Positions 1-64,000 of a stretch of DNA of 64,000 bases are shown piece after piece; the first letter of the stretch is position 1; the number at the start of each line of letters is the position of its first letter. The DNA comes from Phycisphaerales bacterium (GTDB taxonomy: Bacteria; Planctomycetota; Phycisphaerae; Phycisphaerales; UBA1924): the NCBI GenBank assembly GCA_020831775.1, contig JAFIFZ010000036.1, positions 62,001-126,000 on the forward strand, read 5' to 3'. The translations under genes and the position numbers were made by a program. Below the pieces are notes generated by a model, which was not told the DNA's origin, ran no database searches, and worked only from the letters and a program-made list of their open reading frames with translations.

Positions 1-51
1 AAGCCTCGGAAGATCGCCGAGCATCTTGGGGCGCTGTACCGGACGATGTAG
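1..51 (+). CDS. C-terminal tail of an unidentified protein (cut by the window edge)
   Basis: The first frame is open from base 1 and ends at TAG 49-51, giving a 16-residue tail that ends LGALYRTM. It is followed by the structured intergenic element at 141-275 and then the convergent accC gene, so this is a plausible gene end. Nothing in 16 residues identifies the product, and chance openness cannot be excluded. Confidence 0.4.
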   Translation, partial: KPRKIAEHLGALYRTM

Positions 52-140
52 AGAGAGTGTTTGGGGGCGCTCCGGTGTGCCGGAACACGCTTCGGAGGAG
101 CGGAGGAATCGTTCGATATGTGTTCCGCATTGCGGATCAA

Positions 141-275
141 AGTCTTCCTTCGCCCCTTCAGGGCGAAACTATGATTTGTGCCGCTTTCCACGGGTTGCGC
201 TTGTCCGACGCTTTGCGTCGGCCTGCGCTCCACCCGTGGCTACAACCCATCGTCCCTTCGGGACGACGATTTCTA
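141..275. repeat. Multi-hairpin intergenic element between convergent genes
   Basis: Three inverted repeats lie in a row. Hairpin 1 pairs 149-155 (TTCGCCC) with 161-167. Hairpin 2 is compound: CCACGGGT 188-195 pairs with ACCCGTGG 232-239, GCGC 197-200 with GCGC 225-228, and an inner CCGACGC 205-211 with GCGTCGG 215-221 around TTT. Hairpin 3 pairs CGTCCC 251-256 with GGGACG 260-265 around TTC. The inner hairpin resembles the one at 41930-41946. It is probably a REP/BIME-like repeat that also terminates transcription from both sides. No other copy of the full element was seen in this window. Confidence 0.6.
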
Positions 276-317
276 GAGCGAGCCAAACGGACTGAAATGG
301 ACCGAAGCCGCTCTCGT

Positions 318-1661
<1,344 letters not shown>

Positions 1662-1677
1662 CGCGTGCGTGCCCGGG

Positions 1678-2136
1678 TCAGGAGGGGCGGACGAGCATGA
1701 GCTTCTGCCCGAACTCGACGGCTTCGCCGTTCTTGACGAGGATTCGTTCGACGGTGCCGGAGACCTCGGCCTTGATCTCGTTGAAGACCTTCATGGCTTC
1801 GATGAGGCAGACGGTGGTGTTTGGGCTGACGTTGCCGCCCTCGGTGATGAAGGGCTCTGCGTCGGGGTTGGGCGTGGCGTAGTAGGTGCCGACCATGGGC
1901 GACTCGATGGCGACGAGTCCGGCGTCGGATGCGGGCGGGGCGGCGGGTGCGTCGGCCTGCGCGGGCTGCTGCTGGGCGGCGGGGGCGCCGTTGAGGACGA
2001 CGGGCGCCTGGCCGGGCAGGGCCTCGTGGCCTCGCTTGATCAGGACCTTTTCTTCCTTGTCCTGCAGGTCGAGCTCGGTGAGCTCGTTCTCGACCATGAG
2101 GCGGACCAGTTCCTTGAGCTTTCGGATATCGATCAT
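1678..2136 (-). CDS. accB: Acetyl-CoA carboxylase, biotin carboxyl carrier protein
   Basis: The 152-residue carrier protein has the family layout. An N-terminal helix (about 1-30) is followed by an Ala/Pro/Gln-rich flexible linker (about 40-72) and a C-terminal biotinyl domain starting near VAIESPMVGTYY. The biotin attachment motif EAMKV places the modified lysine at residue 116. The biotinyl domain swings between AccC and the carboxyltransferase. It sits between the M24 peptidase gene and accC in one minus-strand group, an order seen in many bacteria where pepQ-efp-accB-accC cluster; efp is missing here. Confidence 0.96.
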   Translation of the reverse strand: MIDIRKLKELVRLMVENELTELDLQDKEEKVLIKRGHEALPGQAPVVLNGAPAAQQQPAQADAPAAPPASDAGLVAIESPMVGTYYATPNPDAEPFITEGGNVSPNTTVCLIEAMKVFNEIKAEVSGTVERILVKNGEAVEFGQKLMLVRPS

Positions 2137-2217
2137 GTGTCGGTACCAGAAGCGGCGTTGTGCCGCCCCCCTAGCCCGGGGGCATCCCGGAGTGTTGACA
2201 GATTAGCACGCATCGCG

Positions 2218-3357
2218 TTACCGCGTCGCCCCGCTCATGGCCGGGTCGAGGATCGCCCAGTCGGCCGAGGCTGGGAGCGTGCTGAGATTTTTGGCGCCGC
2301 GTTCGGTGACGACGAAGTCGTCTTCGAGGCGGACACCCCCCACGCCGGGGAGGTAGATCCCCGGCTCGATCGTGACGACATGACCCGGCTGGAGGGTCTG
2401 CTCTGGGTAGAGCGGGTTGAGCCTGGGGTCTTCCTTGTTTTGCATGCCGAAGCCGTGCCCGAGCCCGTGGTTGAACTGCGGGCCGTAGCCGGCCTTCTCG
2501 ATGATCTTTCGGGCGATCCCGTCGATCTCGTGGTTGGTCTTGCCCGGGGCGAGGGCGTCTGCCGCGGCCTGCTGGGCCTCCAGCACGATCGCGTAGATCT
2601 CGGCGATCTGTTTCGGCCAGGACCCGAACGCGAAGCATCGGCACATGTCGCAGTGGTACCCGTCGACGACGCAGCCCCAGTCGATCAGCAGGACCTTGCT
2701 CTTGCTGATTTTGACCTTGCCCGGGCGGTAGTGGGGCAGGGCGGCGTTGACGCCCGTTGCGACGATGGTCGGGAAGCCCGGCTCGCTGGCGCCGAGCAGC
2801 TTCATCTCCGCCTCGAGCATCGCGGCGACGCTCAGCTCGGTCATCCCGGGACGCACCTCGGGGAGGATGTTCAGCAGGGCCTTTTCTTGCACCTTGACGG
2901 CGGCGCGGATCTTTTTGACCTCGCCCTCGTCCTTGATGTTGCGCATGGGCGAAGTCAGGCCGGTGACGGGGGCGAGCTTCTTTTTGCCGAGCTTCTTGGC
3001 GAGGCTGTCGAGCTGGGCGACGGTCAGGTGGTCGGCCTGGACGAGGCAGCGGTCGACGCCGGCGAAGTGCTCGGCGATCGCGTCTTCGAACGAGCCGGTG
3101 CGGATGTGGATGTCGGCGAGCGGCGCGAAGGGTTCGAGTTCGGCCTCGTACCTGCCGTCGGAGATGATGACGGGGCGGCGTTTGGCGTCGGCGCTGAGAA
3201 AGAGGTAGCTGTCGCCCCCCAAGAACCCCGTGAGGTAGCCGACATCGAAGGGGTCGGTGATCAGGGCGTGCCCGGCTTCATGGGAACGGATCGACGCTCT
3301 GAGACGCTTGATGCGGCCCGTGTAGGGGGTGTCGGGGGTGTCTGACGCTCGTGCCAT
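2218..3357 (-). CDS. M24-family metallopeptidase (Xaa-Pro aminopeptidase/dipeptidase type)
   Basis: This is a cytosolic aminopeptidase expected to cleave peptides with proline in the second position. The 379-residue protein has the two-domain layout: an N-terminal creatinase-like domain (to about 140) and a pita-bread catalytic domain. The five metal ligands are visible: two Asp in DWGCVVDGYHCDMC, His in HGLGHGFGM, Glu in EPGIYLPG and Glu in VRLEDDFVV. The ATG at 3357 was chosen because homology-like sequence begins there and a TACCAT box lies 8 bases upstream; the reading frame itself runs on upstream. Xaa-Pro specificity rather than plain prolidase is inferred. Confidence 0.9.
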   Translation of the reverse strand: MARASDTPDTPYTGRIKRLRASIRSHEAGHALITDPFDVGYLTGFLGGDSYLFLSADAKRRPVIISDGRYEAELEPFAPLADIHIRTGSFEDAIAEHFAGVDRCLVQADHLTVAQLDSLAKKLGKKKLAPVTGLTSPMRNIKDEGEVKKIRAAVKVQEKALLNILPEVRPGMTELSVAAMLEAEMKLLGASEPGFPTIVATGVNAALPHYRPGKVKISKSKVLLIDWGCVVDGYHCDMCRCFAFGSWPKQIAEIYAIVLEAQQAAADALAPGKTNHEIDGIARKIIEKAGYGPQFNHGLGHGFGMQNKEDPRLNPLYPEQTLQPGHVVTIEPGIYLPGVGGVRLEDDFVVTERGAKNLSTLPASADWAILDPAMSGATR

Positions 3358-3365
3358 GGGCCACG

Positions 3366-3371
3366 ATGGTA
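3366..3371 (-). promoter_or_regulatory. Putative -10 box (TACCAT) of the M24 peptidase gene
   Basis: On the minus strand TACCAT ends 8 bases before the ATG at 3357, and there is no Shine-Dalgarno sequence between them. This fits a leaderless transcript starting at or next to the start codon. Confidence 0.4.
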
Positions 3372-3442
3372 GGCTTTGCGGGCGAAGTGACGGCCTCGGT
3401 GCGGGCCGGAGAGCAGCCGCGAGGCGGCGGGAGCGGGGAGCG

Positions 3443-5545
3443 ATGCACACACACCGGACAAAGACGGCTCGGGCGATCGGATGCGTGCTGGCGCTTGTGC
3501 TGTGCGCTGTCGCCTCGGGGCAGGGGCTGCTGGACCGTCTGGTGCCGGCCGAGCCGACGCCGAACGCGCCGTCGCTGGCGATCTCGACGCCGCTGCTGTC
3601 GATCGCCTCGGGCGGGCAGCCCTTTTCGGTCTCTCCGGGTGTCCCGGTGCCGATCGAAGTGGTGATCGGGCCGGGCGACTTCTCGGGTGTGGTGCTGGTG
3701 ACGAGCCTGCACGACGCGACGCAGAGCGGGCGGGTGTTCGCGATCGCTTCTGCGGACCCGGATTCCCCCACGCGGGTGCCGCTGGTGTTCGAAGTCAATG
3801 TCAGCCCGTACGCACAGTCGTCGGATGTGCGTGTCGAGCTGCACGGGCTCGACAGCGCCGGCGATCCGGTCTTCCGCCGTGAGGAGTTCGAGTTGGCAAG
3901 CATGACATCCCGGAGGCGCCCGACCGCTCAGCAGTCGATGCCCTTCAGGGTGGAAACGGGCACGGATCTGGTCGGCGTGATCGGGCAGGTGGGCGTCCCC
4001 GGGCGGGCGCGTGCGGTGCGCGACTTTCGCTTCGTCGCGATCGAGCCCGACGGGGCGCCCGAACTCTGGCGGGCGTACCAGGGCATGGCCGCCATCGTCG
4101 CTGAGGAACGGGCGCTCGTCGAGTATTCCGACGGAGCGATCGAAGCGATGGCCGCGTGGCTGCACGCGGGCGGCCGGTTGGTCCTGATTGCAGAGCCGGG
4201 GGCGAGCGGGCGCACGAGGCTTGCCTCGGCCCTGGGCCAGGACCCGGCGTGGTGGCGCGACATCGAGCGTGCGCCGCCGGACCCCCAGCATCGCGACGCG
4301 ACGCCGATCGGTGACGGGTTTCTGTTGCTGCACAGCGATTCAGGGTCGTTGTGGGCGAGGTCGAGCCCCGGCGTGCAGAGGGCGGGCACGGCGGTTGTCG
4401 GCTTCGGGTCGGTGCTCGTTGTCGACGGCGATCCGGACCTCGCGTCTATCTCGAACACCTCGGCCGTGCTGCACGCGCTCGAGTTCGACGACTCGATGGC
4501 GCGGCAAACGATCGCCTGGTCGGGGTACCAGACAAACCGCAATGTTGTTTCGATGGCGTTGCTCGATGAGACGGTGCTCGACGGCGAGATCGACCCCGGG
4601 CGCGCGGCGTGGAACCTGATGATCGGGGTCTGCGTGCTGGTGCTCCTGCTGGCGCTGATGTTGGGGCCGGTCGACCGGTTCGTGCTCAAGCGGAAAGGGC
4701 TGGGCTCGCTCTCGTGGGCGACGGCGCTCTTCTGGCTGCTGGCGGCGAGCCTGCTGGCGGTCGTCGGGCCCCGCGTGATCCGCAGCAGCGACGACACCCT
4801 GACGCGCGTGGACGCCTTGGACCTGATCGCGGGCGCCGATGGATCGTCGGGGTGGGGTCTGGGCACGACCGGGGTCTTCGCCGGGCGGGCGATCTCGTAT
4901 ACGCCCGAGGCCGCGCAAGGCTCGTGGTGGCGGGGCGTCAGCGTCAGCCGGGCGGACACCGAGGTGTTCTCACCGATCACGCTGGCGCAGGGGCGGGGGG
5001 TTTCGCCGGGCGGGATGACGCCGATGGGCGGGAGCGACGGGCACGCCTTCGAGCAGCCGCAGTGGACCTTCCGCATGTTCGAGGACCGCGCTCCGGCTCA
5101 TTACCCCCTGACGGGACGGGTTGAGATCGAGGCCTCGGTCAGGCAGACCGTCGTGATCGAGGGCATGCCCGAAGGCGCCGTGATCCGCGGCGCGACCGTC
5201 CACAGCGACCCGTCGGGGCGTGTCGCGGTCGCGCCGTTCTCAGGCGAAGGCGCGACGCGCCGGGCGAGGGTCGATCCGAACCTCTCGCCCGACCGGCGCT
5301 TGCGCGACCGCGTGGTGAGCGCTTCAGAGCTCAACGACACGGCCGGCCGGACGCCGGCGATCGGCTGGATGCTCCAGTCCGGCGCGTACGCGATGGTGAC
5401 GCTCGATGTCGAGGGCTGGCCGACCCGGCCGCCGAGCGGGTTCAGTGGCGCTGTCAAGTCCGTGGCGGTCGTGCGCCTGGTGGTCCCTGTTGTTCATCAC
5501 GATGAGAGCGCCGGCAAGGCCGGCGATGGGGAGGAGACGCCGTGA
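3443..5545 (+). CDS. Exported membrane-anchored protein of a gliding-type ABC exporter operon, function unknown
   Basis: This is a 700-residue protein. A signal peptide (about 1-25, ending ASGQG) is followed by a large extracytoplasmic region. A middle segment (about 215-300, with AAWLHAGGRLVLIAEPG) resembles the glutamine-amidotransferase-like fold found in GldG/DUF4350-type proteins. Two hydrophobic helices follow near residues 393-410 and 430-450, separated by the basic VDRFVLKRKG stretch, then a beta-rich C-terminal part. The ATG at 3443 is preceded by GGGGAG; an upstream in-frame extension lacks a signal sequence. Its stop overlaps the GTG of the ABC ATPase gene by four bases, so it is most likely a partner of that transporter. 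Confidence 0.75.
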   Translation: MHTHRTKTARAIGCVLALVLCAVASGQGLLDRLVPAEPTPNAPSLAISTPLLSIASGGQPFSVSPGVPVPIEVVIGPGDFSGVVLVTSLHDATQSGRVFAIASADPDSPTRVPLVFEVNVSPYAQSSDVRVELHGLDSAGDPVFRREEFELASMTSRRRPTAQQSMPFRVETGTDLVGVIGQVGVPGRARAVRDFRFVAIEPDGAPELWRAYQGMAAIVAEERALVEYSDGAIEAMAAWLHAGGRLVLIAEPGASGRTRLASALGQDPAWWRDIERAPPDPQHRDATPIGDGFLLLHSDSGSLWARSSPGVQRAGTAVVGFGSVLVVDGDPDLASISNTSAVLHALEFDDSMARQTIAWSGYQTNRNVVSMALLDETVLDGEIDPGRAAWNLMIGVCVLVLLLALMLGPVDRFVLKRKGLGSLSWATALFWLLAASLLAVVGPRVIRSSDDTLTRVDALDLIAGADGSSGWGLGTTGVFAGRAISYTPEAAQGSWWRGVSVSRADTEVFSPITLAQGRGVSPGGMTPMGGSDGHAFEQPQWTFRMFEDRAPAHYPLTGRVEIEASVRQTVVIEGMPEGAVIRGATVHSDPSGRVAVAPFSGEGATRRARVDPNLSPDRRLRDRVVSASELNDTAGRTPAIGWMLQSGAYAMVTLDVEGWPTRPPSGFSGAVKSVAVVRLVVPVVHHDESAGKAGDGEETP

Positions 5546-6603
5546 TCGAGATCAAGGGCATCACCAAGAAGTTCGGCTCGCTCGTCGCGGTCGACGACCT
5601 CTCGCTCGAGATCGGCGAGGGCGATCTGTTCGGCTTTATAGGCCCCAACGGCGCCGGCAAGAGCACCACCATGAAGGTGCTCGCCTGCCTCATCCGGCCC
5701 GACTCGGGCAGCGCGAAGGTCTGCGGCTTCTCCACAAAGTCCGAGGGCGAGCAGATCCGGCGCGTGATCGGCTACATGCCCGACTTCCTGGGCGTCTACG
5801 ACGACCTGACGGTCGATGAGTACCTGCAGTTTTTCGCCGCGGCGTTCTCGGTGCCCCGCAGCCGCAGAAGGTCGGTGATCGACGCGGTGCTGGAGCTGAC
5901 GAACCTGACGGAGAAGAAGCGTGCGATGGTGTCGAGCCTGAGCCGCGGGATGCAGCAGCGCCTCGGCGTGGCCCGCGTCTTGATCCACGAGCCGAAGGTG
6001 TTGCTCCTCGACGAGCCGGCGAGCGGGCTGGACCCCCGCGCCAGGATCGAGATGCGCGAGCTGCTCGTCCGCCTGCGCGACATGGGCAAGTGTCTGATGG
6101 TCTCCAGCCACATCCTGACGGAGCTGGGCGAGATGTCGACCTCGATCGGCATCATCGAGAAGGGCAAGCTGGTCTACGCGGGCACCCTCGCCGACGCTCT
6201 TGAGCGCACGCGCGGGGGCGAGCGCATCCTGATCTCGCTGGAGCACGAGCCGGCCACCGAGCCGACGCCAGAGCCCGCGGCGATCATCGAGAGTGATGCC
6301 GCCGCCGACGGCACTGCAGAGAGCGACGCCGAAGACAGTGCGGTGGCGCAGCCCGCCAAGCAAGCGGCCGAGATGCACCCGGACACGGCGCGGGCGGCCG
6401 GGCTGCTGCGTGAAGACCCGCGCGTGGTCTCGGTCGTCGCCGACAACGGCTCCCTGCTCGTCGAGCTCGTGCCCGAAGAGCGGAGCCACCACTTCGTGCT
6501 CGAGAAGCTCATCAACGCGGGCGTGCGGATCCAGGCGTTCGAGCCCAAGGGCGCGCGTCTGGAAGATGCCTTCCTGAAGCTGACCAAGGGGGCCCTGCAG
6601 TGA
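5542..6603 (+). CDS. ABC transporter ATP-binding protein (GldA/CcmA-like)
   Basis: This is the cytosolic motor of the exporter encoded by 3443-8591. Walker A GPNGAGKST lies at residues 34-42, the signature LSRGMQQRLG near 131, Walker B VLLLDEPASGLDP near 153 and the switch His in SSHIL near 189. After the nucleotide-binding domain comes an unusual tail (about 215-353) with a Glu/Ala/Pro-rich spacer and a small folded domain. The GTG start overlaps the upstream TGA (GTGA), and the gene ends in the same way into the permease, so all three genes are translationally coupled. Confidence 0.93.
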   Translation: MIEIKGITKKFGSLVAVDDLSLEIGEGDLFGFIGPNGAGKSTTMKVLACLIRPDSGSAKVCGFSTKSEGEQIRRVIGYMPDFLGVYDDLTVDEYLQFFAAAFSVPRSRRRSVIDAVLELTNLTEKKRAMVSSLSRGMQQRLGVARVLIHEPKVLLLDEPASGLDPRARIEMRELLVRLRDMGKCLMVSSHILTELGEMSTSIGIIEKGKLVYAGTLADALERTRGGERILISLEHEPATEPTPEPAAIIESDAAADGTAESDAEDSAVAQPAKQAAEMHPDTARAAGLLREDPRVVSVVADNGSLLVELVPEERSHHFVLEKLINAGVRIQAFEPKGARLEDAFLKLTKGALQ

Positions 6604-8591
6604 CCTCCCTCCCCGCCGGCGCGCCCGGGCGAACCTACATCGGCGAGGCGGCGCCCGAGCTGTCGGTGCTGCAGCGATACAGCCCGCTGCGGCTCTTTTT
6701 CGGCCCCTCGTTCGCCAAAGAGATGCGCGTCACCGGGCGCAAGGGCTCGACCTACAGCTACCGCTTCAGCTACACCATGCTGCTGCTCCTGGTGATCGGG
6801 ATGGCTTTTTTCGGCGCTTCGGCGTCGATCTCTGGGGGCGGCTCCGCCGCGGCGCTCCAGCAATACCAGACGATCGCCCCGATCACCGCGACCACGATCG
6901 TTTGGATCCAATTCGTCGTGCTGGCGCTGCTCGCGCCGTCGCTGACGGCCGGAGCCGTCGCCGACGAGAAGCTCTCGCGGACCCTGCCCTCGCTGATGAC
7001 CACGCCCCTGCCGGCTTCGGAGATCATCCTCGGCAAGTTCTCGGCGAGGCTGGTGCTCCTGCTGATCCTGGCCGCGATCCCCACACCGATCCTGCTCAGC
7101 GTGCGCGTGTTCGGCGGCCTTCCCGCCGCGTCCATCGCATACAGCCTCGGGCTCAGTCTCTCGGTCTTCGTGCTCGGCCTGGCGTGCGGGACGCTGATGT
7201 CGGTGCGGTCTCAGCGTTCGTCTGCGGCTGCGGCGGGCGGGCTCGGCCTCTTTGTGTCGATCGTCATGCTCCCGTTGCTGGCGATCTTCGCCTTGGAGCG
7301 GGCCGACAGGCTCTCGCCCGAGATGGGCGAACGGCTCTGGCTCGTCTTCAGCCCGGCGACGCTGGGCATGGTCTCACAGAGTGCGTTCGAGAGCGGCGAG
7401 TCGCCGCGGATCGTCCCTGCGATCGTGTACAACCTTGGCTTCTCCGCCGTCGCCCTCGGCCTGGCGGTCTTCTCCTGCCGTCGCGTGCTCAACCGCTACG
7501 CCGCATTCGATGCGCCCGGCCCGGTGAAGAACAAGAAACAGAACGAGCCCTCCGACAGAGCCGAGGGCAAGGGGCGTTGGCCGTGGCGGCGTGCTCGCGA
7601 CACCCGCGCGGAGGGAGCGCCGACCGGTCCGGAAGCACCCGAGTCCGACTCCTCGCCGGGCGCCGCGCCCTCGGCGACTGCAGCCAAGAAACCGGGCGGC
7701 CTGCTCTTCGCCTCAACCAGCCGCGAGGTCTGGGACAACCCGATCCTCTGGCGCGAGCTCCGTCAGCCGGCGTTCACGGGCCGCGTCAAGTTCGGCGTGG
7801 TCGTCGGTGCGGCGGTGCTCTTCTGGCTCTGGTTCGCGTTCGCCGGGGGGAGCACCGGAGACAGCGTCACCGCCGTCCACGCGATGGTGGCGTTTACCGG
7901 GCTGATGATCTTCACGGTGCAGGTCGCTTCGCGGACCGCCGGCGCCTTCGCCAAAGAGCGTGAGGCCGGCACGCTCGACACACTGCTGACCGCGCCCGTC
8001 CGCCTCCGGCGGATCGTCCTGGCCAAGACGGCCGGCCCCTTCCGCCAGCTCTGGTTCGTGCCCGCGTTCGTGCTCTTCCACTTCGGCGTGGTCGGCGTGT
8101 TCTCCGGCACCGCCGGCCCGCTCTTCGTGGTGCACCTCGCGTTGATCTTCGCGGGCACGGCCATCTTCATCGGCGGTGTCGGTGCTCTCTTCGGGCTGGT
8201 CCTCAAACGGGCGCTGATCGCGAGCACGCTGGCTCAGGGCGCGGGGCTGGTGCTCTGGCTGATCCTGCCCGCCATGTACGCGCTGCTGGTCGCACTGTTC
8301 TACAGGGTCCAGTATCCTCCCGACTACATGGAGCACATCATGGACGCGATGCTGATCATCAATCCATTCGTGCTGCTGTCCGAGGCTTTCGAAGCCGGCG
8401 TCATCCATGTCTTGCAATACCGGTTTTCCACTCAAACCGCGACCTACGGCGTCTACTTCGATCAGGAACTCGGCCCGGTGGTGTTCACGCTGATCCTGGT
8501 CGGGGGGGTCGTGCTCGCGACGCTCGCCGCGGCGGCGGCGGTCCTTGTTGCCTGCAAGGGTTTCAACCGCTTCGTCGGCCGCCCCTCCTGA
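6600..8591 (+). CDS. Large ABC-2-type permease with two membrane halves
   Basis: The 663-residue integral membrane protein has two ABC-2-like halves. The first (about 55-310) includes the typical coupling region AGAVADEKLSRTLPSLMTTPL. The second (about 385-655) repeats it as FAKEREAGTLDTLLTAPVR. A Pro/Glu/Ser-rich cytosolic linker (about 305-370) separates the halves, so the gene looks like an internal duplication or fusion giving a complete permease from one chain. GTG at 6600 overlaps the TGA of the ATPase gene. The substrate cannot be read from sequence; a role in export or in supporting cell-surface machinery is inferred from family context. Confidence 0.9.
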   Translation: MTSLPAGAPGRTYIGEAAPELSVLQRYSPLRLFFGPSFAKEMRVTGRKGSTYSYRFSYTMLLLLVIGMAFFGASASISGGGSAAALQQYQTIAPITATTIVWIQFVVLALLAPSLTAGAVADEKLSRTLPSLMTTPLPASEIILGKFSARLVLLLILAAIPTPILLSVRVFGGLPAASIAYSLGLSLSVFVLGLACGTLMSVRSQRSSAAAAGGLGLFVSIVMLPLLAIFALERADRLSPEMGERLWLVFSPATLGMVSQSAFESGESPRIVPAIVYNLGFSAVALGLAVFSCRRVLNRYAAFDAPGPVKNKKQNEPSDRAEGKGRWPWRRARDTRAEGAPTGPEAPESDSSPGAAPSATAAKKPGGLLFASTSREVWDNPILWRELRQPAFTGRVKFGVVVGAAVLFWLWFAFAGGSTGDSVTAVHAMVAFTGLMIFTVQVASRTAGAFAKEREAGTLDTLLTAPVRLRRIVLAKTAGPFRQLWFVPAFVLFHFGVVGVFSGTAGPLFVVHLALIFAGTAIFIGGVGALFGLVLKRALIASTLAQGAGLVLWLILPAMYALLVALFYRVQYPPDYMEHIMDAMLIINPFVLLSEAFEAGVIHVLQYRFSTQTATYGVYFDQELGPVVFTLILVGGVVLATLAAAAAVLVACKGFNRFVGRPS

Positions 8592-8594
8592 GGC

Positions 8595-9323
8595 TCACTG
8601 TTTCGGAGCGTCGCCCACCCGGTGCAGCACCATAATCTCGTCGAGCTCTTTGCGCGAGATGTCGGGCACCATGCACCCCTCGGACGGGTACCCCACGGGG
8701 ATGAGCAGGAACGCCCGCTCGTGCTCGGGCCGCCCGAGCACCTTCGACAGAAAGCCCATGGGGCTGGGCGTGTGCGTGAGCGTCGCAAGCCCCGCGTGGT
8801 GGAGGGCCGCGAGCAAGAGACCCGTGGCGATGCCGACCGATTCATTCGTGTAATAGGTCTGGCCCCCGTCGTCGGCCTTGGCGAGCTTGAAGACGACGAT
8901 CAGCCAGGGAGCAACTTCAAGAAACGGCTTGCGATCGTCTGTGCCGAAGGGGTGCAGGTCTCTGAGCCACTCTTCGCTCGCCCTGCGGCTGTAGAACTCG
9001 CGCTCCTCCGCCTCGGCCGCCTCGCGGATCCGTTTCTTGGTCGCCGGGTCGGCGATCGCGACAAACCGCCAGGGCTGCTTGTTGGCCCCGCTGGGGGCGG
9101 TCCCGGCGGCCGCGACGCACCACCGGATCGTCTCTTCGCTCACCGGGCGGTCGCTGAACTCGCGGACCGTCCGCCGGAGCCTCATCCGCTCGAAAAACGC
9201 CCTCGACGCCTCTTCGGGGGAACTTTCCCGGCGGTAGGGCGTCAAAGGGATCATGGAGGGAGGTTTTTGGCCCCCCTCGTCATGGGGTTTTTCTGGCCGA
9301 GGCGGTTTGTCTTGGGCGGTCAT
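8595..9323 (-). CDS. Nitroreductase-family FMN oxidoreductase
   Basis: The 242-residue protein belongs to the nitroreductase/iodotyrosine-deiodinase-like flavin fold. The FMN phosphate-binding motif [13 protein letters not shown] is near residue 42, [13 protein letters not shown] near 75, and [19 protein letters not shown] and the C-terminal [11 protein letters not shown] are typical of the family. The physiological substrate is unknown. The ATG at 9323 was preferred over an upstream Arg/Pro-rich extension. It is convergent with the exporter operon, with only three bases between the stop codons. A truncated, frameshifted second copy lies at 10715-11065, so this gene was the left border of the duplication that built the neighbouring array. 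Confidence 0.9.
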
Positions 9324-9474
9324 GCGGACATTCTTGCGGATTTTCCGGTCGCCCGCCGGACGGGGCCGGGGTCGCGGCGTCAACTCTCTCGTGGGGGGGA
9401 GCCGCCCAACCCGCGCCGCCGGAGCGGTTGGGCGGCATTCTGACCCGACCCGGTGACCGCTGGAGAACCTTCCG

Positions 9475-10527
9475 ATGCGACGAAGCTTTGCTCACATGGC
9501 CCCGCTCGCGCTGACCGCCCTCTGCACGATCGCGGTGCACCAGCACCCGGCCGCCGCGACGCCTGTCCCCGACGCGAAGGCGGAAGCCCAGCGCCTGACC
9601 GATCGCCCGATCAACGCGGCGTTGCTGTACCACCGGTTGTGGACCCTGCACGACAGCCGCATCGCGCTCTTCAACGAGGCTACCGCTCGGGAGGAACTCG
9701 ACTTTGAGAACCCCGAGTGGGTTCCCGATGAGGCGCTTTCGGAGATCCTCAAGAACTTGCAGCCGTACATCCGTGATTTGCTGGTCGTCGCGGAGCAGCC
9801 CGAAGCGGACTGGGGCATCGAGTACAGCAAGGGCGTGGAGGCCCTCCTGCCACACCTGGGTCAACTCCGACGCGTCGAGCTTGCGCTGCGAGCCGATGCA
9901 CGCAGGCTCGCGGCGGCAGGCGAGGACGAGGCCGCTGCCGACCGGATCGTGGCTCTGCACCGTTTGTCGACGCAGTCGAGGCGTAATGGCATCTTGATCT
10001 CCGCCCTTGTCAACAACTCGATGGGGATGCGTGCTTCGATGGATACGCGAATCCTCGCCGTTGTGTACGAGATCGGGCCGGACGCGAGGGCGAAACTGCT
10101 GCGCGCCATCGACGCCTTGCCCCACGAGGACCGCCACGGCATCGAGTACGCCGTCGCCATCGAGCCCCCGTTTTTCGCGGATTACATCCGGCGCACCTTC
10201 AACGAGGAGCGTCCCGGAGAGAGGATCATCGAGTCGCTCATGATCGAGGACGAGTCGGACATCGCGTGGGTCCGTGCGTTGACCCGCTCGTCGCTCGAGC
10301 GCGAGCTGGAGCTCTACGAGCAGTTCGGCCGTGAGGCGGTCAAAGCGTGGAACGACCCGGAGGTGTTGGTCCGGCTCGGCGAGCTCAGCCGGAAGCTCGA
10401 AAGCGGTGAGTACGGACGGGTCGCCAAGCACTTGGCCCCCGAGTTCGCCAGAGTCCGCCAGCAGGCCGAGCGGGCCGAGCGAGATCTGCAGCGGGCGCGT
10501 GCCGCGCTTTTGCAGGAGGACGATTGA
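9475..10527 (+). CDS. Array protein A1: secreted helical protein, founder-type copy
   Basis: This is the first of eight intact paralogues in a head-to-tail array. The 350-residue product has a signal peptide (about 1-28, ending AAAT) and is otherwise predicted helical. Landmarks shared by the family are PEWVPD (80-85), ADWG (111-114), ADARR (140-144), [14 protein letters not shown] (151-164) and [13 protein letters not shown] (near 210). I recognise no catalytic motif or known domain. It is closest to A2 (11216), with long identical stretches. Its stop overlaps an ATG as TGATG, beginning the broken copy at 10527. CTGGAGAAC eight bases before the ATG may serve as ribosome site. Confidence 0.8.
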
Positions 10528-10714
10528 TGCAGAGTCGATCGCCGCTGCAAGATCGATCTTTCGCTCCTCCTGGGGCGTCGCCGCGATCGCGGCGGCGCTC
10601 CTTGTTGCGCCTGTCCCGGATGTCGCGGAGCCGCTGGAAGATGCAGCGGCGCTGACGCAGCGGGAGGTGAACCCGGCGTCGCGGTATTCGGCGGCGTGGG
10701 CGATGGGCAGCGAG
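10527..10714 (+). pseudogene. Broken 5' fragment of an array gene (copy of the gene at 13438)
   Basis: These 188 bases align with 13438-13626: the same signal-peptide region (GVAAIAAALLVAPVP) and REVNPASRYSAAWA. The copy is four bases shorter between the ATG and the shared GGGGCGTCGCC, so the ATG is out of frame with the conserved part. The fragment stops abruptly near 10714, where the sequence changes to the nitroreductase copy on the other strand. The join (GAGCAGCAG to CCCGTGGCGATG) is the duplication junction. Confidence 0.8.
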
Positions 10715-11065
10715 CAGCAGTCCCGTGGCGATGCCGACCGCTTCATCGGTGTAGATAGATCTGCCCCCCCATCGTCGGCCTTGGCGAGCTTGAAGACGAC
10801 GATCAGCCAGGGAGCAACTTCAAAAAACGGCTTGTGATCGTCGGTGCCGAAGGGGTGCAGGTGTCTGAGCTTCTGTTGGTTCGCCCTGCGCGAGTCGAAC
10901 TCGCCGACCGTCCGCCTGAGCCTCATCCGCTCGAAAAACGCCATCGCCTCCTCCTCGGGGGAACTTTCCGCGCGGCAATGCGTCAAACAGATCACGGAGG
11001 GAGGCTGCGTGCCCCCCCTCGTCGCGGGGTTGTTCTGGCCGAGGCGGTCTGTCTTGGGCGCTCAT
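10715..11065 (-). pseudogene. Truncated, internally deleted second copy of the nitroreductase gene
   Basis: The minus strand repeats the N-terminal half of the gene at 8595-9323. It begins at an equivalent ATG (11065) and keeps [14 protein letters not shown] and HPFGTDDHKPFFEVAPWLI. About 55 codons, including the SGANKQPW flavin-binding region, have been deleted. The frame is lost after KADDGG through small indels, and the C-terminal half is absent. It cannot encode a working enzyme. It was carried along in the tandem duplication that made A2. Confidence 0.88.
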
Positions 11066-11215
11066 GCGGACATTCTTTCGGATTTTCCAGTTTCCCGCCG
11101 GACGGGGCCGGGGTCGCGGCGTCAACGCTCCCGAGGGGGGAGCCGCCCGACCCGCACCGCCGGAGTGGGTAGGCGGCATTCCGACACGCCCCGGCAAACG
11201 CTGGAGGATTTCCCA
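11066..11215. repeat. Duplicated upstream region of array gene A (second copy of 9324-9474)
   Basis: The bases between the nitroreductase start and A1 (9324-9474) recur here between the nitroreductase pseudogene and A2. Shared stretches include the segments after ATGCGGACATTCTT and the GGACGGGGCCGGGGTCGCGGCGTCAAC tract. The array promoter, if it lies here, was therefore duplicated too, so A1 and A2 can each be transcribed from their own copy. Confidence 0.8.
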
Positions 11216-12259
11216 ATGCGACGACTCTTCGCTCCGCTCGCGCTGACCGCCCTCTGCACGATCGCGACGCACCAACACACCGCCGCGGCGACGCCCGTCC
11301 CCGACGCGACAGCGGAGGGCCAGCGCCTGATCGATCGCCCGATCAACGCGGCGTTGATCTATCACCGGTTGTGGACGCTGCACGACAGCCGCATCGTGCT
11401 CTTCAACGAGGCGACGGCGGAGGGAGGCCTCGACTTTGAGAATCCCGAGTGGGTTCCGGATGTAGCGATCTCGGAGGTGCTGGAAGACATGCAGCCTCTC
11501 ATCAGGGGGCTCTTGGTCGCGGCCGCGGAGACCGAGGCGGACTGGGGCATCGAGCACCGCGACGGGATCGAGGTGATGATGCCCCAACTCCGCAGGCTCC
11601 GTGATTCGGCGAGGTTGCTGCGGGCGGATGCCAGAAGGCTTGCCGCAGCGGGAGAGCACGAAGCCGCGGCAGACCGTGTCATCGCGATGTACCGAATGGC
11701 GACGCAGTCGCGCCGGGACGGCTTGCTGATCTGCGCGCTGGTCAATGCGGGCATCGCGTCGATGGCCTCGATGGAGGCCCGCATGCTCGTCGTCGTCTAC
11801 GAGCTCGGGCCGGACGCGAGGGCGAAGCTGCTCCGCGCCATCGACGCCCTGCCGCACAAGGACCCCTACGGGATTGAATATGCCGTCGCGATCGAGCCGC
11901 ACATCTTCGTCGAATGGATGCGTCGCACCTTCACCGAAGAGCGTCCGGGCGAGAAGCTCATCGAGACGCTGGAGATTGAGGGCGAGGCCCGGGCGGAGCC
12001 GCTCCGCGCGATGACCCGCGCCGACCTCGCCCGCGAGCTGGAGATGTACGAGCAGGTCGGCCGCGATGTCGTCCGAGCCTGGAACGACCCCGAGGTTCTC
12101 GTCAAACTCGGCGAGCTGAGCCGCGATCTCCAAGCCGGGGAGTATGGGAGCATCGCAAAGCTGATGGCGCCGGCGCTCACCAGAGTCCGCCAGCAGTCCG
12201 AGCGGGCCGAGCGTGACCTGCAGCGGGCGCGTGCCGCGCTCTTGCAGGAGGACAACTGA
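11216..12259 (+). CDS. Array protein A2: secreted helical protein, recent duplicate of A1
   Basis: The 347-residue paralogue of A1 keeps the same signal peptide type ([15 protein letters not shown]), [47 protein letters not shown] and [19 protein letters not shown]. The duplication is recent enough that the 3' ends are nearly identical at DNA level (CAGCGGGCGCGTGCCGCGCT). The ATG at 11216 follows CTGGAGGATTTCCCA, a fair ribosome site. The stop overlaps the ATG of gene B by one base (TGATG), the same junction as in the other A-type copies. Function unknown. Confidence 0.82.
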   Translation: MRRLFAPLALTALCTIATHQHTAAATPVPDATAEGQRLIDRPINAALIYHRLWTLHDSRIVLFNEATAEGGLDFENPEWVPDVAISEVLEDMQPLIRGLLVAAAETEADWGIEHRDGIEVMMPQLRRLRDSARLLRADARRLAAAGEHEAAADRVIAMYRMATQSRRDGLLICALVNAGIASMASMEARMLVVVYELGPDARAKLLRAIDALPHKDPYGIEYAVAIEPHIFVEWMRRTFTEERPGEKLIETLEIEGEARAEPLRAMTRADLARELEMYEQVGRDVVRAWNDPEVLVKLGELSRDLQAGEYGSIAKLMAPALTRVRQQSERAERDLQRARAALLQEDN

Positions 12260-13290
12260 TGCACAGGCGATCGACAAAGACAGACCGATCGACCTTCGGT
12301 TTCTCTCGGGGCGTCGCCGCGATCGCGGCGGCGTTCCTTGTTGGGCCGGCTGTGGCGAGCGTTGCTCATCAGTCGCCCTATCAGCGGGCCGCGGCCGACG
12401 CGGTCAGCGCCGCGGACCGCTTCAAGGAGATCTTCCGCGAGCACACCCTGTGGTTCACGCTCTTTGACAACTCCGGCATCGGTCTGCGCATGCGCCTGGA
12501 GCCGAACTGGGCACCGGGCGGGGCGCACAGCGGGATGCTCGATTCGATGCAACCGCTGATCTCGGCGTTGATCGGGGCGGCCGCTTTGCCTCCGGCGCAT
12601 TGGGGTGACGACGCGGTCGATGTCGCGGTGCTGGAGGTCCGCTACTGGTTGCAGTTCTACACCGCCTCGACCATCCTCGCCGCAGACGCGCGCCGCCTTG
12701 GCGCCGAGGGCGAGACGCAAGCCGCGGCGGAGCGTCTCGGGGCGATCATTCGGTCGGCCAGGCACATCAGCGAGATCAGGCACCTGCGGAGCGCCGAGGC
12801 GGCAGAGAACCTGCTCCGCTTTGCGGCGGATGAAGCCGAACTGTTGATGTCGCAAGATGGGTCGAGCGAGCCCGAACGAGCGATCCTCCGAGCTGCGTTG
12901 GCGTCGCTCGACCCCGACGACCCCGTTGGCTTCGAGGGCGTCTTCGAGAACCAACTCGCCATGGCCCTCGCGTTCCTGCGGCTGCGCGACGGGATCGCCG
13001 ATGGCAACGAGGCGGTCGAACGGGCGAAGGCTAACGCAGAAAGGACCGGCCTCACGCCGGAAGTGTTGACACCTATGCAGGCCGAGACCTACTTCAATGA
13101 GCTCGCCGAGGTCTGGGATTCGCCCCGGCGCCAGAAAGGCGTCGATTCCATGAAGTGGCGCGAGGAGTTAGGCGAGTTCGGCGCCAGATGGACATCCCTC
13201 ACGCCACACCCGTTGCGATATGTGCTCATGGTCGAGCGGGCGCAGGAGCACATCGGGCGGCTCCGGGCGTTGACTGGGTCGGAGCGATGA
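12259..13290 (+). CDS. Array protein B: secreted helical protein with a D-type signal peptide
   Basis: The 343-residue protein starts like protein D (HRRSTKTDRSTFGFSRGVAAIAAAF) but its mature part has diverged (SVAHQSPYQRAAADAVSAADRF). The family skeleton is still visible: LAADARRLGAEGETQAAAERLGAIIRSARHISEIR, and AALASLDPDDPVGFEG in place of [10 protein letters not shown]. It occupies the position that D holds after the A3 remnant and that the broken fragment holds after A1, so it belongs to the repeated A-then-D/B unit. Translation is coupled to A2 by TGATG. Function unknown. Confidence 0.78.
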   Translation: MHRRSTKTDRSTFGFSRGVAAIAAAFLVGPAVASVAHQSPYQRAAADAVSAADRFKEIFREHTLWFTLFDNSGIGLRMRLEPNWAPGGAHSGMLDSMQPLISALIGAAALPPAHWGDDAVDVAVLEVRYWLQFYTASTILAADARRLGAEGETQAAAERLGAIIRSARHISEIRHLRSAEAAENLLRFAADEAELLMSQDGSSEPERAILRAALASLDPDDPVGFEGVFENQLAMALAFLRLRDGIADGNEAVERAKANAERTGLTPEVLTPMQAETYFNELAEVWDSPRRQKGVDSMKWREELGEFGARWTSLTPHPLRYVLMVERAQEHIGRLRALTGSER

Positions 13291-13294
13291 AGCA

Positions 13295-13438
13295 TGAAGA
13301 GGTCGAAGCCGCGGGATCCAAGCTGGGGAGTATGGGCCTATCGCCTAGCTGATGGCGCCCGCGTTCACCAGATTCCGCAAGCAAGACGAGCGAGATCTGC
13401 AAAGAGCCTCTGCCGCGAACTTGCAGGAGCACGATTGA
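13295..13438 (+). pseudogene. Remnant of a third A-type array gene (3' end only)
   Basis: About 140 bases align with the last 48 codons of A2. GGGGAGTATGGGCC matches the A2 GEYGS codons, CTAGCTGATGGCGCCCGCGTTCACCAGATTCCGCAAG matches its LMAPALTRVRQ region, and CTTGCAGGAGCACGATTGATG matches its end. An in-frame stop (TAG in CCTAGCTG) and deletions have destroyed the frame. The terminal TGATG junction into the next gene survives exactly. The remnant shows that a full A-type gene once preceded gene D. Confidence 0.75.
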
Positions 13439-14517
13439 TGCACAAGCGATCGACAAAGACAGACCGATCGACCTTCGGTTTCTCTCGGGGCGTCGCCGCA
13501 ATCGCGGCGGCGTTCCTTGTTGCGCCTGTCCCGGCTGCCGCGGAGCCGCTGGAAGATGCAGAGGCGATGATGCAGCGGGAGGTGAACCCGGCGTTGCGCT
13601 ATTGGGCGGCGTGGGCGGAGGGCCGCGAGCAACTGCACGCGTTCGAAGAGGCGTCGGCCGCGGAGCCTTTCGGCCTCGACGACCCGGACTGGGCGCCGGA
13701 CCCGAGGCTCGCTGGGTCGCTCGATGATCTCGCGTGTTTCATCGAGCTATTGATCGAAGCGTCCGCCGGTCCCGCGGGCGATTTCGGCGTCGACTACTCC
13801 AAGGGTCTGGGCTTGACCATGCCGCACATCCGCCCGCTGATCATGAGCGCGAGGGTGATCCGCGCCGACGCACGACGCAGCGCCGACGACGGGCGCATCG
13901 ATGAGGCGATCGAACGGATCGCGGCGATCTATCGCATGTCGTTGCAGTTCACGGACGAACGGGTCTTGATCTCCGCGTTCGTGCGTGTCGAAATGGATCG
14001 TGCGGCCTCGGCCGAGGCGGTGCGACTCGCAGAGAGGCACGAGCTCAACGCGGCGCAGCGCACGCGCCTGCTCGCGGCCATCGACCGAGCGCCGGCCGCG
14101 GACCGGCTTGGCGTTCGCCAGACGCTCCGGTCCGAGCCAGAGATTTTTCGGTCGTGGGTGCTCAGCCGTTTCCCGGGCGAGTCGGCCGGCCGGGACCTCG
14201 CCCGGGAGTTGGGGGGCAACGGACTCTGGTTGTCGATCCCGATCGCCCACATGAACGCCCAGCAGTTAACAGACGACATGCGGGGGTACCAGAGGTACTT
14301 CGATCGTGCGATCGAACTCTGGGATCGCGACGGAGCCGCAAAGTCGATCCGCCTTGTGGAGAACGAGGTCGGCGGGGGAGAGTTCGGGGCTGTTGCGGCG
14401 TCGTTGGCGCCTTCACTTTTCCGGCTCAGAGTCGCAGAAACGGGAGCGGACGAACTCCGGAATCGTGCAAGGTCCTTGCTCGGTGCGGCGGAACGGGATC
14501 CGGTCGAGGATTTTTGA
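13438..14517 (+). CDS. Array protein D: secreted helical protein
   Basis: The 359-residue protein has a cleavable signal peptide after a basic N-terminus (cleavage expected near AAAEP, residue 36). Family motifs are DDPDWAPDPRLAGSL, FGVDYSKGLGLTMPH, RADARRSADDGRIDEAIERIAAIYRMSLQF and LLAAIDRAPAADRLG. The ATG at 13438 overlaps the stop of the A3 remnant; an in-frame extension to 13294 runs through that remnant and is not coding. A broken 5' copy lies at 10527-10714. Function unknown. Confidence 0.8.
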   Translation: MHKRSTKTDRSTFGFSRGVAAIAAAFLVAPVPAAAEPLEDAEAMMQREVNPALRYWAAWAEGREQLHAFEEASAAEPFGLDDPDWAPDPRLAGSLDDLACFIELLIEASAGPAGDFGVDYSKGLGLTMPHIRPLIMSARVIRADARRSADDGRIDEAIERIAAIYRMSLQFTDERVLISAFVRVEMDRAASAEAVRLAERHELNAAQRTRLLAAIDRAPAADRLGVRQTLRSEPEIFRSWVLSRFPGESAGRDLARELGGNGLWLSIPIAHMNAQQLTDDMRGYQRYFDRAIELWDRDGAAKSIRLVENEVGGGEFGAVAASLAPSLFRLRVAETGADELRNRARSLLGAAERDPVEDF

Positions 14518-14569
14518 AGCGGGCGTCGGGATTGAGCGGGATGCCCCAGATGGAAACAGGAGGTCGGTG

Positions 14570-15643
14570 ATGAACAGTTCAGGCAGGCTTCGAACAGTTG
14601 CTCCCGATGTCTCAGCGAGCCGTGCTCGTCAGCGCGTATCGATCGCGGTTTCGGCGCTGATCGCCGTGTGCTGTCTCGGCTCCGTGTCGATCGGCCAAGA
14701 GAAGGAGTTCGACGCGGCGGCTGTTCTCGATGCGCCGCGCAACGCGGCGCTGGATTACTGGGCGATCTGGCATGGCATCGACCTTTACACCGGGTTGTTC
14801 AGTTCAAGCGTGCGCAAGGAGTTCGACCTCAATGACCCGGAATGGCGCCCCAGCCAGGGGCTAGCGAACCGCCTCGCCAGCAGCGAGAACACCATCGAAA
14901 AGTTGATCGAGATCAGCCGCATCCCGGTCGCCGACTTTCAGCTCGACCATCGGCGGGGGTTCGCGACACTGCTTCCTCATTCAGGAAAGCTCAGACAGAC
15001 TGCAGCGCTCCTGATCGCCGATTCTCGCCGTCTGATGGCCGAGGGTCGTGCGGACGAGGCCGCGACCCGCATCGCGGCGGTCTACCGCATACCGGGGCAG
15101 TTCCACGACGAGGCGACGCCGAACTCGGCGCGGTTTCGTGCCGCGATCGAGCGTGCCGCATCGCGCGAAGCAGCGCTGCTCGCCGCCGATCTTTCGCTCT
15201 CCGAGGCCGGTCGCAACGAGCTCATCGAGGCGATCGATGCGTTGAGAACGCACGACCGCCTCGGCTTCCGGCTGACCCTTCACGCCGTCCCGCGCCTCCT
15301 GGCGGAGTCGTCGGAACGCAGGCACGAGGGCCCGCTTGTCGGCGAACGGTTCCTGGACGACATGCTCATCAGTCCCTCTCTGAGGTCTTCGGCCGCCCTT
15401 GGATGGTCCGGCGAGGAGGTCCGCGAAGACTGCGCCCGATTCACTGAACTGATCGACGAAGCGATCGAATCATGGGAAAACATCGAGGAGTTGGAGGATC
15501 TCGAACGGCGTGCAACGACCACGACCGAGTTCGGCATCATCGCCGCGGAGCACGGAGACAATCTGACAAGGATGCGACGGGAAGAAATCGAGGCCGACGA
15601 CGCGCTCAGGAATGCCAGAAAGGCCCTTGTGGGTGGCTGGTGA
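14570..15643 (+). CDS. Array protein E: secreted helical protein
   Basis: The 357-residue protein starts at an ATG with a strong ribosome site (AGGAGGT, 7-8 bases upstream). A hydrophobic signal segment (about 23-42, VSIAVSALIAVCCLGSVSIG) is followed by the family pattern: RNAALDYWAIWHGID, LNDPEWRPSQGL, IADSRRLMAEGRADEAATRIAAVYRIPGQF and LIEAIDALRTHDRLGFRLTL. It is more diverged from A1/A2 than D is, and no duplication scars flank it, so this is an older copy. Function unknown. Confidence 0.78.
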   Translation: MNSSGRLRTVAPDVSASRARQRVSIAVSALIAVCCLGSVSIGQEKEFDAAAVLDAPRNAALDYWAIWHGIDLYTGLFSSSVRKEFDLNDPEWRPSQGLANRLASSENTIEKLIEISRIPVADFQLDHRRGFATLLPHSGKLRQTAALLIADSRRLMAEGRADEAATRIAAVYRIPGQFHDEATPNSARFRAAIERAASREAALLAADLSLSEAGRNELIEAIDALRTHDRLGFRLTLHAVPRLLAESSERRHEGPLVGERFLDDMLISPSLRSSAALGWSGEEVREDCARFTELIDEAIESWENIEELEDLERRATTTTEFGIIAAEHGDNLTRMRREEIEADDALRNARKALVGGW

Positions 15644-15700
15644 CCCGGTAGACTGTGAAGATGAGGCGCGGTGCGAGACCCGCCGGAAGGAGTTGCTGCG

Positions 15701-16708
15701 ATGAAGATCAATTCTGTCCTGTGCACGCTCATGGTGGCCGGGGCGTTGTTCGCCGCCAATGACTGCTTTGCCTCAAACACCGGCGCGAGTTCGGCCGCAG
15801 TGGTCACCGACGAGCAAAACGCCGCGGAACTCTACCGCGCCGCGTGGGAGCGTCACGCCGAGCTGATGGAAGCGTTCGGCGCCGAGCAGCGCCGGACCGA
15901 GATCAGTTCCTCAAGCGCCGAGTGGACGCCGGAGAAGGAGACGATGGAGGTGCTCCGCGCCTGCCGTCCGCTGGTGGAGGATCTCATTGCCGCGACGCGG
16001 GCGGGATCGGCCGACTGGGGGGTCCGTGAGACGGACGACTTTTTTATGGAGTTGCCCCACCTCCGAACGCTGCGTGAATCGGCCCGCCTGCTCGCGGCCG
16101 ACGCACGGGCCAGGATCGCTCTGAACGACCACGAGGGCGCCGCCGAACGCATCGCCGCGATGTTCCGCATGTCCGGCCAACTGCGGCACGACGACATCAT
16201 CATTTCGTCGCTCGTCGCGATGGCGATCTGCGATTTCGGCGCGCAGATGACCGAGCTGTTCATCGCCGAGGCCCGCCCGGCGCCCGAGCACCTCGCGCCG
16301 ATCCGTGAAGCGGTCGAAGCGCTTCCCGAGGAAGACCCGTTCGCGATGCTCGACGCGATCAAGGGCGATCACCGGCGAATGAGGACGGGCTTTGAGAGCT
16401 GGATCGACGCGGGCGCGCCGCCGGAGAAAGCGCCGGCGTCGCTCGAAGGCCCGATGAGACTCGCCGGAGCCGTCGTCATGATGGCCCAGCTCGAACGCCT
16501 CGACGGGTGCTACGAAGAACTCGTCGAGGCGTGGCAGTCCGACGACGCGTCCGAAGAGATCGCAGAGCTCGAACGGGCGATCGACGCGGGCCAGTACGGC
16601 ATGCTCGCCCAGACCATGGCCCCGGCGATGGGAAAGCTGCACAAGGCGGACCAACGCGCCAGAACCCGTTTCGCCGAGGTCCGGGCGTTGCTCGACGCCC
16701 ACCGGTAA
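15701..16708 (+). CDS. Array protein F: secreted helical protein
   Basis: The 335-residue protein has a signal peptide ending near residue 25 (NDCFASNTG). Landmarks are NAAELYRAAWERHAELM (40-56), ADWG (104-107), LAADARARIALNDHEGAAERIAAMFRMSGQ (131-160) and PEEDPFAMLDAIKGDHRR. GGAAGGAGTTGCTGCG precedes the ATG. TAGACT at 15652-15657, about 43 bases upstream, could be a -10 box. It is the sister of G (16750), with well over half the residues shared in the central region by eye. Function unknown. Confidence 0.78.
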   Translation: MKINSVLCTLMVAGALFAANDCFASNTGASSAAVVTDEQNAAELYRAAWERHAELMEAFGAEQRRTEISSSSAEWTPEKETMEVLRACRPLVEDLIAATRAGSADWGVRETDDFFMELPHLRTLRESARLLAADARARIALNDHEGAAERIAAMFRMSGQLRHDDIIISSLVAMAICDFGAQMTELFIAEARPAPEHLAPIREAVEALPEEDPFAMLDAIKGDHRRMRTGFESWIDAGAPPEKAPASLEGPMRLAGAVVMMAQLERLDGCYEELVEAWQSDDASEEIAELERAIDAGQYGMLAQTMAPAMGKLHKADQRARTRFAEVRALLDAHR

Positions 16709-16749
16709 CGCGACGCATTCGCCTCGTGCAGGCAGCCAGGATCGAATCG

Positions 16750-17766
16750 ATGAACAGCCGTACAACACTCTCAATCCTCAGCATGACGATGATGGTCATG
16801 CTCGCTCCGTGCCCGACTGTTCTGGCCGAGTCGGGATTGGGCAATGCCAATGAGCGTCTTGGCGGTCGACAGATTGACGAACCAAATGCCGCGGAGCTCT
16901 ACCGCGCCGCGTGGGTGCGTCACGCTAAGTTGATGAGCGCGTTCAACGAAGAGTTGCAACGGACCGATCTCTCCAAGGCCGATGCCGCGTGGGTTCCGGA
17001 GAGGGAGACCCTCGCGGTGCTCCGCGCCTGCCGCCCGCTGGTGGAGGATCTGATCCGTGCGTCGCAAGCGGGCGAGGCTGACTGGGTCGTCGATGGGGAC
17101 GAGTTCTTCGCTCCGCTCACGCACCACGGCCGGTTGCGGTCGAGCGTTCGGTTGCTTGCGGCTGACGCAAGAGTTCGGATGGGTACTGGTGATCACGCCG
17201 GGGCGGCCGAGCGCATCGCCGCGATGCTCCGCATGTCCGGTCAGCTCCGCGGCGACCGACTCATATCGGCCCTGCTCGCCATGGGGGTCTTCGATGTCGG
17301 CTCGCAGATGGCCGAGCATTTCATCAATGAGGGTTCTCCCGATCCCGAGCACCTGCGGCCGATCCGCGAGGCGGTCGATGCGATCCCCGAGGAAGACCCG
17401 TTCGCGATGCTCGATGCGATCAAAGGCGAGCGTCGGCGATCCACGGCTCTCATACGGAACTGGGCAGAAGCGGGCGCACCGCCAGAGAAAGCGCCCCCGG
17501 TGCTGGATGGCCCTCTGCGCTTCGCCGAGGCCGTGGTCGTCATGGCTTGGCTCGAACGCCTCGACGCGTACTACGAGGAGCTCATCGAGGCGTGGCGATC
17601 CGACGATCCTCCCGCCAGAATCGCCGCGCTCGAACAGGCGGCCGACGCAGGAGAGTACGGCATGCTCACAAAGATCATGGCCCCTGCGATGGGAGTGGCG
17701 TACAAGGCGGACCAACGCACCAGAACCCGCATCGCCGAGATCCGGGCGTTGCTTGAAAGTCAGTAA
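16750..17766 (+). CDS. Array protein G: secreted helical protein, sister of F
   Basis: The 338-residue paralogue of F has a Met-rich signal peptide (MNSRTTLSILSMTMMVML, cleavage after VLA). It shares NAAELYRAAWVRHAKLM, VLRACRPLVEDLI, HAGAAERIAAMLRMSGQLR and PEEDPFAMLDAIKGERRR with F. The pair arose by a duplication separate from the A/D one. No strong ribosome site is seen. The stop TAA overlaps the ATG of H (TAATG). Function unknown. Confidence 0.78.
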   Translation: MNSRTTLSILSMTMMVMLAPCPTVLAESGLGNANERLGGRQIDEPNAAELYRAAWVRHAKLMSAFNEELQRTDLSKADAAWVPERETLAVLRACRPLVEDLIRASQAGEADWVVDGDEFFAPLTHHGRLRSSVRLLAADARVRMGTGDHAGAAERIAAMLRMSGQLRGDRLISALLAMGVFDVGSQMAEHFINEGSPDPEHLRPIREAVDAIPEEDPFAMLDAIKGERRRSTALIRNWAEAGAPPEKAPPVLDGPLRFAEAVVVMAWLERLDAYYEELIEAWRSDDPPARIAALEQAADAGEYGMLTKIMAPAMGVAYKADQRTRTRIAEIRALLESQ

Positions 17767-18779
17767 TGAATGACAACTCAACGGTATGTGGGTGTCTTAT
17801 GAAGCATGTTGTTGCGTCAATGTCGGTGGCGATGGTTCTGATGGCGGTCTCTCCCGCTTTTGCAGACGAGAATCCGTACCAAGAACTGTGGAAACAGTAC
17901 AGCGAGCCCATGGCCACTGTCCTCGAAGCCTTTCCGCCGTCCGGACCATTCATGGACCTGTCCTGGCGACCGGAAGACCCGGCGCTGCTGGAGGCGATCG
18001 AAACACCGGGGATGCTCGATGCGATCGTCGCGGCGTCGAAGTCTAATCGATCTGGCTGGTTGGAAGGGGACGGTCCAGAGAGCTACGGATCGATATTGGT
18101 TGGCGTTGCAAGCGCGCTCGTCACAGACAATCGTTCGGCGATGTTGGCGGGCGACTCGGATCGATCTGTCGAACGAGTGTTGGCGTTGTGGAGATGCGCC
18201 ATGCAGCATCGTGCGGAACGATCGCTCGATGAAGGGGCGCTCTGCGTGTGGCTTGTTTGGGCTGCGGCGAATGAGACTCGGGCGCTTGCTGAAGGTGTCG
18301 AACTAAGCGATCAACAGATCGGCCGAATCTTGGAGGCCTTGAAATGGACCGAAAAGACCGATCCATTCGGCTACCGCGCTGCGCTCGAACACGAACCAAA
18401 GGCAATGATTGCGAGGCTGCACGACGAGCGGGATGCAGCGATCGCGGCGCAGAAAGAAGTCCTTGAACAGAGAAGAGCCGTCGTTGAACAGAATGGGTTC
18501 ATTGATAAGCGCGATGAGCAAGAAGCGCGGCGAGATGTTGACAGTCGGATCGCCGCCCTCTCTCGGTGGATCGCCGATTCCTATCGCGACGCTGAGCGGC
18601 TGTGGGATCATCCTGACGCAAAGGCAAAGCTCGACGAGCTCGATCTGGAAATTGAGCATTCGGAGTTCTTTCGCCTCATCATGCTCCCGAGCTATGAAGC
18701 GAGTTGGCAGTTCGAGCAAAGCGGCCTGAAGCACGCCGAACTCGCACGCACCGCGCTCACGGAGGCCCGGACGGATTGA
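17766..18779 (+). CDS. Array protein H: diverged last member of the secreted array
   Basis: The 337-residue protein carries a signal peptide (hydrophobic core VASMSVAMVLMAVSPAFA). Only the outline of the family remains: NPYQELWKQY near the mature N-terminus, SWRPEDPALLEAI, and ILEALKWTEKTDPFGYRAALEHEP in place of AIDALP. It has a charged stretch (about 215-260, many Glu/Gln/Arg) that may form a coiled coil. Base use is more A/T-rich than in its neighbours. ATG 17766 overlaps the stop of G; ATG 17799 would give a more compact signal peptide and is a real alternative. The stop overlaps the sigma-factor start. Confidence 0.72.
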   Translation: MNDNSTVCGCLMKHVVASMSVAMVLMAVSPAFADENPYQELWKQYSEPMATVLEAFPPSGPFMDLSWRPEDPALLEAIETPGMLDAIVAASKSNRSGWLEGDGPESYGSILVGVASALVTDNRSAMLAGDSDRSVERVLALWRCAMQHRAERSLDEGALCVWLVWAAANETRALAEGVELSDQQIGRILEALKWTEKTDPFGYRAALEHEPKAMIARLHDERDAAIAAQKEVLEQRRAVVEQNGFIDKRDEQEARRDVDSRIAALSRWIADSYRDAERLWDHPDAKAKLDELDLEIEHSEFFRLIMLPSYEASWQFEQSGLKHAELARTALTEARTD

Positions 18780-19354
18780 CCCCCTCCCCCACTCAACTCC
18801 TCCGCCGCTTCCACCGCGGCGATCCGCAGGCCGCCGAGGCCCTTTGGACGCTGCTCGCGCCGCGCATGCTCGGCGTCGCCTCGCGGATTGTCGATCGAGA
18901 GGCGGAGGACCTGGTGCAGCAGGCGTTTCTCAAGGCGCTCCAGACGCCGCGGCGTGAGATCCGAAAGGTCCGCGATGCCGAGGCGTGGCTCTTTGTCATC
19001 CTCCGCAACTCGTGCCTCTCGATCGTGCGTGAGCGGCGGCGAGAAGCGCTCCGGCGTGCAAGAGTCGCCAACGGCTCGCCGGTATCGCCTTCGGGCTCGG
19101 CATCGAAGCAGCCCCTTGCCGAGCCCCCGATCGCCCGCCTGCTGGAGCACCTCTCCGACGATCTGCGCGAGCCGGTGCTCCTCCGCCACGCGGGGGGCCT
19201 GACTTTCTCGCAGATCGCGCTGGTGCTCCAACTGCCGCGCTCGACCGTCGCCGACAGGTACACGCGCGCTCTCGAAGCGATGCGGAAGTTGGCGGCCGAC
19301 CAACGCTCCGCTCACCAAGACCGCCCCCCATCTCTCGTGGAGGCCAGACGATGA
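18776..19354 (+). CDS. ECF-type RNA polymerase sigma factor
   Basis: The 192-residue protein shows sigma region 2 (VASRIVDREAEDLVQQAFLKAL, with the -10 recognition helix around AEAWLFVILRNSCLSIVRERRR) and region 4 (LREPVLLRHAGGLTFSQIALVLQLPRSTVADRYTRAL). The two are joined by a short Ser/Pro linker. TTG at 18776 is proposed as start because TTGA overlaps the stop of array gene H by four bases and the homologous part begins there. The downstream gene overlaps as ATGA. This ties the factor to the array as its co-expressed and possibly controlling regulator. Confidence 0.85.
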   Translation: MTPSPTQLLRRFHRGDPQAAEALWTLLAPRMLGVASRIVDREAEDLVQQAFLKALQTPRREIRKVRDAEAWLFVILRNSCLSIVRERRREALRRARVANGSPVSPSGSASKQPLAEPPIARLLEHLSDDLREPVLLRHAGGLTFSQIALVLQLPRSTVADRYTRALEAMRKLAADQRSAHQDRPPSLVEARR

Positions 19355-19878
19355 ACGACCGACTCGTGGACGAACTCGAAGCGGCGCTCCGACCGAAGGT
19401 GCACGCCCCCGAGCCGCCCGGCCCAGTGCTGCAAGCCGCGGCCCGCGCTCGCGCAGGCGAGAGGTCCCGCCGGTTCGGAGCGCTCGGTGTGCTGGCCCTC
19501 GTCCCGGTCGCGGGGCTGGTGCTGGTCTCGCTCGGCGTGCCGCTGTTTTCGGGCCCCGAGGCCCCCGCCCCCGCGATCGCTTCGGGTGAGGAACAGACCG
19601 GCCAAGAGGGTGCGCTCGCCGAGGCGACCTCGCTCGGGGCGAATCCCGAAGACCCGTCGCCTGCATCCGCGCGGCCCCACCCCGACTCGCTGCTCGCCCT
19701 CTCGCGGGGCGACGAGCGTCCGCCCGAGACCGCATCACGCCGATCCTTGCCCGAGGCAGACCTCTCGATCCGGGCCGGCTCGCTCCGCCAGCTCCAGGAG
19801 AGCGGCCTGCTCGGCCCCGCCGACACCGGGACCGAAGCCGGGACAGACATTCAGACCGATCCCGGCCTCGACCGCTGA
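19351..19878 (+). CDS. Single-pass membrane protein, possible anti-sigma factor
   Basis: The 175-residue protein has a short cytosolic N-terminus (about 1-45), one membrane helix (about 46-66, LGVLALVPVAGLVLVSLGVPL) and a Pro/Glu/Ala-rich extracytoplasmic tail. Its ATG overlaps the sigma-factor stop, the usual arrangement for a sigma/anti-sigma pair, and the topology fits. The N-terminus is short and lacks the HxxxCxxC zinc anti-sigma motif, so the role rests on position and topology only. Confidence 0.6.
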   Translation: MNDRLVDELEAALRPKVHAPEPPGPVLQAAARARAGERSRRFGALGVLALVPVAGLVLVSLGVPLFSGPEAPAPAIASGEEQTGQEGALAEATSLGANPEDPSPASARPHPDSLLALSRGDERPPETASRRSLPEADLSIRAGSLRQLQESGLLGPADTGTEAGTDIQTDPGLDR

Positions 19879-19921
19879 TCCCATCTCCAGCGCCGGGCGG
19901 GCGCGGGCCGATATCGGTCCC

Positions 19922-22732
19922 ATGCGAACCCCCGCGATCCTGGCGCTGGCGGCCTGCCTCGCCGCCATCCCCGCCCGGGCGCAGATCGACGCCCCCGAAG
20001 ACGCCCCTGAAGTCGGGGCCAGCGAGCAGAGCTCGATCGCGCGTCCGTCCGCCGCGCGCCGCGTGGTCAGGGTCTTCGACTTCGAGGAGCAGGACACCGC
20101 CGACACGCCCCTGCCCCAAAACTGGTGGGCCGCCCAGGACAACCCGCCGCAGCGGCCCCGCCCCGGCTTCCGGATCTGGAACCGCCCGAGGCTGGACTTC
20201 CAGGTCGCCCACACCGGCGGGGGCTCGGCCCGTGTCCCGGCGCGAGGGGGGAGCACCTGCCTGCGTCTGGCCCCCGGCGTGATCCCCGTCTTCCCCGGGG
20301 GCGACTACCGGATCGAGGGGTTCGTCATGACCCGCGGGATGCGCCACGCCCGGGCCGGGCTGATCGCGCGATTCCTCGATCAGGGCGGCGAGCCCGTACC
20401 CGGCGCCGAGTCGTATTCGGAGCTGGTGGTTTCTGAAGACGACTGGACGCCGATCGACGCGGAGCTGATCGGCCTTTTCCCCGAGGCGGTGTTTCTGCAG
20501 CTCGACCTCGTGGTGCTCCAGCCGCAGCACCGGCCGGGCGACCCGCCGGACATGTGGCGCGAAGACCTCGAGGCGGTCGCGTACTTCGACGACATCACGG
20601 TGACGCAGATTGCGCGGGTGGAGGTGACCTCGCCGGCGCCGATGGGCGTCTTTCTCGACCCCGAGATCCCCGAAGTCGGCGTGCTGGTGCGCGACCTGAC
20701 GGGCGAGCGGCTGGTGGGCGACCTCCGCGTCTACGACATCGACGGTCGGATCGTCGACCGGGCGAGCCTGCGGATCGGGCGCGGGGGCATCGAGTCGAGC
20801 TGGCGTCCGGACATCAAGCGCTACGGGTGGTACCACGCCCGCCTGGATGTGTACGCAAACGACGAGGTGCTCGGGCGGGCCCAGACCTCGTTCCTCTTCC
20901 TGCCTCCGCGCAGCGGGGGCGGCGACGGGCGGGGCGCGACGCACCGGGCCCGGTTCGGGCTCGAACTGGCCGACCTCCCGCTTTCGGCGTGGGGCGCGGC
21001 CCCCTCGCTGATGGAGCGCCTCGGCGCGGGCGCCGTCACGCTGAACGCGATGATCGATCGGGAGTCGTTCGACGCCGTCGACCGCATCGAAACGATCGCC
21101 TCGGCCACCAGTGCGCTGCGCGACCGCTGGGCGGAGGTGACGCTCGGCGTTTTCCCAGAAGGCGCCTGGCCCCCGTCCGGCGAGCTCTCCCGCTACAACT
21201 CGTGGCGCGAGGCGATGCTGGACAGGCCGGATGTCTGGGCAGAGCGGATCGATCCGCTGCTGGACCGTTTCGGCCAGCGCGTCGACCGCTGGCAGGTCGA
21301 CCAGCCCGCCTCGCCACCACAAATGGATGCGGGGTTTGTCGAGGCCAACGCCGAGTTCGTGTCGAGGCTGTCACGCCTGGTGCCCGGGCCCATGCTGAGC
21401 GCCCCGGCCAGAGCCGACGCGCCCGCGGCCCGCGACCGCCTCCGCCACCTCGGACGCGTCGTGCTCATGGCCGACGCGAACCTGCGTCCCGAGGCGATCG
21501 TCGAAGCTCTGCGTCCTTACCGCGACGCCGCGGCTCGATCCCGCACCGAACTCGCCCTCGCGCTGGCGCCGATCGATGTCAAGGTCTTCGGCGGGCGTGC
21601 GCAGGCCGACGACATCGCTCGAAAGGCGATGCTCGCTCGAGCCGCCACCGATATCCCGGCGGGTGACGATGCCCGGCCGCTGCGCTTGCTGCTTTCAGAC
21701 CCTCTCGTCATCCATCGCGGGCGCCGGACGCGCTTCGAGCCGACGCCAGCCTCCGCCGCGTGGCGGACGCTCGCCGACCACCTCTCGACCCGGCGCGTCG
21801 CCCTCCGTCTGCCGAGCGACGAGGGCGTCTACGCCTACCTGCTCTCGCCGGTGTCGGGTGCGAGCGAGCAGGCCGGCCCGGTGCTCGTCGCGTGGAGCGA
21901 CCGCGCCGTGCGCACGCCCGACACGCTGCAGATGCGCCTCGGCGACGGCACGCTCCGCGTCGTCGATCTCTTCGGCAACGAGAGCCGCATCACGCCCGGC
22001 CCCGCGAGCGCAGGCGCCGAGCACACGCTCACGCTCGGCTCCTCGCCCGTGTTTGTCCACGGCATCGACGAAGAGCTGGTGCGCTTCCAGGCGTCGTTCG
22101 CCATCGACCCGCCGACGCTGCCCACCGAGAACCGCGTGCTCGATCGGTTCGTCGTGCTGAAGAACCCGTGGCCGGTCTCGGTCGCTGGTCGGTACGCGAT
22201 CTACCCGCCCGACTTCGAGGCGATCGGGAGGACCGACAGCCGCTGGACCTTCGCCCCGGCCGCCGGAACCTTCGAGATCCCCGCGCACGGCGAGCTTCGT
22301 CTGCCGATCACCGCCGCCCTCAGCCCGCTCGAGCAGGCGGGCGAGCGCGAGATCGTGATGGATGTCCGCCTCACGGCCGACCGCCAGCGAGGGATCGTGC
22401 GCCTGCGCACGACGATGGGCGTCGGGACCGAGGGCGTCGATGTGCGTGTGGTCGCCCGCAGAGCCCCCAACCTCGCGGGGCGCGACATCCACATCGAGGC
22501 GAGCGTGACGAATACCTCTGGCGACGCCCGCGCCTTCGACATCACCGTCGTCGCCGGCGCCGAGTACCCCCGCCAGCAGGGCTCGATCGGCGAGCTGGAG
22601 CCCGGCGCCTCGGTGATGCGCCGCTTCGTCTTCGCCGACGCAAGAGACAGGATCCCCGGAAGGCGCGTCTTTGTCAGCATCCGCGATGTCGACACCGGGG
22701 CGAGGGTGAACAAGTCCGTCGAGATCGACTGA
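19922..22732 (+). CDS. Large secreted multidomain protein of unknown function
   Basis: The 936-residue protein has a clear signal peptide (ILALAACLAAIPARAQ, cleavage near residue 19). The first third (about 40-240) looks like a jelly-roll, carbohydrate-binding-type beta domain (VVRVFDFEEQDTADTPLPQNWW, DYRIEGFVMTRGMRHARAGL, DDITVTQIARVEV). A central part (about 340-620) has alternating helix/strand character like a TIM-barrel hydrolase, with RWQVDQPASPPQMDAGF. The C-terminal third is beta-rich (about 700-936), like repeated immunoglobulin-type domains. No catalytic pair can be assigned with confidence. ATG 19922 follows GATATCGGTCCC without a ribosome site. Confidence 0.72.
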   Translation: MRTPAILALAACLAAIPARAQIDAPEDAPEVGASEQSSIARPSAARRVVRVFDFEEQDTADTPLPQNWWAAQDNPPQRPRPGFRIWNRPRLDFQVAHTGGGSARVPARGGSTCLRLAPGVIPVFPGGDYRIEGFVMTRGMRHARAGLIARFLDQGGEPVPGAESYSELVVSEDDWTPIDAELIGLFPEAVFLQLDLVVLQPQHRPGDPPDMWREDLEAVAYFDDITVTQIARVEVTSPAPMGVFLDPEIPEVGVLVRDLTGERLVGDLRVYDIDGRIVDRASLRIGRGGIESSWRPDIKRYGWYHARLDVYANDEVLGRAQTSFLFLPPRSGGGDGRGATHRARFGLELADLPLSAWGAAPSLMERLGAGAVTLNAMIDRESFDAVDRIETIASATSALRDRWAEVTLGVFPEGAWPPSGELSRYNSWREAMLDRPDVWAERIDPLLDRFGQRVDRWQVDQPASPPQMDAGFVEANAEFVSRLSRLVPGPMLSAPARADAPAARDRLRHLGRVVLMADANLRPEAIVEALRPYRDAAARSRTELALALAPIDVKVFGGRAQADDIARKAMLARAATDIPAGDDARPLRLLLSDPLVIHRGRRTRFEPTPASAAWRTLADHLSTRRVALRLPSDEGVYAYLLSPVSGASEQAGPVLVAWSDRAVRTPDTLQMRLGDGTLRVVDLFGNESRITPGPASAGAEHTLTLGSSPVFVHGIDEELVRFQASFAIDPPTLPTENRVLDRFVVLKNPWPVSVAGRYAIYPPDFEAIGRTDSRWTFAPAAGTFEIPAHGELRLPITAALSPLEQAGEREIVMDVRLTADRQRGIVRLRTTMGVGTEGVDVRVVARRAPNLAGRDIHIEASVTNTSGDARAFDITVVAGAEYPRQQGSIGELEPGASVMRRFVFADARDRIPGRRVFVSIRDVDTGARVNKSVEID

Positions 22733-22794
22733 GCGACTCCGGCCGTGAGGCCCCCCGAGCGTCGCGGACAGGTCCCCTTTTCCCTGAAGTATGG

Positions 22795-22823
22795 TTGCGG
22801 TCAGGGCAACAGGGAAGTACACT
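22795..22823 (+). promoter_or_regulatory. Putative sigma70-type promoter of the gene at 22905
   Basis: TTGCGG (22795-22800) and TACACT (22818-22823) are separated by exactly 17 bases. This is one of the few sites here with both boxes and an ideal spacer. The predicted start is near 22830, leaving a leader of about 75 bases that contains the palindrome at 22858. Confidence 0.5.
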
Positions 22824-22857
22824 CATTGGGCGAACGCGATACGGAAGCGGTCTGGGA

Positions 22858-22875
22858 CATCGATCTAGATCGATG
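22858..22875. promoter_or_regulatory. 18-bp perfect palindrome, possible operator
   Basis: CATCGATCTAGATCGATG is identical to its reverse complement. It lies 29 bases before the start codon at 22905 and 34 bases after the putative -10 box. It fits a dimeric repressor site, or a short hairpin in the leader. No second copy was noticed. Confidence 0.4.
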
Positions 22876-22904
22876 ATTCAGGCATAAATACAAGGGATGT
22901 GCTG

Positions 22905-23633
22905 ATGCGGCAGCCAAAGCGGATCGTCATTGTCGTGCTCGCGGCGGTCTCGGCCACTTCGTTTGTGGCCGCTCGGCAAACCGGCAAGCCGGACCGGCCC
23001 GCCGCGAATCAAGCGGGGAACCCCGCGGTGGCGCAGATCGCCGATGCCGCGGCGGCGGAGGCCGAACGCAGCGAACTCTTCCCAGCGGGCACGCTCGAAC
23101 AGTTCCGCGCAGAAGTCGAGCTGACCTTCGCGGAGCTGATGGAACCGAACTTCAATCGGTGGCGCGAGCGCATGACCGATCGCGGTTTCGTCCTCGCGCC
23201 CTTCGCGTTGCGCCGTGTCGATCGGCTGAACGATGATGTACCGGGAGACACCTTCGATGAGCGTGTGGCGGCGGAGTGGAACGAGGCCCGCTTCGCTCAA
23301 GAAGTGCTCGCTTCAGCACGGATCGATGCCGATGGCGTGCTCGCCGGGCACACCGTCAAGATGACCGCGGACCTCGGGGCGACGAATCATTCGGTGCGCG
23401 CCGTTTCGTTCCAGCCGCGAGGGGAGACACTGGACCGTTTGAACGAGGTGCTGATCGCAGAAGACCGAGGAGGAGAGGTCTTCTCGGTGGTCGTCCCGGT
23501 GCGTGGTTCTGGCAGCCCGCTGCTCTTCGGTGTCGACTTTGCGCACGATCCGGAGATCGGATGGTTCCCGGTGCAGCTCAGGATGCACCGCAGTGATCCT
23601 CAGGCGGACGCGCCCCCGTGGCCCTCGCTGTGA
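22905..23633 (+). CDS. Secreted protein of unknown function
   Basis: The 242-residue protein has a signal peptide (IVIVVLAAVSATSFVAARQ). A low-complexity Ala-rich segment (about 30-55) leads into a mixed alpha/beta domain with FRAEVELTFAELMEPNFNRWRERM and a C-terminal beta part ending SPLLFGVDFAHDPEIGWFPVQLRM. I do not recognise the family. ATG 22905 was chosen over GTG 22899 because AAGGG at 22892-22896 is then eight bases away. It is convergent with the methyltransferase, with seven bases between the stops. Confidence 0.65.
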   Translation: MRQPKRIVIVVLAAVSATSFVAARQTGKPDRPAANQAGNPAVAQIADAAAAEAERSELFPAGTLEQFRAEVELTFAELMEPNFNRWRERMTDRGFVLAPFALRRVDRLNDDVPGDTFDERVAAEWNEARFAQEVLASARIDADGVLAGHTVKMTADLGATNHSVRAVSFQPRGETLDRLNEVLIAEDRGGEVFSVVVPVRGSGSPLLFGVDFAHDPEIGWFPVQLRMHRSDPQADAPPWPSL

Positions 23634-23640
23634 GCGCCCG

Positions 23641-24444
23641 TTACTCCGGCGAGAGCACAAAGATCCCGTACCCCGGCGGCGTCAGCGTCACATCGTCCCC
23701 CTCCTCGTCGACCACACCAAGCACACGCCACCCGGCCTTGCGCAATGTCGCCCGCCACTGCCCATCGTCGTAGGTGCGCAGGGTGTAGGTCGAGTCGCGG
23801 TCTTCCTCGCCCGAGGGCTTGCGGATCGTCAGGTGGCTGAAGACACGTTCGGTCCGACGCGCGCGCCCCGCATTGGCGACGGGCGGCACGAAGTTGACGA
23901 CCTGCCGCACCGTCGTCCTGCCCCTGCGTCCCTCCCAAACATCCTCGCTGGGCGGCTCCAACCCGTAGACCGTCAGGCTGATCCCCACGAGGTAGACGCC
24001 TCCGGGCGCGAGCGCCGTCCGCATCTGCTCGAAGTGTCCGAGCATCGCGTCGTCGCTCTCGATGTGCCGGATGGTGTTGATGAGGTTGTACGCCAGCCGC
24101 ACAGAGCCGGGGCGCACCAGCCCGTCGCCCACGAACGACTCCATCGACGCGACGCAGAAGCGGGGCCTGGGCGAGAGCTTCAGGCGTTTGGCGCGTGCCG
24201 TGGCGTACTCGACCATGCCCGGGTCGATGTCGAAGCCGACGCCCCGCTTGCCCTTCTTCGCCAGGCGGATGAGGTAGCGACCGGTCCCGCACGCGGGTTC
24301 GAGCCAGAGCTTCGCCGAGGCCTTGGCTGTGACGAACCGGTCATGCATGCGCAGCAAGCCATCGGCCTCCTCGCGCGTCCCGGGCGCGTGGAGGATGTCG
24401 TAGACCGACGCGTCGTTGTACAGCCCGATCGAACCCGGCTCCAT
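23641..24444 (-). CDS. Class I SAM-dependent methyltransferase
   Basis: The 267-residue protein has the Rossmann-type SAM site: motif I LWLEPACGTGRYLIRLA (about 47-63), the acidic end of strand 2 in GVGFDIDPGMVEYA and motif IV-like VRLAYNLINTIRHIE. It then has the antiparallel C-terminal sheet typical of small-molecule methyltransferases. The substrate is unknown. Upstream on the minus strand TAGGCT (24451-24456) lies six bases from the ATG with no ribosome site. The promoter region is shared with the divergent VOC gene at 24517. Confidence 0.85.
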   Translation of the reverse strand: MEPGSIGLYNDASVYDILHAPGTREEADGLLRMHDRFVTAKASAKLWLEPACGTGRYLIRLAKKGKRGVGFDIDPGMVEYATARAKRLKLSPRPRFCVASMESFVGDGLVRPGSVRLAYNLINTIRHIESDDAMLGHFEQMRTALAPGGVYLVGISLTVYGLEPPSEDVWEGRRGRTTVRQVVNFVPPVANAGRARRTERVFSHLTIRKPSGEEDRDSTYTLRTYDDGQWRATLRKAGWRVLGVVDEEGDDVTLTPPGYGIFVLSPE

Positions 24445-24450
24445 GGGGCG

Positions 24451-24456
24451 AGCCTA
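24451..24456 (-). promoter_or_regulatory. Putative -10 box (TAGGCT) of the methyltransferase gene
   Basis: On the minus strand TAGGCT ends six bases before the ATG at 24444. With transcription starting 6-7 bases after a -10 box, the mRNA would begin at the start codon. Confidence 0.45.
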
Positions 24457-24481
24457 TGCGGTTCGGGAGGGGGTTGTTCTC

Positions 24482-24510
24482 TTGACGCCGTACGAGCCCG
24501 CCGTTAGCGT
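24482..24510 (+). promoter_or_regulatory. Promoter of the VOC-family gene, leaderless type
   Basis: TTGACG (24482-24487, five of six consensus bases) and TAGCGT (24505-24510) are separated by 17 bases. The ATG at 24517 begins only six bases after the -10 box, so the transcript should start at the AUG. This is the best-formed promoter in the window and supports the leaderless reading of the other TAnnnT boxes. Confidence 0.65.
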
Positions 24511-24516
24511 TCCGCC

Positions 24517-24954
24517 ATGCCAGATCCATTCCACCTCGCCTTCCCCGTCACCGACCTCGACGCCGCCCGGAGCTTCTACGCCGACCTGCTCGGCTGCGGG
24601 GTCGGCCGATCGAGCGACCGCTGGATCGACTTCGACTTCTTCGGGCACCAGCTCGTCGCCCAGCTCGTCGAGCCGAAGCGGGGCGTCGACGCCGCCAAGC
24701 CCTTCCAGGTCGGAGCGAACACGGTCGACGGGCACGAGGTCCCGGTGCCGCACTTCGGCGTCGTGCTGTCGATGGACGACTGGAAGGCGCTGGCCGAGCG
24801 TGTGACGGCCGCGGGCGTCGAGTTCATTCTCGAGCCGTACATCCGCTTCCAGGGCGAGCCGGGCGAGCAGGGGACGATGTTCTTCCGCGATCCCAGCGGC
24901 AACGCCCTGGAGTTCAAGGCCTTCGCCGATCCCTCCCGCCTGTTCGCCACCTGA
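24517..24954 (+). CDS. VOC-superfamily (glyoxalase/bleomycin-resistance fold) protein
   Basis: The 145-residue protein has the paired beta-alpha-beta-beta-beta modules of the vicinal oxygen chelate fold. Likely metal ligands are His in [10 protein letters not shown] (near residue 6), His in [12 protein letters not shown] (near 75) and Glu in [12 protein letters not shown] (near 132). [18 protein letters not shown] is the family's N-terminal signature. It may be a dioxygenase, lyase or resistance protein; sequence alone does not choose. It stands alone between the divergent methyltransferase and thiC. Confidence 0.85.
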
Positions 24955-25011
24955 GGGCCGGGCCTCCCCCTGTCTGCGGGAGGCGTCTGCGCCCTCCTAG
25001 ACTTGCCGGTC

Positions 25012-25165
25012 GCACGGGGCGCTCGCCGGATACGGAACGGCGGGCTGAGACGCACCCGTTGAACCTGATCCGGTTCGTACCGGCGGAGGGATTGCGATCG
25101 GCTGCGTGCCGCGCCCCTTCCCCCATGCCGGGCGAGCCTCCGCTCGCGTCTGACCGACGCGGAGG
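25012..25165 (+). promoter_or_regulatory. TPP (THI-box) riboswitch with Shine-Dalgarno-sequestering expression platform
   Basis: The aptamer (about 25012-25105) contains the hallmark GGCTGAGA, ACCCGTTGAACCTGATCCGG and GGCGGAGGGA segments of thiamine-pyrophosphate riboswitches. TAGACT at 24998-25003 would start the transcript just at its 5' end. Downstream, CCTCCGC (25137-25143) can pair perfectly with GCGGAGG (25159-25165), which holds the thiC ribosome-binding site. The likely control is therefore at translation: TPP binding favours this sequestering hairpin. Confidence 0.93.
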
Positions 25166-25176
25166 AGCACACGCCC

Positions 25177-27165
25177 ATGTCCGCTCTCAACAAAGACAAC
25201 GACCACAAGGTCTACCAGCTCGCCGCCAATCCGGGCGAAGAGCGTCCGACCCGCCGCTTCGCCGTCCCGCTGCAAGGGGCGCACAACCCCGGCTCGGGCG
25301 ACGCGACCACGCCGGGCAGCTTCGCCCGCCGCGCCGACATCGGCGGGCCGCTGAGCTTCTCCTCGCCCGACTCGGCGGGCATGCCCGAGCCCTCGCCCTA
25401 CACCGCCTGGGACTTTCTGCCAGAAGGCTGGGCCTGCGCCGCGTTCGAGACCGACGAGCCGCTGGAGCGTGAGGATGTCACGCTCTCGACGCTGCCGGAC
25501 ATCCGTCAGGTCGTCTTCACCGACGCACGCGGCGTGACGCGCCGTGTGACCTACCCCAGGGGCTTCGAGCCGGTGACGCAGCTCGAGCACGCGCGGCTCG
25601 GCATCGTCACCGACCAGATGCGCCGCGTCGCCGAGCGTGAGGGCCACCTGACACCCGAGCAGGTCCGCGACGAGGTCGCCGCGGGCCGCATGGTCATCCC
25701 CGCCAACAAGACCCACCTCACCTACAAGCTCGACCCGATGGCGATCGGCCGGGCAAGCAAGACCAAGGTCAACGCCAACATGGGCGCCTCGCCCGTCTCC
25801 AGCGGCACAGACGAAGAGCTCGAAAAGCTCCGCTGGGCGGAGAAGTGGGGGGCCGACACGGTCATGGACCTCTCGACCGGGGGCGACCTCGACGCCTGCC
25901 GCGAGGCGATCATCCGGAACTCGACCGTCCCCATCGGCACGGTTCCGATCTACTCGATGATCATCGGGCGCAGGCTCGAAGACCTCGACCGCGCCGCGGT
26001 GCTGGAAATGATCGAGCACCAGGCCCGCCAGGGTGTTGATTACTTCACCATCCACGCCGGCCTGCGCAAAGGCCACCTGAAATTCGTCAAGGACCGCCTG
26101 ATCGGCATCGTCTCTCGCGGCGGCAGCCTGCTGGCCAAGTGGATGCTGGTGCACAACCAGGAAAACCTGATGTACCAGCTCTGGGACGACATCTGCCGCG
26201 TCATGCGCGAGCACGATGTCACCTTCTCCATCGGCGACGGCCTCCGCCCCGGCGGCCTCGCCGACGCCACCGACGACGCACAGCTCGCCGAGCTCGAAGC
26301 CATCGGCGAGCTCACCGAACGCGCCTGGCGCCACGGCGTGCAGGTGATGGTCGAGGGGCCGGGCCATGTCCCCCTCGACCAGATCGAGTTCAACATGAAG
26401 CTCCAGCGCCGCCTCTGCCACGGCGCCCCGTTCTATGTGCTCGGCCCGCTCGTGACCGACATCTTCCCGGGCTACGACCACATCACAAGCTGCATCGGCG
26501 CGACCAACGCCGCGTGGCACGGCGCCAGCATGCTCTGCTATGTCACGCCCAAGGAGCACCTGGGTTTGCCCAAGAAGGACGATGTCAAGCAGGGGTGCAT
26601 CGCCTACAAAATCGCGGCCCACGCCGCCGATGTCGCCCTGGGCATCCCCAACTCGCGCGACCGCGACGACGACCTGACCCGCGCCCGCGCCGCCCTGAAC
26701 TGGGAGAAGCACTTCGAGCTGAGCTTCGACCCCGACACCGCCCGCGCCTATCACGACGAAGACCTCGATGTCGACACCGATTTCTGCGCCATGTGCGGGC
26801 ACGACTGGTGCTCGGTCCGCATCAGCAAGGAGATCCAGGAGTTCGCATCGGGCAAGGCCGACGGCTTCGAGCGCGTCGGCACAGGCGGCAAGGCCGGCGC
26901 CCCCGTCCGCTCGGCCGCGCTGACCGAAGAGCAACAGAAAATCCTCGAACAACGCGGCTACCTCTCGCCCGAGGAGATCCACAAGCTCGCCAGCAAGGTC
27001 GCCAAGAGCGTCGAAGCCAAGGAAGATGGCAAGGCGGCCTGCCACTCGGACTATGTCGACCCCGAAGAGGCCAAGCGCATGCAGGAGGCCAAGGCGGGCG
27101 AGAAGATCGTGCCGCTGGACACCAGGCCGGCGCTGGGGATCTCGAAGGAGGATCGGTTGATCTGA
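25177..27165 (+). CDS. thiC: Phosphomethylpyrimidine synthase ThiC
   Basis: ThiC is a radical-SAM enzyme converting aminoimidazole ribotide to HMP phosphate, the pyrimidine half of thiamine. The 662 residues match long-form bacterial ThiC. The N-terminal domain leads into the barrel with [43 protein letters not shown] and [11 protein letters not shown]. Near the C-terminus CAMCGHDWC supplies the CX2CX4C cysteines of the 4Fe-4S cluster. The ATG at 25177 has GGAGG 11 bases upstream inside the riboswitch hairpin, so the gene is thiamine-repressed. No other thi gene is adjacent. Confidence 0.98.
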
Positions 27166-27182
27166 GGGGGAGGCCAGCGCTG

Positions 27183-27188
27183 TATACT
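27183..27188 (+). promoter_or_regulatory. Putative -10 box (TATACT) upstream of the DUF433 gene
   Basis: TATACT lies 25 bases before the ATG at 27214, with GGAGG at 27201-27205 eight bases before the ATG. Unlike most small genes here, this one has a normal leader. A TTGATC 20 bases further up is a poor -35 candidate. Confidence 0.4.
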
Positions 27189-27213
27189 GCCCCCGGCACC
27201 GGAGGACTGTGAC

Positions 27214-27435
27214 ATGGCCGAGACATGGCGTGAACGCATCGTGTGTGATCCCGACATCAGGCACGGCGAGCCGTGCATCCGCGGCACGCGAATCGCCGTG
27301 GCGACGATCGTCGGCTCACTCGCCGACCTGACGATGGACGAGCTTCTCGCGGAGTTTCCGCAAATCTCCCGCGATGATGTGCGGGCGGCGCTGTTGTTCG
27401 CCGCCGAGGCGTCGCATTTGACGCTGGTGGCATGA
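27214..27435 (+). CDS. DUF433-family small protein (antitoxin-like)
   Basis: The 73-residue protein is full length for DUF433: CDPDIRHGEPCIRGTRIAVATIVGSLADLTMDELLAEFPQIS is the diagnostic stretch, with a small helix-turn-helix-like fold. Such genes usually sit directly before a DUF5615 PIN-like toxin gene. Here the expected partner is absent: 71 bases later comes an ATPase gene. It may be an orphan antitoxin, a remnant of a lost pair, or a regulator of the next two genes. Confidence 0.85.
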   Translation: MAETWRERIVCDPDIRHGEPCIRGTRIAVATIVGSLADLTMDELLAEFPQISRDDVRAALLFAAEASHLTLVA

Positions 27436-27506
27436 GCTCGCAAGCCCGATACCAGGCGCATGCATTGGATTGGCTTTCCCGGTGCAAATTAGATCGGAGT
27501 GTTTGA

Positions 27507-28718
27507 ATGGGTCCTCGAATCAAAGAGCTCCAACTAAAGAATTATAAGAGCATTGAACATTGCAACATCAAGTTCTCCCCGCTCACACTGTTGGTCGGCC
27601 GAAACGGTGTTGGGAAGAGCAACATCTTGGACGCCCTCAGATTTACCAGTGAGGCATTGCAATCAACTCTGGAGTACGCCATTCGAGAGCGGGGCGGCAT
27701 CGATCAAGTGCGACGAAAGTCGCTTGGCGGTCGGCCAACCAACCCCGCAATCGCAATGAGGCTCGCACTGCCAGACGGAGAAGCGGAGTATGCGTTCAAG
27801 ATAGCCGCTGTTCAGGGAGGGGGGTTTAGGGTCGCGAGAGAGCGATGCCATTTGCTCTCTGGTGGAGTGGAAATTGTGTATCATACACGGAACGGGGAAG
27901 TCATTGAGTGGCGGAACATTCAGGCGCCAATGCCTGCATCGAGCAATGACCGCCTTTTGCTGGTGGCCGCGAGCGGTATTCCGCAGTTCCGCTTGGTTTA
28001 CGATATCCTCACTAGGATGACATTCCACAACCTGAATCCCGAGATTATGAAGTACCCGCAGCGGCCAGAGCCGGGCGAGCGACTGGCGCACGATGGCCAC
28101 AACATTGCCAGTGTGATCAAACATCTTCAGACGGTGTCTCCAGACAGGCTCGATCGTGTAATCCAGTATCTTAATGCAATTGGTGTGCCAATATCGAAGA
28201 TATCGCACAAACATGCTGGGGCACTCGAGACCGTAGAAGTGTCACAGGCAGTCCATGTACCCACAGGCGAGCGGAACTCAAACTTTGACGCTATCGCGCT
28301 GTCAGATGGTACGGTTCGAGCGATCGGTATTTTGGTTTCGCTGGTTTCGGGGCAGGGCGCAAAGGGCGGTCCGACACTGATCGGGATCGAAGAGCCCGAG
28401 ACAGCGTTGCACCCGGCGGCCGTCGGCGCACTGGTTGATGCGCTTTTGGAAGGCGCCGAACAGACGCAGATCCTGCTTACATGCCACAGCCCAGATATGC
28501 TAGATCACCCGGATATCGATCCCTCTATGATCCGTGTTGTTCTGCTGGAAACAGGCAGGACAGTCGTTGGGCCCTTGAGCGCCGCAAAAGCCGAGATGAT
28601 GAAGAGCCACCTTGTGACTGCAGGTGAGTTGCTTCGGCTTGACCAGCTTACACCTGATCCTCGAGAAATTGAACGAGCTGGGGACGCGAGGGGAACGCTC
28701 TTTGAGGCGATCCAATGA
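27507..28718 (+). CDS. AAA/ABC-type ATPase (RecF/OLD-like, AAA_21 type), candidate defence ATPase
   Basis: The 403-residue protein has an SMC/ABC-type ATPase domain. Walker A GRNGVGKSN lies at residues 32-40, the signature-like ALSDGTVRAIGIL near 267, Walker B TLIGIEEPETALHP near 292 and the switch His in LTCHSPDML near 328. The insert between the halves carries MTFHNLNPEIMKYP. The architecture matches the ATPases of two-gene anti-phage modules. GGAG precedes the ATG by about eight bases. The gene is visibly richer in A/T and in codons such as AAT, TAT and ATA than its neighbours, suggesting horizontal acquisition. Its stop overlaps the DUF4276 gene (ATGA). Confidence 0.88.
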   Translation: MGPRIKELQLKNYKSIEHCNIKFSPLTLLVGRNGVGKSNILDALRFTSEALQSTLEYAIRERGGIDQVRRKSLGGRPTNPAIAMRLALPDGEAEYAFKIAAVQGGGFRVARERCHLLSGGVEIVYHTRNGEVIEWRNIQAPMPASSNDRLLLVAASGIPQFRLVYDILTRMTFHNLNPEIMKYPQRPEPGERLAHDGHNIASVIKHLQTVSPDRLDRVIQYLNAIGVPISKISHKHAGALETVEVSQAVHVPTGERNSNFDAIALSDGTVRAIGILVSLVSGQGAKGGPTLIGIEEPETALHPAAVGALVDALLEGAEQTQILLTCHSPDMLDHPDIDPSMIRVVLLETGRTVVGPLSAAKAEMMKSHLVTAGELLRLDQLTPDPREIERAGDARGTLFEAIQ

Positions 28719-29290
28719 CCGGTGTCGTGATCGCACCGATTGTGGAAGGGCACGGAGATGTACAGGCGATCCGTATCCTGATTCAGCGATTGTTTCCCGA
28801 TGTCGGGGTTGCTCGCCCGATTCGAGCGTCCCGGGCCAAGATCCTCAGCGACGAGCAGTTGTCTAGCTACGCTCAGCTGTGCGTGTCAAATGTGCGAGAG
28901 TGCGGCTCCGCTGGCGGGATTATGCTGTTGTTCGATTCTGATGATGACTGCGCGGTGACTACCGCGCATAGCCGTCGAGCGAAGTTGAGAGATGCGTCAG
29001 GGTTGCCCGCGGAGTGCGTGCTTGCGGTGAGGGAGTTTGAGTCATGGCTGGTCGCAGGTGATGGGCAGTATCGCTATGACGGTGAAATTGAGCTAAAGAG
29101 GAATCCAAAGGGTGTTCTGAAGGAGTGGTACGGGCGATATCGTGAGACGGTGGATCAGCCCGGTCTCACCGCGAAGATCGATCTGGAACAGGTGAGATTG
29201 CGTTCTCGCTCGTTCCGCGCATTTGACAGTGCTTTGGTTCGATTGATGAAGAGCATTCACGAGCAGTCGTCAGTAGGCGGTGAGGGCTAA
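28715..29290 (+). CDS. DUF4276-family Toprim-like protein, partner of the upstream ATPase
   Basis: The 191-residue protein opens with APIVEGHGDVQAIRIL, the Toprim-like glutamate motif of DUF4276. It continues with LLFDSDDDCAV, an acidic cluster placed like the Toprim DxD, and AVREFESWLVAGD, a conserved family motif. Toprim domains in this setting usually act as nucleases switched on by the ATPase. Four-base overlap with the ATPase gene and shared A/T-rich composition argue that the two moved as one cassette. A nuclease activity is inferred. Confidence 0.82.
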   Translation: MTGVVIAPIVEGHGDVQAIRILIQRLFPDVGVARPIRASRAKILSDEQLSSYAQLCVSNVRECGSAGGIMLLFDSDDDCAVTTAHSRRAKLRDASGLPAECVLAVREFESWLVAGDGQYRYDGEIELKRNPKGVLKEWYGRYRETVDQPGLTAKIDLEQVRLRSRSFRAFDSALVRLMKSIHEQSSVGGEG

Positions 29291-29311
29291 GCACGACGCA
29301 ACCGCCAGGAC

Positions 29312-29650
29312 TCAAACCGCCGACCGCGCCGGCATGTCCGACACAACTTTCAGGCCCACAATGCCCGCGACGATCATCGCGATGAACAGCAGCCGCAACG
29401 CCGTCACGGGTTCTTTATAGATCGCGATGCCCAGGATCGCAACCCCGACACTCCCGATCCCCGTCCAGACCGCGTACGCCGTGCCGATCGGGATCTGCAG
29501 CATCGCGCGGCTGAGCAGGTAGAAGCTCACGACCATCAGCGCCAGCGTGATGAGGCTCGGGCGCAGCCTCGTCCACCCCTCTGTCGACTTCATCGAGACC
29601 GCCCACGCCACCTCGAACACGCCCGCGACAAACAGCATCAACCACGCCAT
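29312..29650 (-). CDS. Small multidrug resistance family exporter, Gdx/SugE-like
   Basis: The 112-residue protein has four membrane helices. The membrane-embedded glutamate is in FVAGVFEVAWAVSMK (Glu13), and the G-TAYAVWTGIGSVG motif in helix 3 favours the guanidinium-exporter (Gdx/SugE) subgroup over EmrE. Such proteins act as dual-topology dimers exchanging guanidinium for protons. It follows der on the same strand. No guanidine riboswitch could be recognised upstream; that space contains the palindrome at 29674. Confidence 0.88.
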   Translation of the reverse strand: MAWLMLFVAGVFEVAWAVSMKSTEGWTRLRPSLITLALMVVSFYLLSRAMLQIPIGTAYAVWTGIGSVGVAILGIAIYKEPVTALRLLFIAMIVAGIVGLKVVSDMPARSAV

Positions 29651-29673
29651 GGATCTCTCCCGGGGAATGGCGG

Positions 29674-29692
29674 CACGGCTCGCCGAGCCGTG
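29674..29692. repeat. Palindromic REP-like hairpin (copy also inside nuoL)
   Basis: CACGGCTCGCCGAGCCGTG forms an 8-9 bp stem with almost no loop. On the minus strand the surrounding 25 bases (ACACGGCTCGGCGAGCCGTG then CCGCC) match 59039-59063 with one mismatch. It lies between der and the SMR gene and could act as a processing or attenuating hairpin in that transcript. Confidence 0.65.
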
Positions 29693-29745
29693 TCGGGCGA
29701 ACGGTCAGGGACCGATGTCGGTAATCAGCGGACAACCGCAGGCGC

Positions 29746-31368
29746 TCAGCCCCGGTCGTCCTCGTCGTCGAAGTACGCATCGGGGTCGTCGGGCATCGCC
29801 GCCATGATGTCTTCCTGCTCCGGATCGGCATCCAGCGCCCGCCGGACCTCCGCCTCGGCCTCCTCGGGCGAAGCCGCGGCGAAGTCGATCATCTGCACTT
29901 CCTCGTCACGCGGGTCGTGCGATCTGTCGTCGCGGCTCTTCCTCGGCCGGACGATCAGCTTGATCGGCACTTCCTCGAACGGCAACGCCTCGTGCAGGCG
30001 GTTCAGCAAAAACCGCTCGTAGTTGGGCGTGAAGAGTTCCGGCCGGTTGACCACCAGCGCGATCGTCGGCGGGTTGGTCGCCACCTGCGCCACGAAGTAC
30101 ACCTTCACCTGCGTGCCCAGCTTGTTCGTCGGCCCCCGCGTCTCCAGGATCCCGCGGATCAGCCGGTTCAGCTCGCCCGTCGAAACACGCGTCGACGCCT
30201 GCTCGAACAGCTCGAACGCGAGGTCCATTGTCTGCTTGATGTTCAGCCCGTCTTTGGCCGCCATGATCGCGATCGGGGCGTCCCGCAGGCCCTTGAGCTC
30301 TTCGCGCAGGTAGCGGTCGAAGAGCTGCGGCGTGATCGGCCTGCCGTCGCGCCCCTTCTTCCCGTCGACCAGGTCCCACTTGTTGATCACCAGCACGCAC
30401 GGCTTGTACGCCTTCTGCGCCAGCATCGCGATCTGCTCGTCGACCTGGCTGACCGGCTCGGTCGCGTCGATCATGAACAGCACGACGTCGGCCCGAAGGA
30501 TCGCCCGCTGCGTGCGGTCCAGCGCGAACCACTCGACCCTGCCCTGGAAACTCTTCTTCTTGCGCAAGCCCGCGGTGTCGATCGCGACGACAGACTTGCC
30601 GTCGTAGTCGAAGCGGATGTCCACCGCGTCGCGTGTCGTCCCGGGGATCTCGCTGACGATCACGCGTTCCTCGCCCGCGAGCTTGTTCAGCAGCGTGCTC
30701 TTGCCCGCGTTGCGCTTGCCGACGATCGCCACACGCAGGTCCGCCCTGGCCACCCGCTCGTCCTCGGGAGATGGCTGGGGCAGAAGGTCGTACAGCGCGT
30801 CGCTGAACATCCGGCGCTGGTAGTTGTTCTTCGCCGAGACCATCATGGGCTCGCCGAAGCCCAGCGCGGCGAACTCCAGCCCGTGAGACTCCCAGCCCTC
30901 GCCGTCGCACTTGTTGGCCACCACACGGATCGGCGCCGCCTCGCCCGGACGCTCGGGCAGCGGGCGCGAGCCCATCCGACGCTCGCGCAGCATCTTGGCG
31001 ATCGCCTCGTCCTGCGGCGTCGGCCCCGCCTGGCAATCCACCACGAACAGCACCAGGTCCGCGTCCGCCACCGCCTCGGCGATCTGCTTCTCAATATCCC
31101 CCGTCAGCCGCCCGAGATCGTTGCCGATCTCGTCGTGGCGCTGGCCCTCGGCGGTGTAGACCCCGTAGCCCCCCGTGTCGGTCAGCTCGACGGGCTTGTC
31201 CGGCCGTTCCCCGTCGGGCGAGGGCAGCGTGACGACATTGGTCACCCGGTCGCGCGTGACGCCCGGCAGATCGTCAACGATCGACACACGCTGGCGGGCC
31301 AGCATGTTCATGATGGAGCTTTTGCCGACATTGGGCCGGCCGACGATGGCAACGCGTGGGAGGGGCAT
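29746..31368 (-). CDS. der: Ribosome-assembly GTPase Der (EngA)
   Basis: Der has two tandem GTPase domains needed for 50S subunit maturation. Domain 1 shows GRPNVGKSS (8-16), DTGGYG and NKCD. Domain 2 shows GKRNAGKST, DTAGLRKK and NKWD, followed by the KH-like domain ending IKLIVRPRKS. The 540 residues exceed the usual 440-490, partly from insertions in domain 1 and an acidic C-terminal tail (about 505-540). The ATG at 31368 is preceded seven bases upstream by TAGAAT with no ribosome site, a leaderless arrangement; the frame's upstream extension overlaps miaA and is not used. Confidence 0.96.
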   Translation of the reverse strand: MPLPRVAIVGRPNVGKSSIMNMLARQRVSIVDDLPGVTRDRVTNVVTLPSPDGERPDKPVELTDTGGYGVYTAEGQRHDEIGNDLGRLTGDIEKQIAEAVADADLVLFVVDCQAGPTPQDEAIAKMLRERRMGSRPLPERPGEAAPIRVVANKCDGEGWESHGLEFAALGFGEPMMVSAKNNYQRRMFSDALYDLLPQPSPEDERVARADLRVAIVGKRNAGKSTLLNKLAGEERVIVSEIPGTTRDAVDIRFDYDGKSVVAIDTAGLRKKKSFQGRVEWFALDRTQRAILRADVVLFMIDATEPVSQVDEQIAMLAQKAYKPCVLVINKWDLVDGKKGRDGRPITPQLFDRYLREELKGLRDAPIAIMAAKDGLNIKQTMDLAFELFEQASTRVSTGELNRLIRGILETRGPTNKLGTQVKVYFVAQVATNPPTIALVVNRPELFTPNYERFLLNRLHEALPFEEVPIKLIVRPRKSRDDRSHDPRDEEVQMIDFAAASPEEAEAEVRRALDADPEQEDIMAAMPDDPDAYFDDEDDRG

Positions 31369-31375
31369 GGCAGGG

Positions 31376-31381
31376 ATTCTA
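31376..31381 (-). promoter_or_regulatory. Putative -10 box (TAGAAT) of der
   Basis: On the minus strand TAGAAT, five of six consensus bases, ends seven bases before the der ATG at 31368. There is no purine-rich ribosome site in between. Confidence 0.5.
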
Positions 31382-31429
31382 AGGGGTCCGCCTGCGAAAA
31401 CCCGACCGCGCCGCAACAATCCCGCCCAG

Positions 31430-32389
31430 ATGCTCCAAGATCGACAGCAGATCCGCCGCTTCCCCCTCATCGTCGGCCCGACCGCCGGCGGCAAGACCGC
31501 CCTCGCTGTCGAAGCCGCCCTCGCCTTCGAAACCCTCACCGGCGTCCGGGGGGAGGTCGTTTCCGCCGACTCCATGCAGATCTACAGGGGGCTGGACATC
31601 GGCTCGGCCAAGCCGACGACCGCCGAACGCTGCGGCGTCCGCCACCACCTCATCGACATCGCCGAACCGATCGAGTCGTTCTCCGTCCACCAGTGGCTCG
31701 AAGCCGCCGAAGCCGCGATCGACGAGATCCAAGCCCGCGGCGCGACCCCGATCGTCGCGGGTGGCACGCACCTGTACATCAAGGCCCTGCTCGACGGACT
31801 TTTCGAGGGCCCCGGCGCCGACGAGGCGCTCCGCCAGAAGCTCGCGGCCATCCCCGCCGCCGAGCGACGCGCCGAGCTCGAACGCGTCGACCCCGAAGCC
31901 GCGGCACGCATCCACCCCAACGACGAGCGACGCACCATCCGTGCCCTGGAGGTCTACCGCCTCACCGGCACACCGATCAGCGAGCACCAGCGCCAGTGGG
32001 ACCAGGGGCGTGAGCGGTCCGACCGCGTGCTCATCGGGCTGGACTGGCCCGCCGAGGCCTTGAGCCGCCGGATCAACGAGCGTGTCCGCCAGATGGTCGA
32101 CACGGGCCTCATCGAGGAGGCCCGGGCTCTCTGGCAGGCGGGTCGTCTGGGCCCCCAGGCCCGCGAGGCGCTGGGGTACAAGCAGCTTATTGAACACTTC
32201 GAGGGCCGCAATGGTTTGGACGACGCGATCGAGGCGATCAAGATCGAGACCCGACGATTCGCAAAAAACCAGCGGACCTGGCTGAGGCGCCTGAAAGCCA
32301 CCCCCGGCTCGGTCTGGATCGACGCGGCGAACACCCCGCCCGCCCAGTGGGCGCAAGTCGTTGTCAATACTTGTCTTAGAGGCTCCTGA
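31430..32389 (+). CDS. miaA: tRNA dimethylallyltransferase MiaA
   Basis: MiaA attaches the isopentenyl group to A37 of tRNAs reading UNN codons. The 319-residue protein has the P-loop GPTAGGKTALA (16-26), SADSMQIYRGLDIGSAKPT with the catalytic Asp, IVAGGTHLYIKALLDG and the C-terminal EALGYKQLIEH and RRFAKNQRTWLRR motifs that bind tRNA. ATG 31430 fits the usual N-terminus; longer forms would overlap the divergent der start. The two genes share a 61-base promoter region. Confidence 0.96.
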   Translation: MLQDRQQIRRFPLIVGPTAGGKTALAVEAALAFETLTGVRGEVVSADSMQIYRGLDIGSAKPTTAERCGVRHHLIDIAEPIESFSVHQWLEAAEAAIDEIQARGATPIVAGGTHLYIKALLDGLFEGPGADEALRQKLAAIPAAERRAELERVDPEAAARIHPNDERRTIRALEVYRLTGTPISEHQRQWDQGRERSDRVLIGLDWPAEALSRRINERVRQMVDTGLIEEARALWQAGRLGPQAREALGYKQLIEHFEGRNGLDDAIEAIKIETRRFAKNQRTWLRRLKATPGSVWIDAANTPPAQWAQVVVNTCLRGS

Positions 32390-32581
32390 CCCCTGCCCGC
32401 CCGCGGGCCCTGATCCGGGCCGATCTCCGCCTCGGTCTGGAGGGATCCGCCCGGACCAGCCGAGAAGAAATCACCCCGCTCCGGCCTTGTCGGTGCTTGA
32501 CTCCGGGCCTGGTGGCGGGATGTTGTTCGCGGGCACCAGCCCGGCCGGGGCGCCGTAAGCCGCCGGCGGAAAACCGACGGC

Positions 32582-35431
32582 ATGGCAAAGAAAACCACCA
32601 AAAAATCCTCAAAGAAGACCGCCAGCAAGACCTCCAAGAAGGTTGCCTCCAAGGCCGCCGGGGGCGGCGGACGCAAGCGCGGCGGCAAGGGCGCGGGCCT
32701 CGGCGTCAAAGCCGGCGACGCCAAGGGCAAGCACCTCGTCATCGTCGAATCGCCCGCCAAGGCCAAGACCATCAATAGGTATCTGGGCCAGGACTACATC
32801 GTCCTCGCCTCGATCGGCCATGTCCGCGACCTGCCCAGCAAGGCCCCCAAGGGCTCCAAGCAGCCCGTCCCCGGCGTCGACCTCGAGAAGAACTTCCATC
32901 CCACCTACGAGATCCTCGACGGCAAAGACGCCGTCATGCGCGACCTCAAGCGGGCCGCCAAGGAATCGATCGACTCGGGGCGTCAGGTCTGGTTCGCGAC
33001 CGACCTCGACCGAGAGGGCGAGGCGATCGCCTGGCACCTCGCCCAGGAGCTCGGCATCCCCTCCAAGGACGCCAAGCGCGTCGTCTTCCCCGCCATCACC
33101 AAGGCGGAGATCGAGAAGGCGTTCGGTTCGCCCCACCCGATCGACGAGGACCGCGTCAACGCCCAGCAGGCGCGCCGGATCCTCGACCGCATCGTCGGCT
33201 ACCAGGTCTCGCCCCTGCTCTGGAAGAAGGTCGCCCGTGGCCTGAGCGCCGGACGCGTGCAGTCCGTCGCCGTGCTGCTCGTTGTCGAACGGGAGCGCGA
33301 GATCCGCGCCTTCGTCCCCGACGAGTACTGGTCGGTCCAGGCCAACTTCGCCCTTTCTGAAGACGACGCCAGGCGCCTCGGCCCCGCGTGGCAGGCGCTG
33401 CTCGCCGAGCGCGACGAGAAGAACAACGCCCCGACCATCAAGCGCCAGAACGCCTGGCTCGCCGACCAGCGGGCCATCCGAGCCGAGCTCGTCGAGGTCG
33501 GGGGCGAGAAGTTCGACATCCGCCAGTCCGGCGGCGCCGGCGTCATTTCGCCCGTCGACCGCGCCGCGCCCGACCAGGCGCTGCCCGACGACGCGAAGAA
33601 CAACATCGCCGCCAAGTTCAAGAGCGCAGAGAGCTGCGACCTGACCCCCGGCGTCCTCGATGTGCTCGGTCTGGCCGGCATGACCGGTCTGGAGACCGAG
33701 CTGCAAGAGGACGAGCAGGCCAAGGGCCCCGCCCGCTGGAAGCGCACCATCAGCGGCAAAGTCGACCCCGCCACGCCCTACAAGATCCGCTCGATCGAGA
33801 CCAAGCGCACAAGCGTCCGCCCCCCCGCGCCGTTCATCACCTCGACGATGCAGCAGGCCGCCAGCAGCCGCCTGAGCTTCGGCGCACAGCGGACGATGCG
33901 CGCCGCCCAGCAGCTCTACGAGGGCGTGGACATCCCGGGCGAGGGCCCCGTCGGCCTGATCACCTACATGCGTACCGACTCGACGCACCTCAGCCGAGAC
34001 GCGATCGACATGGCCCGCGGCTACATCACCAAGACCTTCGGCGACAAGTACCTCCCGGAGAAACCCAACTTCTTCGCCTCCTCCAACAAGGACGCGCAGC
34101 AGGCCCACGAGGCGATCCGCCCGACCAACGCCGCGCTCACGCCCGAGCGTGTCCGCTCGTCCCTCAAGCCCGACCAGTTCCGCCTGTACCAGATCATCTG
34201 GGAGCGCTTCGTCGCCTGCCAGATGACCCCGGCGCAGTGGGATTCGACCGCCGTCCTGATCGAGGGCGGGAAGGACGCCTCCCGCCCGGTCGTCTTCAGA
34301 GCGACCGGTCGCGTGCTCGCCTTCGACGGGTTCTACAAGGTCGCGGGCGTGCCGACCGCCAGCGACACCGCGACACTGCCCCAGATCAACAAGGGCGACG
34401 CGATGCGCCCCTTCGCGATCGAGCCCGACCAGAAGTTCACCAGCCCGCCCCCGCGCTACACCGAGGCCGGCCTCATCAAGAAGCTCGAAGAAGAGGGCAT
34501 CGGCCGACCCTCGACCTACGCCGCGATCATCCAGACCATCCAGGACCGCAACTATGTCGAGCAGATCGAGCGTCGCTTCTACGCGACCGACCTCGGCGAG
34601 GTCGTGACCGACAAGCTCATCGAGGCCTTCCCCGGCATCATGGATGTCGGCTACACCCGCGAGATGGAGTCCGAGCTCGACAAGATCGAGGAAGAGCACC
34701 TCGACTGGATCGAGATGCTCCGGCGCTTCTACAGGGGCTTCAAAACCAGCCTCGAACGCGCCCACGACGAGCTCAAGCACGCCAAAGCCGAAGCGCTGCC
34801 CGCACCAGACAAGTACCGCTGCGCCACCTGCGGCGCCGGCCTGGTCTACCGCTTCGGCAAGAACGGCCGCTTCCTCAGCTGCTCGCGCTACCCCGACTGC
34901 AGCTACGCCTGCCCCGTCGACCGCGAGGGCCGGCCCCGCCCGGCCGAGTTCGTCAATGTCCGCTGCCCCAAGACCGGCCGCCCGATGGTCAGAAAGACCG
35001 GCCGCTTCGGCCCCTTCATCACCACGCTGCTGGAGGAGGGCGAGACCTCCGAGGACGGCCTCATCCTCAACCTCGACAAGAAGGGCCGCGTCCAGGCCCC
35101 GTCGGTCCCGCCGCTGGAAACCGACCTGCCCTGCCCGACCTGCGAATCGCCCTTGAACCTCCGTTCGGGCGTCCGGGGGCCATGGCTCGGCTGCTCACGC
35201 TTCCCCAAGTGCCGAGGGCGCGGCAAGTGGACCGAGCTCGAAGACGCCCAGCGCGAAGCCCTCGAAAAACGCCTCGAAGCGCACGAACGCGCCAACCCCG
35301 TGCCGATCATCGAAACCCTCGACGGCAAGCCGCTCACCGACGCCAAGGGCAAACCCCTCGACAACGCGCCGCTCGTCACCGACCTCCTCCTGGAACACGA
35401 CCCCCGCGAGGAACCGGTCGGGAGCAGGTAG
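32582..35431 (+). CDS. topA: DNA topoisomerase I
   Basis: TopA relaxes negative supercoils through a single-strand break. The 949-residue protein starts with a Lys/Ser/Ala-rich basic tail (about 1-45). The Toprim motif VIVESPAKAKTINRYLG and DLDREGEAIAWHL follow, then GRVQSVAVLLVVERERE, and the active-site region GLITYMRTDSTHLS, whose Tyr is the nucleophile. Three C-terminal zinc-ribbon-like repeats follow: CATCGAGLVYRFGKNGRFLSC, the CPKTGRPMVRKTGRFGPF unit (second Cys pair lost) and CPTCESPLNLRSG. The basic N-terminal extension is longer than in E. coli. The 192 bases before it show no clear promoter. Confidence 0.97.
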   Translation: MAKKTTKKSSKKTASKTSKKVASKAAGGGGRKRGGKGAGLGVKAGDAKGKHLVIVESPAKAKTINRYLGQDYIVLASIGHVRDLPSKAPKGSKQPVPGVDLEKNFHPTYEILDGKDAVMRDLKRAAKESIDSGRQVWFATDLDREGEAIAWHLAQELGIPSKDAKRVVFPAITKAEIEKAFGSPHPIDEDRVNAQQARRILDRIVGYQVSPLLWKKVARGLSAGRVQSVAVLLVVEREREIRAFVPDEYWSVQANFALSEDDARRLGPAWQALLAERDEKNNAPTIKRQNAWLADQRAIRAELVEVGGEKFDIRQSGGAGVISPVDRAAPDQALPDDAKNNIAAKFKSAESCDLTPGVLDVLGLAGMTGLETELQEDEQAKGPARWKRTISGKVDPATPYKIRSIETKRTSVRPPAPFITSTMQQAASSRLSFGAQRTMRAAQQLYEGVDIPGEGPVGLITYMRTDSTHLSRDAIDMARGYITKTFGDKYLPEKPNFFASSNKDAQQAHEAIRPTNAALTPERVRSSLKPDQFRLYQIIWERFVACQMTPAQWDSTAVLIEGGKDASRPVVFRATGRVLAFDGFYKVAGVPTASDTATLPQINKGDAMRPFAIEPDQKFTSPPPRYTEAGLIKKLEEEGIGRPSTYAAIIQTIQDRNYVEQIERRFYATDLGEVVTDKLIEAFPGIMDVGYTREMESELDKIEEEHLDWIEMLRRFYRGFKTSLERAHDELKHAKAEALPAPDKYRCATCGAGLVYRFGKNGRFLSCSRYPDCSYACPVDREGRPRPAEFVNVRCPKTGRPMVRKTGRFGPFITTLLEEGETSEDGLILNLDKKGRVQAPSVPPLETDLPCPTCESPLNLRSGVRGPWLGCSRFPKCRGRGKWTELEDAQREALEKRLEAHERANPVPIIETLDGKPLTDAKGKPLDNAPLVTDLLLEHDPREEPVGSR

Positions 35432-35503
35432 CAGAGGGAGCGGGGAGCCGGGCGCGGGGCGCAGGGTTTGGCAGTAGACCGTGGCCCGGGCGAACGCGCT
35501 GCA

Positions 35504-35556
35504 AGCGATCACCACACCCTTGACGCCGATCCCTGAGCGCAGCGAAGGGTCGGGTC
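35504..35556. repeat. 53-bp direct repeat, intact copy
   Basis: AGCGATCACCACACCCTTGA, then CGCCGATCCCTGAGCGCAG and CGAAGGGTCGGGTC. The second copy differs by one base (GCGAAG for GCGCAG) and is split by the IS element: 37250-37263 plus 38572-38610. The right half can fold (CCGA-CCCT against AGGG-TCGG). The two copies flank the gene at 35659-37215, so they may mark the ends of an inserted segment or be two members of a dispersed repeat family. Confidence 0.8.
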
Positions 35557-35658
35557 TGGATGTCTTGCGCTCCCGTTCCCAAGATTTCTGGCGATTGTTC
35601 GCGAGTCGGTCCGATCTCCCATGCAAGGACGAGTTCCCTTCACGACGAGGAGCGGACG

Positions 35659-37215
35659 ATGCGCACGACACCACCGATATTCTGTTTCGCCGCGACGGCG
35701 CTGATCGCGTGTTCCGCAGCCGCCAGCCCCGCGCCCTACGAGGTCATCGGATTCGATGGGTTCGGCCCCTGGCGCGACGGCTCACCGGTCCTCCGCGCCG
35801 ACGGCTCGGTCGCCCTCGGCGGAAACAACAGCCTCCGCCTGTGGCAACCCGGCGGAAGCGAAACAACGCTCTGGAGCCAAAGCGATCCGATCCACGGCCT
35901 CGCACCGGGACGATCGGTCGGGAGAATCAGCTTCTCGTCAATCGACGAGAACGGCAACGGCGCGGTCGTCGGCGAGATCAGGACCGGGGGTCCGGCCGGG
36001 GCGTTCTCATCGATGTTTTACGGCTCGCTGATCGACGGCGCGCTGCACACCCAGGCCGGAGGCGAGGGCGACATCGTGTCGGGGCTGGTGCTGCCCGAAC
36101 AGTTCGCCACACCGGATCCGCCCTTTCTCACGGCAATCGGCCGCACCGCCGGCGGAACCCATGCCGCGCGGATGCTTGCTGACCGAAACCCCGCCTTCAC
36201 CGCGTTCGGCCCCGGGTTCGACGCGAGGATGTACTCCATCCCGGGCGCGCCCACCCCCGGCGGCGAGGGCGTCTTCTTCGATCGAATTTGGTCATGGACT
36301 CCGGTTCCCTATCCGAACAGGGCGGGGAGGTTCGCTGTCGGCGCCGACGGCGGTGTCGCGTACATCAGCCAGTTCGGCAGCGAAGGGCAGCACCTTGCCG
36401 AGGTCGGACTCTTCGTCGACGACGCCCACGGTCACCGCATGCTCGCCAGTTCGAAGGTCCCCGCGTCCAACGGCATGGTGCTCAACGGGGGCACGAACTC
36501 ACTGCGGATGAACAGCGTCGGAGAGGTCGCCTACTTCGGTCTGATGTACGACATCGATCTCCAGTGGGGCCAGAGCGGGATCTGGATCTTCGGCGCCGGT
36601 GGCGTCGAACACCGAGCCCAAACCGAGCTGTACAACATCCCGGCGTTCGGGGGCGAGCCCGGCTACGCGTCGCCCGGCATCTCGATGTGGGGCGTGCCCT
36701 CGGCGGTCTTTACCGATCACGGAGACATCGCTGTCGACGGCCTGCTCGGCTACCGAGAGAGATCCAGGCGGGCGGCGCTGCACATCGGCGCTGGCGGGGA
36801 GCGGACAGCTTTCCTCACCGAGCAATGGCTCGAAGACCCCGGCGCAGAATTCGACATGCTGATCGAATTCGAGATGGCCTTCGCGGACGACGCCAGATCC
36901 GTCGCCGCGAGAACAGAGGTCCGCTACGAGGGCGAAGCAAACCGTGTTCCAGCGCTTGTCTACGCGGGAATGGACGGACGCCCGCATGTCCTCGCGAGGC
37001 GCGGCGATCTCCTCGATGTCGGGGGCGGCATCGAATACGCGATCTGGAGTCTCTTCCCGATCGGGGTGGTCACCGACCAGTATGTCCTCGCCGATGTCAT
37101 GGTCAACGCCGACGGCTCCTTCCAGTCCACGCTCGTGATGTTCACTGTCCCCGCCCCGCCGACGGCGTGCCTGCTGCTCTTGCTCCTCGGAGGTTCTCGC
37201 AGACGCAGAGCTTGA
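35659..37215 (+). CDS. Secreted protein with PEP-CTERM-like C-terminal sorting tail
   Basis: The 518-residue protein has a signal peptide (IFCFAATALIACSAAASPA) and a long Gly/Asp-rich beta region. Recurring units such as SPVLRADGSVALGGNNSLRLW and SISEN-like IDENGNGAVVGEI resemble the seven-residue-spaced strands of beta-propeller surface proteins. The end, TVPAPPTACLLLLLLGGSRRRR, is a Val-Pro motif, a hydrophobic helix and an Arg cluster: the PEP-CTERM layout recognised by exosortase, with PAPP in place of PEP. It is thus probably a surface or matrix protein. GAGGAGCGG precedes the ATG. It lies inside the 53-bp repeats. Confidence 0.75.
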   Translation: MRTTPPIFCFAATALIACSAAASPAPYEVIGFDGFGPWRDGSPVLRADGSVALGGNNSLRLWQPGGSETTLWSQSDPIHGLAPGRSVGRISFSSIDENGNGAVVGEIRTGGPAGAFSSMFYGSLIDGALHTQAGGEGDIVSGLVLPEQFATPDPPFLTAIGRTAGGTHAARMLADRNPAFTAFGPGFDARMYSIPGAPTPGGEGVFFDRIWSWTPVPYPNRAGRFAVGADGGVAYISQFGSEGQHLAEVGLFVDDAHGHRMLASSKVPASNGMVLNGGTNSLRMNSVGEVAYFGLMYDIDLQWGQSGIWIFGAGGVEHRAQTELYNIPAFGGEPGYASPGISMWGVPSAVFTDHGDIAVDGLLGYRERSRRAALHIGAGGERTAFLTEQWLEDPGAEFDMLIEFEMAFADDARSVAARTEVRYEGEANRVPALVYAGMDGRPHVLARRGDLLDVGGGIEYAIWSLFPIGVVTDQYVLADVMVNADGSFQSTLVMFTVPAPPTACLLLLLLGGSRRRRA

Positions 37216-37338
37216 TGGAGTCCCGCTGATCTGGCGCGTTAGCGCCGCCAGCGATCACCACACTGGCCTGCCCCCCAAAAGCTGAGCCAGTCGTTGTGAG
37301 AGTCCCGATGACCTCCGGGAGAGGTCAGGAGACTCTTG

Positions 37339-37617
37339 ATGAAGCGCAAACGACACACACCCGAACAGATCATCGCCAAGCTGCGTGAGGCCGAGGCGAT
37401 GCTCGGGGCAGGCCAGAGCGTGGGGCAGGTGGTCCAGCAGCTGGGCGTCAGCGAGCAGACCTTCAGCCGCTGGAGGAACCAGTACGGCGGGATGAAGTCC
37501 GGCGAAGCCAGGCGGCTCAAGGAGCTCGAGCAGGAGAACGCGCGGCTCAAGCGTGCCGTGGCGGACCTGACGCTGGACAACCAGATGCTCAAGGAGGTCG
37601 CCGAGGGAAACTTCTGA
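37339..37617 (+). CDS. IS3-family transposase OrfA
   Basis: The 92-residue protein has the N-terminal helix-turn-helix that binds the IS ends (HTPEQIIAKLREAEAMLGAG, then QLGVSEQTFSRWRNQYGG) and a C-terminal leucine-zipper stretch (RRLKELEQENARLKRAVADL). AGGAG seven bases before ATG 37339 is a good ribosome site. Made alone it acts as inhibitor; fused to OrfB by frameshifting it is the transposase. Confidence 0.95.
   Translation: MKRKRHTPEQIIAKLREAEAMLGAGQSVGQVVQQLGVSEQTFSRWRNQYGGMKSGEARRLKELEQENARLKRAVADLTLDNQMLKEVAEGNF
37605..37611 (+). other. Programmed -1 ribosomal frameshift site (G GGA AAC)
   Basis: GGGAAAC lies just before the OrfA stop (37615-37617) and, read in the OrfA frame, is G-GGA-AAC, a canonical X-XXY-YYZ slippery heptamer. 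A one-base slip continues as LLSPARRRRAAEHLRRVF into OrfB, exactly the junction seen in OrfAB fusions of this family. Confidence 0.85.
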
Positions 37618-38552
37618 GCCCGGCACGCCGGCGGCGGGCGGCCGAGCACCTCCGGCGGGTGTTCGCCGTCTCTGAACGCCGCGTGTGCCGGGTGATCGGC
37701 CAACCGCGTTCGACGCAGCGCTACGAGGCCCGCGCCGTGACCGACGCGGAGCGTCGCCTGGTCGGGCGCATGCACGATCTGGTCCGCCGGCACCCGCGCT
37801 ACGGCTACCGGCGGATCTGGGCGTTGCTGCGGGCCGAGGGCTGGCGGGTCAACCGCAAGCGCATCCACCGTCTGTGGAAGCAGGAGAAGCTGAGAGTGCC
37901 GAGAAAACAGCACAAAAAACGCTCGTTGGGATCGAGCGAGAACGGCGTGGCCAGGCGGAGGGCCGACGGCAGGGACGATGTCTGGTGCTGGGACTTCATC
38001 CACGACAGCGACATCCGCGGCCGCCCGCTGAAGTGGCTCTCGATCGTTGACGAATTCACGCGCGAGTGCCTGGCGTTGGAGGTGGGGCGTTCGATCACCT
38101 CGCTGGATGTGATCGACGTGCTGGCCGAGCTGTTCACCGTCCGCGGCCTGCCGCGGCACATCCGCTCGGACAACGGGCCGGAGTTCATCGCCGATCGGAT
38201 CAGGGCGTACCTGGGCAAGGCGCGGGTCGGCACGCTGTACATCGAGCGCGGCGCCCCGTGGGAGAACGGGTACGCCGAGAGCTTCCACGGCCGGGTCCGC
38301 GACGAGCTGCTGAATGTCGAGGAGTTCCTCGACCTGACCGACGCCAAGGCGCTCGGGGCCGGGTGGAGGAACGAGTACAATCACCGCCGCCCACACTCGT
38401 CCTTGGGCTACCAGGCCCCCGCGGCGTTCGCGGCGGGGCTGGATCGCGGGTGTGCCGGTGCCACTCCGCTCCGGCTCGCTCCGCTCGCCTCCGCTCCGTG
38501 TCCCCGGCACACGAAGGAACACCAACCGACTCTCATAGCGACTGGTACATAG
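37611..38552 (+). CDS. IS3-family transposase OrfB (DDE integrase domain)
   Basis: This is the catalytic part, expressed after the -1 frameshift, although a GTG at 37659 could start it alone. HPRYGYRRIWALLRAEGW and NRKRIHRLWKQEKL form the HTH_21 region. The rve integrase core has its catalytic triad in WCWDFIHD (Asp), IRSDNGPEF (Asp) and FHGRVRDELLN (Glu), followed by YNHRRPHSSLGYQAPAAFA. The frame is intact, with a slightly long C-terminal tail that runs to near the right inverted repeat. Confidence 0.95.
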   Translation, partial: LLSPARRRRAAEHLRRVFAVSERRVCRVIGQPRSTQRYEARAVTDAERRLVGRMHDLVRRHPRYGYRRIWALLRAEGWRVNRKRIHRLWKQEKLRVPRKQHKKRSLGSSENGVARRRADGRDDVWCWDFIHDSDIRGRPLKWLSIVDEFTRECLALEVGRSITSLDVIDVLAELFTVRGLPRHIRSDNGPEFIADRIRAYLGKARVGTLYIERGAPWENGYAESFHGRVRDELLNVEEFLDLTDAKALGAGWRNEYNHRRPHSSLGYQAPAAFAAGLDRGCAGATPLRLAPLASAPCPRHTKEHQPTLIATGT

Positions 38553-38567
38553 ATCGGGGGCAGGTCA

Positions 38568-38610
38568 ACACCCTTGACGCCGATCCCTGAGCGAAGCGAA
38601 GGGTCGGGTC
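38568..38610. repeat. Right part of the second 53-bp direct repeat, split by the IS
   Basis: After the duplicated ACAC, bases 38572-38610 continue the repeat that begins at 37250-37263. The copy at 35504-35556 shows the unbroken arrangement. This supplies an internal reference for the empty insertion site. Confidence 0.8.
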
Positions 38611-38620
38611 CCCCTCCGCC

Positions 38621-39901
38621 TCACCACAGCACGCGCACGCGCACCGTCTCGGGGATCTCGCGCAGTCTCGACAGCAGCTGCGCACTGTCGGTCGGGCTCA
38701 CATCCAGCACGACATACCCCAGCTCGTCCTGCGTCCGCAGGTACTCGCCGGAGATGTTCGCGCCGAGCTCGGTCGTGATCGCGTGGATCTGCCCCAGCAC
38801 ACCCGGCACATTCTTGTGAAAGTGCAGCACGCGGTGCGGGCGCCCAGCTTCGGTCTCCTGCATCGGCAGCTCGACCTGCGGCACATTCACCGCCGCCGTC
38901 GTCGTCCCCACATTCATGAAACGCACCAGCTTCGTCGCGACATCCTCGGCGATCGCCTCCTGCGCTTCGGCCGTGCTTCCCCCGATGTGCGGCGTCAGGA
39001 TCACATTCTCAAGGCCCCGCAGCTCGCAATCGAACGGATCCCCGCTCGATCGCGGCTCCTCTGGAAACACATCCACCGCGGCCCCCGCGAGATGCCCCGA
39101 ACGCAACGCCTCGGCCAACGCCGCGACATCGACCACCTCGCCCCGTGCGTTGTTGATCAGGTGCGAGCCCTTGCGCATCGACGCCAGCTCGCGAGCGCCG
39201 ATCATCCCGCGCGTCAGCGGCGTCGATGGCACATGCAGAGTCACAATGTCGGATTCGGCCAAGAGCTCCTTCAGCGAAGCGCAGGGGCGGGCGTTTCCGA
39301 GCGGCAGCTTGGGCAGCACATCGTAAAACACCACCCGCATCCCCATCGCCTCGGCCAGCACCGAGACCTGCGCACCGATGTGCCCGTACCCGACGATGCC
39401 CAGCGTCCTGCCCCGCACCTCGCGCGAGCCGCTGGCGCTCTTGAACCAGCGCCCCGCGTGCATCTGCGAAGACTTCTCGAACGCCCGGCGCATCAGGCAG
39501 ACCGCCTCGGCGATCGTCAGCTCCGCCACGCTCCGCGTGTTGCTGAAGGGCGAGTTGAACACGGGGATCCCAAGACGCCTGGCGGCGCCGAGGTCGACTT
39601 GGTTCGTCCCGATGCAGAAGCAGCCGATGCCGAGCAGCCGCGGGGCGCACGCGATCAACTCCTCGGTCAGCGTGGTTTTCGAGCGGACGCCGATCAGGTG
39701 CGCGTCGGCCAGCAGCGAGCGCAGATCCTCGGGGGACGGCGAGCCCGGGACGCACGCGACATCGAACCCCTCGCGGGCGAGCAGGTCCACCCCGCGCTGG
39801 TGCACGCTCTCAAGCAGGACGACGCGTATGCGGTCCTTGGGGAACGAGGTGCGCTGCGGGGCGTTGTGCGGCTGGGACTGGTCCTGGGCGGTCATCGGCA
39901 A
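38621..39901 (-). CDS. serA: D-3-phosphoglycerate dehydrogenase with ACT domain
   Basis: SerA performs the first step of serine synthesis, oxidising 3-phosphoglycerate with NAD. The E. coli-type 426-residue form shows the NAD site LGIVGYGHIGAQV, substrate-binding CFCIGTNQVDL, the catalytic Arg in NNARGEVVD, Glu in DVFPEEP and His in LTPHIGGS. A C-terminal ACT domain (about 350-426), which binds serine for feedback inhibition, completes it. AGGAGG lies seven bases before TTG 39901 but 13 before ATG 39895; TTG is preferred for that spacing, with ATG (424 residues) as the alternative. glyA, the next serine-pathway gene, is 7 kb away. Confidence 0.95.
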   Translation of the reverse strand: MPMTAQDQSQPHNAPQRTSFPKDRIRVVLLESVHQRGVDLLAREGFDVACVPGSPSPEDLRSLLADAHLIGVRSKTTLTEELIACAPRLLGIGCFCIGTNQVDLGAARRLGIPVFNSPFSNTRSVAELTIAEAVCLMRRAFEKSSQMHAGRWFKSASGSREVRGRTLGIVGYGHIGAQVSVLAEAMGMRVVFYDVLPKLPLGNARPCASLKELLAESDIVTLHVPSTPLTRGMIGARELASMRKGSHLINNARGEVVDVAALAEALRSGHLAGAAVDVFPEEPRSSGDPFDCELRGLENVILTPHIGGSTAEAQEAIAEDVATKLVRFMNVGTTTAAVNVPQVELPMQETEAGRPHRVLHFHKNVPGVLGQIHAITTELGANISGEYLRTQDELGYVVLDVSPTDSAQLLSRLREIPETVRVRVLW

Positions 39902-39962
39902 GGGCGTTCCTCCTGAATTGGTCGGTCAAGGCTTAGGAAGCATTCAACGCATCCCGCGACAC

Positions 39963-40865
39963 TCAATCGACCACATGCACCACACCCATCAGGCCCAAGG
40001 TCAGCAGCACAGCCCCGACAATGATCCGGTAGTACCCGAACGGCGCCAGCCCGTGCTTGTTCAGAAACCCGATCAGCCACTTCACCGCGATGATCGCCGT
40101 GATCGTCGTCACGAAGGTGCCCACCAAGAGGGGCATCCACCCGAGCTGCTCGAACATGTTCGGCTCGTTGTCCCGGGCCGACTCGTGCAGGTTCTTCGCC
40201 AAGGCGTACACCGTCGCGCCGCCCAGCGTCGGCAGACCCAGCAGGAAGCTGAACTCCGCCGCCTGGCGAGGCTTGAGCCCCACCAGCACGCCCGCGGTGA
40301 TCGTCATCATCGAACGGCTCGTGCCCGGCCACATCGCGACGCACTGCATGAACCCGATGATCAGGCTCTGGCGCACCGTCATCTTCGTGATGTTCCAGTC
40401 GTCGCGGAGCTCGGGGTCCTTGTCTTCCTCCGCCTCGCGCTCGCGGAGCCGGCGCATCGCGAACCGATCGACCAGGATCATGTACACCCCGCCGATCATG
40501 AGCGCCGCCACGACCGGATACAGGCTGAAGAGATACCGATCGATCATGTCCTTGAGCAGCACACCGATGACCGCCGCGGGCAGGAACGCGATCACGATGT
40601 TGCGAAACAGACGCAGGCCCCCGGCGTCCTTGCCCAGCAGCCCGAGGATCATCTGCTGGACCCGAGGCCAGTAGAGCGTCAGCACCGCCAGGATCGCCCC
40701 GCCCTGGATCACGATGTTGTACGCGTCGACCGCCCGCTTCACATCCGGCGGCTCGTGCAGCCCCATCAGGCTCGTCGTGATGATCAGGTGCCCCGTCGAG
40801 CTGACGGGGAGGTACTCGGTGATCCCCTCGACAATCCCGATAACGATCGCCTGCCAGAGTTCCAC
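39963..40865 (-). CDS. uppP: Undecaprenyl-diphosphatase UppP (BacA)
   Basis: UppP recycles undecaprenyl pyrophosphate to the carrier lipid for peptidoglycan and other envelope polymers. The 300-residue membrane protein has the two catalytic motifs VEGITEYLPVSSTGHLI (near 12-28) and MWPGTSRSMMTITAGVL (PGxSRS-type, near 180). Several hydrophobic helices surround them. It is somewhat longer than the usual 270 because of a charged loop (REREAEEDKDPELRDDW, near 140). The start is GTG with AGGA a few bases upstream. Confidence 0.95.
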   Translation of the reverse strand: MELWQAIVIGIVEGITEYLPVSSTGHLIITTSLMGLHEPPDVKRAVDAYNIVIQGGAILAVLTLYWPRVQQMILGLLGKDAGGLRLFRNIVIAFLPAAVIGVLLKDMIDRYLFSLYPVVAALMIGGVYMILVDRFAMRRLREREAEEDKDPELRDDWNITKMTVRQSLIIGFMQCVAMWPGTSRSMMTITAGVLVGLKPRQAAEFSFLLGLPTLGGATVYALAKNLHESARDNEPNMFEQLGWMPLLVGTFVTTITAIIAVKWLIGFLNKHGLAPFGYYRIIVGAVLLTLGLMGVVHVVD

Positions 40866-40932
40866 AGTTCCTGCTCGCCTTCCCGCCGTGTGCGCGTATG
40901 GCCGGCGCGCCGGGGCGGGCCGGGTGTCGTCG

Positions 40933-40938
40933 TACGAT
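40933..40938 (+). promoter_or_regulatory. Putative -10 box (TACGAT) of the SpoU-type methyltransferase gene
   Basis: TACGAT ends seven bases before ATG 40946 and overlaps an earlier in-frame ATG (40937). If it is the promoter, the leaderless transcript fixes the start at 40946. Confidence 0.4.
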
Positions 40939-40945
40939 GTCGGCG

Positions 40946-41806
40946 ATGGTTGGGTGCGGCCTGAATGTGATCCGCGTGGACGATCCGGATTTGCCGGAAC
41001 TTTTACCGTACGCCAACCAGCGCGACGCCTGGCTCCGCGCCCGCCACAATCCGGACCGGATCGATGATCGGCCCGACACCCTGACCGCCTCGGGCCTCTT
41101 CATGGCCGAGGGCGCCCTCGTCGTCGAGCACCTGATCGAGTCGCCCTTCGGGGTCGAGTCCGTGCTCGTCAGCACCACGGCCTTCGAGAAGCACCGCCCG
41201 CTGCTCGATCGCCTCGAACCGGGCACGCCCGTCTATCTCGCACCCCCGGAACTCACCGACCGGATCTCGGGGTACCGCATGCATCGTGGGCTGCTCGCCT
41301 GCGGGCGCCGGGGCCGGCCGGTCTCCCCCGCAGAGTTGCTCGACCGCTGCGAGGCCCTCGTCGTGATGGAAGACCTCTCCAATCACGACAATGTCGGCGG
41401 GATTTTCCGCAACGCCTCGGCGCTCATGGGCCCGGGGGCGGGTGTGCTCCTGACCAGCCGCACCTGCGACCCGCTCTACCGCAAGGCGCTGCGGGTCTCG
41501 ATGGGCCACGCCCTCCGCGTCCCCTTCGCCGAGACGGGGCGATGGCCGGGCGAGCTCGATGCCGTCCGGGCCGCGGGCTTTGCCCTGCTGGCGCTGACCA
41601 CCGACGATGCGTCCGATATCTCAGAAATCGATCCCGGATCGCTCGGCAAGATCGCCATCATGGTCGGGGCGGAGGGGCCGGGCCTGAGCCGGCGTGCGGC
41701 CGACAAAGCCGACCTGAAAGTCAGAATCCCGATGGCCGCCGGCGTTGATTCCCTCAATGTCTCTGTTGCCACAGGCATCGCCATGCACCGCCTCTGGCGG
41801 GTCTGA
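40946..41806 (+). CDS. TrmH/SpoU-family RNA 2'-O-methyltransferase
   Basis: The 286-residue SPOUT-fold enzyme would methylate a ribose 2'-OH in tRNA or rRNA. Motif 1 is VVMEDLSNHDNVGGIFRNASAL (NHxNxGxxxRNA form), motif 2 IMVGAEGPGLS and motif 3 IPMAAGVDSLNVSVATGIAM, together making the trefoil-knot SAM site. An N-terminal substrate-binding domain (about 1-120) precedes it. The RNA target is not evident. ATG 40937 would add three residues. Confidence 0.92.
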   Translation: MVGCGLNVIRVDDPDLPELLPYANQRDAWLRARHNPDRIDDRPDTLTASGLFMAEGALVVEHLIESPFGVESVLVSTTAFEKHRPLLDRLEPGTPVYLAPPELTDRISGYRMHRGLLACGRRGRPVSPAELLDRCEALVVMEDLSNHDNVGGIFRNASALMGPGAGVLLTSRTCDPLYRKALRVSMGHALRVPFAETGRWPGELDAVRAAGFALLALTTDDASDISEIDPGSLGKIAIMVGAEGPGLSRRAADKADLKVRIPMAAGVDSLNVSVATGIAMHRLWRV

Positions 41807-41929
41807 TCCGTCCGCTGTCAGCGTCAGAACCTCGCGGAAATCACGCACCAGACTGTGACCGGCGCCGTATATCAACTAGACTCCGCGGGGGAAGGGTGCG
41901 CTGATGGTCCGCGCCCCGGTTTTTCGAGC

Positions 41930-41946
41930 CCGACGCACTGCGTCGG
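41930..41946. repeat. Short perfect hairpin in the leader of the redoxin-like gene
   Basis: CCGACGCA (41930-41937) pairs with TGCGTCGG (41939-41946). The same stem, CCGACGC/GCGTCGG, forms the core of the element at 188-239. It lies 34 bases before the start codon at 41981, so it could affect leader structure. Confidence 0.5.
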
Positions 41947-41980
41947 CCCCGCACAAGCCCGAGTTTTCCGGAGGCGCTCC

Positions 41981-43300
41981 ATGGGACGCAACGGTTGGAT
42001 GATGAACGCGGTTCGAGCCGGCCTGGCCGCCGGCGTGGTTCTCGGCGCGATGCCCGCCTCCGGTCAGATCGCCCGCGAGGGTTCCGGCGAGCGCCGTGCG
42101 GCGTTGAACCAGATGGAACGCCAGCCCGTTCCCAGCGCCGTCTGGGAGAGCCTCGGAGACTGGGTCGGTGACGAGCCGGTCACTTCCGCAGACCGCAACG
42201 GCAAGGTCGTCCTCGTCGTCACATGGGCCGGCTGGTTCCCCAACTCCCACCGCGGTCTCCAGACCGCCCAGACGCTGCACGAGCGCCACGCCGAAGACGG
42301 CCTGGTGGTCATCGGCGTCCACAACCCCAGAGGCTTCGGCGCTCGGAGCGAGGCGGTCCTCGGGACCAACGGCGTGAAGTTCGCAGCCGCACACGACAAG
42401 GGCGGCAAGTTCTACGAGCACTTCCGCGTCCAGCAGGACCCCGAGTACTACCTGTTCGACCGCGCCGGCCAGCTCCGCTTCGCCCATGTTTCATCGTCAT
42501 CGCTGACCGAGGCGACCCGACTGCTGCTCACAGAGACCTACGAAGACGCATCCACGCTCAACGAGCGGCTCGCCATGTCGCAGGCCGAGCGTGAGCGAGA
42601 GCTCCGCAGGATCCGTGCGATCAACGAAGATGTCGACCTGAGGGCGCTGCCCGAGATCCCCTTCATGCAGCCCGACGAGGAGGCGTACAAGGACGCCGGG
42701 TTCCCGGAAATGCCGCGGCGACGCGACAACTGGGGCAACGATCGCGAGGTGCCCTACGCGGCGGAACTGCCCGAAGAGGGCTGGGTCGGGCAGAAGCCCG
42801 CGATGGACGGGCGTGTCACGGTCGTCTATTTCTGGAGCCCCCTCATCTACCAGAGCCACGAGCGACGCATGCCTCAGATGGAGACCATCCAGCGCAGGCT
42901 CGGGCGCGATGTCGTGGTGGTGGGGGTGTTGATGCCCCACTGGGACGACCAGAGCTCCTGGAACCAGGATCAGCGTGAGATCGAAGAGCAGGTCGAGCGG
43001 CTGCAGAAGGCGACCGAAGGCTTCCTCCGCAACAGGCGCATCGGCCACTCCGTCCTCATCGACCCGGAGCGGAGCGTGTTCCCCGCGCTGCAGCCCACCG
43101 AGCACCAGAACTTCGGCAACAACGCCTGGCCCGCGAGCCGCGTGTTCGTCATCTCCTCCGACAGCCAGGTCCGTTGGCACGGGTATGTCGCGGCGGGCTT
43201 CGAGGGCATCCTCGACCGCATCGTCGCCAACGACCCCGGCGTCAAGGCCCGGCGCGAGGCGGAGGCCGACTACATCCGTGCCCAGCGCCACGAGCGGTGA
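41981..43300 (+). CDS. Secreted protein with two thioredoxin-like domains lacking active-site cysteines
   Basis: The 439-residue protein has a signal peptide (VRAGLAAGVVLGAMPASG) and two TlpA/redoxin-like folds. In the first, KVVLVVTWAGWFPNSHRGLQTAQTL has W-GWFPNS where a CxxC would sit. In the second, RVTVVYFWSPLIYQSHERRM has SPLIYQS. Both lack cysteine, so no thiol-disulphide chemistry is expected. A charged helical linker (about 190-240) joins them. GGAGG lies 7-8 bases before ATG 41981. Its stop overlaps the trmL GTG, coupling an exported protein to a tRNA methylase. The role is unknown, perhaps structural or peptide-binding. Confidence 0.82.
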   Translation: MGRNGWMMNAVRAGLAAGVVLGAMPASGQIAREGSGERRAALNQMERQPVPSAVWESLGDWVGDEPVTSADRNGKVVLVVTWAGWFPNSHRGLQTAQTLHERHAEDGLVVIGVHNPRGFGARSEAVLGTNGVKFAAAHDKGGKFYEHFRVQQDPEYYLFDRAGQLRFAHVSSSSLTEATRLLLTETYEDASTLNERLAMSQAERERELRRIRAINEDVDLRALPEIPFMQPDEEAYKDAGFPEMPRRRDNWGNDREVPYAAELPEEGWVGQKPAMDGRVTVVYFWSPLIYQSHERRMPQMETIQRRLGRDVVVVGVLMPHWDDQSSWNQDQREIEEQVERLQKATEGFLRNRRIGHSVLIDPERSVFPALQPTEHQNFGNNAWPASRVFVISSDSQVRWHGYVAAGFEGILDRIVANDPGVKARREAEADYIRAQRHER

Positions 43301-43887
43301 GCCCGGAAGTGGTCCGGGCGTGCGGCTCGGCGTCCGCCGGGCCGCTCGCCCATGTCGTCCTGCACCGGCCCGAGATCCCCAACAACACCGGCAACATCGG
43401 GCGCACCTGCGTCGCGCTCGGGGCGGCGCTGCACCTGATCCGTCCCATCGGCTTCGACCTCTCCGAAAAGGCATGCCGCAGGGCAGGGCTCGATTACTGG
43501 CCCCGGCTCCGCCTGTCGGACTACGCCGGCTGGGACTGGTACCGGGCCGCGTGGCGGGGCGTCACGCCCTGGCTGCTGACGACCCGGGCGAGCCGCACCG
43601 TCTTCGAGGCGGAGTTCCGCCCGGGCGACCACTTCGTCTTCGGCTCAGAAACCTTGGGCCTGCCCCCCGAGATCCTCGACGCGTTCCCGGACCGAACCCT
43701 GGCACTCCCGATGGTCCGGGAGGAACGCTCCCTGAACCTCGCGACGGCTGTGACGCCGGTTCTGTACGAGGTTGTTCGGCAAATGATCTGCTCCGGGGCG
43801 ATCCGGATCGACCCGAGCGGGCGGCTGATCCGCCCCGAATCTTCGCCGCAGGGGCCGAACCCCGTTCCGGCGGGGTCGTACAACTGA
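43297..43887 (+). CDS. trmL: tRNA (cytidine/uridine-34-2'-O)-methyltransferase TrmL
   Basis: TrmL methylates the wobble ribose of leucine tRNAs. The 196-residue protein has the TrmL motifs LHRPEIPNNTGNIGRTCVAL (motif 1), HFVFGSETLGLPPEIL (motif 2) and SLNLATAVTPVLYEVVRQM (motif 3). It is slightly longer than E. coli TrmL (157) because of an extended C-terminus. GTG 43297 overlaps the preceding TGA. A hairpin with a T-run at 43935-43966 likely ends the transcript. Confidence 0.92.
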   Translation: MSPEVVRACGSASAGPLAHVVLHRPEIPNNTGNIGRTCVALGAALHLIRPIGFDLSEKACRRAGLDYWPRLRLSDYAGWDWYRAAWRGVTPWLLTTRASRTVFEAEFRPGDHFVFGSETLGLPPEILDAFPDRTLALPMVREERSLNLATAVTPVLYEVVRQMICSGAIRIDPSGRLIRPESSPQGPNPVPAGSYN

Positions 43888-43934
43888 TGGCGAACGCAAC
43901 GCCTTGAACAAGTCCTCCTCTCTCCTCCAGTGTC

Positions 43935-43966
43935 CCGCCCTCCTTCCCGAGGGCGGTACACTTTTT
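43935..43966 (+). terminator. Intrinsic terminator after trmL
   Basis: CCGCCCTC (43935-43942) pairs with GAGGGCGG (43949-43956) around a 6-base loop, followed after TACAC by TTTTT (43962-43966). The TACACT between stem and T-run (43957-43962) is also a -10 candidate for the next gene, so terminator and promoter overlap. Confidence 0.7.
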
Positions 43967-43971
43967 GGACC

Positions 43972-44202
43972 ATGGCACGGAAGCGCAACATCCCGGCGGC
44001 GTGTGTACTCGGCCTCCCCGTTCTCGCGGTCGGGGTTCTCGTGCTCGGGGGCTGCCAGCGATCGCTCTTCAGCGACAGCGCAGACCGCACCCCGTTCGAC
44101 CGGTACGACAGAATCCAAAACCAGTACGCGGTGCCGTTCGTCTACGACGAGTACGGGACGCGCGTGCCGAATCTCCGCGCGCGTCTTCTGCCGCGCGACT
44201 GA
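43972..44202 (+). CDS. Small lipoprotein
   Basis: The 76-residue protein has a lipoprotein signal peptide with lipobox VLGGC (modified Cys near residue 28). A short polar tail follows (RTPFDRYDRIQNQYAVPFVYDEYGT). TACACT nine bases upstream of the ATG and no ribosome site suggest a near-leaderless transcript. No known domain; an envelope-anchored accessory peptide. The 264 bases after it hold nothing I can identify. Confidence 0.65.
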   Translation: MARKRNIPAACVLGLPVLAVGVLVLGGCQRSLFSDSADRTPFDRYDRIQNQYAVPFVYDEYGTRVPNLRARLLPRD

Positions 44203-44466
44203 TGTTCCGCGTCGATCCTGACTCCCTCAAATGTTGATCGGTTGGGGAAACTGTGTCGTTCCCGCTGTCGGTTGTCGTGGTAGGGGATGAATCCCGACGG
44301 CCTGCGGCTTACTGTGTCGGTCTGGTCCGGACAGCGAGCCGCGGCAGGACGCCGCGGGTGTTGCGCCTCGGGGCGTGCCCGTCTGGAATTGCAAGAGATC
44401 CGGCCTGTCGGCCCGATGGTGTGACGCATCACGAGAACCGACGCCACCGCTTGCGAGTTGGGCAGG

Positions 44467-45156
44467 ATGTCAAAGAACCGACGAACACAGCACGGACGCT
44501 CCCAACGCACCTCCAAGAAGCAGCAGGGGATGTCCAAACGCACCAAAGTGGTGTGGACCGCCCTGGCGCTCTCGATGGGCTCAGCGGTCAGCGTCCTGGC
44601 GGTCGCTGGCGGGCCGAGCCCGACGCTGCCCACCCGCGCCATCCCCGCCGCCGCGGCTGTCGCGACGCCCGCCTCCCTCGAGTCCGCCTTCTCCACCGAG
44701 GCCCCCCTCGACGCCGACCGCTGGAAGGCGATCGTGATCTACCACTCCGGCTCGCCCTACGGCAACGCCGAGTCCATCGGACGCAGGCACGAGAACCTCG
44801 GCCTTCAGGGTCTGGGGTACCATTTCGTCGTCGGCAACGGGAGCGGTCTGCCCGACGGCGCCGTCGAACTCGGCTTCCGCTGGCTCCGCCAGCTCCCAGG
44901 CGCGCACGCGACAGGCCCGTACGCCGACTGGTACGACCAGCACGCGATCGGCATCTGTCTGGTTGGGCACGGCAACCGTCGCCCGTTCACCCGGTCGCAG
45001 ATGTCGCGCCTGGTGAGCCTGGTCCGGGTGCTGTCGCGCGAACTGGACATCCCGCCCGACCGGATTTACCTGCACAGCGACATCGCCTCGACGGATTCGC
45101 CCGGCTGGCACTTCCCCGAGGCGAGCTTCCGCGAGCAGATCGCGTCGGGGCGTTGA
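44467..45156 (+). CDS. Exported N-acetylmuramoyl-L-alanine amidase / PGRP-like domain protein
   Basis: The 229-residue protein has a basic N-terminus, one hydrophobic segment (about 30-50) that anchors or exports it, and an amidase_2/PGRP fold. Zinc-site candidates are His in VIYHSGSP and His in LHSDIAS. GLGYHFVVGNGSGLPDGAVELGFRW and AIGICLVGHGNRRPFTRSQM are typical of the family. It should cleave or bind the peptide stem of peptidoglycan. Whether all zinc ligands are present needs a structural alignment, since the third His is not in the usual motif. Confidence 0.82.
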   Translation: MSKNRRTQHGRSQRTSKKQQGMSKRTKVVWTALALSMGSAVSVLAVAGGPSPTLPTRAIPAAAAVATPASLESAFSTEAPLDADRWKAIVIYHSGSPYGNAESIGRRHENLGLQGLGYHFVVGNGSGLPDGAVELGFRWLRQLPGAHATGPYADWYDQHAIGICLVGHGNRRPFTRSQMSRLVSLVRVLSRELDIPPDRIYLHSDIASTDSPGWHFPEASFREQIASGR

Positions 45157-45505
45157 GGCGGCCTTGGGCCCGGTATCGGCGGGTTGAAGCAGCTACCCTT
45201 TTTCGGGTTGGGCGGCCTGTGTGATGCGTACGACCGGTGTCGTCTGTATCGGCCCGGCTTGACTCGGAGTCTGAGGGAGCGACACTCAGCCTCTCCGAGG
45301 ACTGTCCGCGGGCCGATATGCCACTTGTCGCAACCCATCGACGGGTCGCTGCGAACAATCCGCCGTCCCGTTGCCCGCCGGCCGGTCTCCGGCCTTTCTT
45401 TCAGGCACGGGCCGTGCCGGTCCGTCCGAGGAGGATGAGAGTTAACCGGCCCCGGTCGTTCTCGGCCGGGCTCACCAGGGCGCCGAAGGGATAACGGACA
45501 CTCGC
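45157..45505. other. Intergenic region between the amidase and kinase genes
   Basis: These 349 bases contain no plausible gene. GGCCGG (45380-45385) pairs with CCGGCC (45389-45394) and is followed by TTTCTTT, a candidate terminator for the amidase gene. Immediately after, GGCACG/CGTGCC forms a second hairpin (about 45404-45418). The rest is long enough for a structured leader of the kinase operon, but no known riboswitch was recognised. Confidence 0.5.
45380..45401 (+). terminator. Candidate intrinsic terminator downstream of the amidase gene
   Basis: This is a 6-bp GC stem with a TCT loop followed by TTTCTTT. It is the only T-rich tract behind a stem in this intergenic region. Confidence 0.5.
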
Positions 45506-46396
45506 GTGGAGTTGAAGAAAGGCGATCTCGTCGAGAACTTCCGGATCATGGCCGAGCTCGGCCGTGGCGCGGCCTCCATCATCTACCTCGCCCAGGACAC
45601 CAAGACCAAGCAGATCCGTGCGCTCAAGCATGTGATCAAGACCAACCCCAAGGACCAGCGCTTCCTCGATCAGGCCGAGGCGGAAACAAAGGTCTCCAAG
45701 GACCTGAACCACCCCGGCGTTCGGACGATCGACCGCGTGATCCGCAAGGGCAGCTTCCTGTCGACCAAGGAAATGTTCCTGGTGATGGAGCTTGTCGACG
45801 GGGTGAGCATGGAAAACCAGCCGCCCAAGACCTTCGAGCAGGCGGTCGCCACCTTCGAGCAGGCCGCCCGCGCCCTGGCGCACATGCACGACCGCGGCTG
45901 GGTCCACGCGGACATGAAGCCCAACAACATCATCGTGGACAACTACGGGCGCGCCAAGGTGATCGACCTGGGCCAGGCCTGCAAGATCGGGACGATCAAA
46001 GAGCGCATCCAGGGCACGCCCGACTACATCGCCCCAGAGCAGGTCCACCGGCGCGAGATCACGCCCAAGACAGACATCTACAACCTCGGCGCCGCGATGT
46101 ACTGGGTGCTCACACGCCACCACATCCCCACCGCCCTGGCCAAGGACACCGACAGCCTCGTCGGGTCCATCGACGACGCCCTGCTCGAGAGGCCCAAGCC
46201 CGCCATCGAGCTGAACCCCAAGATCAACCGCCACCTCAACGACCTCATCATGCAGTGCGTCGAGGTCCGCCCCGAGGACCGGCCAGAGTCGATGGAGCTC
46301 GTCGCAGACAAGCTCAACCTCGTGCACGGCATCCTGCTGGCCAACTCCAGCAAGGGCAAAGAGGCCGTCCGCCAGTCCAACGCCGAGTCGGCGTGA
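45506..46396 (+). CDS. Serine/threonine protein kinase (Hanks type, altered HRD and DFG motifs)
   Basis: The 296-residue soluble kinase domain has no membrane helix or sensor. The Gly-rich loop is [12 protein letters not shown], the ATP lysine is in RALKHVI and the catalytic loop is [12 protein letters not shown] (HAD in place of HRD, Asp kept). The metal-binding motif is IDLG in place of DFG, the APE motif YIAPEQV, and [13 protein letters not shown] the F-helix. Key catalytic residues are present, so activity is likely. GTG 45506 is weakly supported, with AAGGG 16 bases upstream. The stop overlaps the phosphoesterase GTG, suggesting a kinase/phosphatase pair. Confidence 0.9.
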
Positions 46397-47295
46397 GCAC
46401 GGCGGTGATCGGGATCGACCTGACATCCGCCGACGAGGTGTGCCGCGTGCTCGACGAGGGCGCGCGGGCCTGCCGCGACGCCTCCTGCCGCAAGGGCTCG
46501 ATCGACATCATCGAGGCCCCGGGCAGACTCATCGCCACCGGCGACCTGCACGACAACCCGATCCACTTCCAGAAGGTCGTCGAGGCGGCGGGCATGGGGG
46601 GCGAGCAGGCCGATCCCGAGAACGCTTCCCACCTCACGCTCCACGAGCTCATCCACTCCGACCGGCTGATGAACGGGATGGACTTCAGCCACCGGGCGCT
46701 GGTCCGCGTCGCGGCCCTGAAGGCAGCCTTCCCCGAGAAGGTGCATGTGCTCCTGGCCAACCACGAGCTCAGCCAGGTCATCGGCGCGGGGATCGTCAAG
46801 GACGGAGTCCGCGTCGTCGAGGCGTTCAACGCCGGCGTCGAATATGTCTTCGGCGACGAGGCCGAACGCGTCCAGGAAGCGATCGCGAGGTTCATCTGGG
46901 CGATGCCCTTGGCCCTGCGCTGCCGCACAGACCGCGGCGACATCCTGTGCGCCCACAGCGTGCCCGGGGTCGGCATGATGTCGCGTTTCGACGGGACGGT
47001 GCTCGACCGCGAGCTGACCGAAGAGGACTACTCGCCCCGTCGCGGCGCCGCCCACCTGATGGTCTGGGGGCGGGGCTACGACGCCGACCAACTCGTCGAC
47101 CTCGTCGAGCGGTGGGGGGTCAACCTGTTCATCCTCGGGCACGAGCACGCCGAGAACGGCGTCAGGCTCGTCCCGCCCAACGCGATCGTGCTCAACTCCG
47201 ACCACGAGCGGGGCGTCTACCTGCCCATCGACCTGGCCGACCCGCCCAAAGACCCGGCCGACGCCATGGCCCGCGTCGTCTCGCTGGCGCTGTAG
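46393..47295 (+). CDS. Calcineurin-like metallophosphoesterase
   Basis: The 300-residue protein has metal-site motifs [14 protein letters not shown] (GDxH), LLANHELSQ (NHE), CAHSVPG and [12 protein letters not shown] (GHxH). It differs from PPP-type phosphatases in lacking GDxVDRG, so it is a distinct branch. GTG 46393 overlaps the kinase stop (GTGA). Removal of phosphate placed by the adjacent kinase, or hydrolysis of a nucleotide signal, are both possible; the coupling favours the first. Confidence 0.85.
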
Positions 47296-47330
47296 CCCGC
47301 TGCACCCCACACGCCCCACGCCCCACCTCC

Positions 47331-47336
47331 TACACT
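47331..47336 (+). promoter_or_regulatory. Putative -10 box (TACACT) of glyA
   Basis: TACACT ends six bases before the glyA ATG (47343) and no ribosome site is present. The predicted transcript is leaderless. No -35 box is recognisable in the C-rich upstream sequence. Confidence 0.45.
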
Positions 47337-47342
47337 GGCCAC

Positions 47343-48659
47343 ATGGCCCAAGATCCCATCGCCGACGCCGTGCTGAAGCTCATCCGCGAGCAGGACCCCG
47401 ACGCCGCGGGCATGCTCGAACGCGAGACCGAGCGTCAGCAGAACACGATCGAGCTGATCGCAAGCGAGAACCACGCCAGCGCCGCGGTCATGCACGCCGC
47501 GGGCACATGCCTGACCAACAAGTACGCCGAGGGCTACCCCGGCGCCCGCTACTACGGCGGCTGCGAGTTCCACGACCAGGTCGAAGACCTCGCCCGCGAT
47601 CGGGCCAAGAAGCTCTTCAATTGCCGTTTCGCCAATGTGCAGCCCCACTCGGGCGCGCAGGCCAACGCCGCGGTCTTCCTCGCCCTGCTCCAGCCCGGCG
47701 ACACCTTCGCCTCGCTGGAGCTCTCCGACGGCGGGCACCTCAGCCACGGGCTGAAGGTCAACATGTCCGGCAAGTGGTTCAAGCCCGTGCACTACCCCCT
47801 GCACTACGACGAGAACCATGCGGACTTCGAACGCATCGACTACGACGCCGTCGAGAAGGTCTGCATGGAGCACAAGCCCAAGCTCCTCATGTGCGGCTAC
47901 TCGGCCTACCCCCGCGTCATCGACTTTGAAAAGTTCCGCAAGATCGCCGACAAGTGCGGCGCCCTGCTCCACGCCGACATCGCCCACATCGCCGGCCTGG
48001 TCGCCTCGGGCGAGCACCCTTCGCCCTTCCCGCACTGCGATGTCGTCACGACGACCACGCACAAGACGCTCCGCGGCCCCCGCGGCGGCCTGATCCTCAC
48101 CGACAACGAAGAGCTCTCCAAGAAGTTCGACCGCGCCGTCTTCCCGGGCACCCAGGGCGGCCCGCTCATGCACATCGTGCTGGCCAAGGCCGTCGCCTTC
48201 GGCGAGGCGCTCAAGCCCGAGTTCAAGGCGTACCAGAAGCAGGTCAAGGCCAACGCCAGGGCGCTGGCCGGGGCCCTCGTCGATCTGGGCTTCCGCATCA
48301 CCAGCGGGGGCACCGAGAACCACCTGATGCTCGTCGACCTGCGAACCCGCGACGCGGAGCTCACCGGCGCCGACGCGGAGAAGTGGCTCGAAGCCGCCGG
48401 CATCATCTGCAACAAGAACGGCGTCCCCCGCGACCCGCGTCCCCCGCGCGTCACCAGCGGGCTGCGCCTGGGTTCGCCCGCCGCGACCACGCGGGGCTTC
48501 GGCGAGGCGGAGATGAAAACCGTCGCGTCGATGATCGACCGCGTGCTGCAGGCCAAGGGCGACGAGGGCGAGACCGCCCGCGTTCGCGATGAGGTCCGCG
48601 AGCTGTGCGCCAGGTTCCCGCTCCACGGCGCACCGGCCCACGCGAGCGCCGCGTCGTAA
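47343..48659 (+). CDS. glyA: Serine hydroxymethyltransferase
   Basis: GlyA is the PLP enzyme interconverting serine and glycine with tetrahydrofolate, the main source of one-carbon units. The 438-residue protein has [65 protein letters not shown] and the PLP lysine motif [21 protein letters not shown]-terminal region with [14 protein letters not shown] follows. An upstream in-frame extension runs through the phosphoesterase gene and is not coding. Confidence 0.97.
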
Positions 48660-48705
48660 AGCGAACGGCCCGAAAGCGTCGATAGGGTTTACCGGAGGCA
48701 CGGTC

Positions 48706-49146
48706 ATGGACGAGCTGCGCGAAGTGAAGCCGACGGGCGCCGCCCGCGCCGGGCGCCGCGTCGTCGTGCCCGCGACCGTCGCGATGCTGCTGGCCGGCTG
48801 CGGGCAACGGGACTCTCGCGAGCTGATCAACCGCGAGGTCGAGGTCGAGGCCGGCTCGGTCGTGATCTTCTCGCACTCCTTCCGCCTCGACGATCAGCGG
48901 CGCCATGTGCTCTTCGAGGCGACCTCGCTCTCGGGCGGGCCGATCAACGGCGCGATCATCATCAAGACGCCGCAGGGGCAGGAGAGGCTCTCGGCGACCA
49001 ACGCCGTCGCCGAGGCGCACGCCTCGCACAGCATCCGCCTGACCCACTACGGCGAGCCGGGCCCCTACGAAGCGCTGCTGACCCCCGTCGACAACGACCG
49101 GGCGTACCGCGTCCGCGTGCGTGTGCTCGTGCATTCGGGGCAGTAG
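48706..49146 (+). CDS. Putative lipoprotein of unknown function
   Basis: The 146-residue protein has a longer basic N-terminus, then VVVPATVAMLLAGC, a lipoprotein signal with the Cys near residue 31. The mature part is a small beta domain (VEVEAGSVVIFSHSF, GPYEALLTPVDNDRAYRVRVRVLV) like an emp24/C2-type sandwich. Family not recognised. It follows glyA by 46 bases and may be co-transcribed. It is convergent with the Bfd-like gene. Confidence 0.65.
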   Translation: MDELREVKPTGAARAGRRVVVPATVAMLLAGCGQRDSRELINREVEVEAGSVVIFSHSFRLDDQRRHVLFEATSLSGGPINGAIIIKTPQGQERLSATNAVAEAHASHSIRLTHYGEPGPYEALLTPVDNDRAYRVRVRVLVHSGQ

Positions 49147-49165
49147 GGCCGCAAAGGCGAAATCT

Positions 49166-49468
49166 TCAGGCGTCTTCGCCCTCGCCCGTCGCCTCTCGGA
49201 TGATCGTGTCGTCGCGCGTGTCGATCTCGCGGTAGACGGTGCGACCCTGCGAGTACTTCTCCGGCGAGATCTTCAGGTCGGGCGTCTCGCCCCGCTGGTG
49301 CTGGGCGTGCAGGTGCTTCAGGAACGGCACGCACCACTGGCACCCAGTCCCCGCCGACAGACACTCAGAAATCAGCGAAGCGACCTGAGGGTCCTCACGA
49401 TTGAGGTAGGTCCGGATCTTCCGCAACGAGACGCGGAAGCAGAGGCAGACATGGTCGTCGGGGTCCAT
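49166..49468 (-). CDS. Bfd-like [2Fe-2S]-binding protein
   Basis: The 100-residue protein has the four cysteines of the BFD domain: CLC in DDHVCLCFRVSLRKI near the N-terminus and CQWC in AGTGCQWCVPFLKHL (CxC...CxxC spacing). In other bacteria this domain sits in bacterioferritin-associated ferredoxin and in NifU/nitrite-reductase proteins. The C-terminal 40 residues are polar and unique. ATG 49468 is followed at once by the motif. Electron transfer to an iron store is the usual role; no bacterioferritin gene is nearby. Confidence 0.82.
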   Translation of the reverse strand: MDPDDHVCLCFRVSLRKIRTYLNREDPQVASLISECLSAGTGCQWCVPFLKHLHAQHQRGETPDLKISPEKYSQGRTVYREIDTRDDTIIREATGEGEDA

Positions 49469-49539
49469 CGCTTGATTGTTGCCCCGCCGGCCGAGGGTTT
49501 CCGACTTCTCGATCGGGCGACCGACCTTTGCTCGGTGTT

Positions 49540-49605
49540 CGGTTCGGGGACATGGTTGACAGCGTTCGGAGACATCGCTGACAGTGTTCGGGGACATCGT
49601 TGACA
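49540..49605. repeat. Three tandem 22-bp repeats
   Basis: Units are 49540-49561, 49562-49583 and 49584-49605, with consensus GYGTTCGGRGACATCGYTGACA. They directly abut, with 2-4 differences between units. They resemble the multiple transposase-binding sites at the end of some insertion sequences (minus-strand form TGTCAACGATGTCCCCGAAC), but no transposase frame adjoins them. They lie between the Bfd-like and HAD genes, upstream of the former. Confidence 0.8.
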
Positions 49606-49668
49606 CTTTGGGCCGAGCGCATGAAGGCCTTCCTTCGGAGGCCAGCGGCACGAATTGAGTCCGAGCTG

Positions 49669-50454
49669 TCAACCCTCGCAAAGCTTCTCGATGATGTCCA
49701 GCGACCCCTCGATCTCCGCGTGGGCCGAGACATAGTCTGCGTGCGCCTTCAGCTTCTCGTCGGCGTTGGCCGGGCAGGCGAACCACGCGACATGCTCGCG
49801 GATCATCATGTCCCCCTGCGTGTCGCCCACGCCCGCGAGTCGCTCGGTCGCGATCCCCGTCGCGGCAATGAACCGCTCGATCGCCGCCGACTTGCTCACA
49901 TGCGCCAGGTCGCAGTTGATGTACCGCCAGGTCATCGAGACTCTGAAGGGCCAGCCGCAGACTCTGAACGCCTGCTCGATCATCGGGCAGAGTTCCTTGA
50001 GAAACGCGGGGTCTGGGTGGAAGAGGCTGATCGAGCTGGCCTTGCCGGGCTGGATCGTTACGCCCCGCGGGCCGAGCTCGGCCTCGACCCACTTGGTCGC
50101 CTCGATCACGGCTTCGGTGTGCTCGGGCCGGATCGCCGGGTCGCGCTCGGATCGGTTCTGGTCGGGGAAGAAGAGCCAGACCCCGTTCTCGGCGATGCAG
50201 GGCAGCGTCGTGTTGTGCAGCAGGCGGCACATCGCCTCGGCGAACGGGTGGGGCCGCCCCGAGCAGACCGTCACCACCGGCCGGTCCCCCTCGCCGATCG
50301 CCCGCCGGTTGTGCTCGGCGATCTTCGCCAGGGCAGACGCGTTCAGGGGCGAGGAATCCTCGGGGATCAGGCACCCGTCGATGTCGAAGATCACGGCGTC
50401 GTACCGCCGCTTCGCCGAGTAGTGGGGGTTCTCTTGGGTCGATGTGTCCTGCAC
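49669..50454 (-). CDS. HAD-superfamily phosphatase (Cof/MPGP-like)
   Basis: The 261-residue protein has HAD motif I DAVIFDIDGCLIPED (nucleophile Asp), motif II VVTVCSGRPHPFAEAM and motif IV GVGDTQGDMMI, with a C2-type cap between about residues 90 and 190. This matches sugar-phosphate phosphatases of the Cof or mannosyl-3-phosphoglycerate group; the substrate is not evident. The start is GTG 50454, with TACAGT six bases upstream and no ribosome site. Confidence 0.85.
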   Translation of the reverse strand: MQDTSTQENPHYSAKRRYDAVIFDIDGCLIPEDSSPLNASALAKIAEHNRRAIGEGDRPVVTVCSGRPHPFAEAMCRLLHNTTLPCIAENGVWLFFPDQNRSERDPAIRPEHTEAVIEATKWVEAELGPRGVTIQPGKASSISLFHPDPAFLKELCPMIEQAFRVCGWPFRVSMTWRYINCDLAHVSKSAAIERFIAATGIATERLAGVGDTQGDMMIREHVAWFACPANADEKLKAHADYVSAHAEIEGSLDIIEKLCEG

Positions 50455-50460
50455 GGGCCG

Positions 50461-50466
50461 ACTGTA
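50461..50466 (-). promoter_or_regulatory. Putative -10 box (TACAGT) of the HAD phosphatase gene
   Basis: On the minus strand TACAGT ends six bases before GTG 50454, a leaderless arrangement with a GTG start. Confidence 0.4.
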
Positions 50467-50506
50467 GACGCGCCCCTCCGGCCCGCGAGGTATCCTCTCT
50501 CACCCG

Positions 50507-50758
50507 ATGAAGCTCGATCCGACAGAACGCTGCTACCGCTGCGGGTACGACATCCGCGGCATCGATGACCCGACCTGCCCCGAATGCGGCGCCAGCGTCC
50601 GGTACCGGCCCCAGGAGTTCCTCACCGGCCTGGTCGAAGAGACCCGGGGCGGGGGCCGACGCTTCTGCCTCACCTGCCAGCGCGTCGCGGAGTTCTCAGA
50701 TGAGGGCGTCTGCCCTCTCTGCGGCGGGCGCGTCAGCCGCCCCGCCGGCGACGCCTGA
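50507..50758 (+). CDS. Small double zinc-ribbon protein
   Basis: The 83-residue protein has two CxxC...CxxC zinc ribbons: CYRCGYDIRGIDDPTCPEC (about 9-27) and CLTCQRVAEFSDEGVCPLC (about 54-72). Such proteins are common next to membrane-protein genes in planctomycetes; function unknown. TATCCT lies ten bases before the ATG. It may be co-transcribed with 50828. Confidence 0.7.
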   Translation: MKLDPTERCYRCGYDIRGIDDPTCPECGASVRYRPQEFLTGLVEETRGGGRRFCLTCQRVAEFSDEGVCPLCGGRVSRPAGDA

Positions 50759-50827
50759 GCCATTCCCGCCTGCCGCCCGCTCAACCGCGATACCCTCGGG
50801 GCCGAGCCCAGTCCCACAGGAGTCCCG

Positions 50828-53107
50828 ATGGCGGGTGTGTTCACGATCGCGATCTTCCTGGCGGCCTCGCTGCTGTTCGTTGTGCAGCCGATGGTCGCCA
50901 AGGGGCTGCTGCCCATCCTGGGCGGGGCGCCCGCGGTCTGGAACACCTGCATGGTCTTCTTCCAGGCGGCGCTCCTGGCGGGCTACCTCTACAGCCACGC
51001 CATCACCACACGCCTGGGCCTGAAGTCGCAGCTCATCGTCCACGCCCTGGTGCTGGGGGCCGCGGGGCTCGCCCTCCCGATGCTCGCCCCGGGCGAGGTC
51101 CCCGACGCGGAGGCGTGCCCGACGCTCTGGCTCCTCAAGGCGTTGGCGATCAGCGCCGGGCTGCCCTTCTTCGCCATCGCCACCAGCGGCCCGCTGCTCC
51201 AGCGCTGGTTCAGCAACACCGCCCACCCGCGCGCGCACGATCCGTACTTTCTCTACGCCGCCAGCAACGCCGGCAGCCTGCTCGGCCTGCTCGCCTACCC
51301 CTTCATCATCGAGCGCGTGCTCAGCCTGCCCGAGCAGGCGTGGGCCTGGGCCGGGGCGTACACGCTCGCGGCGATCCTGCTGCTCGCCGGTGGCCTGCTC
51401 GCCGTCAAAAACTCGCCCAAGCCCGACAAACCGACACCGGATGTCAGCGAGCGCCGGCGCGACAGGGCCGAGCCGATCGAGTGGCCCAGGCGCCTGCGCT
51501 GGGTCTTCTTCGCCTTCGTGCCTTCGAGCCTGATGCTCGGCGTGACGCACCACCTGACGACGGATGTCGCGTCGGTGCCGCTGCTCTGGGTCGTGCCGTT
51601 GGGGTTGTACCTCTTGACGATGATCCTCGCCTTCAGCGAGAAGGTGCGGATCCCGATGCGATGGCTCTCGGCGGGGTGGGCGCTCCTGGCCCTCTGCCTG
51701 ACGCTGATGCTGCTGCTGCACGCGCGCGAGCCGATCGCGCTGGTCACGGGGATCCACCTGCTCGGGCTGGTGGGGGGCGGGCTGCTCTGCCACCAGCGCC
51801 TCGCCGACGATCGACCCCCGCCCGCGCGACTCACCGAGTTCTACCTCTGGCTGGCGATCGGCGGCGCTCTCGGCGGCGTCTTCAACGCCCTGGTCGCCCC
51901 CGTCCTCTTCAGCGTCGTGCTGGAGTACCCGCTGACGATCGCCCTGGCCTGCTTCGCCCGCCCGCTCTGGAACGCCGGAGCCCCGGCCGAGGGCGTCGCG
52001 GGCCCTGAGAGCACCACCGATCGCCGCAAGCGTCTGGCGGGGCTCGTCCTCCTGCCCCTGATCCCCGCACTGATTCACCTGGGCATGACCGAGATCGCCT
52101 CGATCTTCGTGCCCGAAGAGTCCGGTCTGACCCCCTGGCTCGTCGACGGACCCACGGCCCTCGCCATCGCCCTGCTCTGGCGACGCCGAACCGTCTTCGC
52201 CATCGCGATCACGCTGCTGCTCGTCATCGCGGTGATGCCCTGGCGGACCGGCGAACGCGTGCTCGACCTCGAACGCACCTTCTTCGGCGTGCTGCTGACC
52301 ACCCGCGAGACCATCCGCGTCGACGAAGGCGGCGGGGTGATCCGCGAGGTCCCCGTCCACATCATCAAGCACGGCACCACCTTCCACGGCGCCCAGATGA
52401 TGGCCCCGGGCTACGACCGCGTTCCCATCACCTACTACCACCCCGAAGGCCCGCTCGGAGACACCTTCAGAGCCATGCACAACCCCGATGAAGGCCGACG
52501 CCTCTCGCGTGTCGGCGGAGTCGGGCTCGGCGCAGGGGCGGCGGCCGCCTACGCCCACGCAGGCCAACGCTGGACCTTCATCGAGATCGATCCGGCGATG
52601 GTCCGCGTCGCCCAAGACCCGCGCCTGTTCACCTACCTCCGCGACAGCCACGCCCCGGTCGACATCATCATCGGCGACGGGCGCATCCGCCTGGCCGAGA
52701 TGCCCGAGGCCTCCTTCGACCTCCTGATTGTCGACGCCTTCAGCTCCGACTCGATCCCCATGCACCTGATCACCCGCGAGGCGATCGAGCTCTACCTCTC
52801 CCGCGTCCGCTCCCGCGGCGTCGTCGTCATGCACATCTCCAACCGCTACCTCGACCTCGAGCCCGTCATCGGCTCGATCGCCGAGTCGCTGGGTGTGCGG
52901 GCGCTGGTGCGGGCCGACTTCGGACCCGGCCCGGGCGCCGAAGACTCGTTCCACTACGCCTCGACCTGGGTCGCCCTCTCGCCCGAGCCAGAGGGCCTCG
53001 ACGAGCTCGCCCGCACCATCGGGTGGTTCCCCGTCGAGCCCGGGGGGCGGGGCTCCCTCTGGACCGACGCCGATTCGAGCATCCTCCCCGTCCTCCGCTG
53101 GCGGTGA
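50828..53107 (+). CDS. Membrane protein fused to a spermidine-synthase-like methyltransferase-fold domain
   Basis: The 759-residue protein has an N-terminal half of about twelve membrane helices (MFS-like, starting FTIAIFLAASLLFVVQPMVAKGLLPILGG). The soluble C-terminal domain (about 500-759) has the spermidine-synthase/SAM fold: RVGGVGLGAGAAAAYAHAG, FIEIDPAMVRVA, DIIIGDGRIRLAEM and LLIVDAFSSDSIPMHLITREA. This layout is typical of fused-spermidine-synthase-like membrane proteins whose polyamine activity is unproven. The VVQPMVAKGLLPILGG start is their signature. ACAGGAG precedes the ATG. Confidence 0.85.
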   Translation: MAGVFTIAIFLAASLLFVVQPMVAKGLLPILGGAPAVWNTCMVFFQAALLAGYLYSHAITTRLGLKSQLIVHALVLGAAGLALPMLAPGEVPDAEACPTLWLLKALAISAGLPFFAIATSGPLLQRWFSNTAHPRAHDPYFLYAASNAGSLLGLLAYPFIIERVLSLPEQAWAWAGAYTLAAILLLAGGLLAVKNSPKPDKPTPDVSERRRDRAEPIEWPRRLRWVFFAFVPSSLMLGVTHHLTTDVASVPLLWVVPLGLYLLTMILAFSEKVRIPMRWLSAGWALLALCLTLMLLLHAREPIALVTGIHLLGLVGGGLLCHQRLADDRPPPARLTEFYLWLAIGGALGGVFNALVAPVLFSVVLEYPLTIALACFARPLWNAGAPAEGVAGPESTTDRRKRLAGLVLLPLIPALIHLGMTEIASIFVPEESGLTPWLVDGPTALAIALLWRRRTVFAIAITLLLVIAVMPWRTGERVLDLERTFFGVLLTTRETIRVDEGGGVIREVPVHIIKHGTTFHGAQMMAPGYDRVPITYYHPEGPLGDTFRAMHNPDEGRRLSRVGGVGLGAGAAAAYAHAGQRWTFIEIDPAMVRVAQDPRLFTYLRDSHAPVDIIIGDGRIRLAEMPEASFDLLIVDAFSSDSIPMHLITREAIELYLSRVRSRGVVVMHISNRYLDLEPVIGSIAESLGVRALVRADFGPGPGAEDSFHYASTWVALSPEPEGLDELARTIGWFPVEPGGRGSLWTDADSSILPVLRWR

Positions 53108-53134
53108 GGCGGGCCGGGGCCGATACTCTTGACG

Positions 53135-54304
53135 ATGCCTCAGCTTGACTACCAGACCGCGGGCGAGAGCCACGGGCCCGCCGGGATCGCCACCGTCACC
53201 GGCATGCCCGCCGGCGTCCTCGTCGACGAGGACTTCATCAACGCCGAGCTCCGCCGCCGCCAGGGCGGCTACGGGCGGGGCGGGCGCCAGCGCATCGAGA
53301 CCGACCGCATCGAGATCCTCTCGGGCGTCCGCCTGGGCAAAACCATCGGCGCCCCGGTCACGATGCTCGTGCGCAACAAGGACTCACGCCTCGACGATCT
53401 GCAGCGCACGCCCCCGGTCACGCGCCCCCGCCCCGGGCACGCCGACCTCGCCGGCAGCATCAAGTGGCTCACCACCGACTGCCGCGAAACGCTCGAGCGC
53501 GCCAGCGCCCGCGAGACCGCCGCCCGCACCGCGGCCTGCGCCCTGGGCAACTGCCTGCTCCGCGAGCTCGGGATCGAGTCATTCGGCTTCACCCGCCAGA
53601 TCGGCGAGGTGGCGACCGGCGCCGCCGTCACCCCCGAAAACCGCGCCGAGCTCCGCGCCCTCCGCGACCAGTCCGACACCTACTGCCCAGACCCCGGCGC
53701 CACAGAACGCCAGCGCGATGTCATCCGACGCGCCAAGGTCGAGAAGGACACCGCCGGCGGCATCCTCGAATGCCACATCTTCGACTGCCCGCCGGGCGTC
53801 GGCTCGAGCATGGACTGGCGCACCAAGCTCGACGCGCGCATCGCCTACGCCGTCATGAGCATTCAGGCGTTCAAGGCGGTCGAGATCGGCCTCGGCGTCG
53901 CCTGCGCCGACCGCCCCGGCTCGCAGGTGCACGACCCGATCGCTTTCGATCCCTCGAAGCGCAACACTCCCTCGCTCGGATTCGTTCGCCCATCGAACAA
54001 CGCCGGGGGCACCGAGGGCGGCATGACCAACGGCATGCCCGTCGTCGTCCGAGGCACCATGAAGCCGATCTCGACACTCTTGCGAGGGCTGCCCAGCGTC
54101 AACCTCGAATCGCTCCAGCCAGAAGACAGCCAGTACGAGCGCAGCGATGTCTGCGCCGTCTCGGCGGCCGGTGTCGTCATGGAACATGTCGTCGCGTTCG
54201 AGGTCGCGCGCGCCATCCTCGACAAGTTTGGGGGTGACTCGCTCACCGAGCTGCGCTCCAACTACGAGCGCTACCTCGAAGCAGCGAGAAAGCTCGCGCC
54301 CTGA
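53135..54304 (+). CDS. aroC: Chorismate synthase
   Basis: AroC is the last shikimate-pathway step, EPSP to chorismate, with reduced FMN. The 389-residue protein has TAGESHGPAG near residue 8, QGGYGRGGRQRIETD, TRPRPGHADLAGSIKW, ERASARETAARTA and near the end SDVCAVSAAGVVMEHVVAFEVA. ATG 53135 is chosen over TTG 53129; GATACT (53122-53127) lies seven bases upstream and no ribosome site exists. No other aro gene is adjacent. Confidence 0.97.
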   Translation: MPQLDYQTAGESHGPAGIATVTGMPAGVLVDEDFINAELRRRQGGYGRGGRQRIETDRIEILSGVRLGKTIGAPVTMLVRNKDSRLDDLQRTPPVTRPRPGHADLAGSIKWLTTDCRETLERASARETAARTAACALGNCLLRELGIESFGFTRQIGEVATGAAVTPENRAELRALRDQSDTYCPDPGATERQRDVIRRAKVEKDTAGGILECHIFDCPPGVGSSMDWRTKLDARIAYAVMSIQAFKAVEIGLGVACADRPGSQVHDPIAFDPSKRNTPSLGFVRPSNNAGGTEGGMTNGMPVVVRGTMKPISTLLRGLPSVNLESLQPEDSQYERSDVCAVSAAGVVMEHVVAFEVARAILDKFGGDSLTELRSNYERYLEAARKLAP

Positions 54305-54340
54305 TCGTCGAGCGGGCCGGGCCGGCAATCGAGCCGGTGA

Positions 54341-54469
54341 TCACATCACAAACGAGACCGCCAAGAGCAAAGCCGAAAGCCCGATGGCGTAGATGGCAAA
54401 GCCCATCACCACCTCCATGCCGGTGCCCTGACTCCAGATGATGTCGTTGTGCGGATGGCGCAAGAACAC
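54341..54469 (-). CDS. Candidate 42-residue single-pass membrane peptide
   Basis: Starting from GTG 54469, which has AAGGAG six bases upstream, a 42-residue peptide is encoded: a short polar N-terminus (FLRHPHNDIIWSQGTG) followed by one membrane helix (VVMGFAIYAIGLSALLLAVSFVM). The ribosome site with ideal spacing and the clean helix support expression. It is the only feature seen in the 388-base gap between aroC and pgpA. Below usual size cut-offs; function unknown. Confidence 0.45.
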   Translation of the reverse strand: MFLRHPHNDIIWSQGTGMEVVMGFAIYAIGLSALLLAVSFVM

Positions 54470-54692
54470 GGGAAACTCCTTGCAGGTCGCCCGATCCCAA
54501 CCCCTACCGAAGCATTCGGCGCCGCGGCGACACAGCGTGCTTCCGTGAGAGCCAATCACAGTCCTGCCGGAACTGTTTCAACAAAGCATTGATTTTGTTC
54601 GTGTTATCACCGGGCAAGAACGGTTACGCACCGGCGGCAATTCTGTCCGCTTCCGGTTCGCATCTCGTCTTCAATCTTGCCAACGACGCGGC

Positions 54693-55220
54693 TCAGCGCA
54701 CGACCAGCGCGAACACGACTTGCACGAAGATCAACGCGTAGACGCCCGCCGCGATGTCGTCGAGGAGGATGCCCCATCCGCCACGGATCCGCTGCAGCGC
54801 GTTGGCGGGCCAGACCTTCACGATGTCGAAGAAGCGGAAGGCCAGGAACGCCAGCAAGAGCGCGAAGCTGACCCGCCAGAACGACGGGTCCATCCCGATC
54901 GGGAGCGCAAACAGCGGGATGCATTGCCCCGCGGTCTCGTCGGCGACGACCTCGGACGGATCCTCGCCCAGGAAAAACGCCTCGGTCTCCTCGCCCCGCA
55001 GCACCGTCGCCAGCGAGAAGACCACCAGCACGACCAGCAGCACGAGGTGGTACAGGAACGGCGACGAGACCGGGCCGAGGCCGAAGGCGATCAGAAGCCC
55101 CGCGAGCACGACGGTCGGGATCGACCCCCAGGTCCCGCTGGCGGGCAGGTGGCCGAGGCCGAAGGTCGTCGGCAGCAGGAACTTCGGGCGGTGGAGGGGC
55201 TGCATGTGGCTGTGGCTCAC
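54693..55220 (-). CDS. pgpA: Phosphatidylglycerophosphatase A-like protein
   Basis: PgpA dephosphorylates phosphatidylglycerol phosphate, the step after PgsA. The 175-residue membrane protein has the PgpA-type start LLPTTFGLGHLPASGTWGS, DPSEVVADETAGQCIPLF (metal-binding Asp/Glu motif), RFFDIVKVWPANALQRIRGGWGILLDDIAAGVYA and a C-terminal helix. GTG 55220 overlaps the pgsA stop (GTGA), so two consecutive pathway enzymes are translationally coupled. Confidence 0.93.
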   Translation of the reverse strand: MSHSHMQPLHRPKFLLPTTFGLGHLPASGTWGSIPTVVLAGLLIAFGLGPVSSPFLYHLVLLVVLVVFSLATVLRGEETEAFFLGEDPSEVVADETAGQCIPLFALPIGMDPSFWRVSFALLLAFLAFRFFDIVKVWPANALQRIRGGWGILLDDIAAGVYALIFVQVVFALVVR

Positions 55221-55915
55221 GACGGGCTCCGTTCTTCTTGCTGCTGCACGCAGGCGATCGCGCGCGTGATGTAGGGCACGGCGCTGGCGGCGCTGATCAA
55301 AGTGACCGCCCAGGCGCACACTGATGCGAGGGTCAACGCCGATGGCGACCCGGGCTCGGCCAGCGCCACGATCAGCATGATCGCAGGCGCGCCGACGGAC
55401 TGGGCGATCATTTTGACCTTCCCGCTCATCATCGCCGAAAAGTCGCCCCCCGCCCCCTCGACCAGCCCGCGGAGTGAGGTGACCAGGAGCTCGCGGGCGA
55501 GGATCACCACCGCCATCCAGGGCAGCACCCCCGAGGCCTGCACCGCCCCGCCCTCGGCGGGGATCTGAAACTGCGGGCCGGCCAGGAGCACGAACGCCCC
55601 GAGCACGAGGACCTTGTCGGCGAACGGATCCATCACCCGCCCGAAGCGCGAGATCACCCGCCACCTCCGGGCGAGCCACCCGTCCGCGGCGTCGGTCAGG
55701 GCCGCCACCACGAACAGTCCCGCCGCCACGCCCGCCAGTGCACGGGCCGGGCCGGGGTCCGACGCGAGGTCGGCGAGGCTGAGCAGGAGGAAGACGATCG
55801 CCGCCATCACCAGCCGGGCGAGGGTCAGGGCGTTGGGCAGTTTGGCGAGGGTCGGGCCGACCAGCGGGCCGCCGAGCTCGGGCGGGGCGGAACCGGATGT
55901 CGGGGTCGGCGTCAC
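55217..55915 (-). CDS. pgsA: CDP-diacylglycerol-glycerol-3-phosphate 3-phosphatidyltransferase
   Basis: PgsA makes phosphatidylglycerol phosphate from CDP-diacylglycerol. The 232-residue membrane protein carries the CDP-alcohol phosphotransferase signature DAADGWLARRWRVISRFGRVMDPFADK, with its four metal-binding Asp, near residue 70. It begins LAKLPNALTLARLVMAA, typical of PgsA, after a Pro-rich stretch of about 25 residues. GTG 55915 has TACCAT five bases upstream and no ribosome site. Confidence 0.95.
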   Translation of the reverse strand: MTPTPTSGSAPPELGGPLVGPTLAKLPNALTLARLVMAAIVFLLLSLADLASDPGPARALAGVAAGLFVVAALTDAADGWLARRWRVISRFGRVMDPFADKVLVLGAFVLLAGPQFQIPAEGGAVQASGVLPWMAVVILARELLVTSLRGLVEGAGGDFSAMMSGKVKMIAQSVGAPAIMLIVALAEPGSPSALTLASVCAWAVTLISAASAVPYITRAIACVQQQEERSPS

Positions 55916-55920
55916 GGGCG

Positions 55921-55926
55921 ATGGTA
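55921..55926 (-). promoter_or_regulatory. Putative -10 box (TACCAT) of pgsA-pgpA
   Basis: On the minus strand TACCAT ends five bases before GTG 55915; the same hexamer precedes the M24 peptidase gene. This suggests a leaderless pgsA-pgpA transcript. Confidence 0.4.
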
Positions 55927-56047
55927 GAACCGGGGCGGGGCGTTTCGATGATGACTCGGCGGTTGAAGGGGGTCGGGGGTGGATCTATCCTCTGGCCCCT
56001 TTCGTCGCGGCACGCCGCCGCGGCTTTCTTCTCCGCTGGGGTGGTGC

Positions 56048-57055
56048 GTGGCGGAAGTGATAACCCCTCTCATCCTGTATGTCGCTGTCATCCTCGGTGG
56101 TGTCGGTGTGTGGATGGCGCTGCCGAGAAAGCGGGTCAACCCGCAGATCATCGGCGGGCTGGTCGCCGCGATCGCCGGCGGGCTGGTCCTCATCGGCCTG
56201 GGCCTCAGGGCCCGCGAGGTCGAGGGCGGCTTGCCCAACCTCTACTTCTATGTCTTCGCGGCCATCGCCCTGGGCGCCAGCCTTCGGGTCATCACCCACC
56301 AGCGGCCGGTCTATGCCGCCCTGTACTTCATCCTGACCATTCTCTCGTCCGCCGGGCTGTACCTGCTCCTGGCGGCGGAGTTCATGGCCTTCGCGCTGAT
56401 CATCATCTACGCCGGCGCGATCCTGATTACCTACCTGTTCGTGATCATGATGGCCACCCAGGCGCCCTCCGAGGAGGAGGTCGATGTCCTGGCCGAGTAC
56501 GACCTGCAGGCCCGCGAGCCCCTGGCGGCGGTCTTCGCCGGGTTCCTGATCCTCGGCGCTCTGAGCGTGATGATCTTCACCGGGGCTTCGAAGCTCCCCG
56601 GCGAGGCCGAGATCCGGGCCCAGGCCCCGCACCCCGACCACATGCTCGAGCTCCTGCCCCGCCGCGTCGAGCGCGTGCTGCAGGACGAGGGGCTGATCTC
56701 GGGGCGCGAGCGGATCGTCCGCGAGGCCCGCGGCGTGCTGTCGCTGGACCCCGAGACAAGAACAGCGGTCGTTGCACGGACGGTTGATCCGGACGGCGAT
56801 CCCGCGGGCGGGTTCATCCCCGGCTCGGAGCGCGAGATCGAGCTGCCCGACCACCTGCGGGCCCGGAATGTCGAGTCGCTGGCCTACGACTTCCTGAACC
56901 GTCACCCAATGACGATCGAGATCGCGGGCGTGATTCTGCTCATGGCGATGCTCGGGGCGGTGGTCCTCAGCCGCAGGCAGGTGGATATCGACGACGAGCG
57001 GAAGCGGCAGCAGGCCGAGCGGCGTCTGCGCGACGCCGAGGAGGCCCGCCTGTGA
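56048..57055 (+). CDS. nuoJ: NADH-quinone oxidoreductase subunit J, long form
   Basis: This is a membrane-arm subunit of respiratory complex I. Hydrophobic helices with AALYFILTILSSAGLYLLLAAEFMAFALIIIYAGAILITYLFVIMM match NuoJ. The 335 residues greatly exceed the usual 165-185. A hydrophilic insertion (about 180-285, rich in Arg/Glu/Asp: LLPRRVERVLQDEGLISGRERI) separates the fourth helix from the last one (MTIEIAGVILLMAMLGAVVL). GTG 56048 is the likeliest start; GTG 56057 is possible. First gene of a J-K-L-M-N block with no nuoA-I beside it. Confidence 0.9.
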   Translation: MAEVITPLILYVAVILGGVGVWMALPRKRVNPQIIGGLVAAIAGGLVLIGLGLRAREVEGGLPNLYFYVFAAIALGASLRVITHQRPVYAALYFILTILSSAGLYLLLAAEFMAFALIIIYAGAILITYLFVIMMATQAPSEEEVDVLAEYDLQAREPLAAVFAGFLILGALSVMIFTGASKLPGEAEIRAQAPHPDHMLELLPRRVERVLQDEGLISGRERIVREARGVLSLDPETRTAVVARTVDPDGDPAGGFIPGSEREIELPDHLRARNVESLAYDFLNRHPMTIEIAGVILLMAMLGAVVLSRRQVDIDDERKRQQAERRLRDAEEARL

Positions 57056-57429
57056 TGGTCTCGACCTTTGCGAGCATGGCCGACTTCCTGGCGCCGGCGC
57101 AGGCGAGCTTCCCCGAGGGAGTGGGCTCGGTGACGCTGGCGCACTACCTGTTCGTTTCCGTTGCGATGTTCACGATGGGGCTGATCGGGTTCCTGACGCG
57201 TCGGAACCTGATCATCATGTTCCTGTGCACCGAGATGATGTTCCAGGCGGCGGGGATCGCCCTCATCGCCTTCAGCCGGTTCTATCTGCACCACACGGGG
57301 CAGTCGTTTGTGATTTTCGTGCTGACGGTCGCGGCCGCGGAGGCGGCTCTGGCGTTGGCGCTGGTGGTGCTGCTCTTCCGCGGGCGCGAGTCGCTCAACG
57401 CGGACCAGTGGCATTCGCTCAAGGGTTGA
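57055..57429 (+). CDS. nuoK: NADH-quinone oxidoreductase subunit K
   Basis: The 124-residue subunit has three helices: TLAHYLFVSVAMFTMGLIGFL, NLIIMFLCTEMMFQAAGIALIAF with the conserved membrane Glu of the proton channel, and FVIFVLTVAAAEAALALALVVLLF with its second Glu. About 20 extra N-terminal residues precede the usual start. ATG 57055 overlaps the nuoJ stop by one base; a GTG at 57052 is the alternative. Confidence 0.95.
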   Translation: MVSTFASMADFLAPAQASFPEGVGSVTLAHYLFVSVAMFTMGLIGFLTRRNLIIMFLCTEMMFQAAGIALIAFSRFYLHHTGQSFVIFVLTVAAAEAALALALVVLLFRGRESLNADQWHSLKG

Positions 57430-57500
57430 CCGAGGGCCATGGGGCCCGGCATTCAGCGTTCCGCCCGGCGAGACTTCCGGGCATGAGGTAAGGATCGGTC

Positions 57501-59804
<2,304 letters not shown>

Positions 59805-59874
59805 CCCCGACCGCGGCCCCACCGGAGGGGCGGAGAGACGACCGACGCCCCAAGCGGGCTGAAGCGAACCAACC

Positions 59875-61563
59875 GTGAGCGAATCGATTCTCCATGTCCT
59901 GATCCTGCTGCCGATCGCCACCGCGGCGTTCATCGTCGCGCGCCCGGCGGGCGAGGCCAAGACCGTCGCCCTCTGGGGATCGCTGATCTCGCTGGTGCTC
60001 GGCGTCGTCGCGGCCTTCCAGTTCGACTGGTCCAACGCGGGCGCGATGCAGCCGGAGGTCTCCCTCGTCCCCTGGCTGCCGGCGCTGGGCCTGAGCATCT
60101 CCGTCGGGGCCGACGGCGTCTCGATGATGCTCGTCCTGCTGACGCTCCTGCTCGGGCCGATCTGCGTCGCCGCCTCGTTCAGCTCGATCAAGCACCGCGT
60201 CAAGACCTACTACGCGTGGCTGACTGTCCTGCAGGCCGCGATGGTCGGCGTCTTCGTCGCCCGCGACATCCTGCTCTTCTATGTCTGCTTCGAGTTCACG
60301 CTGATCCCGATGTTCGTGCTGATCAGCATCTACGGGTCGAGCAACCGCAAGGCCGCGGCGACCAAGTTCTTCCTCTACACCTTCACCGGCTCGATCCTCG
60401 CCCTCGCCGGCCTGATCTATGTGATCTGGTTCAACGCGACCCGCATGCCCGTCGAGGCCTTCGCCGGCGCAGGCGAGTGGTCGTTCCAGATCGACACGCT
60501 CCGCCAGGCCGCGGTGCGGATGTCGCCGACGGAGCAGGGCTGGGTCTTCGCGGCGATGCTCCTCGGCTTTGCCGTCAAGGTGCCCCTCTTCCCGGTGCAC
60601 ACCTGGCTGCCTTTGGCTCACACCGAGGCGCCGACGGCGGGCTCTGTCATCCTCGCGGGCGTCCTGCTCAAGCTGGGCACCTACGGGCTGTACCGCTTCG
60701 CGATCCCCTTCACCCCGATCGCCGCGGTCGATTTCGCCCCGTTCATCGGCCTCCTGGCGGTGATCGGCATCGTCTTCGCCGGGCTGATCTGCTGGGTGCA
60801 GGACGATGTAAAGAAGCTCGTGGCCTACTCGTCGGTCTCGCACCTCGGCTTCTGCGTGCTCGGGCTCTTCGCCCTGAACACCATGGGCCAGAGCGGGTCG
60901 GTGATGTACATGATCAACCACGGCCTGTCGACGGGGGCGCTCTTCCTCCTGATCGGCATGGTCTACGAGCGGTACCACACGCGATCGATGCGCGAGCTGG
61001 GCGGGCTGGCCGCCAAGATGCCCGTCTGGTCGTTCTTCATGGTCTTCTTCGTGATGGCCTCGGCCGGCCTGCCCGGGCTGAACGGGTTCATCAGCGAGTT
61101 CATGTGCCTGATGGGCACATTCCAGGCCAGCGACACGCTCGCCGGTTCGAGCATCGGCGCGACGCCGGGCGTGCTCGGGCCGGTCTTTGCGATTCTCGCG
61201 GGCACGGGCGTCGTCATCGGCGCGATGTACCTGCTGATGATGACCGGCAAGATGGTCTGGGGCCCCCTGCGCGAGCCCAAGGGCCACGACCACCACAACC
61301 ACAGCGAGCTCGCCGACGACCTCAACGCCCGCGAGATCGCGGTGCTCACCCCGCTGGCCGTGCTCTGCCTCGTCCTCGGCCTCTTCCCCACCCCCGTGCT
61401 CAAGGGCATCGAGGCGCCGGTGAACGACACCGTCCGCTGGGTGCAAGAGCACGGCGGCCTCCGCCTCTACCGCGACCCGGCGCCCGCTCGGGTCACCGAG
61501 CTCTCGCCCGCCGGCGTGGTGACGCCCGAGCTTGCCGCTCCCGCGGCGGGGGGTGAGCGATGA
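59875..61563 (+). CDS. nuoM: NADH-quinone oxidoreductase subunit M
   Basis: This is the second antiporter-like pump of complex I. The 562-residue protein has the family motifs CFEFTLIPMFVLISIYG with the conserved Glu and Lys-bearing KVPLFPVHTWLPLAHTEAPTAGSVILAGVLLKLGTYG. It also has DDVKKLVAYSSVSHLGFCVLG and PGLNGFISEFMCLMG, with a slightly longer C-terminus. GTG 59875, with no close ribosome site, follows nuoL by 70 bases. The stop overlaps nuoN (ATGA). Confidence 0.96.
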   Translation: MSESILHVLILLPIATAAFIVARPAGEAKTVALWGSLISLVLGVVAAFQFDWSNAGAMQPEVSLVPWLPALGLSISVGADGVSMMLVLLTLLLGPICVAASFSSIKHRVKTYYAWLTVLQAAMVGVFVARDILLFYVCFEFTLIPMFVLISIYGSSNRKAAATKFFLYTFTGSILALAGLIYVIWFNATRMPVEAFAGAGEWSFQIDTLRQAAVRMSPTEQGWVFAAMLLGFAVKVPLFPVHTWLPLAHTEAPTAGSVILAGVLLKLGTYGLYRFAIPFTPIAAVDFAPFIGLLAVIGIVFAGLICWVQDDVKKLVAYSSVSHLGFCVLGLFALNTMGQSGSVMYMINHGLSTGALFLLIGMVYERYHTRSMRELGGLAAKMPVWSFFMVFFVMASAGLPGLNGFISEFMCLMGTFQASDTLAGSSIGATPGVLGPVFAILAGTGVVIGAMYLLMMTGKMVWGPLREPKGHDHHNHSELADDLNAREIAVLTPLAVLCLVLGLFPTPVLKGIEAPVNDTVRWVQEHGGLRLYRDPAPARVTELSPAGVVTPELAAPAAGGER

Positions 61564-63203
61564 GTTCCCTCCTCGTCCTGCTCGCGCCCGAGATCGTCCT
61601 GTTCATAACGACCTGCATCGTCATGATCGTGGGTCTGTGGCCGAAGCTGGAGGTCCGCTCGCTGGCGATGCCCATCGCGGGCATGGGCCTGCTCATCGCG
61701 GGCGTGCTGGCGATCAACACCCCCGCCAACCCCGAGTCGATCCTCCCCAACATCATCCCCTACGCCAAGGCGATGACCGCGGGCGTCGGGCTGCTGCTCG
61801 TGCTGCTCTTGGCGGGCACCGTCGACCGCTCGTACGAGGCGGCGGTCGAACGGGGCGAGCTCCGCTTCAACCCGATCCACACCAACCGCGCCGAGTTCTT
61901 CGCCTTCTTCCTCTTCAGCCTCACAGGCCTGATGCTCTGCGCCTCGGCCACCGACCTCATCTGGCTCTTCCTCGCACTCGAGCTCGTCAGCCTCCCGACC
62001 TATGTCATGGCGACGATCTCGACGCGCAAGCTCAGGAGCCAGGAAGCCGGCGTCAAGTACTTCTTCCTCGGCGCGCTCGGCGCCGCGATCTTCCTCTACG
62101 GCTTCGCCCTGCTCTACGGCGGCACGGGCACCACCAACCTCATCGGCATCCGAGACGCGCTCGCCGAGCAGGCCGCCAGCGGCGGGATCAACCCCATCGC
62201 CATGGCCGGGATCATCCTGAGCCTGATCGGCATCTCGTTCAAGATCGCCGCGGTCCCGATGCACTTCTACACCGCCGATGTCTACCAGGGCGCCGCGGCC
62301 CCGGTCTCGGCCATGCTCGCGTTCGTCCCCAAGACCGCCGGCTTCATCGCGATGATGGGCATCCTCGCGGCGGTCGGCTGGCAGTACGCCCCCGGCGGCG
62401 AGACCCTGGCGGCCGACGGCGTCGGCACCCTGCCCCGCTCGATCTATGTCACCCTCGCCGCCATCGCCGTGCTGACGATGACCGTCGGCAACGTGCTGGC
62501 CCTCCTGCAGCGCTCGATCAAGCGACTGCTCGCCTACTCCTCCATCGCCCACACCGGGTACATGCTCGTCGCCCTGATCGCCGGCCCGTCCATCGCCGCA
62601 GAGGCGGGCATCACCTCCAACGGCCTCGGCGCCGTGCTGTTCTACCTGCTGGTCTACGGCGTCACCAACATCGGCACCTTCGCGGTCGTCGCCTGCCTGG
62701 AGCGTCCGCAGCCCGATGGCGAGGCGGACGAGCTCGACGACCTGGAAGACCTCCGCGGGCTCTGCCGCACAAGGCCGGTGCTCGGCTGGGTCATGGTGAT
62801 CTGCGCCCTTGGCCTGCTCGGCCTGCCGCCGCTGCTCGGCTTCTGGGCGAAGTTCCTGCTGTTCACCTCGGCGATCTCGGCCGGCGAGATCGCGCTGGTG
62901 GTGATCCTCGGCCTGAACTCGGCGATCGCGGCGTTCTACTACCTCAAGCTGGTGACGCTGCCGCTGCTGGAAGAGCCAGAGGGCGACGCCCCGGCAACGA
63001 CGCCGTTCGCCAGCCGCACGTTCGCGGGCGTGCTCTCCGCGGCGTTGGTGCTGCTGGCGATCATCCCGACGGGGATCGTCGACGCGGCGATGGAAGCCGC
63101 CGACCGCGCCGGCACGATCGTCCCGGCAAACATCGAAGCGATCGAACGCTCCATCACCGCCGAAGCGCTGCGAGACGAGCCGACGCCGATCATCGACCGC
63201 TGA
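61560..63203 (+). CDS. nuoN: NADH-quinone oxidoreductase subunit N
   Basis: This is the third antiporter-like pump. The 547-residue protein has LIWLFLALELVSLPTYVMATIS with the conserved Glu, SQEAGVKYFFLGALGAAIFLYGFALLYG and FKIAAVPMHFYTADVYQGAAAPVSAMLAFVPK with the pump Lys. RSIKRLLAYSSIAHTGYMLV and LGLPPLLGFWAKFLLF follow. The ATG overlaps the nuoM stop. Last gene of the block; a strong hairpin follows at 63232. Confidence 0.96.
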   Translation: MSSLLVLLAPEIVLFITTCIVMIVGLWPKLEVRSLAMPIAGMGLLIAGVLAINTPANPESILPNIIPYAKAMTAGVGLLLVLLLAGTVDRSYEAAVERGELRFNPIHTNRAEFFAFFLFSLTGLMLCASATDLIWLFLALELVSLPTYVMATISTRKLRSQEAGVKYFFLGALGAAIFLYGFALLYGGTGTTNLIGIRDALAEQAASGGINPIAMAGIILSLIGISFKIAAVPMHFYTADVYQGAAAPVSAMLAFVPKTAGFIAMMGILAAVGWQYAPGGETLAADGVGTLPRSIYVTLAAIAVLTMTVGNVLALLQRSIKRLLAYSSIAHTGYMLVALIAGPSIAAEAGITSNGLGAVLFYLLVYGVTNIGTFAVVACLERPQPDGEADELDDLEDLRGLCRTRPVLGWVMVICALGLLGLPPLLGFWAKFLLFTSAISAGEIALVVILGLNSAIAAFYYLKLVTLPLLEEPEGDAPATTPFASRTFAGVLSAALVLLAIIPTGIVDAAMEAADRAGTIVPANIEAIERSITAEALRDEPTPIIDR

Positions 63204-63231
63204 GCGATCCAGCACAAACGCAGACCTGTGG

Positions 63232-63258
63232 CACTGGCGGCTCGCCCGCCAGTGTTTT
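63232..63258 (+). terminator. Intrinsic terminator of the nuoJKLMN block
   Basis: CACTGGCGG (63232-63240) pairs perfectly with CCGCCAGTG (63246-63254) around a CTCGC loop and is followed by TTTT. It lies 28 bases after the nuoN stop. The GGCTCGCC core resembles the palindromes at 29674 and 59040, so it may be a repeat recruited as terminator. Confidence 0.85.
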
Positions 63259-63308
63259 CATGTCGTTGCCCCGCGATATCTGCTGAGCCACACCCCACTC
63301 CCCTCTAT

Positions 63309-63314
63309 TACACT
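63309..63314 (+). promoter_or_regulatory. Putative -10 box (TACACT) of the transglutaminase-like gene
   Basis: TACACT ends six bases before ATG 63321 with only CCCCCC between, so the mRNA is probably leaderless. Confidence 0.45.
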
Positions 63315-63320
63315 CCCCCC

Positions 63321-64000
63321 ATGACCATCGCGAGAACCATCGCCCTCGTCCTGCTCACGCTCGCTCCCGCGGCCTGGGCCGGCGGCACATGGGACCAGAT
63401 CCGCCAGCAGGCCTCAGAACGCTTCGGCGAGGCGGGCGCAGAAGCCGCGGCGTTTCTCGCCGAGCACCGGCCCGAGCGCGACGCACAGATCGACCCCGAG
63501 ATCGTGCTCGTCGCCATCGAGCTTTCGCTCCGCGCGCGGGAGACCTATCCGTGGGCGAAAGAACTGGACGACGAGCTCTTCTTCAACGATGTGCTGCCGT
63601 ACGCCGTGCTCGATGAGGAGCGGGCGAGGTCGCGTCGGCGTGTGCACGAGCTCGCGGCGCCGATCGTCGAGGGTTCGGCGACGGCCGCGGAGGCCGTGCA
63701 GGCGCTCAACCGCGAGCTGTTCCGCTCGACCGGCGTCCGCTACAGCACCGAGCGGAGGCGGGCGAACCAGAACTCGAACGAGACGCTCGACCTCGCCCTC
63801 GCCTCGTGCACGGGGCTTTCGATCCTGCTCATCGAGGCGTGCAGAAGCGTCGGCGTCCCGGCCCGGATCGCGGGCGTCGCGAGCTGGCCGGGCTCGGGCG
63901 GCAACCACGCGTGGATCGAGATCCACGACGGCGAGCGCTGGCGGTTCACCGGCGCTGCCGAGTACAACGCCGGCGGGCTCGACCGGGCCTGGTTCGTCGG
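63321..64000 (+). CDS. Secreted transglutaminase-like protein (3' end beyond window)
   Basis: The frame is open from ATG 63321 to the window edge (226 complete codons). A signal peptide (IARTIALVLLTLAPAAWAGG) is followed by a helical region (about 25-140). A transglutaminase/papain-like core then has the catalytic Cys in ASCTGLSILLIEACRSVGVPARI (near residue 157) and His in GGNHAWIEIHDG (near 194); the Asp partner would follow. Such planctomycete proteins may crosslink or cleave surface proteins. The activity is inferred from two of three residues. Confidence 0.8.
   Translation, partial: MTIARTIALVLLTLAPAAWAGGTWDQIRQQASERFGEAGAEAAAFLAEHRPERDAQIDPEIVLVAIELSLRARETYPWAKELDDELFFNDVLPYAVLDEERARSRRRVHELAAPIVEGSATAAEAVQALNRELFRSTGVRYSTERRRANQNSNETLDLALASCTGLSILLIEACRSVGVPARIAGVASWPGSGGNHAWIEIHDGERWRFTGAAEYNAGGLDRAWFV

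Follow-up and report, generated by a model that had tools for sequence, protein, structure and literature searches.

The window, by which we mean the whole analysed stretch of 64,000 nucleotides, harbors two overlapping genes on the forward strand at 27507-28718 and 28715-29290, as described in an earlier note on this DNA. The pair is flanked by thiC upstream and by an SMR-family gene on the opposite strand downstream. The note had located it between thiC and a gdx-like gene, without mention of a 73-amino acid DUF433 gene (27214-27435, 65% GC) that sits between thiC and the pair. The main features of the locus, named according to the assignments given below, are:

27136-27165, plus strand: 3′ end of thiC, where HEC-01 lands recurrently in this order (adjacent in 5 of its 13 HEC-01 genomes)
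27171-29315, no strand: segment replaced in the same-genus sister species G002, including the DUF433 gene (blastn of the sister locus L071 against the window)
27507-28718, plus strand: HEC-01A, OLD/ABC-type ATPase of 403 amino acids (PADLOC PDLC04178, Pfam AAA_15/AAA_21, AlphaFold2 pLDDT 92.3)
28715-28718, plus strand: ATGA stop/start overlap of HEC-01A and HEC-01B, 4 bp (57 of 71 homologous pairs likewise)
28715-29290, plus strand: HEC-01B, DUF4276 Toprim-like protein of 191 amino acids, putative nuclease effector (PADLOC PDLC04196, Pfam PF14103, AlphaFold2 pLDDT 94.2)

The ATGA overlap would imply coupled translation of the two proteins. Scans around the cassette revealed no promoter, terminator, tRNA or tandem repeat.

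The first gene encodes an ATPase in which the full Walker A and Walker B motifs noticed earlier are indeed present, with motif residues that are invariant in 55 homologues. The H-loop histidine, H327, is also invariant in this set.

27597-27620, plus strand: Walker A, GRNGVGKS, residues 31-38 (G31, N33, G36, K37 and S38 invariant in 55 homologues)
28299-28319, plus strand: ABC signature, LSDGTVR, residues 265-271 (S266, D267, G268, T269 and R271 invariant)
28377-28400, plus strand: Walker B with catalytic glutamate, LIGIEEPE, residues 291-298 (E295, E296, P297 and E298 invariant)

The predicted structure of HEC-01A matches the heads of SMC and Rad50 as well as PtuA of Septu and retron systems (Z about 18-21), and its sequence profile matches OLD (6p74), PtuA and GajA, and weakly AriA. 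Among Pfam families, the ATPase is recognized by AAA_15 (4e-22) and AAA_21 (1e-21), and the second protein by DUF4276 at 1e-9, above the cut-off. Comparison with the PADLOC collection identified both proteins over nearly their full length. The ATPase matches the HEC-01A model with an E-value of 6.3e-132 (residues 3-391, profile positions 7-390 of 399) and the second protein the HEC-01B model with 5.9e-39 (residues 1-179, profile positions 1-193 of 197), the latter gene being adjacent to and co-directional with the former, with the 4-bp overlap, which is the arrangement of a HEC-01 pair. The AriA model of PARIS scores 3.2e-23 with the same ATPase and is thus not the closest family; the AbiLi model scores 2e-20. 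NCBIfam MAD3 gives 8.5e-27, but its 94.4 bits fall far short of the 420-bit cut-off and do not qualify the protein as a MADS component. The name HEC stands for 'Hma-embedded candidate' (PMC12111858, which cites Payne et al. 2024, bioRxiv 10.1101/2024.01.29.577857). HEC-04, HEC-05 and HEC-06 are among the HEC systems reported to be active, HEC-04 being a fusion of an ABC ATPase and a Toprim domain with reported protection against T4 and T5 (PMC12111858).

Judged from these matches, the window pair belongs to HEC-01, a candidate defence system that is already catalogued, and is not a new system; as described below, it was acquired horizontally. An orphan ATPase-DUF4276 pair thereby acquires a place in a named system. 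Of the earlier interpretation, the two-gene module of an ATPase and a Toprim-like protein is supported, and the structural reading was good. An effector family new to defence is not supported: HEC-01A/B is an existing PADLOC entry, and DUF4276 displays the catalytic residue pattern of OLD-type Toprim nucleases. No paper naming DUF4276 was found in a literature search of a limited collection.

This residue pattern becomes apparent when HEC-01B is compared with the class 2 OLD protein of Burkholderia pseudomallei (BpOLD), in which a two-metal site is formed by E400, E404, D455-x-D457 and T506-x-E508 and the catalytic lysine is K562 (PMC6755086). The putative counterparts in HEC-01B and their conservation in 62 homologues are:

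28745-28759, plus strand: E11 and D15, cf. BpOLD E400 and E404 (E11 in 59/62, D or E at position 15 in 61/62)
28934-28942, plus strand: DxD motif D74-S-D76, cf. BpOLD D455/D457 (D74 in 62/62, D76 in 57/62, the others having E or N)
29033-29041, plus strand: E107-x-E109, cf. BpOLD T506/E508 of metal B (E107 in 59/62, E109 in 62/62)
29108-29110, plus strand: K132, cf. the catalytic lysine K562 of BpOLD (62/62)

The residues occur in the same order and with the same local spacings (i+4, i+2, i+2) as in BpOLD, the correspondence being one of sequence, without superposition of side chains. In a Foldseek search with the HEC-01B model, class 2 OLD Toprim domains occupied ranks 2-5. Structural comparison (VIA) gave Z 8.3-8.4 over 153-160 residues for these domains (at Z 8.4, 160 residues with an rmsd of 4.6), and Z 6.9 over 138 residues with an rmsd of 3.8 for AriB of PARIS (8ux9_A). 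Lumazine synthase and arylmalonate decarboxylase, which have unrelated Rossmann-like folds, score within one Z unit of the OLD domains, and the fold alone is not decisive. Because the OLD Z values are not separated from those of such unrelated folds, the fold search is supportive and not proof, and the residue pattern weighs more than the fold search for the Toprim assignment. DUF4276 is likely an OLD-type Toprim nuclease, and its confident model fits these domains best, if not decisively.

Sequence searches with the DUF4276 profile gave no match to solved structures at E-values up to 1, and the HEC-01B protein showed no match to the AriB models of PADLOC or to DUF4435 of Pfam up to E 0.1. There was also no Pfam match to RloB in HEC-01B; when the DUF4276 profile was compared by hhalign with RloB proteins of the class, the similarity was weak (probability 33%), the DxD and E-x-W motifs being the points of alignment. 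The putative active site of E11, D74/D76, E107/E109 and K132 is concrete and mutable, which makes HEC-01 directly testable.

With respect to architecture, HEC-01 can be compared with several known systems. Like PARIS, which has been termed 'class 4 OLD', it would have an OLD-type ATPase (AriA in PARIS) and a Toprim protein (AriB, a nuclease of the two-metal Toprim type; PMC12409363) encoded by separate genes. The two systems differ in that HEC-01B has no match to the AriB models and in that the AriA score of the ATPase is far below its HEC-01A score. With class 2 OLD proteins and GajA, HEC-01B shares the pattern E-x3-E/D, DxD, x-x-E and K, and OLD Toprim domains are among its top-ranked fold matches. 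In Gabija, however, ATPase and Toprim domain are on one chain and are accompanied by the UvrD-like helicase GajB, whereas HEC-01 consists of two chains, and no helicase gene lies next to the window pair, the adjoining genes being DUF433/thiC and SMR. The split two-gene layout of HEC-01 resembles PARIS and its residue pattern resembles class 2 OLD. HEC-04/IbfA stems from the same discovery context and has the same domain pair, but is a single fused protein and a separate PADLOC family. The ATPases of MADS (MAD3) and AbiL (AbiLi) are related to HEC-01A, but Pfam assigns the HEC-01 partner to DUF4276 without a hit to RloB, and no other MADS genes occur at the window locus.

The two genes form a conserved unit. 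The ATPase alignment was used to scan 84,980 species genomes. From the 341 relatives recovered, the best 80 were retained; together with one record from a phage collection, 81 loci were examined. A DUF4276 gene follows directly downstream in 71 of these, and in 57 of the 71 with the same 4-bp overlap. Five more DUF4276 neighbours are part of an open reading frame with an earlier called start and two were recognized by eye at contig ends, which brings the total to about 78 of the 81 loci; the earlier note had proposed looking for the same pair in other genomes. The exceptions are one decayed remnant, in the Thiodictyon MAG L114, where the ATPase is kept and the remnant of DUF4276 lies after position 8576, and two loci without DUF4276 (L147 and L151). 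The order ATPase-effector is fixed among HEC-01 loci. HEC-01A and HEC-01B diverge together (r = 0.93, 2211 comparisons), and in 99.6% of the comparisons DUF4276 is the faster-evolving partner; for the locus pairs L080/L066 and L080/L082 the NG86 dN is about 0.4-0.46 for DUF4276 and 0.12-0.16 for the ATPase.

Several observations support horizontal acquisition of the pair. The 47 called genes of the window average 67.5% GC (sd 2.6) with a GC3 of 0.85 (sd 0.09), whereas HEC-01A has 55.2% GC with a GC3 of 0.59 and HEC-01B 56.9% with 0.63. The drop in GC starts directly 3′ of the stop codon of the DUF433 gene. Composition and codon use thus differ from the neighbouring genes as had been claimed, although the description of the pair as A/T-rich is valid relative to the host and not in absolute terms. 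The DNA of the sister species G002 matches the window at 92% identity in thiC, up to 27170, and in the SMR-Der region, from 29316, with nothing matching in between (blastn); the slot is occupied there by a gene for a NERD-domain (nuclease-related) protein and a membrane-protein gene (588-2167 of L071). Because these genes are unrelated to the pair, the slot between thiC and SMR is variable within the genus. Within the order, just 13 of the 400 genomes have the pair; elsewhere in the class, another 17 have it. The transfer proposed in the earlier note is thereby supported, and inheritance by all relatives with ordinary composition, which it had named as the contrary outcome, is not what the 13 of 400 genomes and the low GC3 indicate.

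No duplicate of the thiC end was seen at the right boundary of the segment. The copies of a 17-nt inverted repeat, at 27260 and 29673, do not enclose the replaced segment; they are GC-rich and lie inside the DUF433 gene and past the SMR gene. Elsewhere in the window, another GC-poor open reading frame (17766-18779, 58% GC, 337 amino acids) has no Pfam match.

Relatives of the pair are found in the vicinity of defence genes. Around 15 HEC-01 loci, 92 PADLOC families were matched (E up to 1e-15) among 87 neighbouring open reading frames, versus 7 among 105 in 15 matched control stretches of the same contigs, where families overlap and the figures are not gene counts. Known defence neighbours could be attributed at 4 of the 15 loci. 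In a Rubrivivax MAG (L154, 5393-14837) the genes are arranged in one direction as hmaA, HEC-01A, HEC-01B and hmaB; a type III methyltransferase gene lies directly upstream of the pair in a Cellvibrionales (L092) and a Hydrogenophaga genome (L104); and Wadjet JetA/JetC genes follow directly downstream in Rhizobacter (L122). The remaining neighbours are mostly metabolic genes. The defence association of relatives that had been anticipated is therefore real but partial. While the Rubrivivax copy is embedded between hmaA and hmaB, the window copy, whose two proteins match the full-length HEC-01 models in the same gene order, lies between thiC/DUF433 and the SMR gene, and no known defence genes, Hma included, were noted beside it.

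We consider it probable (about 0.7) that the HEC-01 pair is a defence system in which an ATPase gates a two-metal Toprim nuclease that stops infection. By analogy to OLD, Gabija and PARIS, HEC-01A would most likely sense infection and keep HEC-01B inactive in a complex. A phage trigger would then lead to ATP binding or hydrolysis by HEC-01A, by which HEC-01B may be released or activated. The nuclease would cleave nucleic acid by two-metal catalysis, and this cleavage would abort the infection; the target could be tRNA, following PARIS, or DNA, following OLD and Gabija. RNase M5 and AriB illustrate that such Toprim sites can cut RNA.

An SMC/RecF-like ATPase with a Toprim nuclease could also serve in plasmid exclusion or genome maintenance instead of phage defence, comparable to Wadjet JetD or RecF-RecR. 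The HEC-01A model fits both SMC/Rad50 heads and PtuA, one relative adjoins Wadjet, which is an anti-plasmid system, and the archaeal OLD-family ATPase Cran1 is reported to have a cell-cycle role rather than a defensive one (PMC12796447). A housekeeping function is, however, difficult to reconcile with the sparse distribution in the order, the replacement in the sister species and the relative between Hma genes, and we regard this explanation as unlikely.

The pair might alternatively be a toxin-antitoxin or addiction module, with DUF4276 as a toxic nuclease held in check by the ATPase and persistence explaining its spread. Two overlapping genes of which one encodes a putative toxic nuclease would fit such a role, and PDB entries of PARIS AriA are titled 'AriA antitoxin'. 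Upstream of the window pair lies the DUF433 gene, and relatives of DUF433 are often antitoxins. Yet no DUF433 gene is present near any other HEC-01 locus, and the fixed order of ATPase and effector and the defence genes among the neighbours also argue against addiction, which we consider quite improbable. The boundary between an addiction module and abortive infection is not sharp.

Whatever its role, HEC-01 is repeatedly located at the 3′ end of thiC, in 5 of the 13 genomes of the order that have the pair as opposed to none of the 17 in the class outside the order. The loci are the window, L080, L081, L082 and L241, and both orientations are represented. On the same strand, HEC-01A follows thiC at 341 nt in the window (with DUF433 in between), at 21 nt in G032/L080, at 18 nt in G353/L082 and, in another family, at 57 nt in G059/L081; nothing besides the adjacency to thiC is common to these four loci. 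In G465 the pair meets thiC tail to tail with overlapping stop codons, and its ATPase represents a deeply separate HEC-01 lineage. Since the thiC proteins of the four same-strand genomes are scattered over the thiC tree, the G465 lineage is separate, and the strongly supported branches of the HEC-01A tree do not allow fewer than three changes of the state 'beside thiC', repeated arrival is better supported than one ancestral insertion. HEC-01 has settled at this site at least twice in the order and probably more often, although L080 and L082, with similar junctions, may share one event.

Vertical inheritance beside thiC with loss in most relatives, the odd composition reflecting relaxed selection, could account for the five thiC locations and the similar L080 and L082 junctions, but is very improbable in view of the opposite orientation and different deep lineage of G465, the at least three label changes, the fact that no bootstrap tree of HEC-01A groups the five copies, the low GC3, the intervening DUF433 gene, and genus g63, in which one of the two species compared has the pair beside thiC (L082) and the other away from it (L066).

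Turning to the repeated arrival of HEC-01, no recombinase, tRNA or direct repeat that accounts for the site was found. The chances are about even that HEC-01 modules land preferentially, and in either orientation, at the thiC 3′ end in this order, and that two deep lineages arrived there independently through an unrecognised form of targeting or selection. If so, a two-gene defence module without recombinase would be placed precisely where a core metabolic gene ends, and the spacing of about 20 nt behind thiC in two genomes could permit co-transcription. In 20 relatives without the pair at this position, the contents of the thiC 3′ flank differ in every genome and no gene family recurs from one genome to another. 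These flanks contain 10 PADLOC families in 92 open reading frames, mostly uncharacterised PDC or IetA families, and the flank is not clearly a general defence hotspot. A limited literature search found no prior description of the thiC 3′ end as a HEC-01 site. The recurrent site offers a place to look for additional defence modules in Planctomycetota.

Among plasmids, 30% matches were found in three Streptomyces records, and in viral contigs the matches were confined to short P-loop stretches at 31-42%. The phage records include one unannotated 23-kb scaffold from human faeces, labelled 'Bacteriophage sp.' (L161, MT835995.1, 21150-22301), with a HEC-01 pair at its end; the scaffold may simply be bacterial, or the copy may reside on a prophage, and a single scaffold is too weak as evidence for phage-borne HEC-01. 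The DUF433 gene was considered as a part of the system and discarded, being absent from all other HEC-01 loci. In the window it is an orphan without an adjacent toxin gene, and a 71% identical copy is present in another genome (G011, L236).
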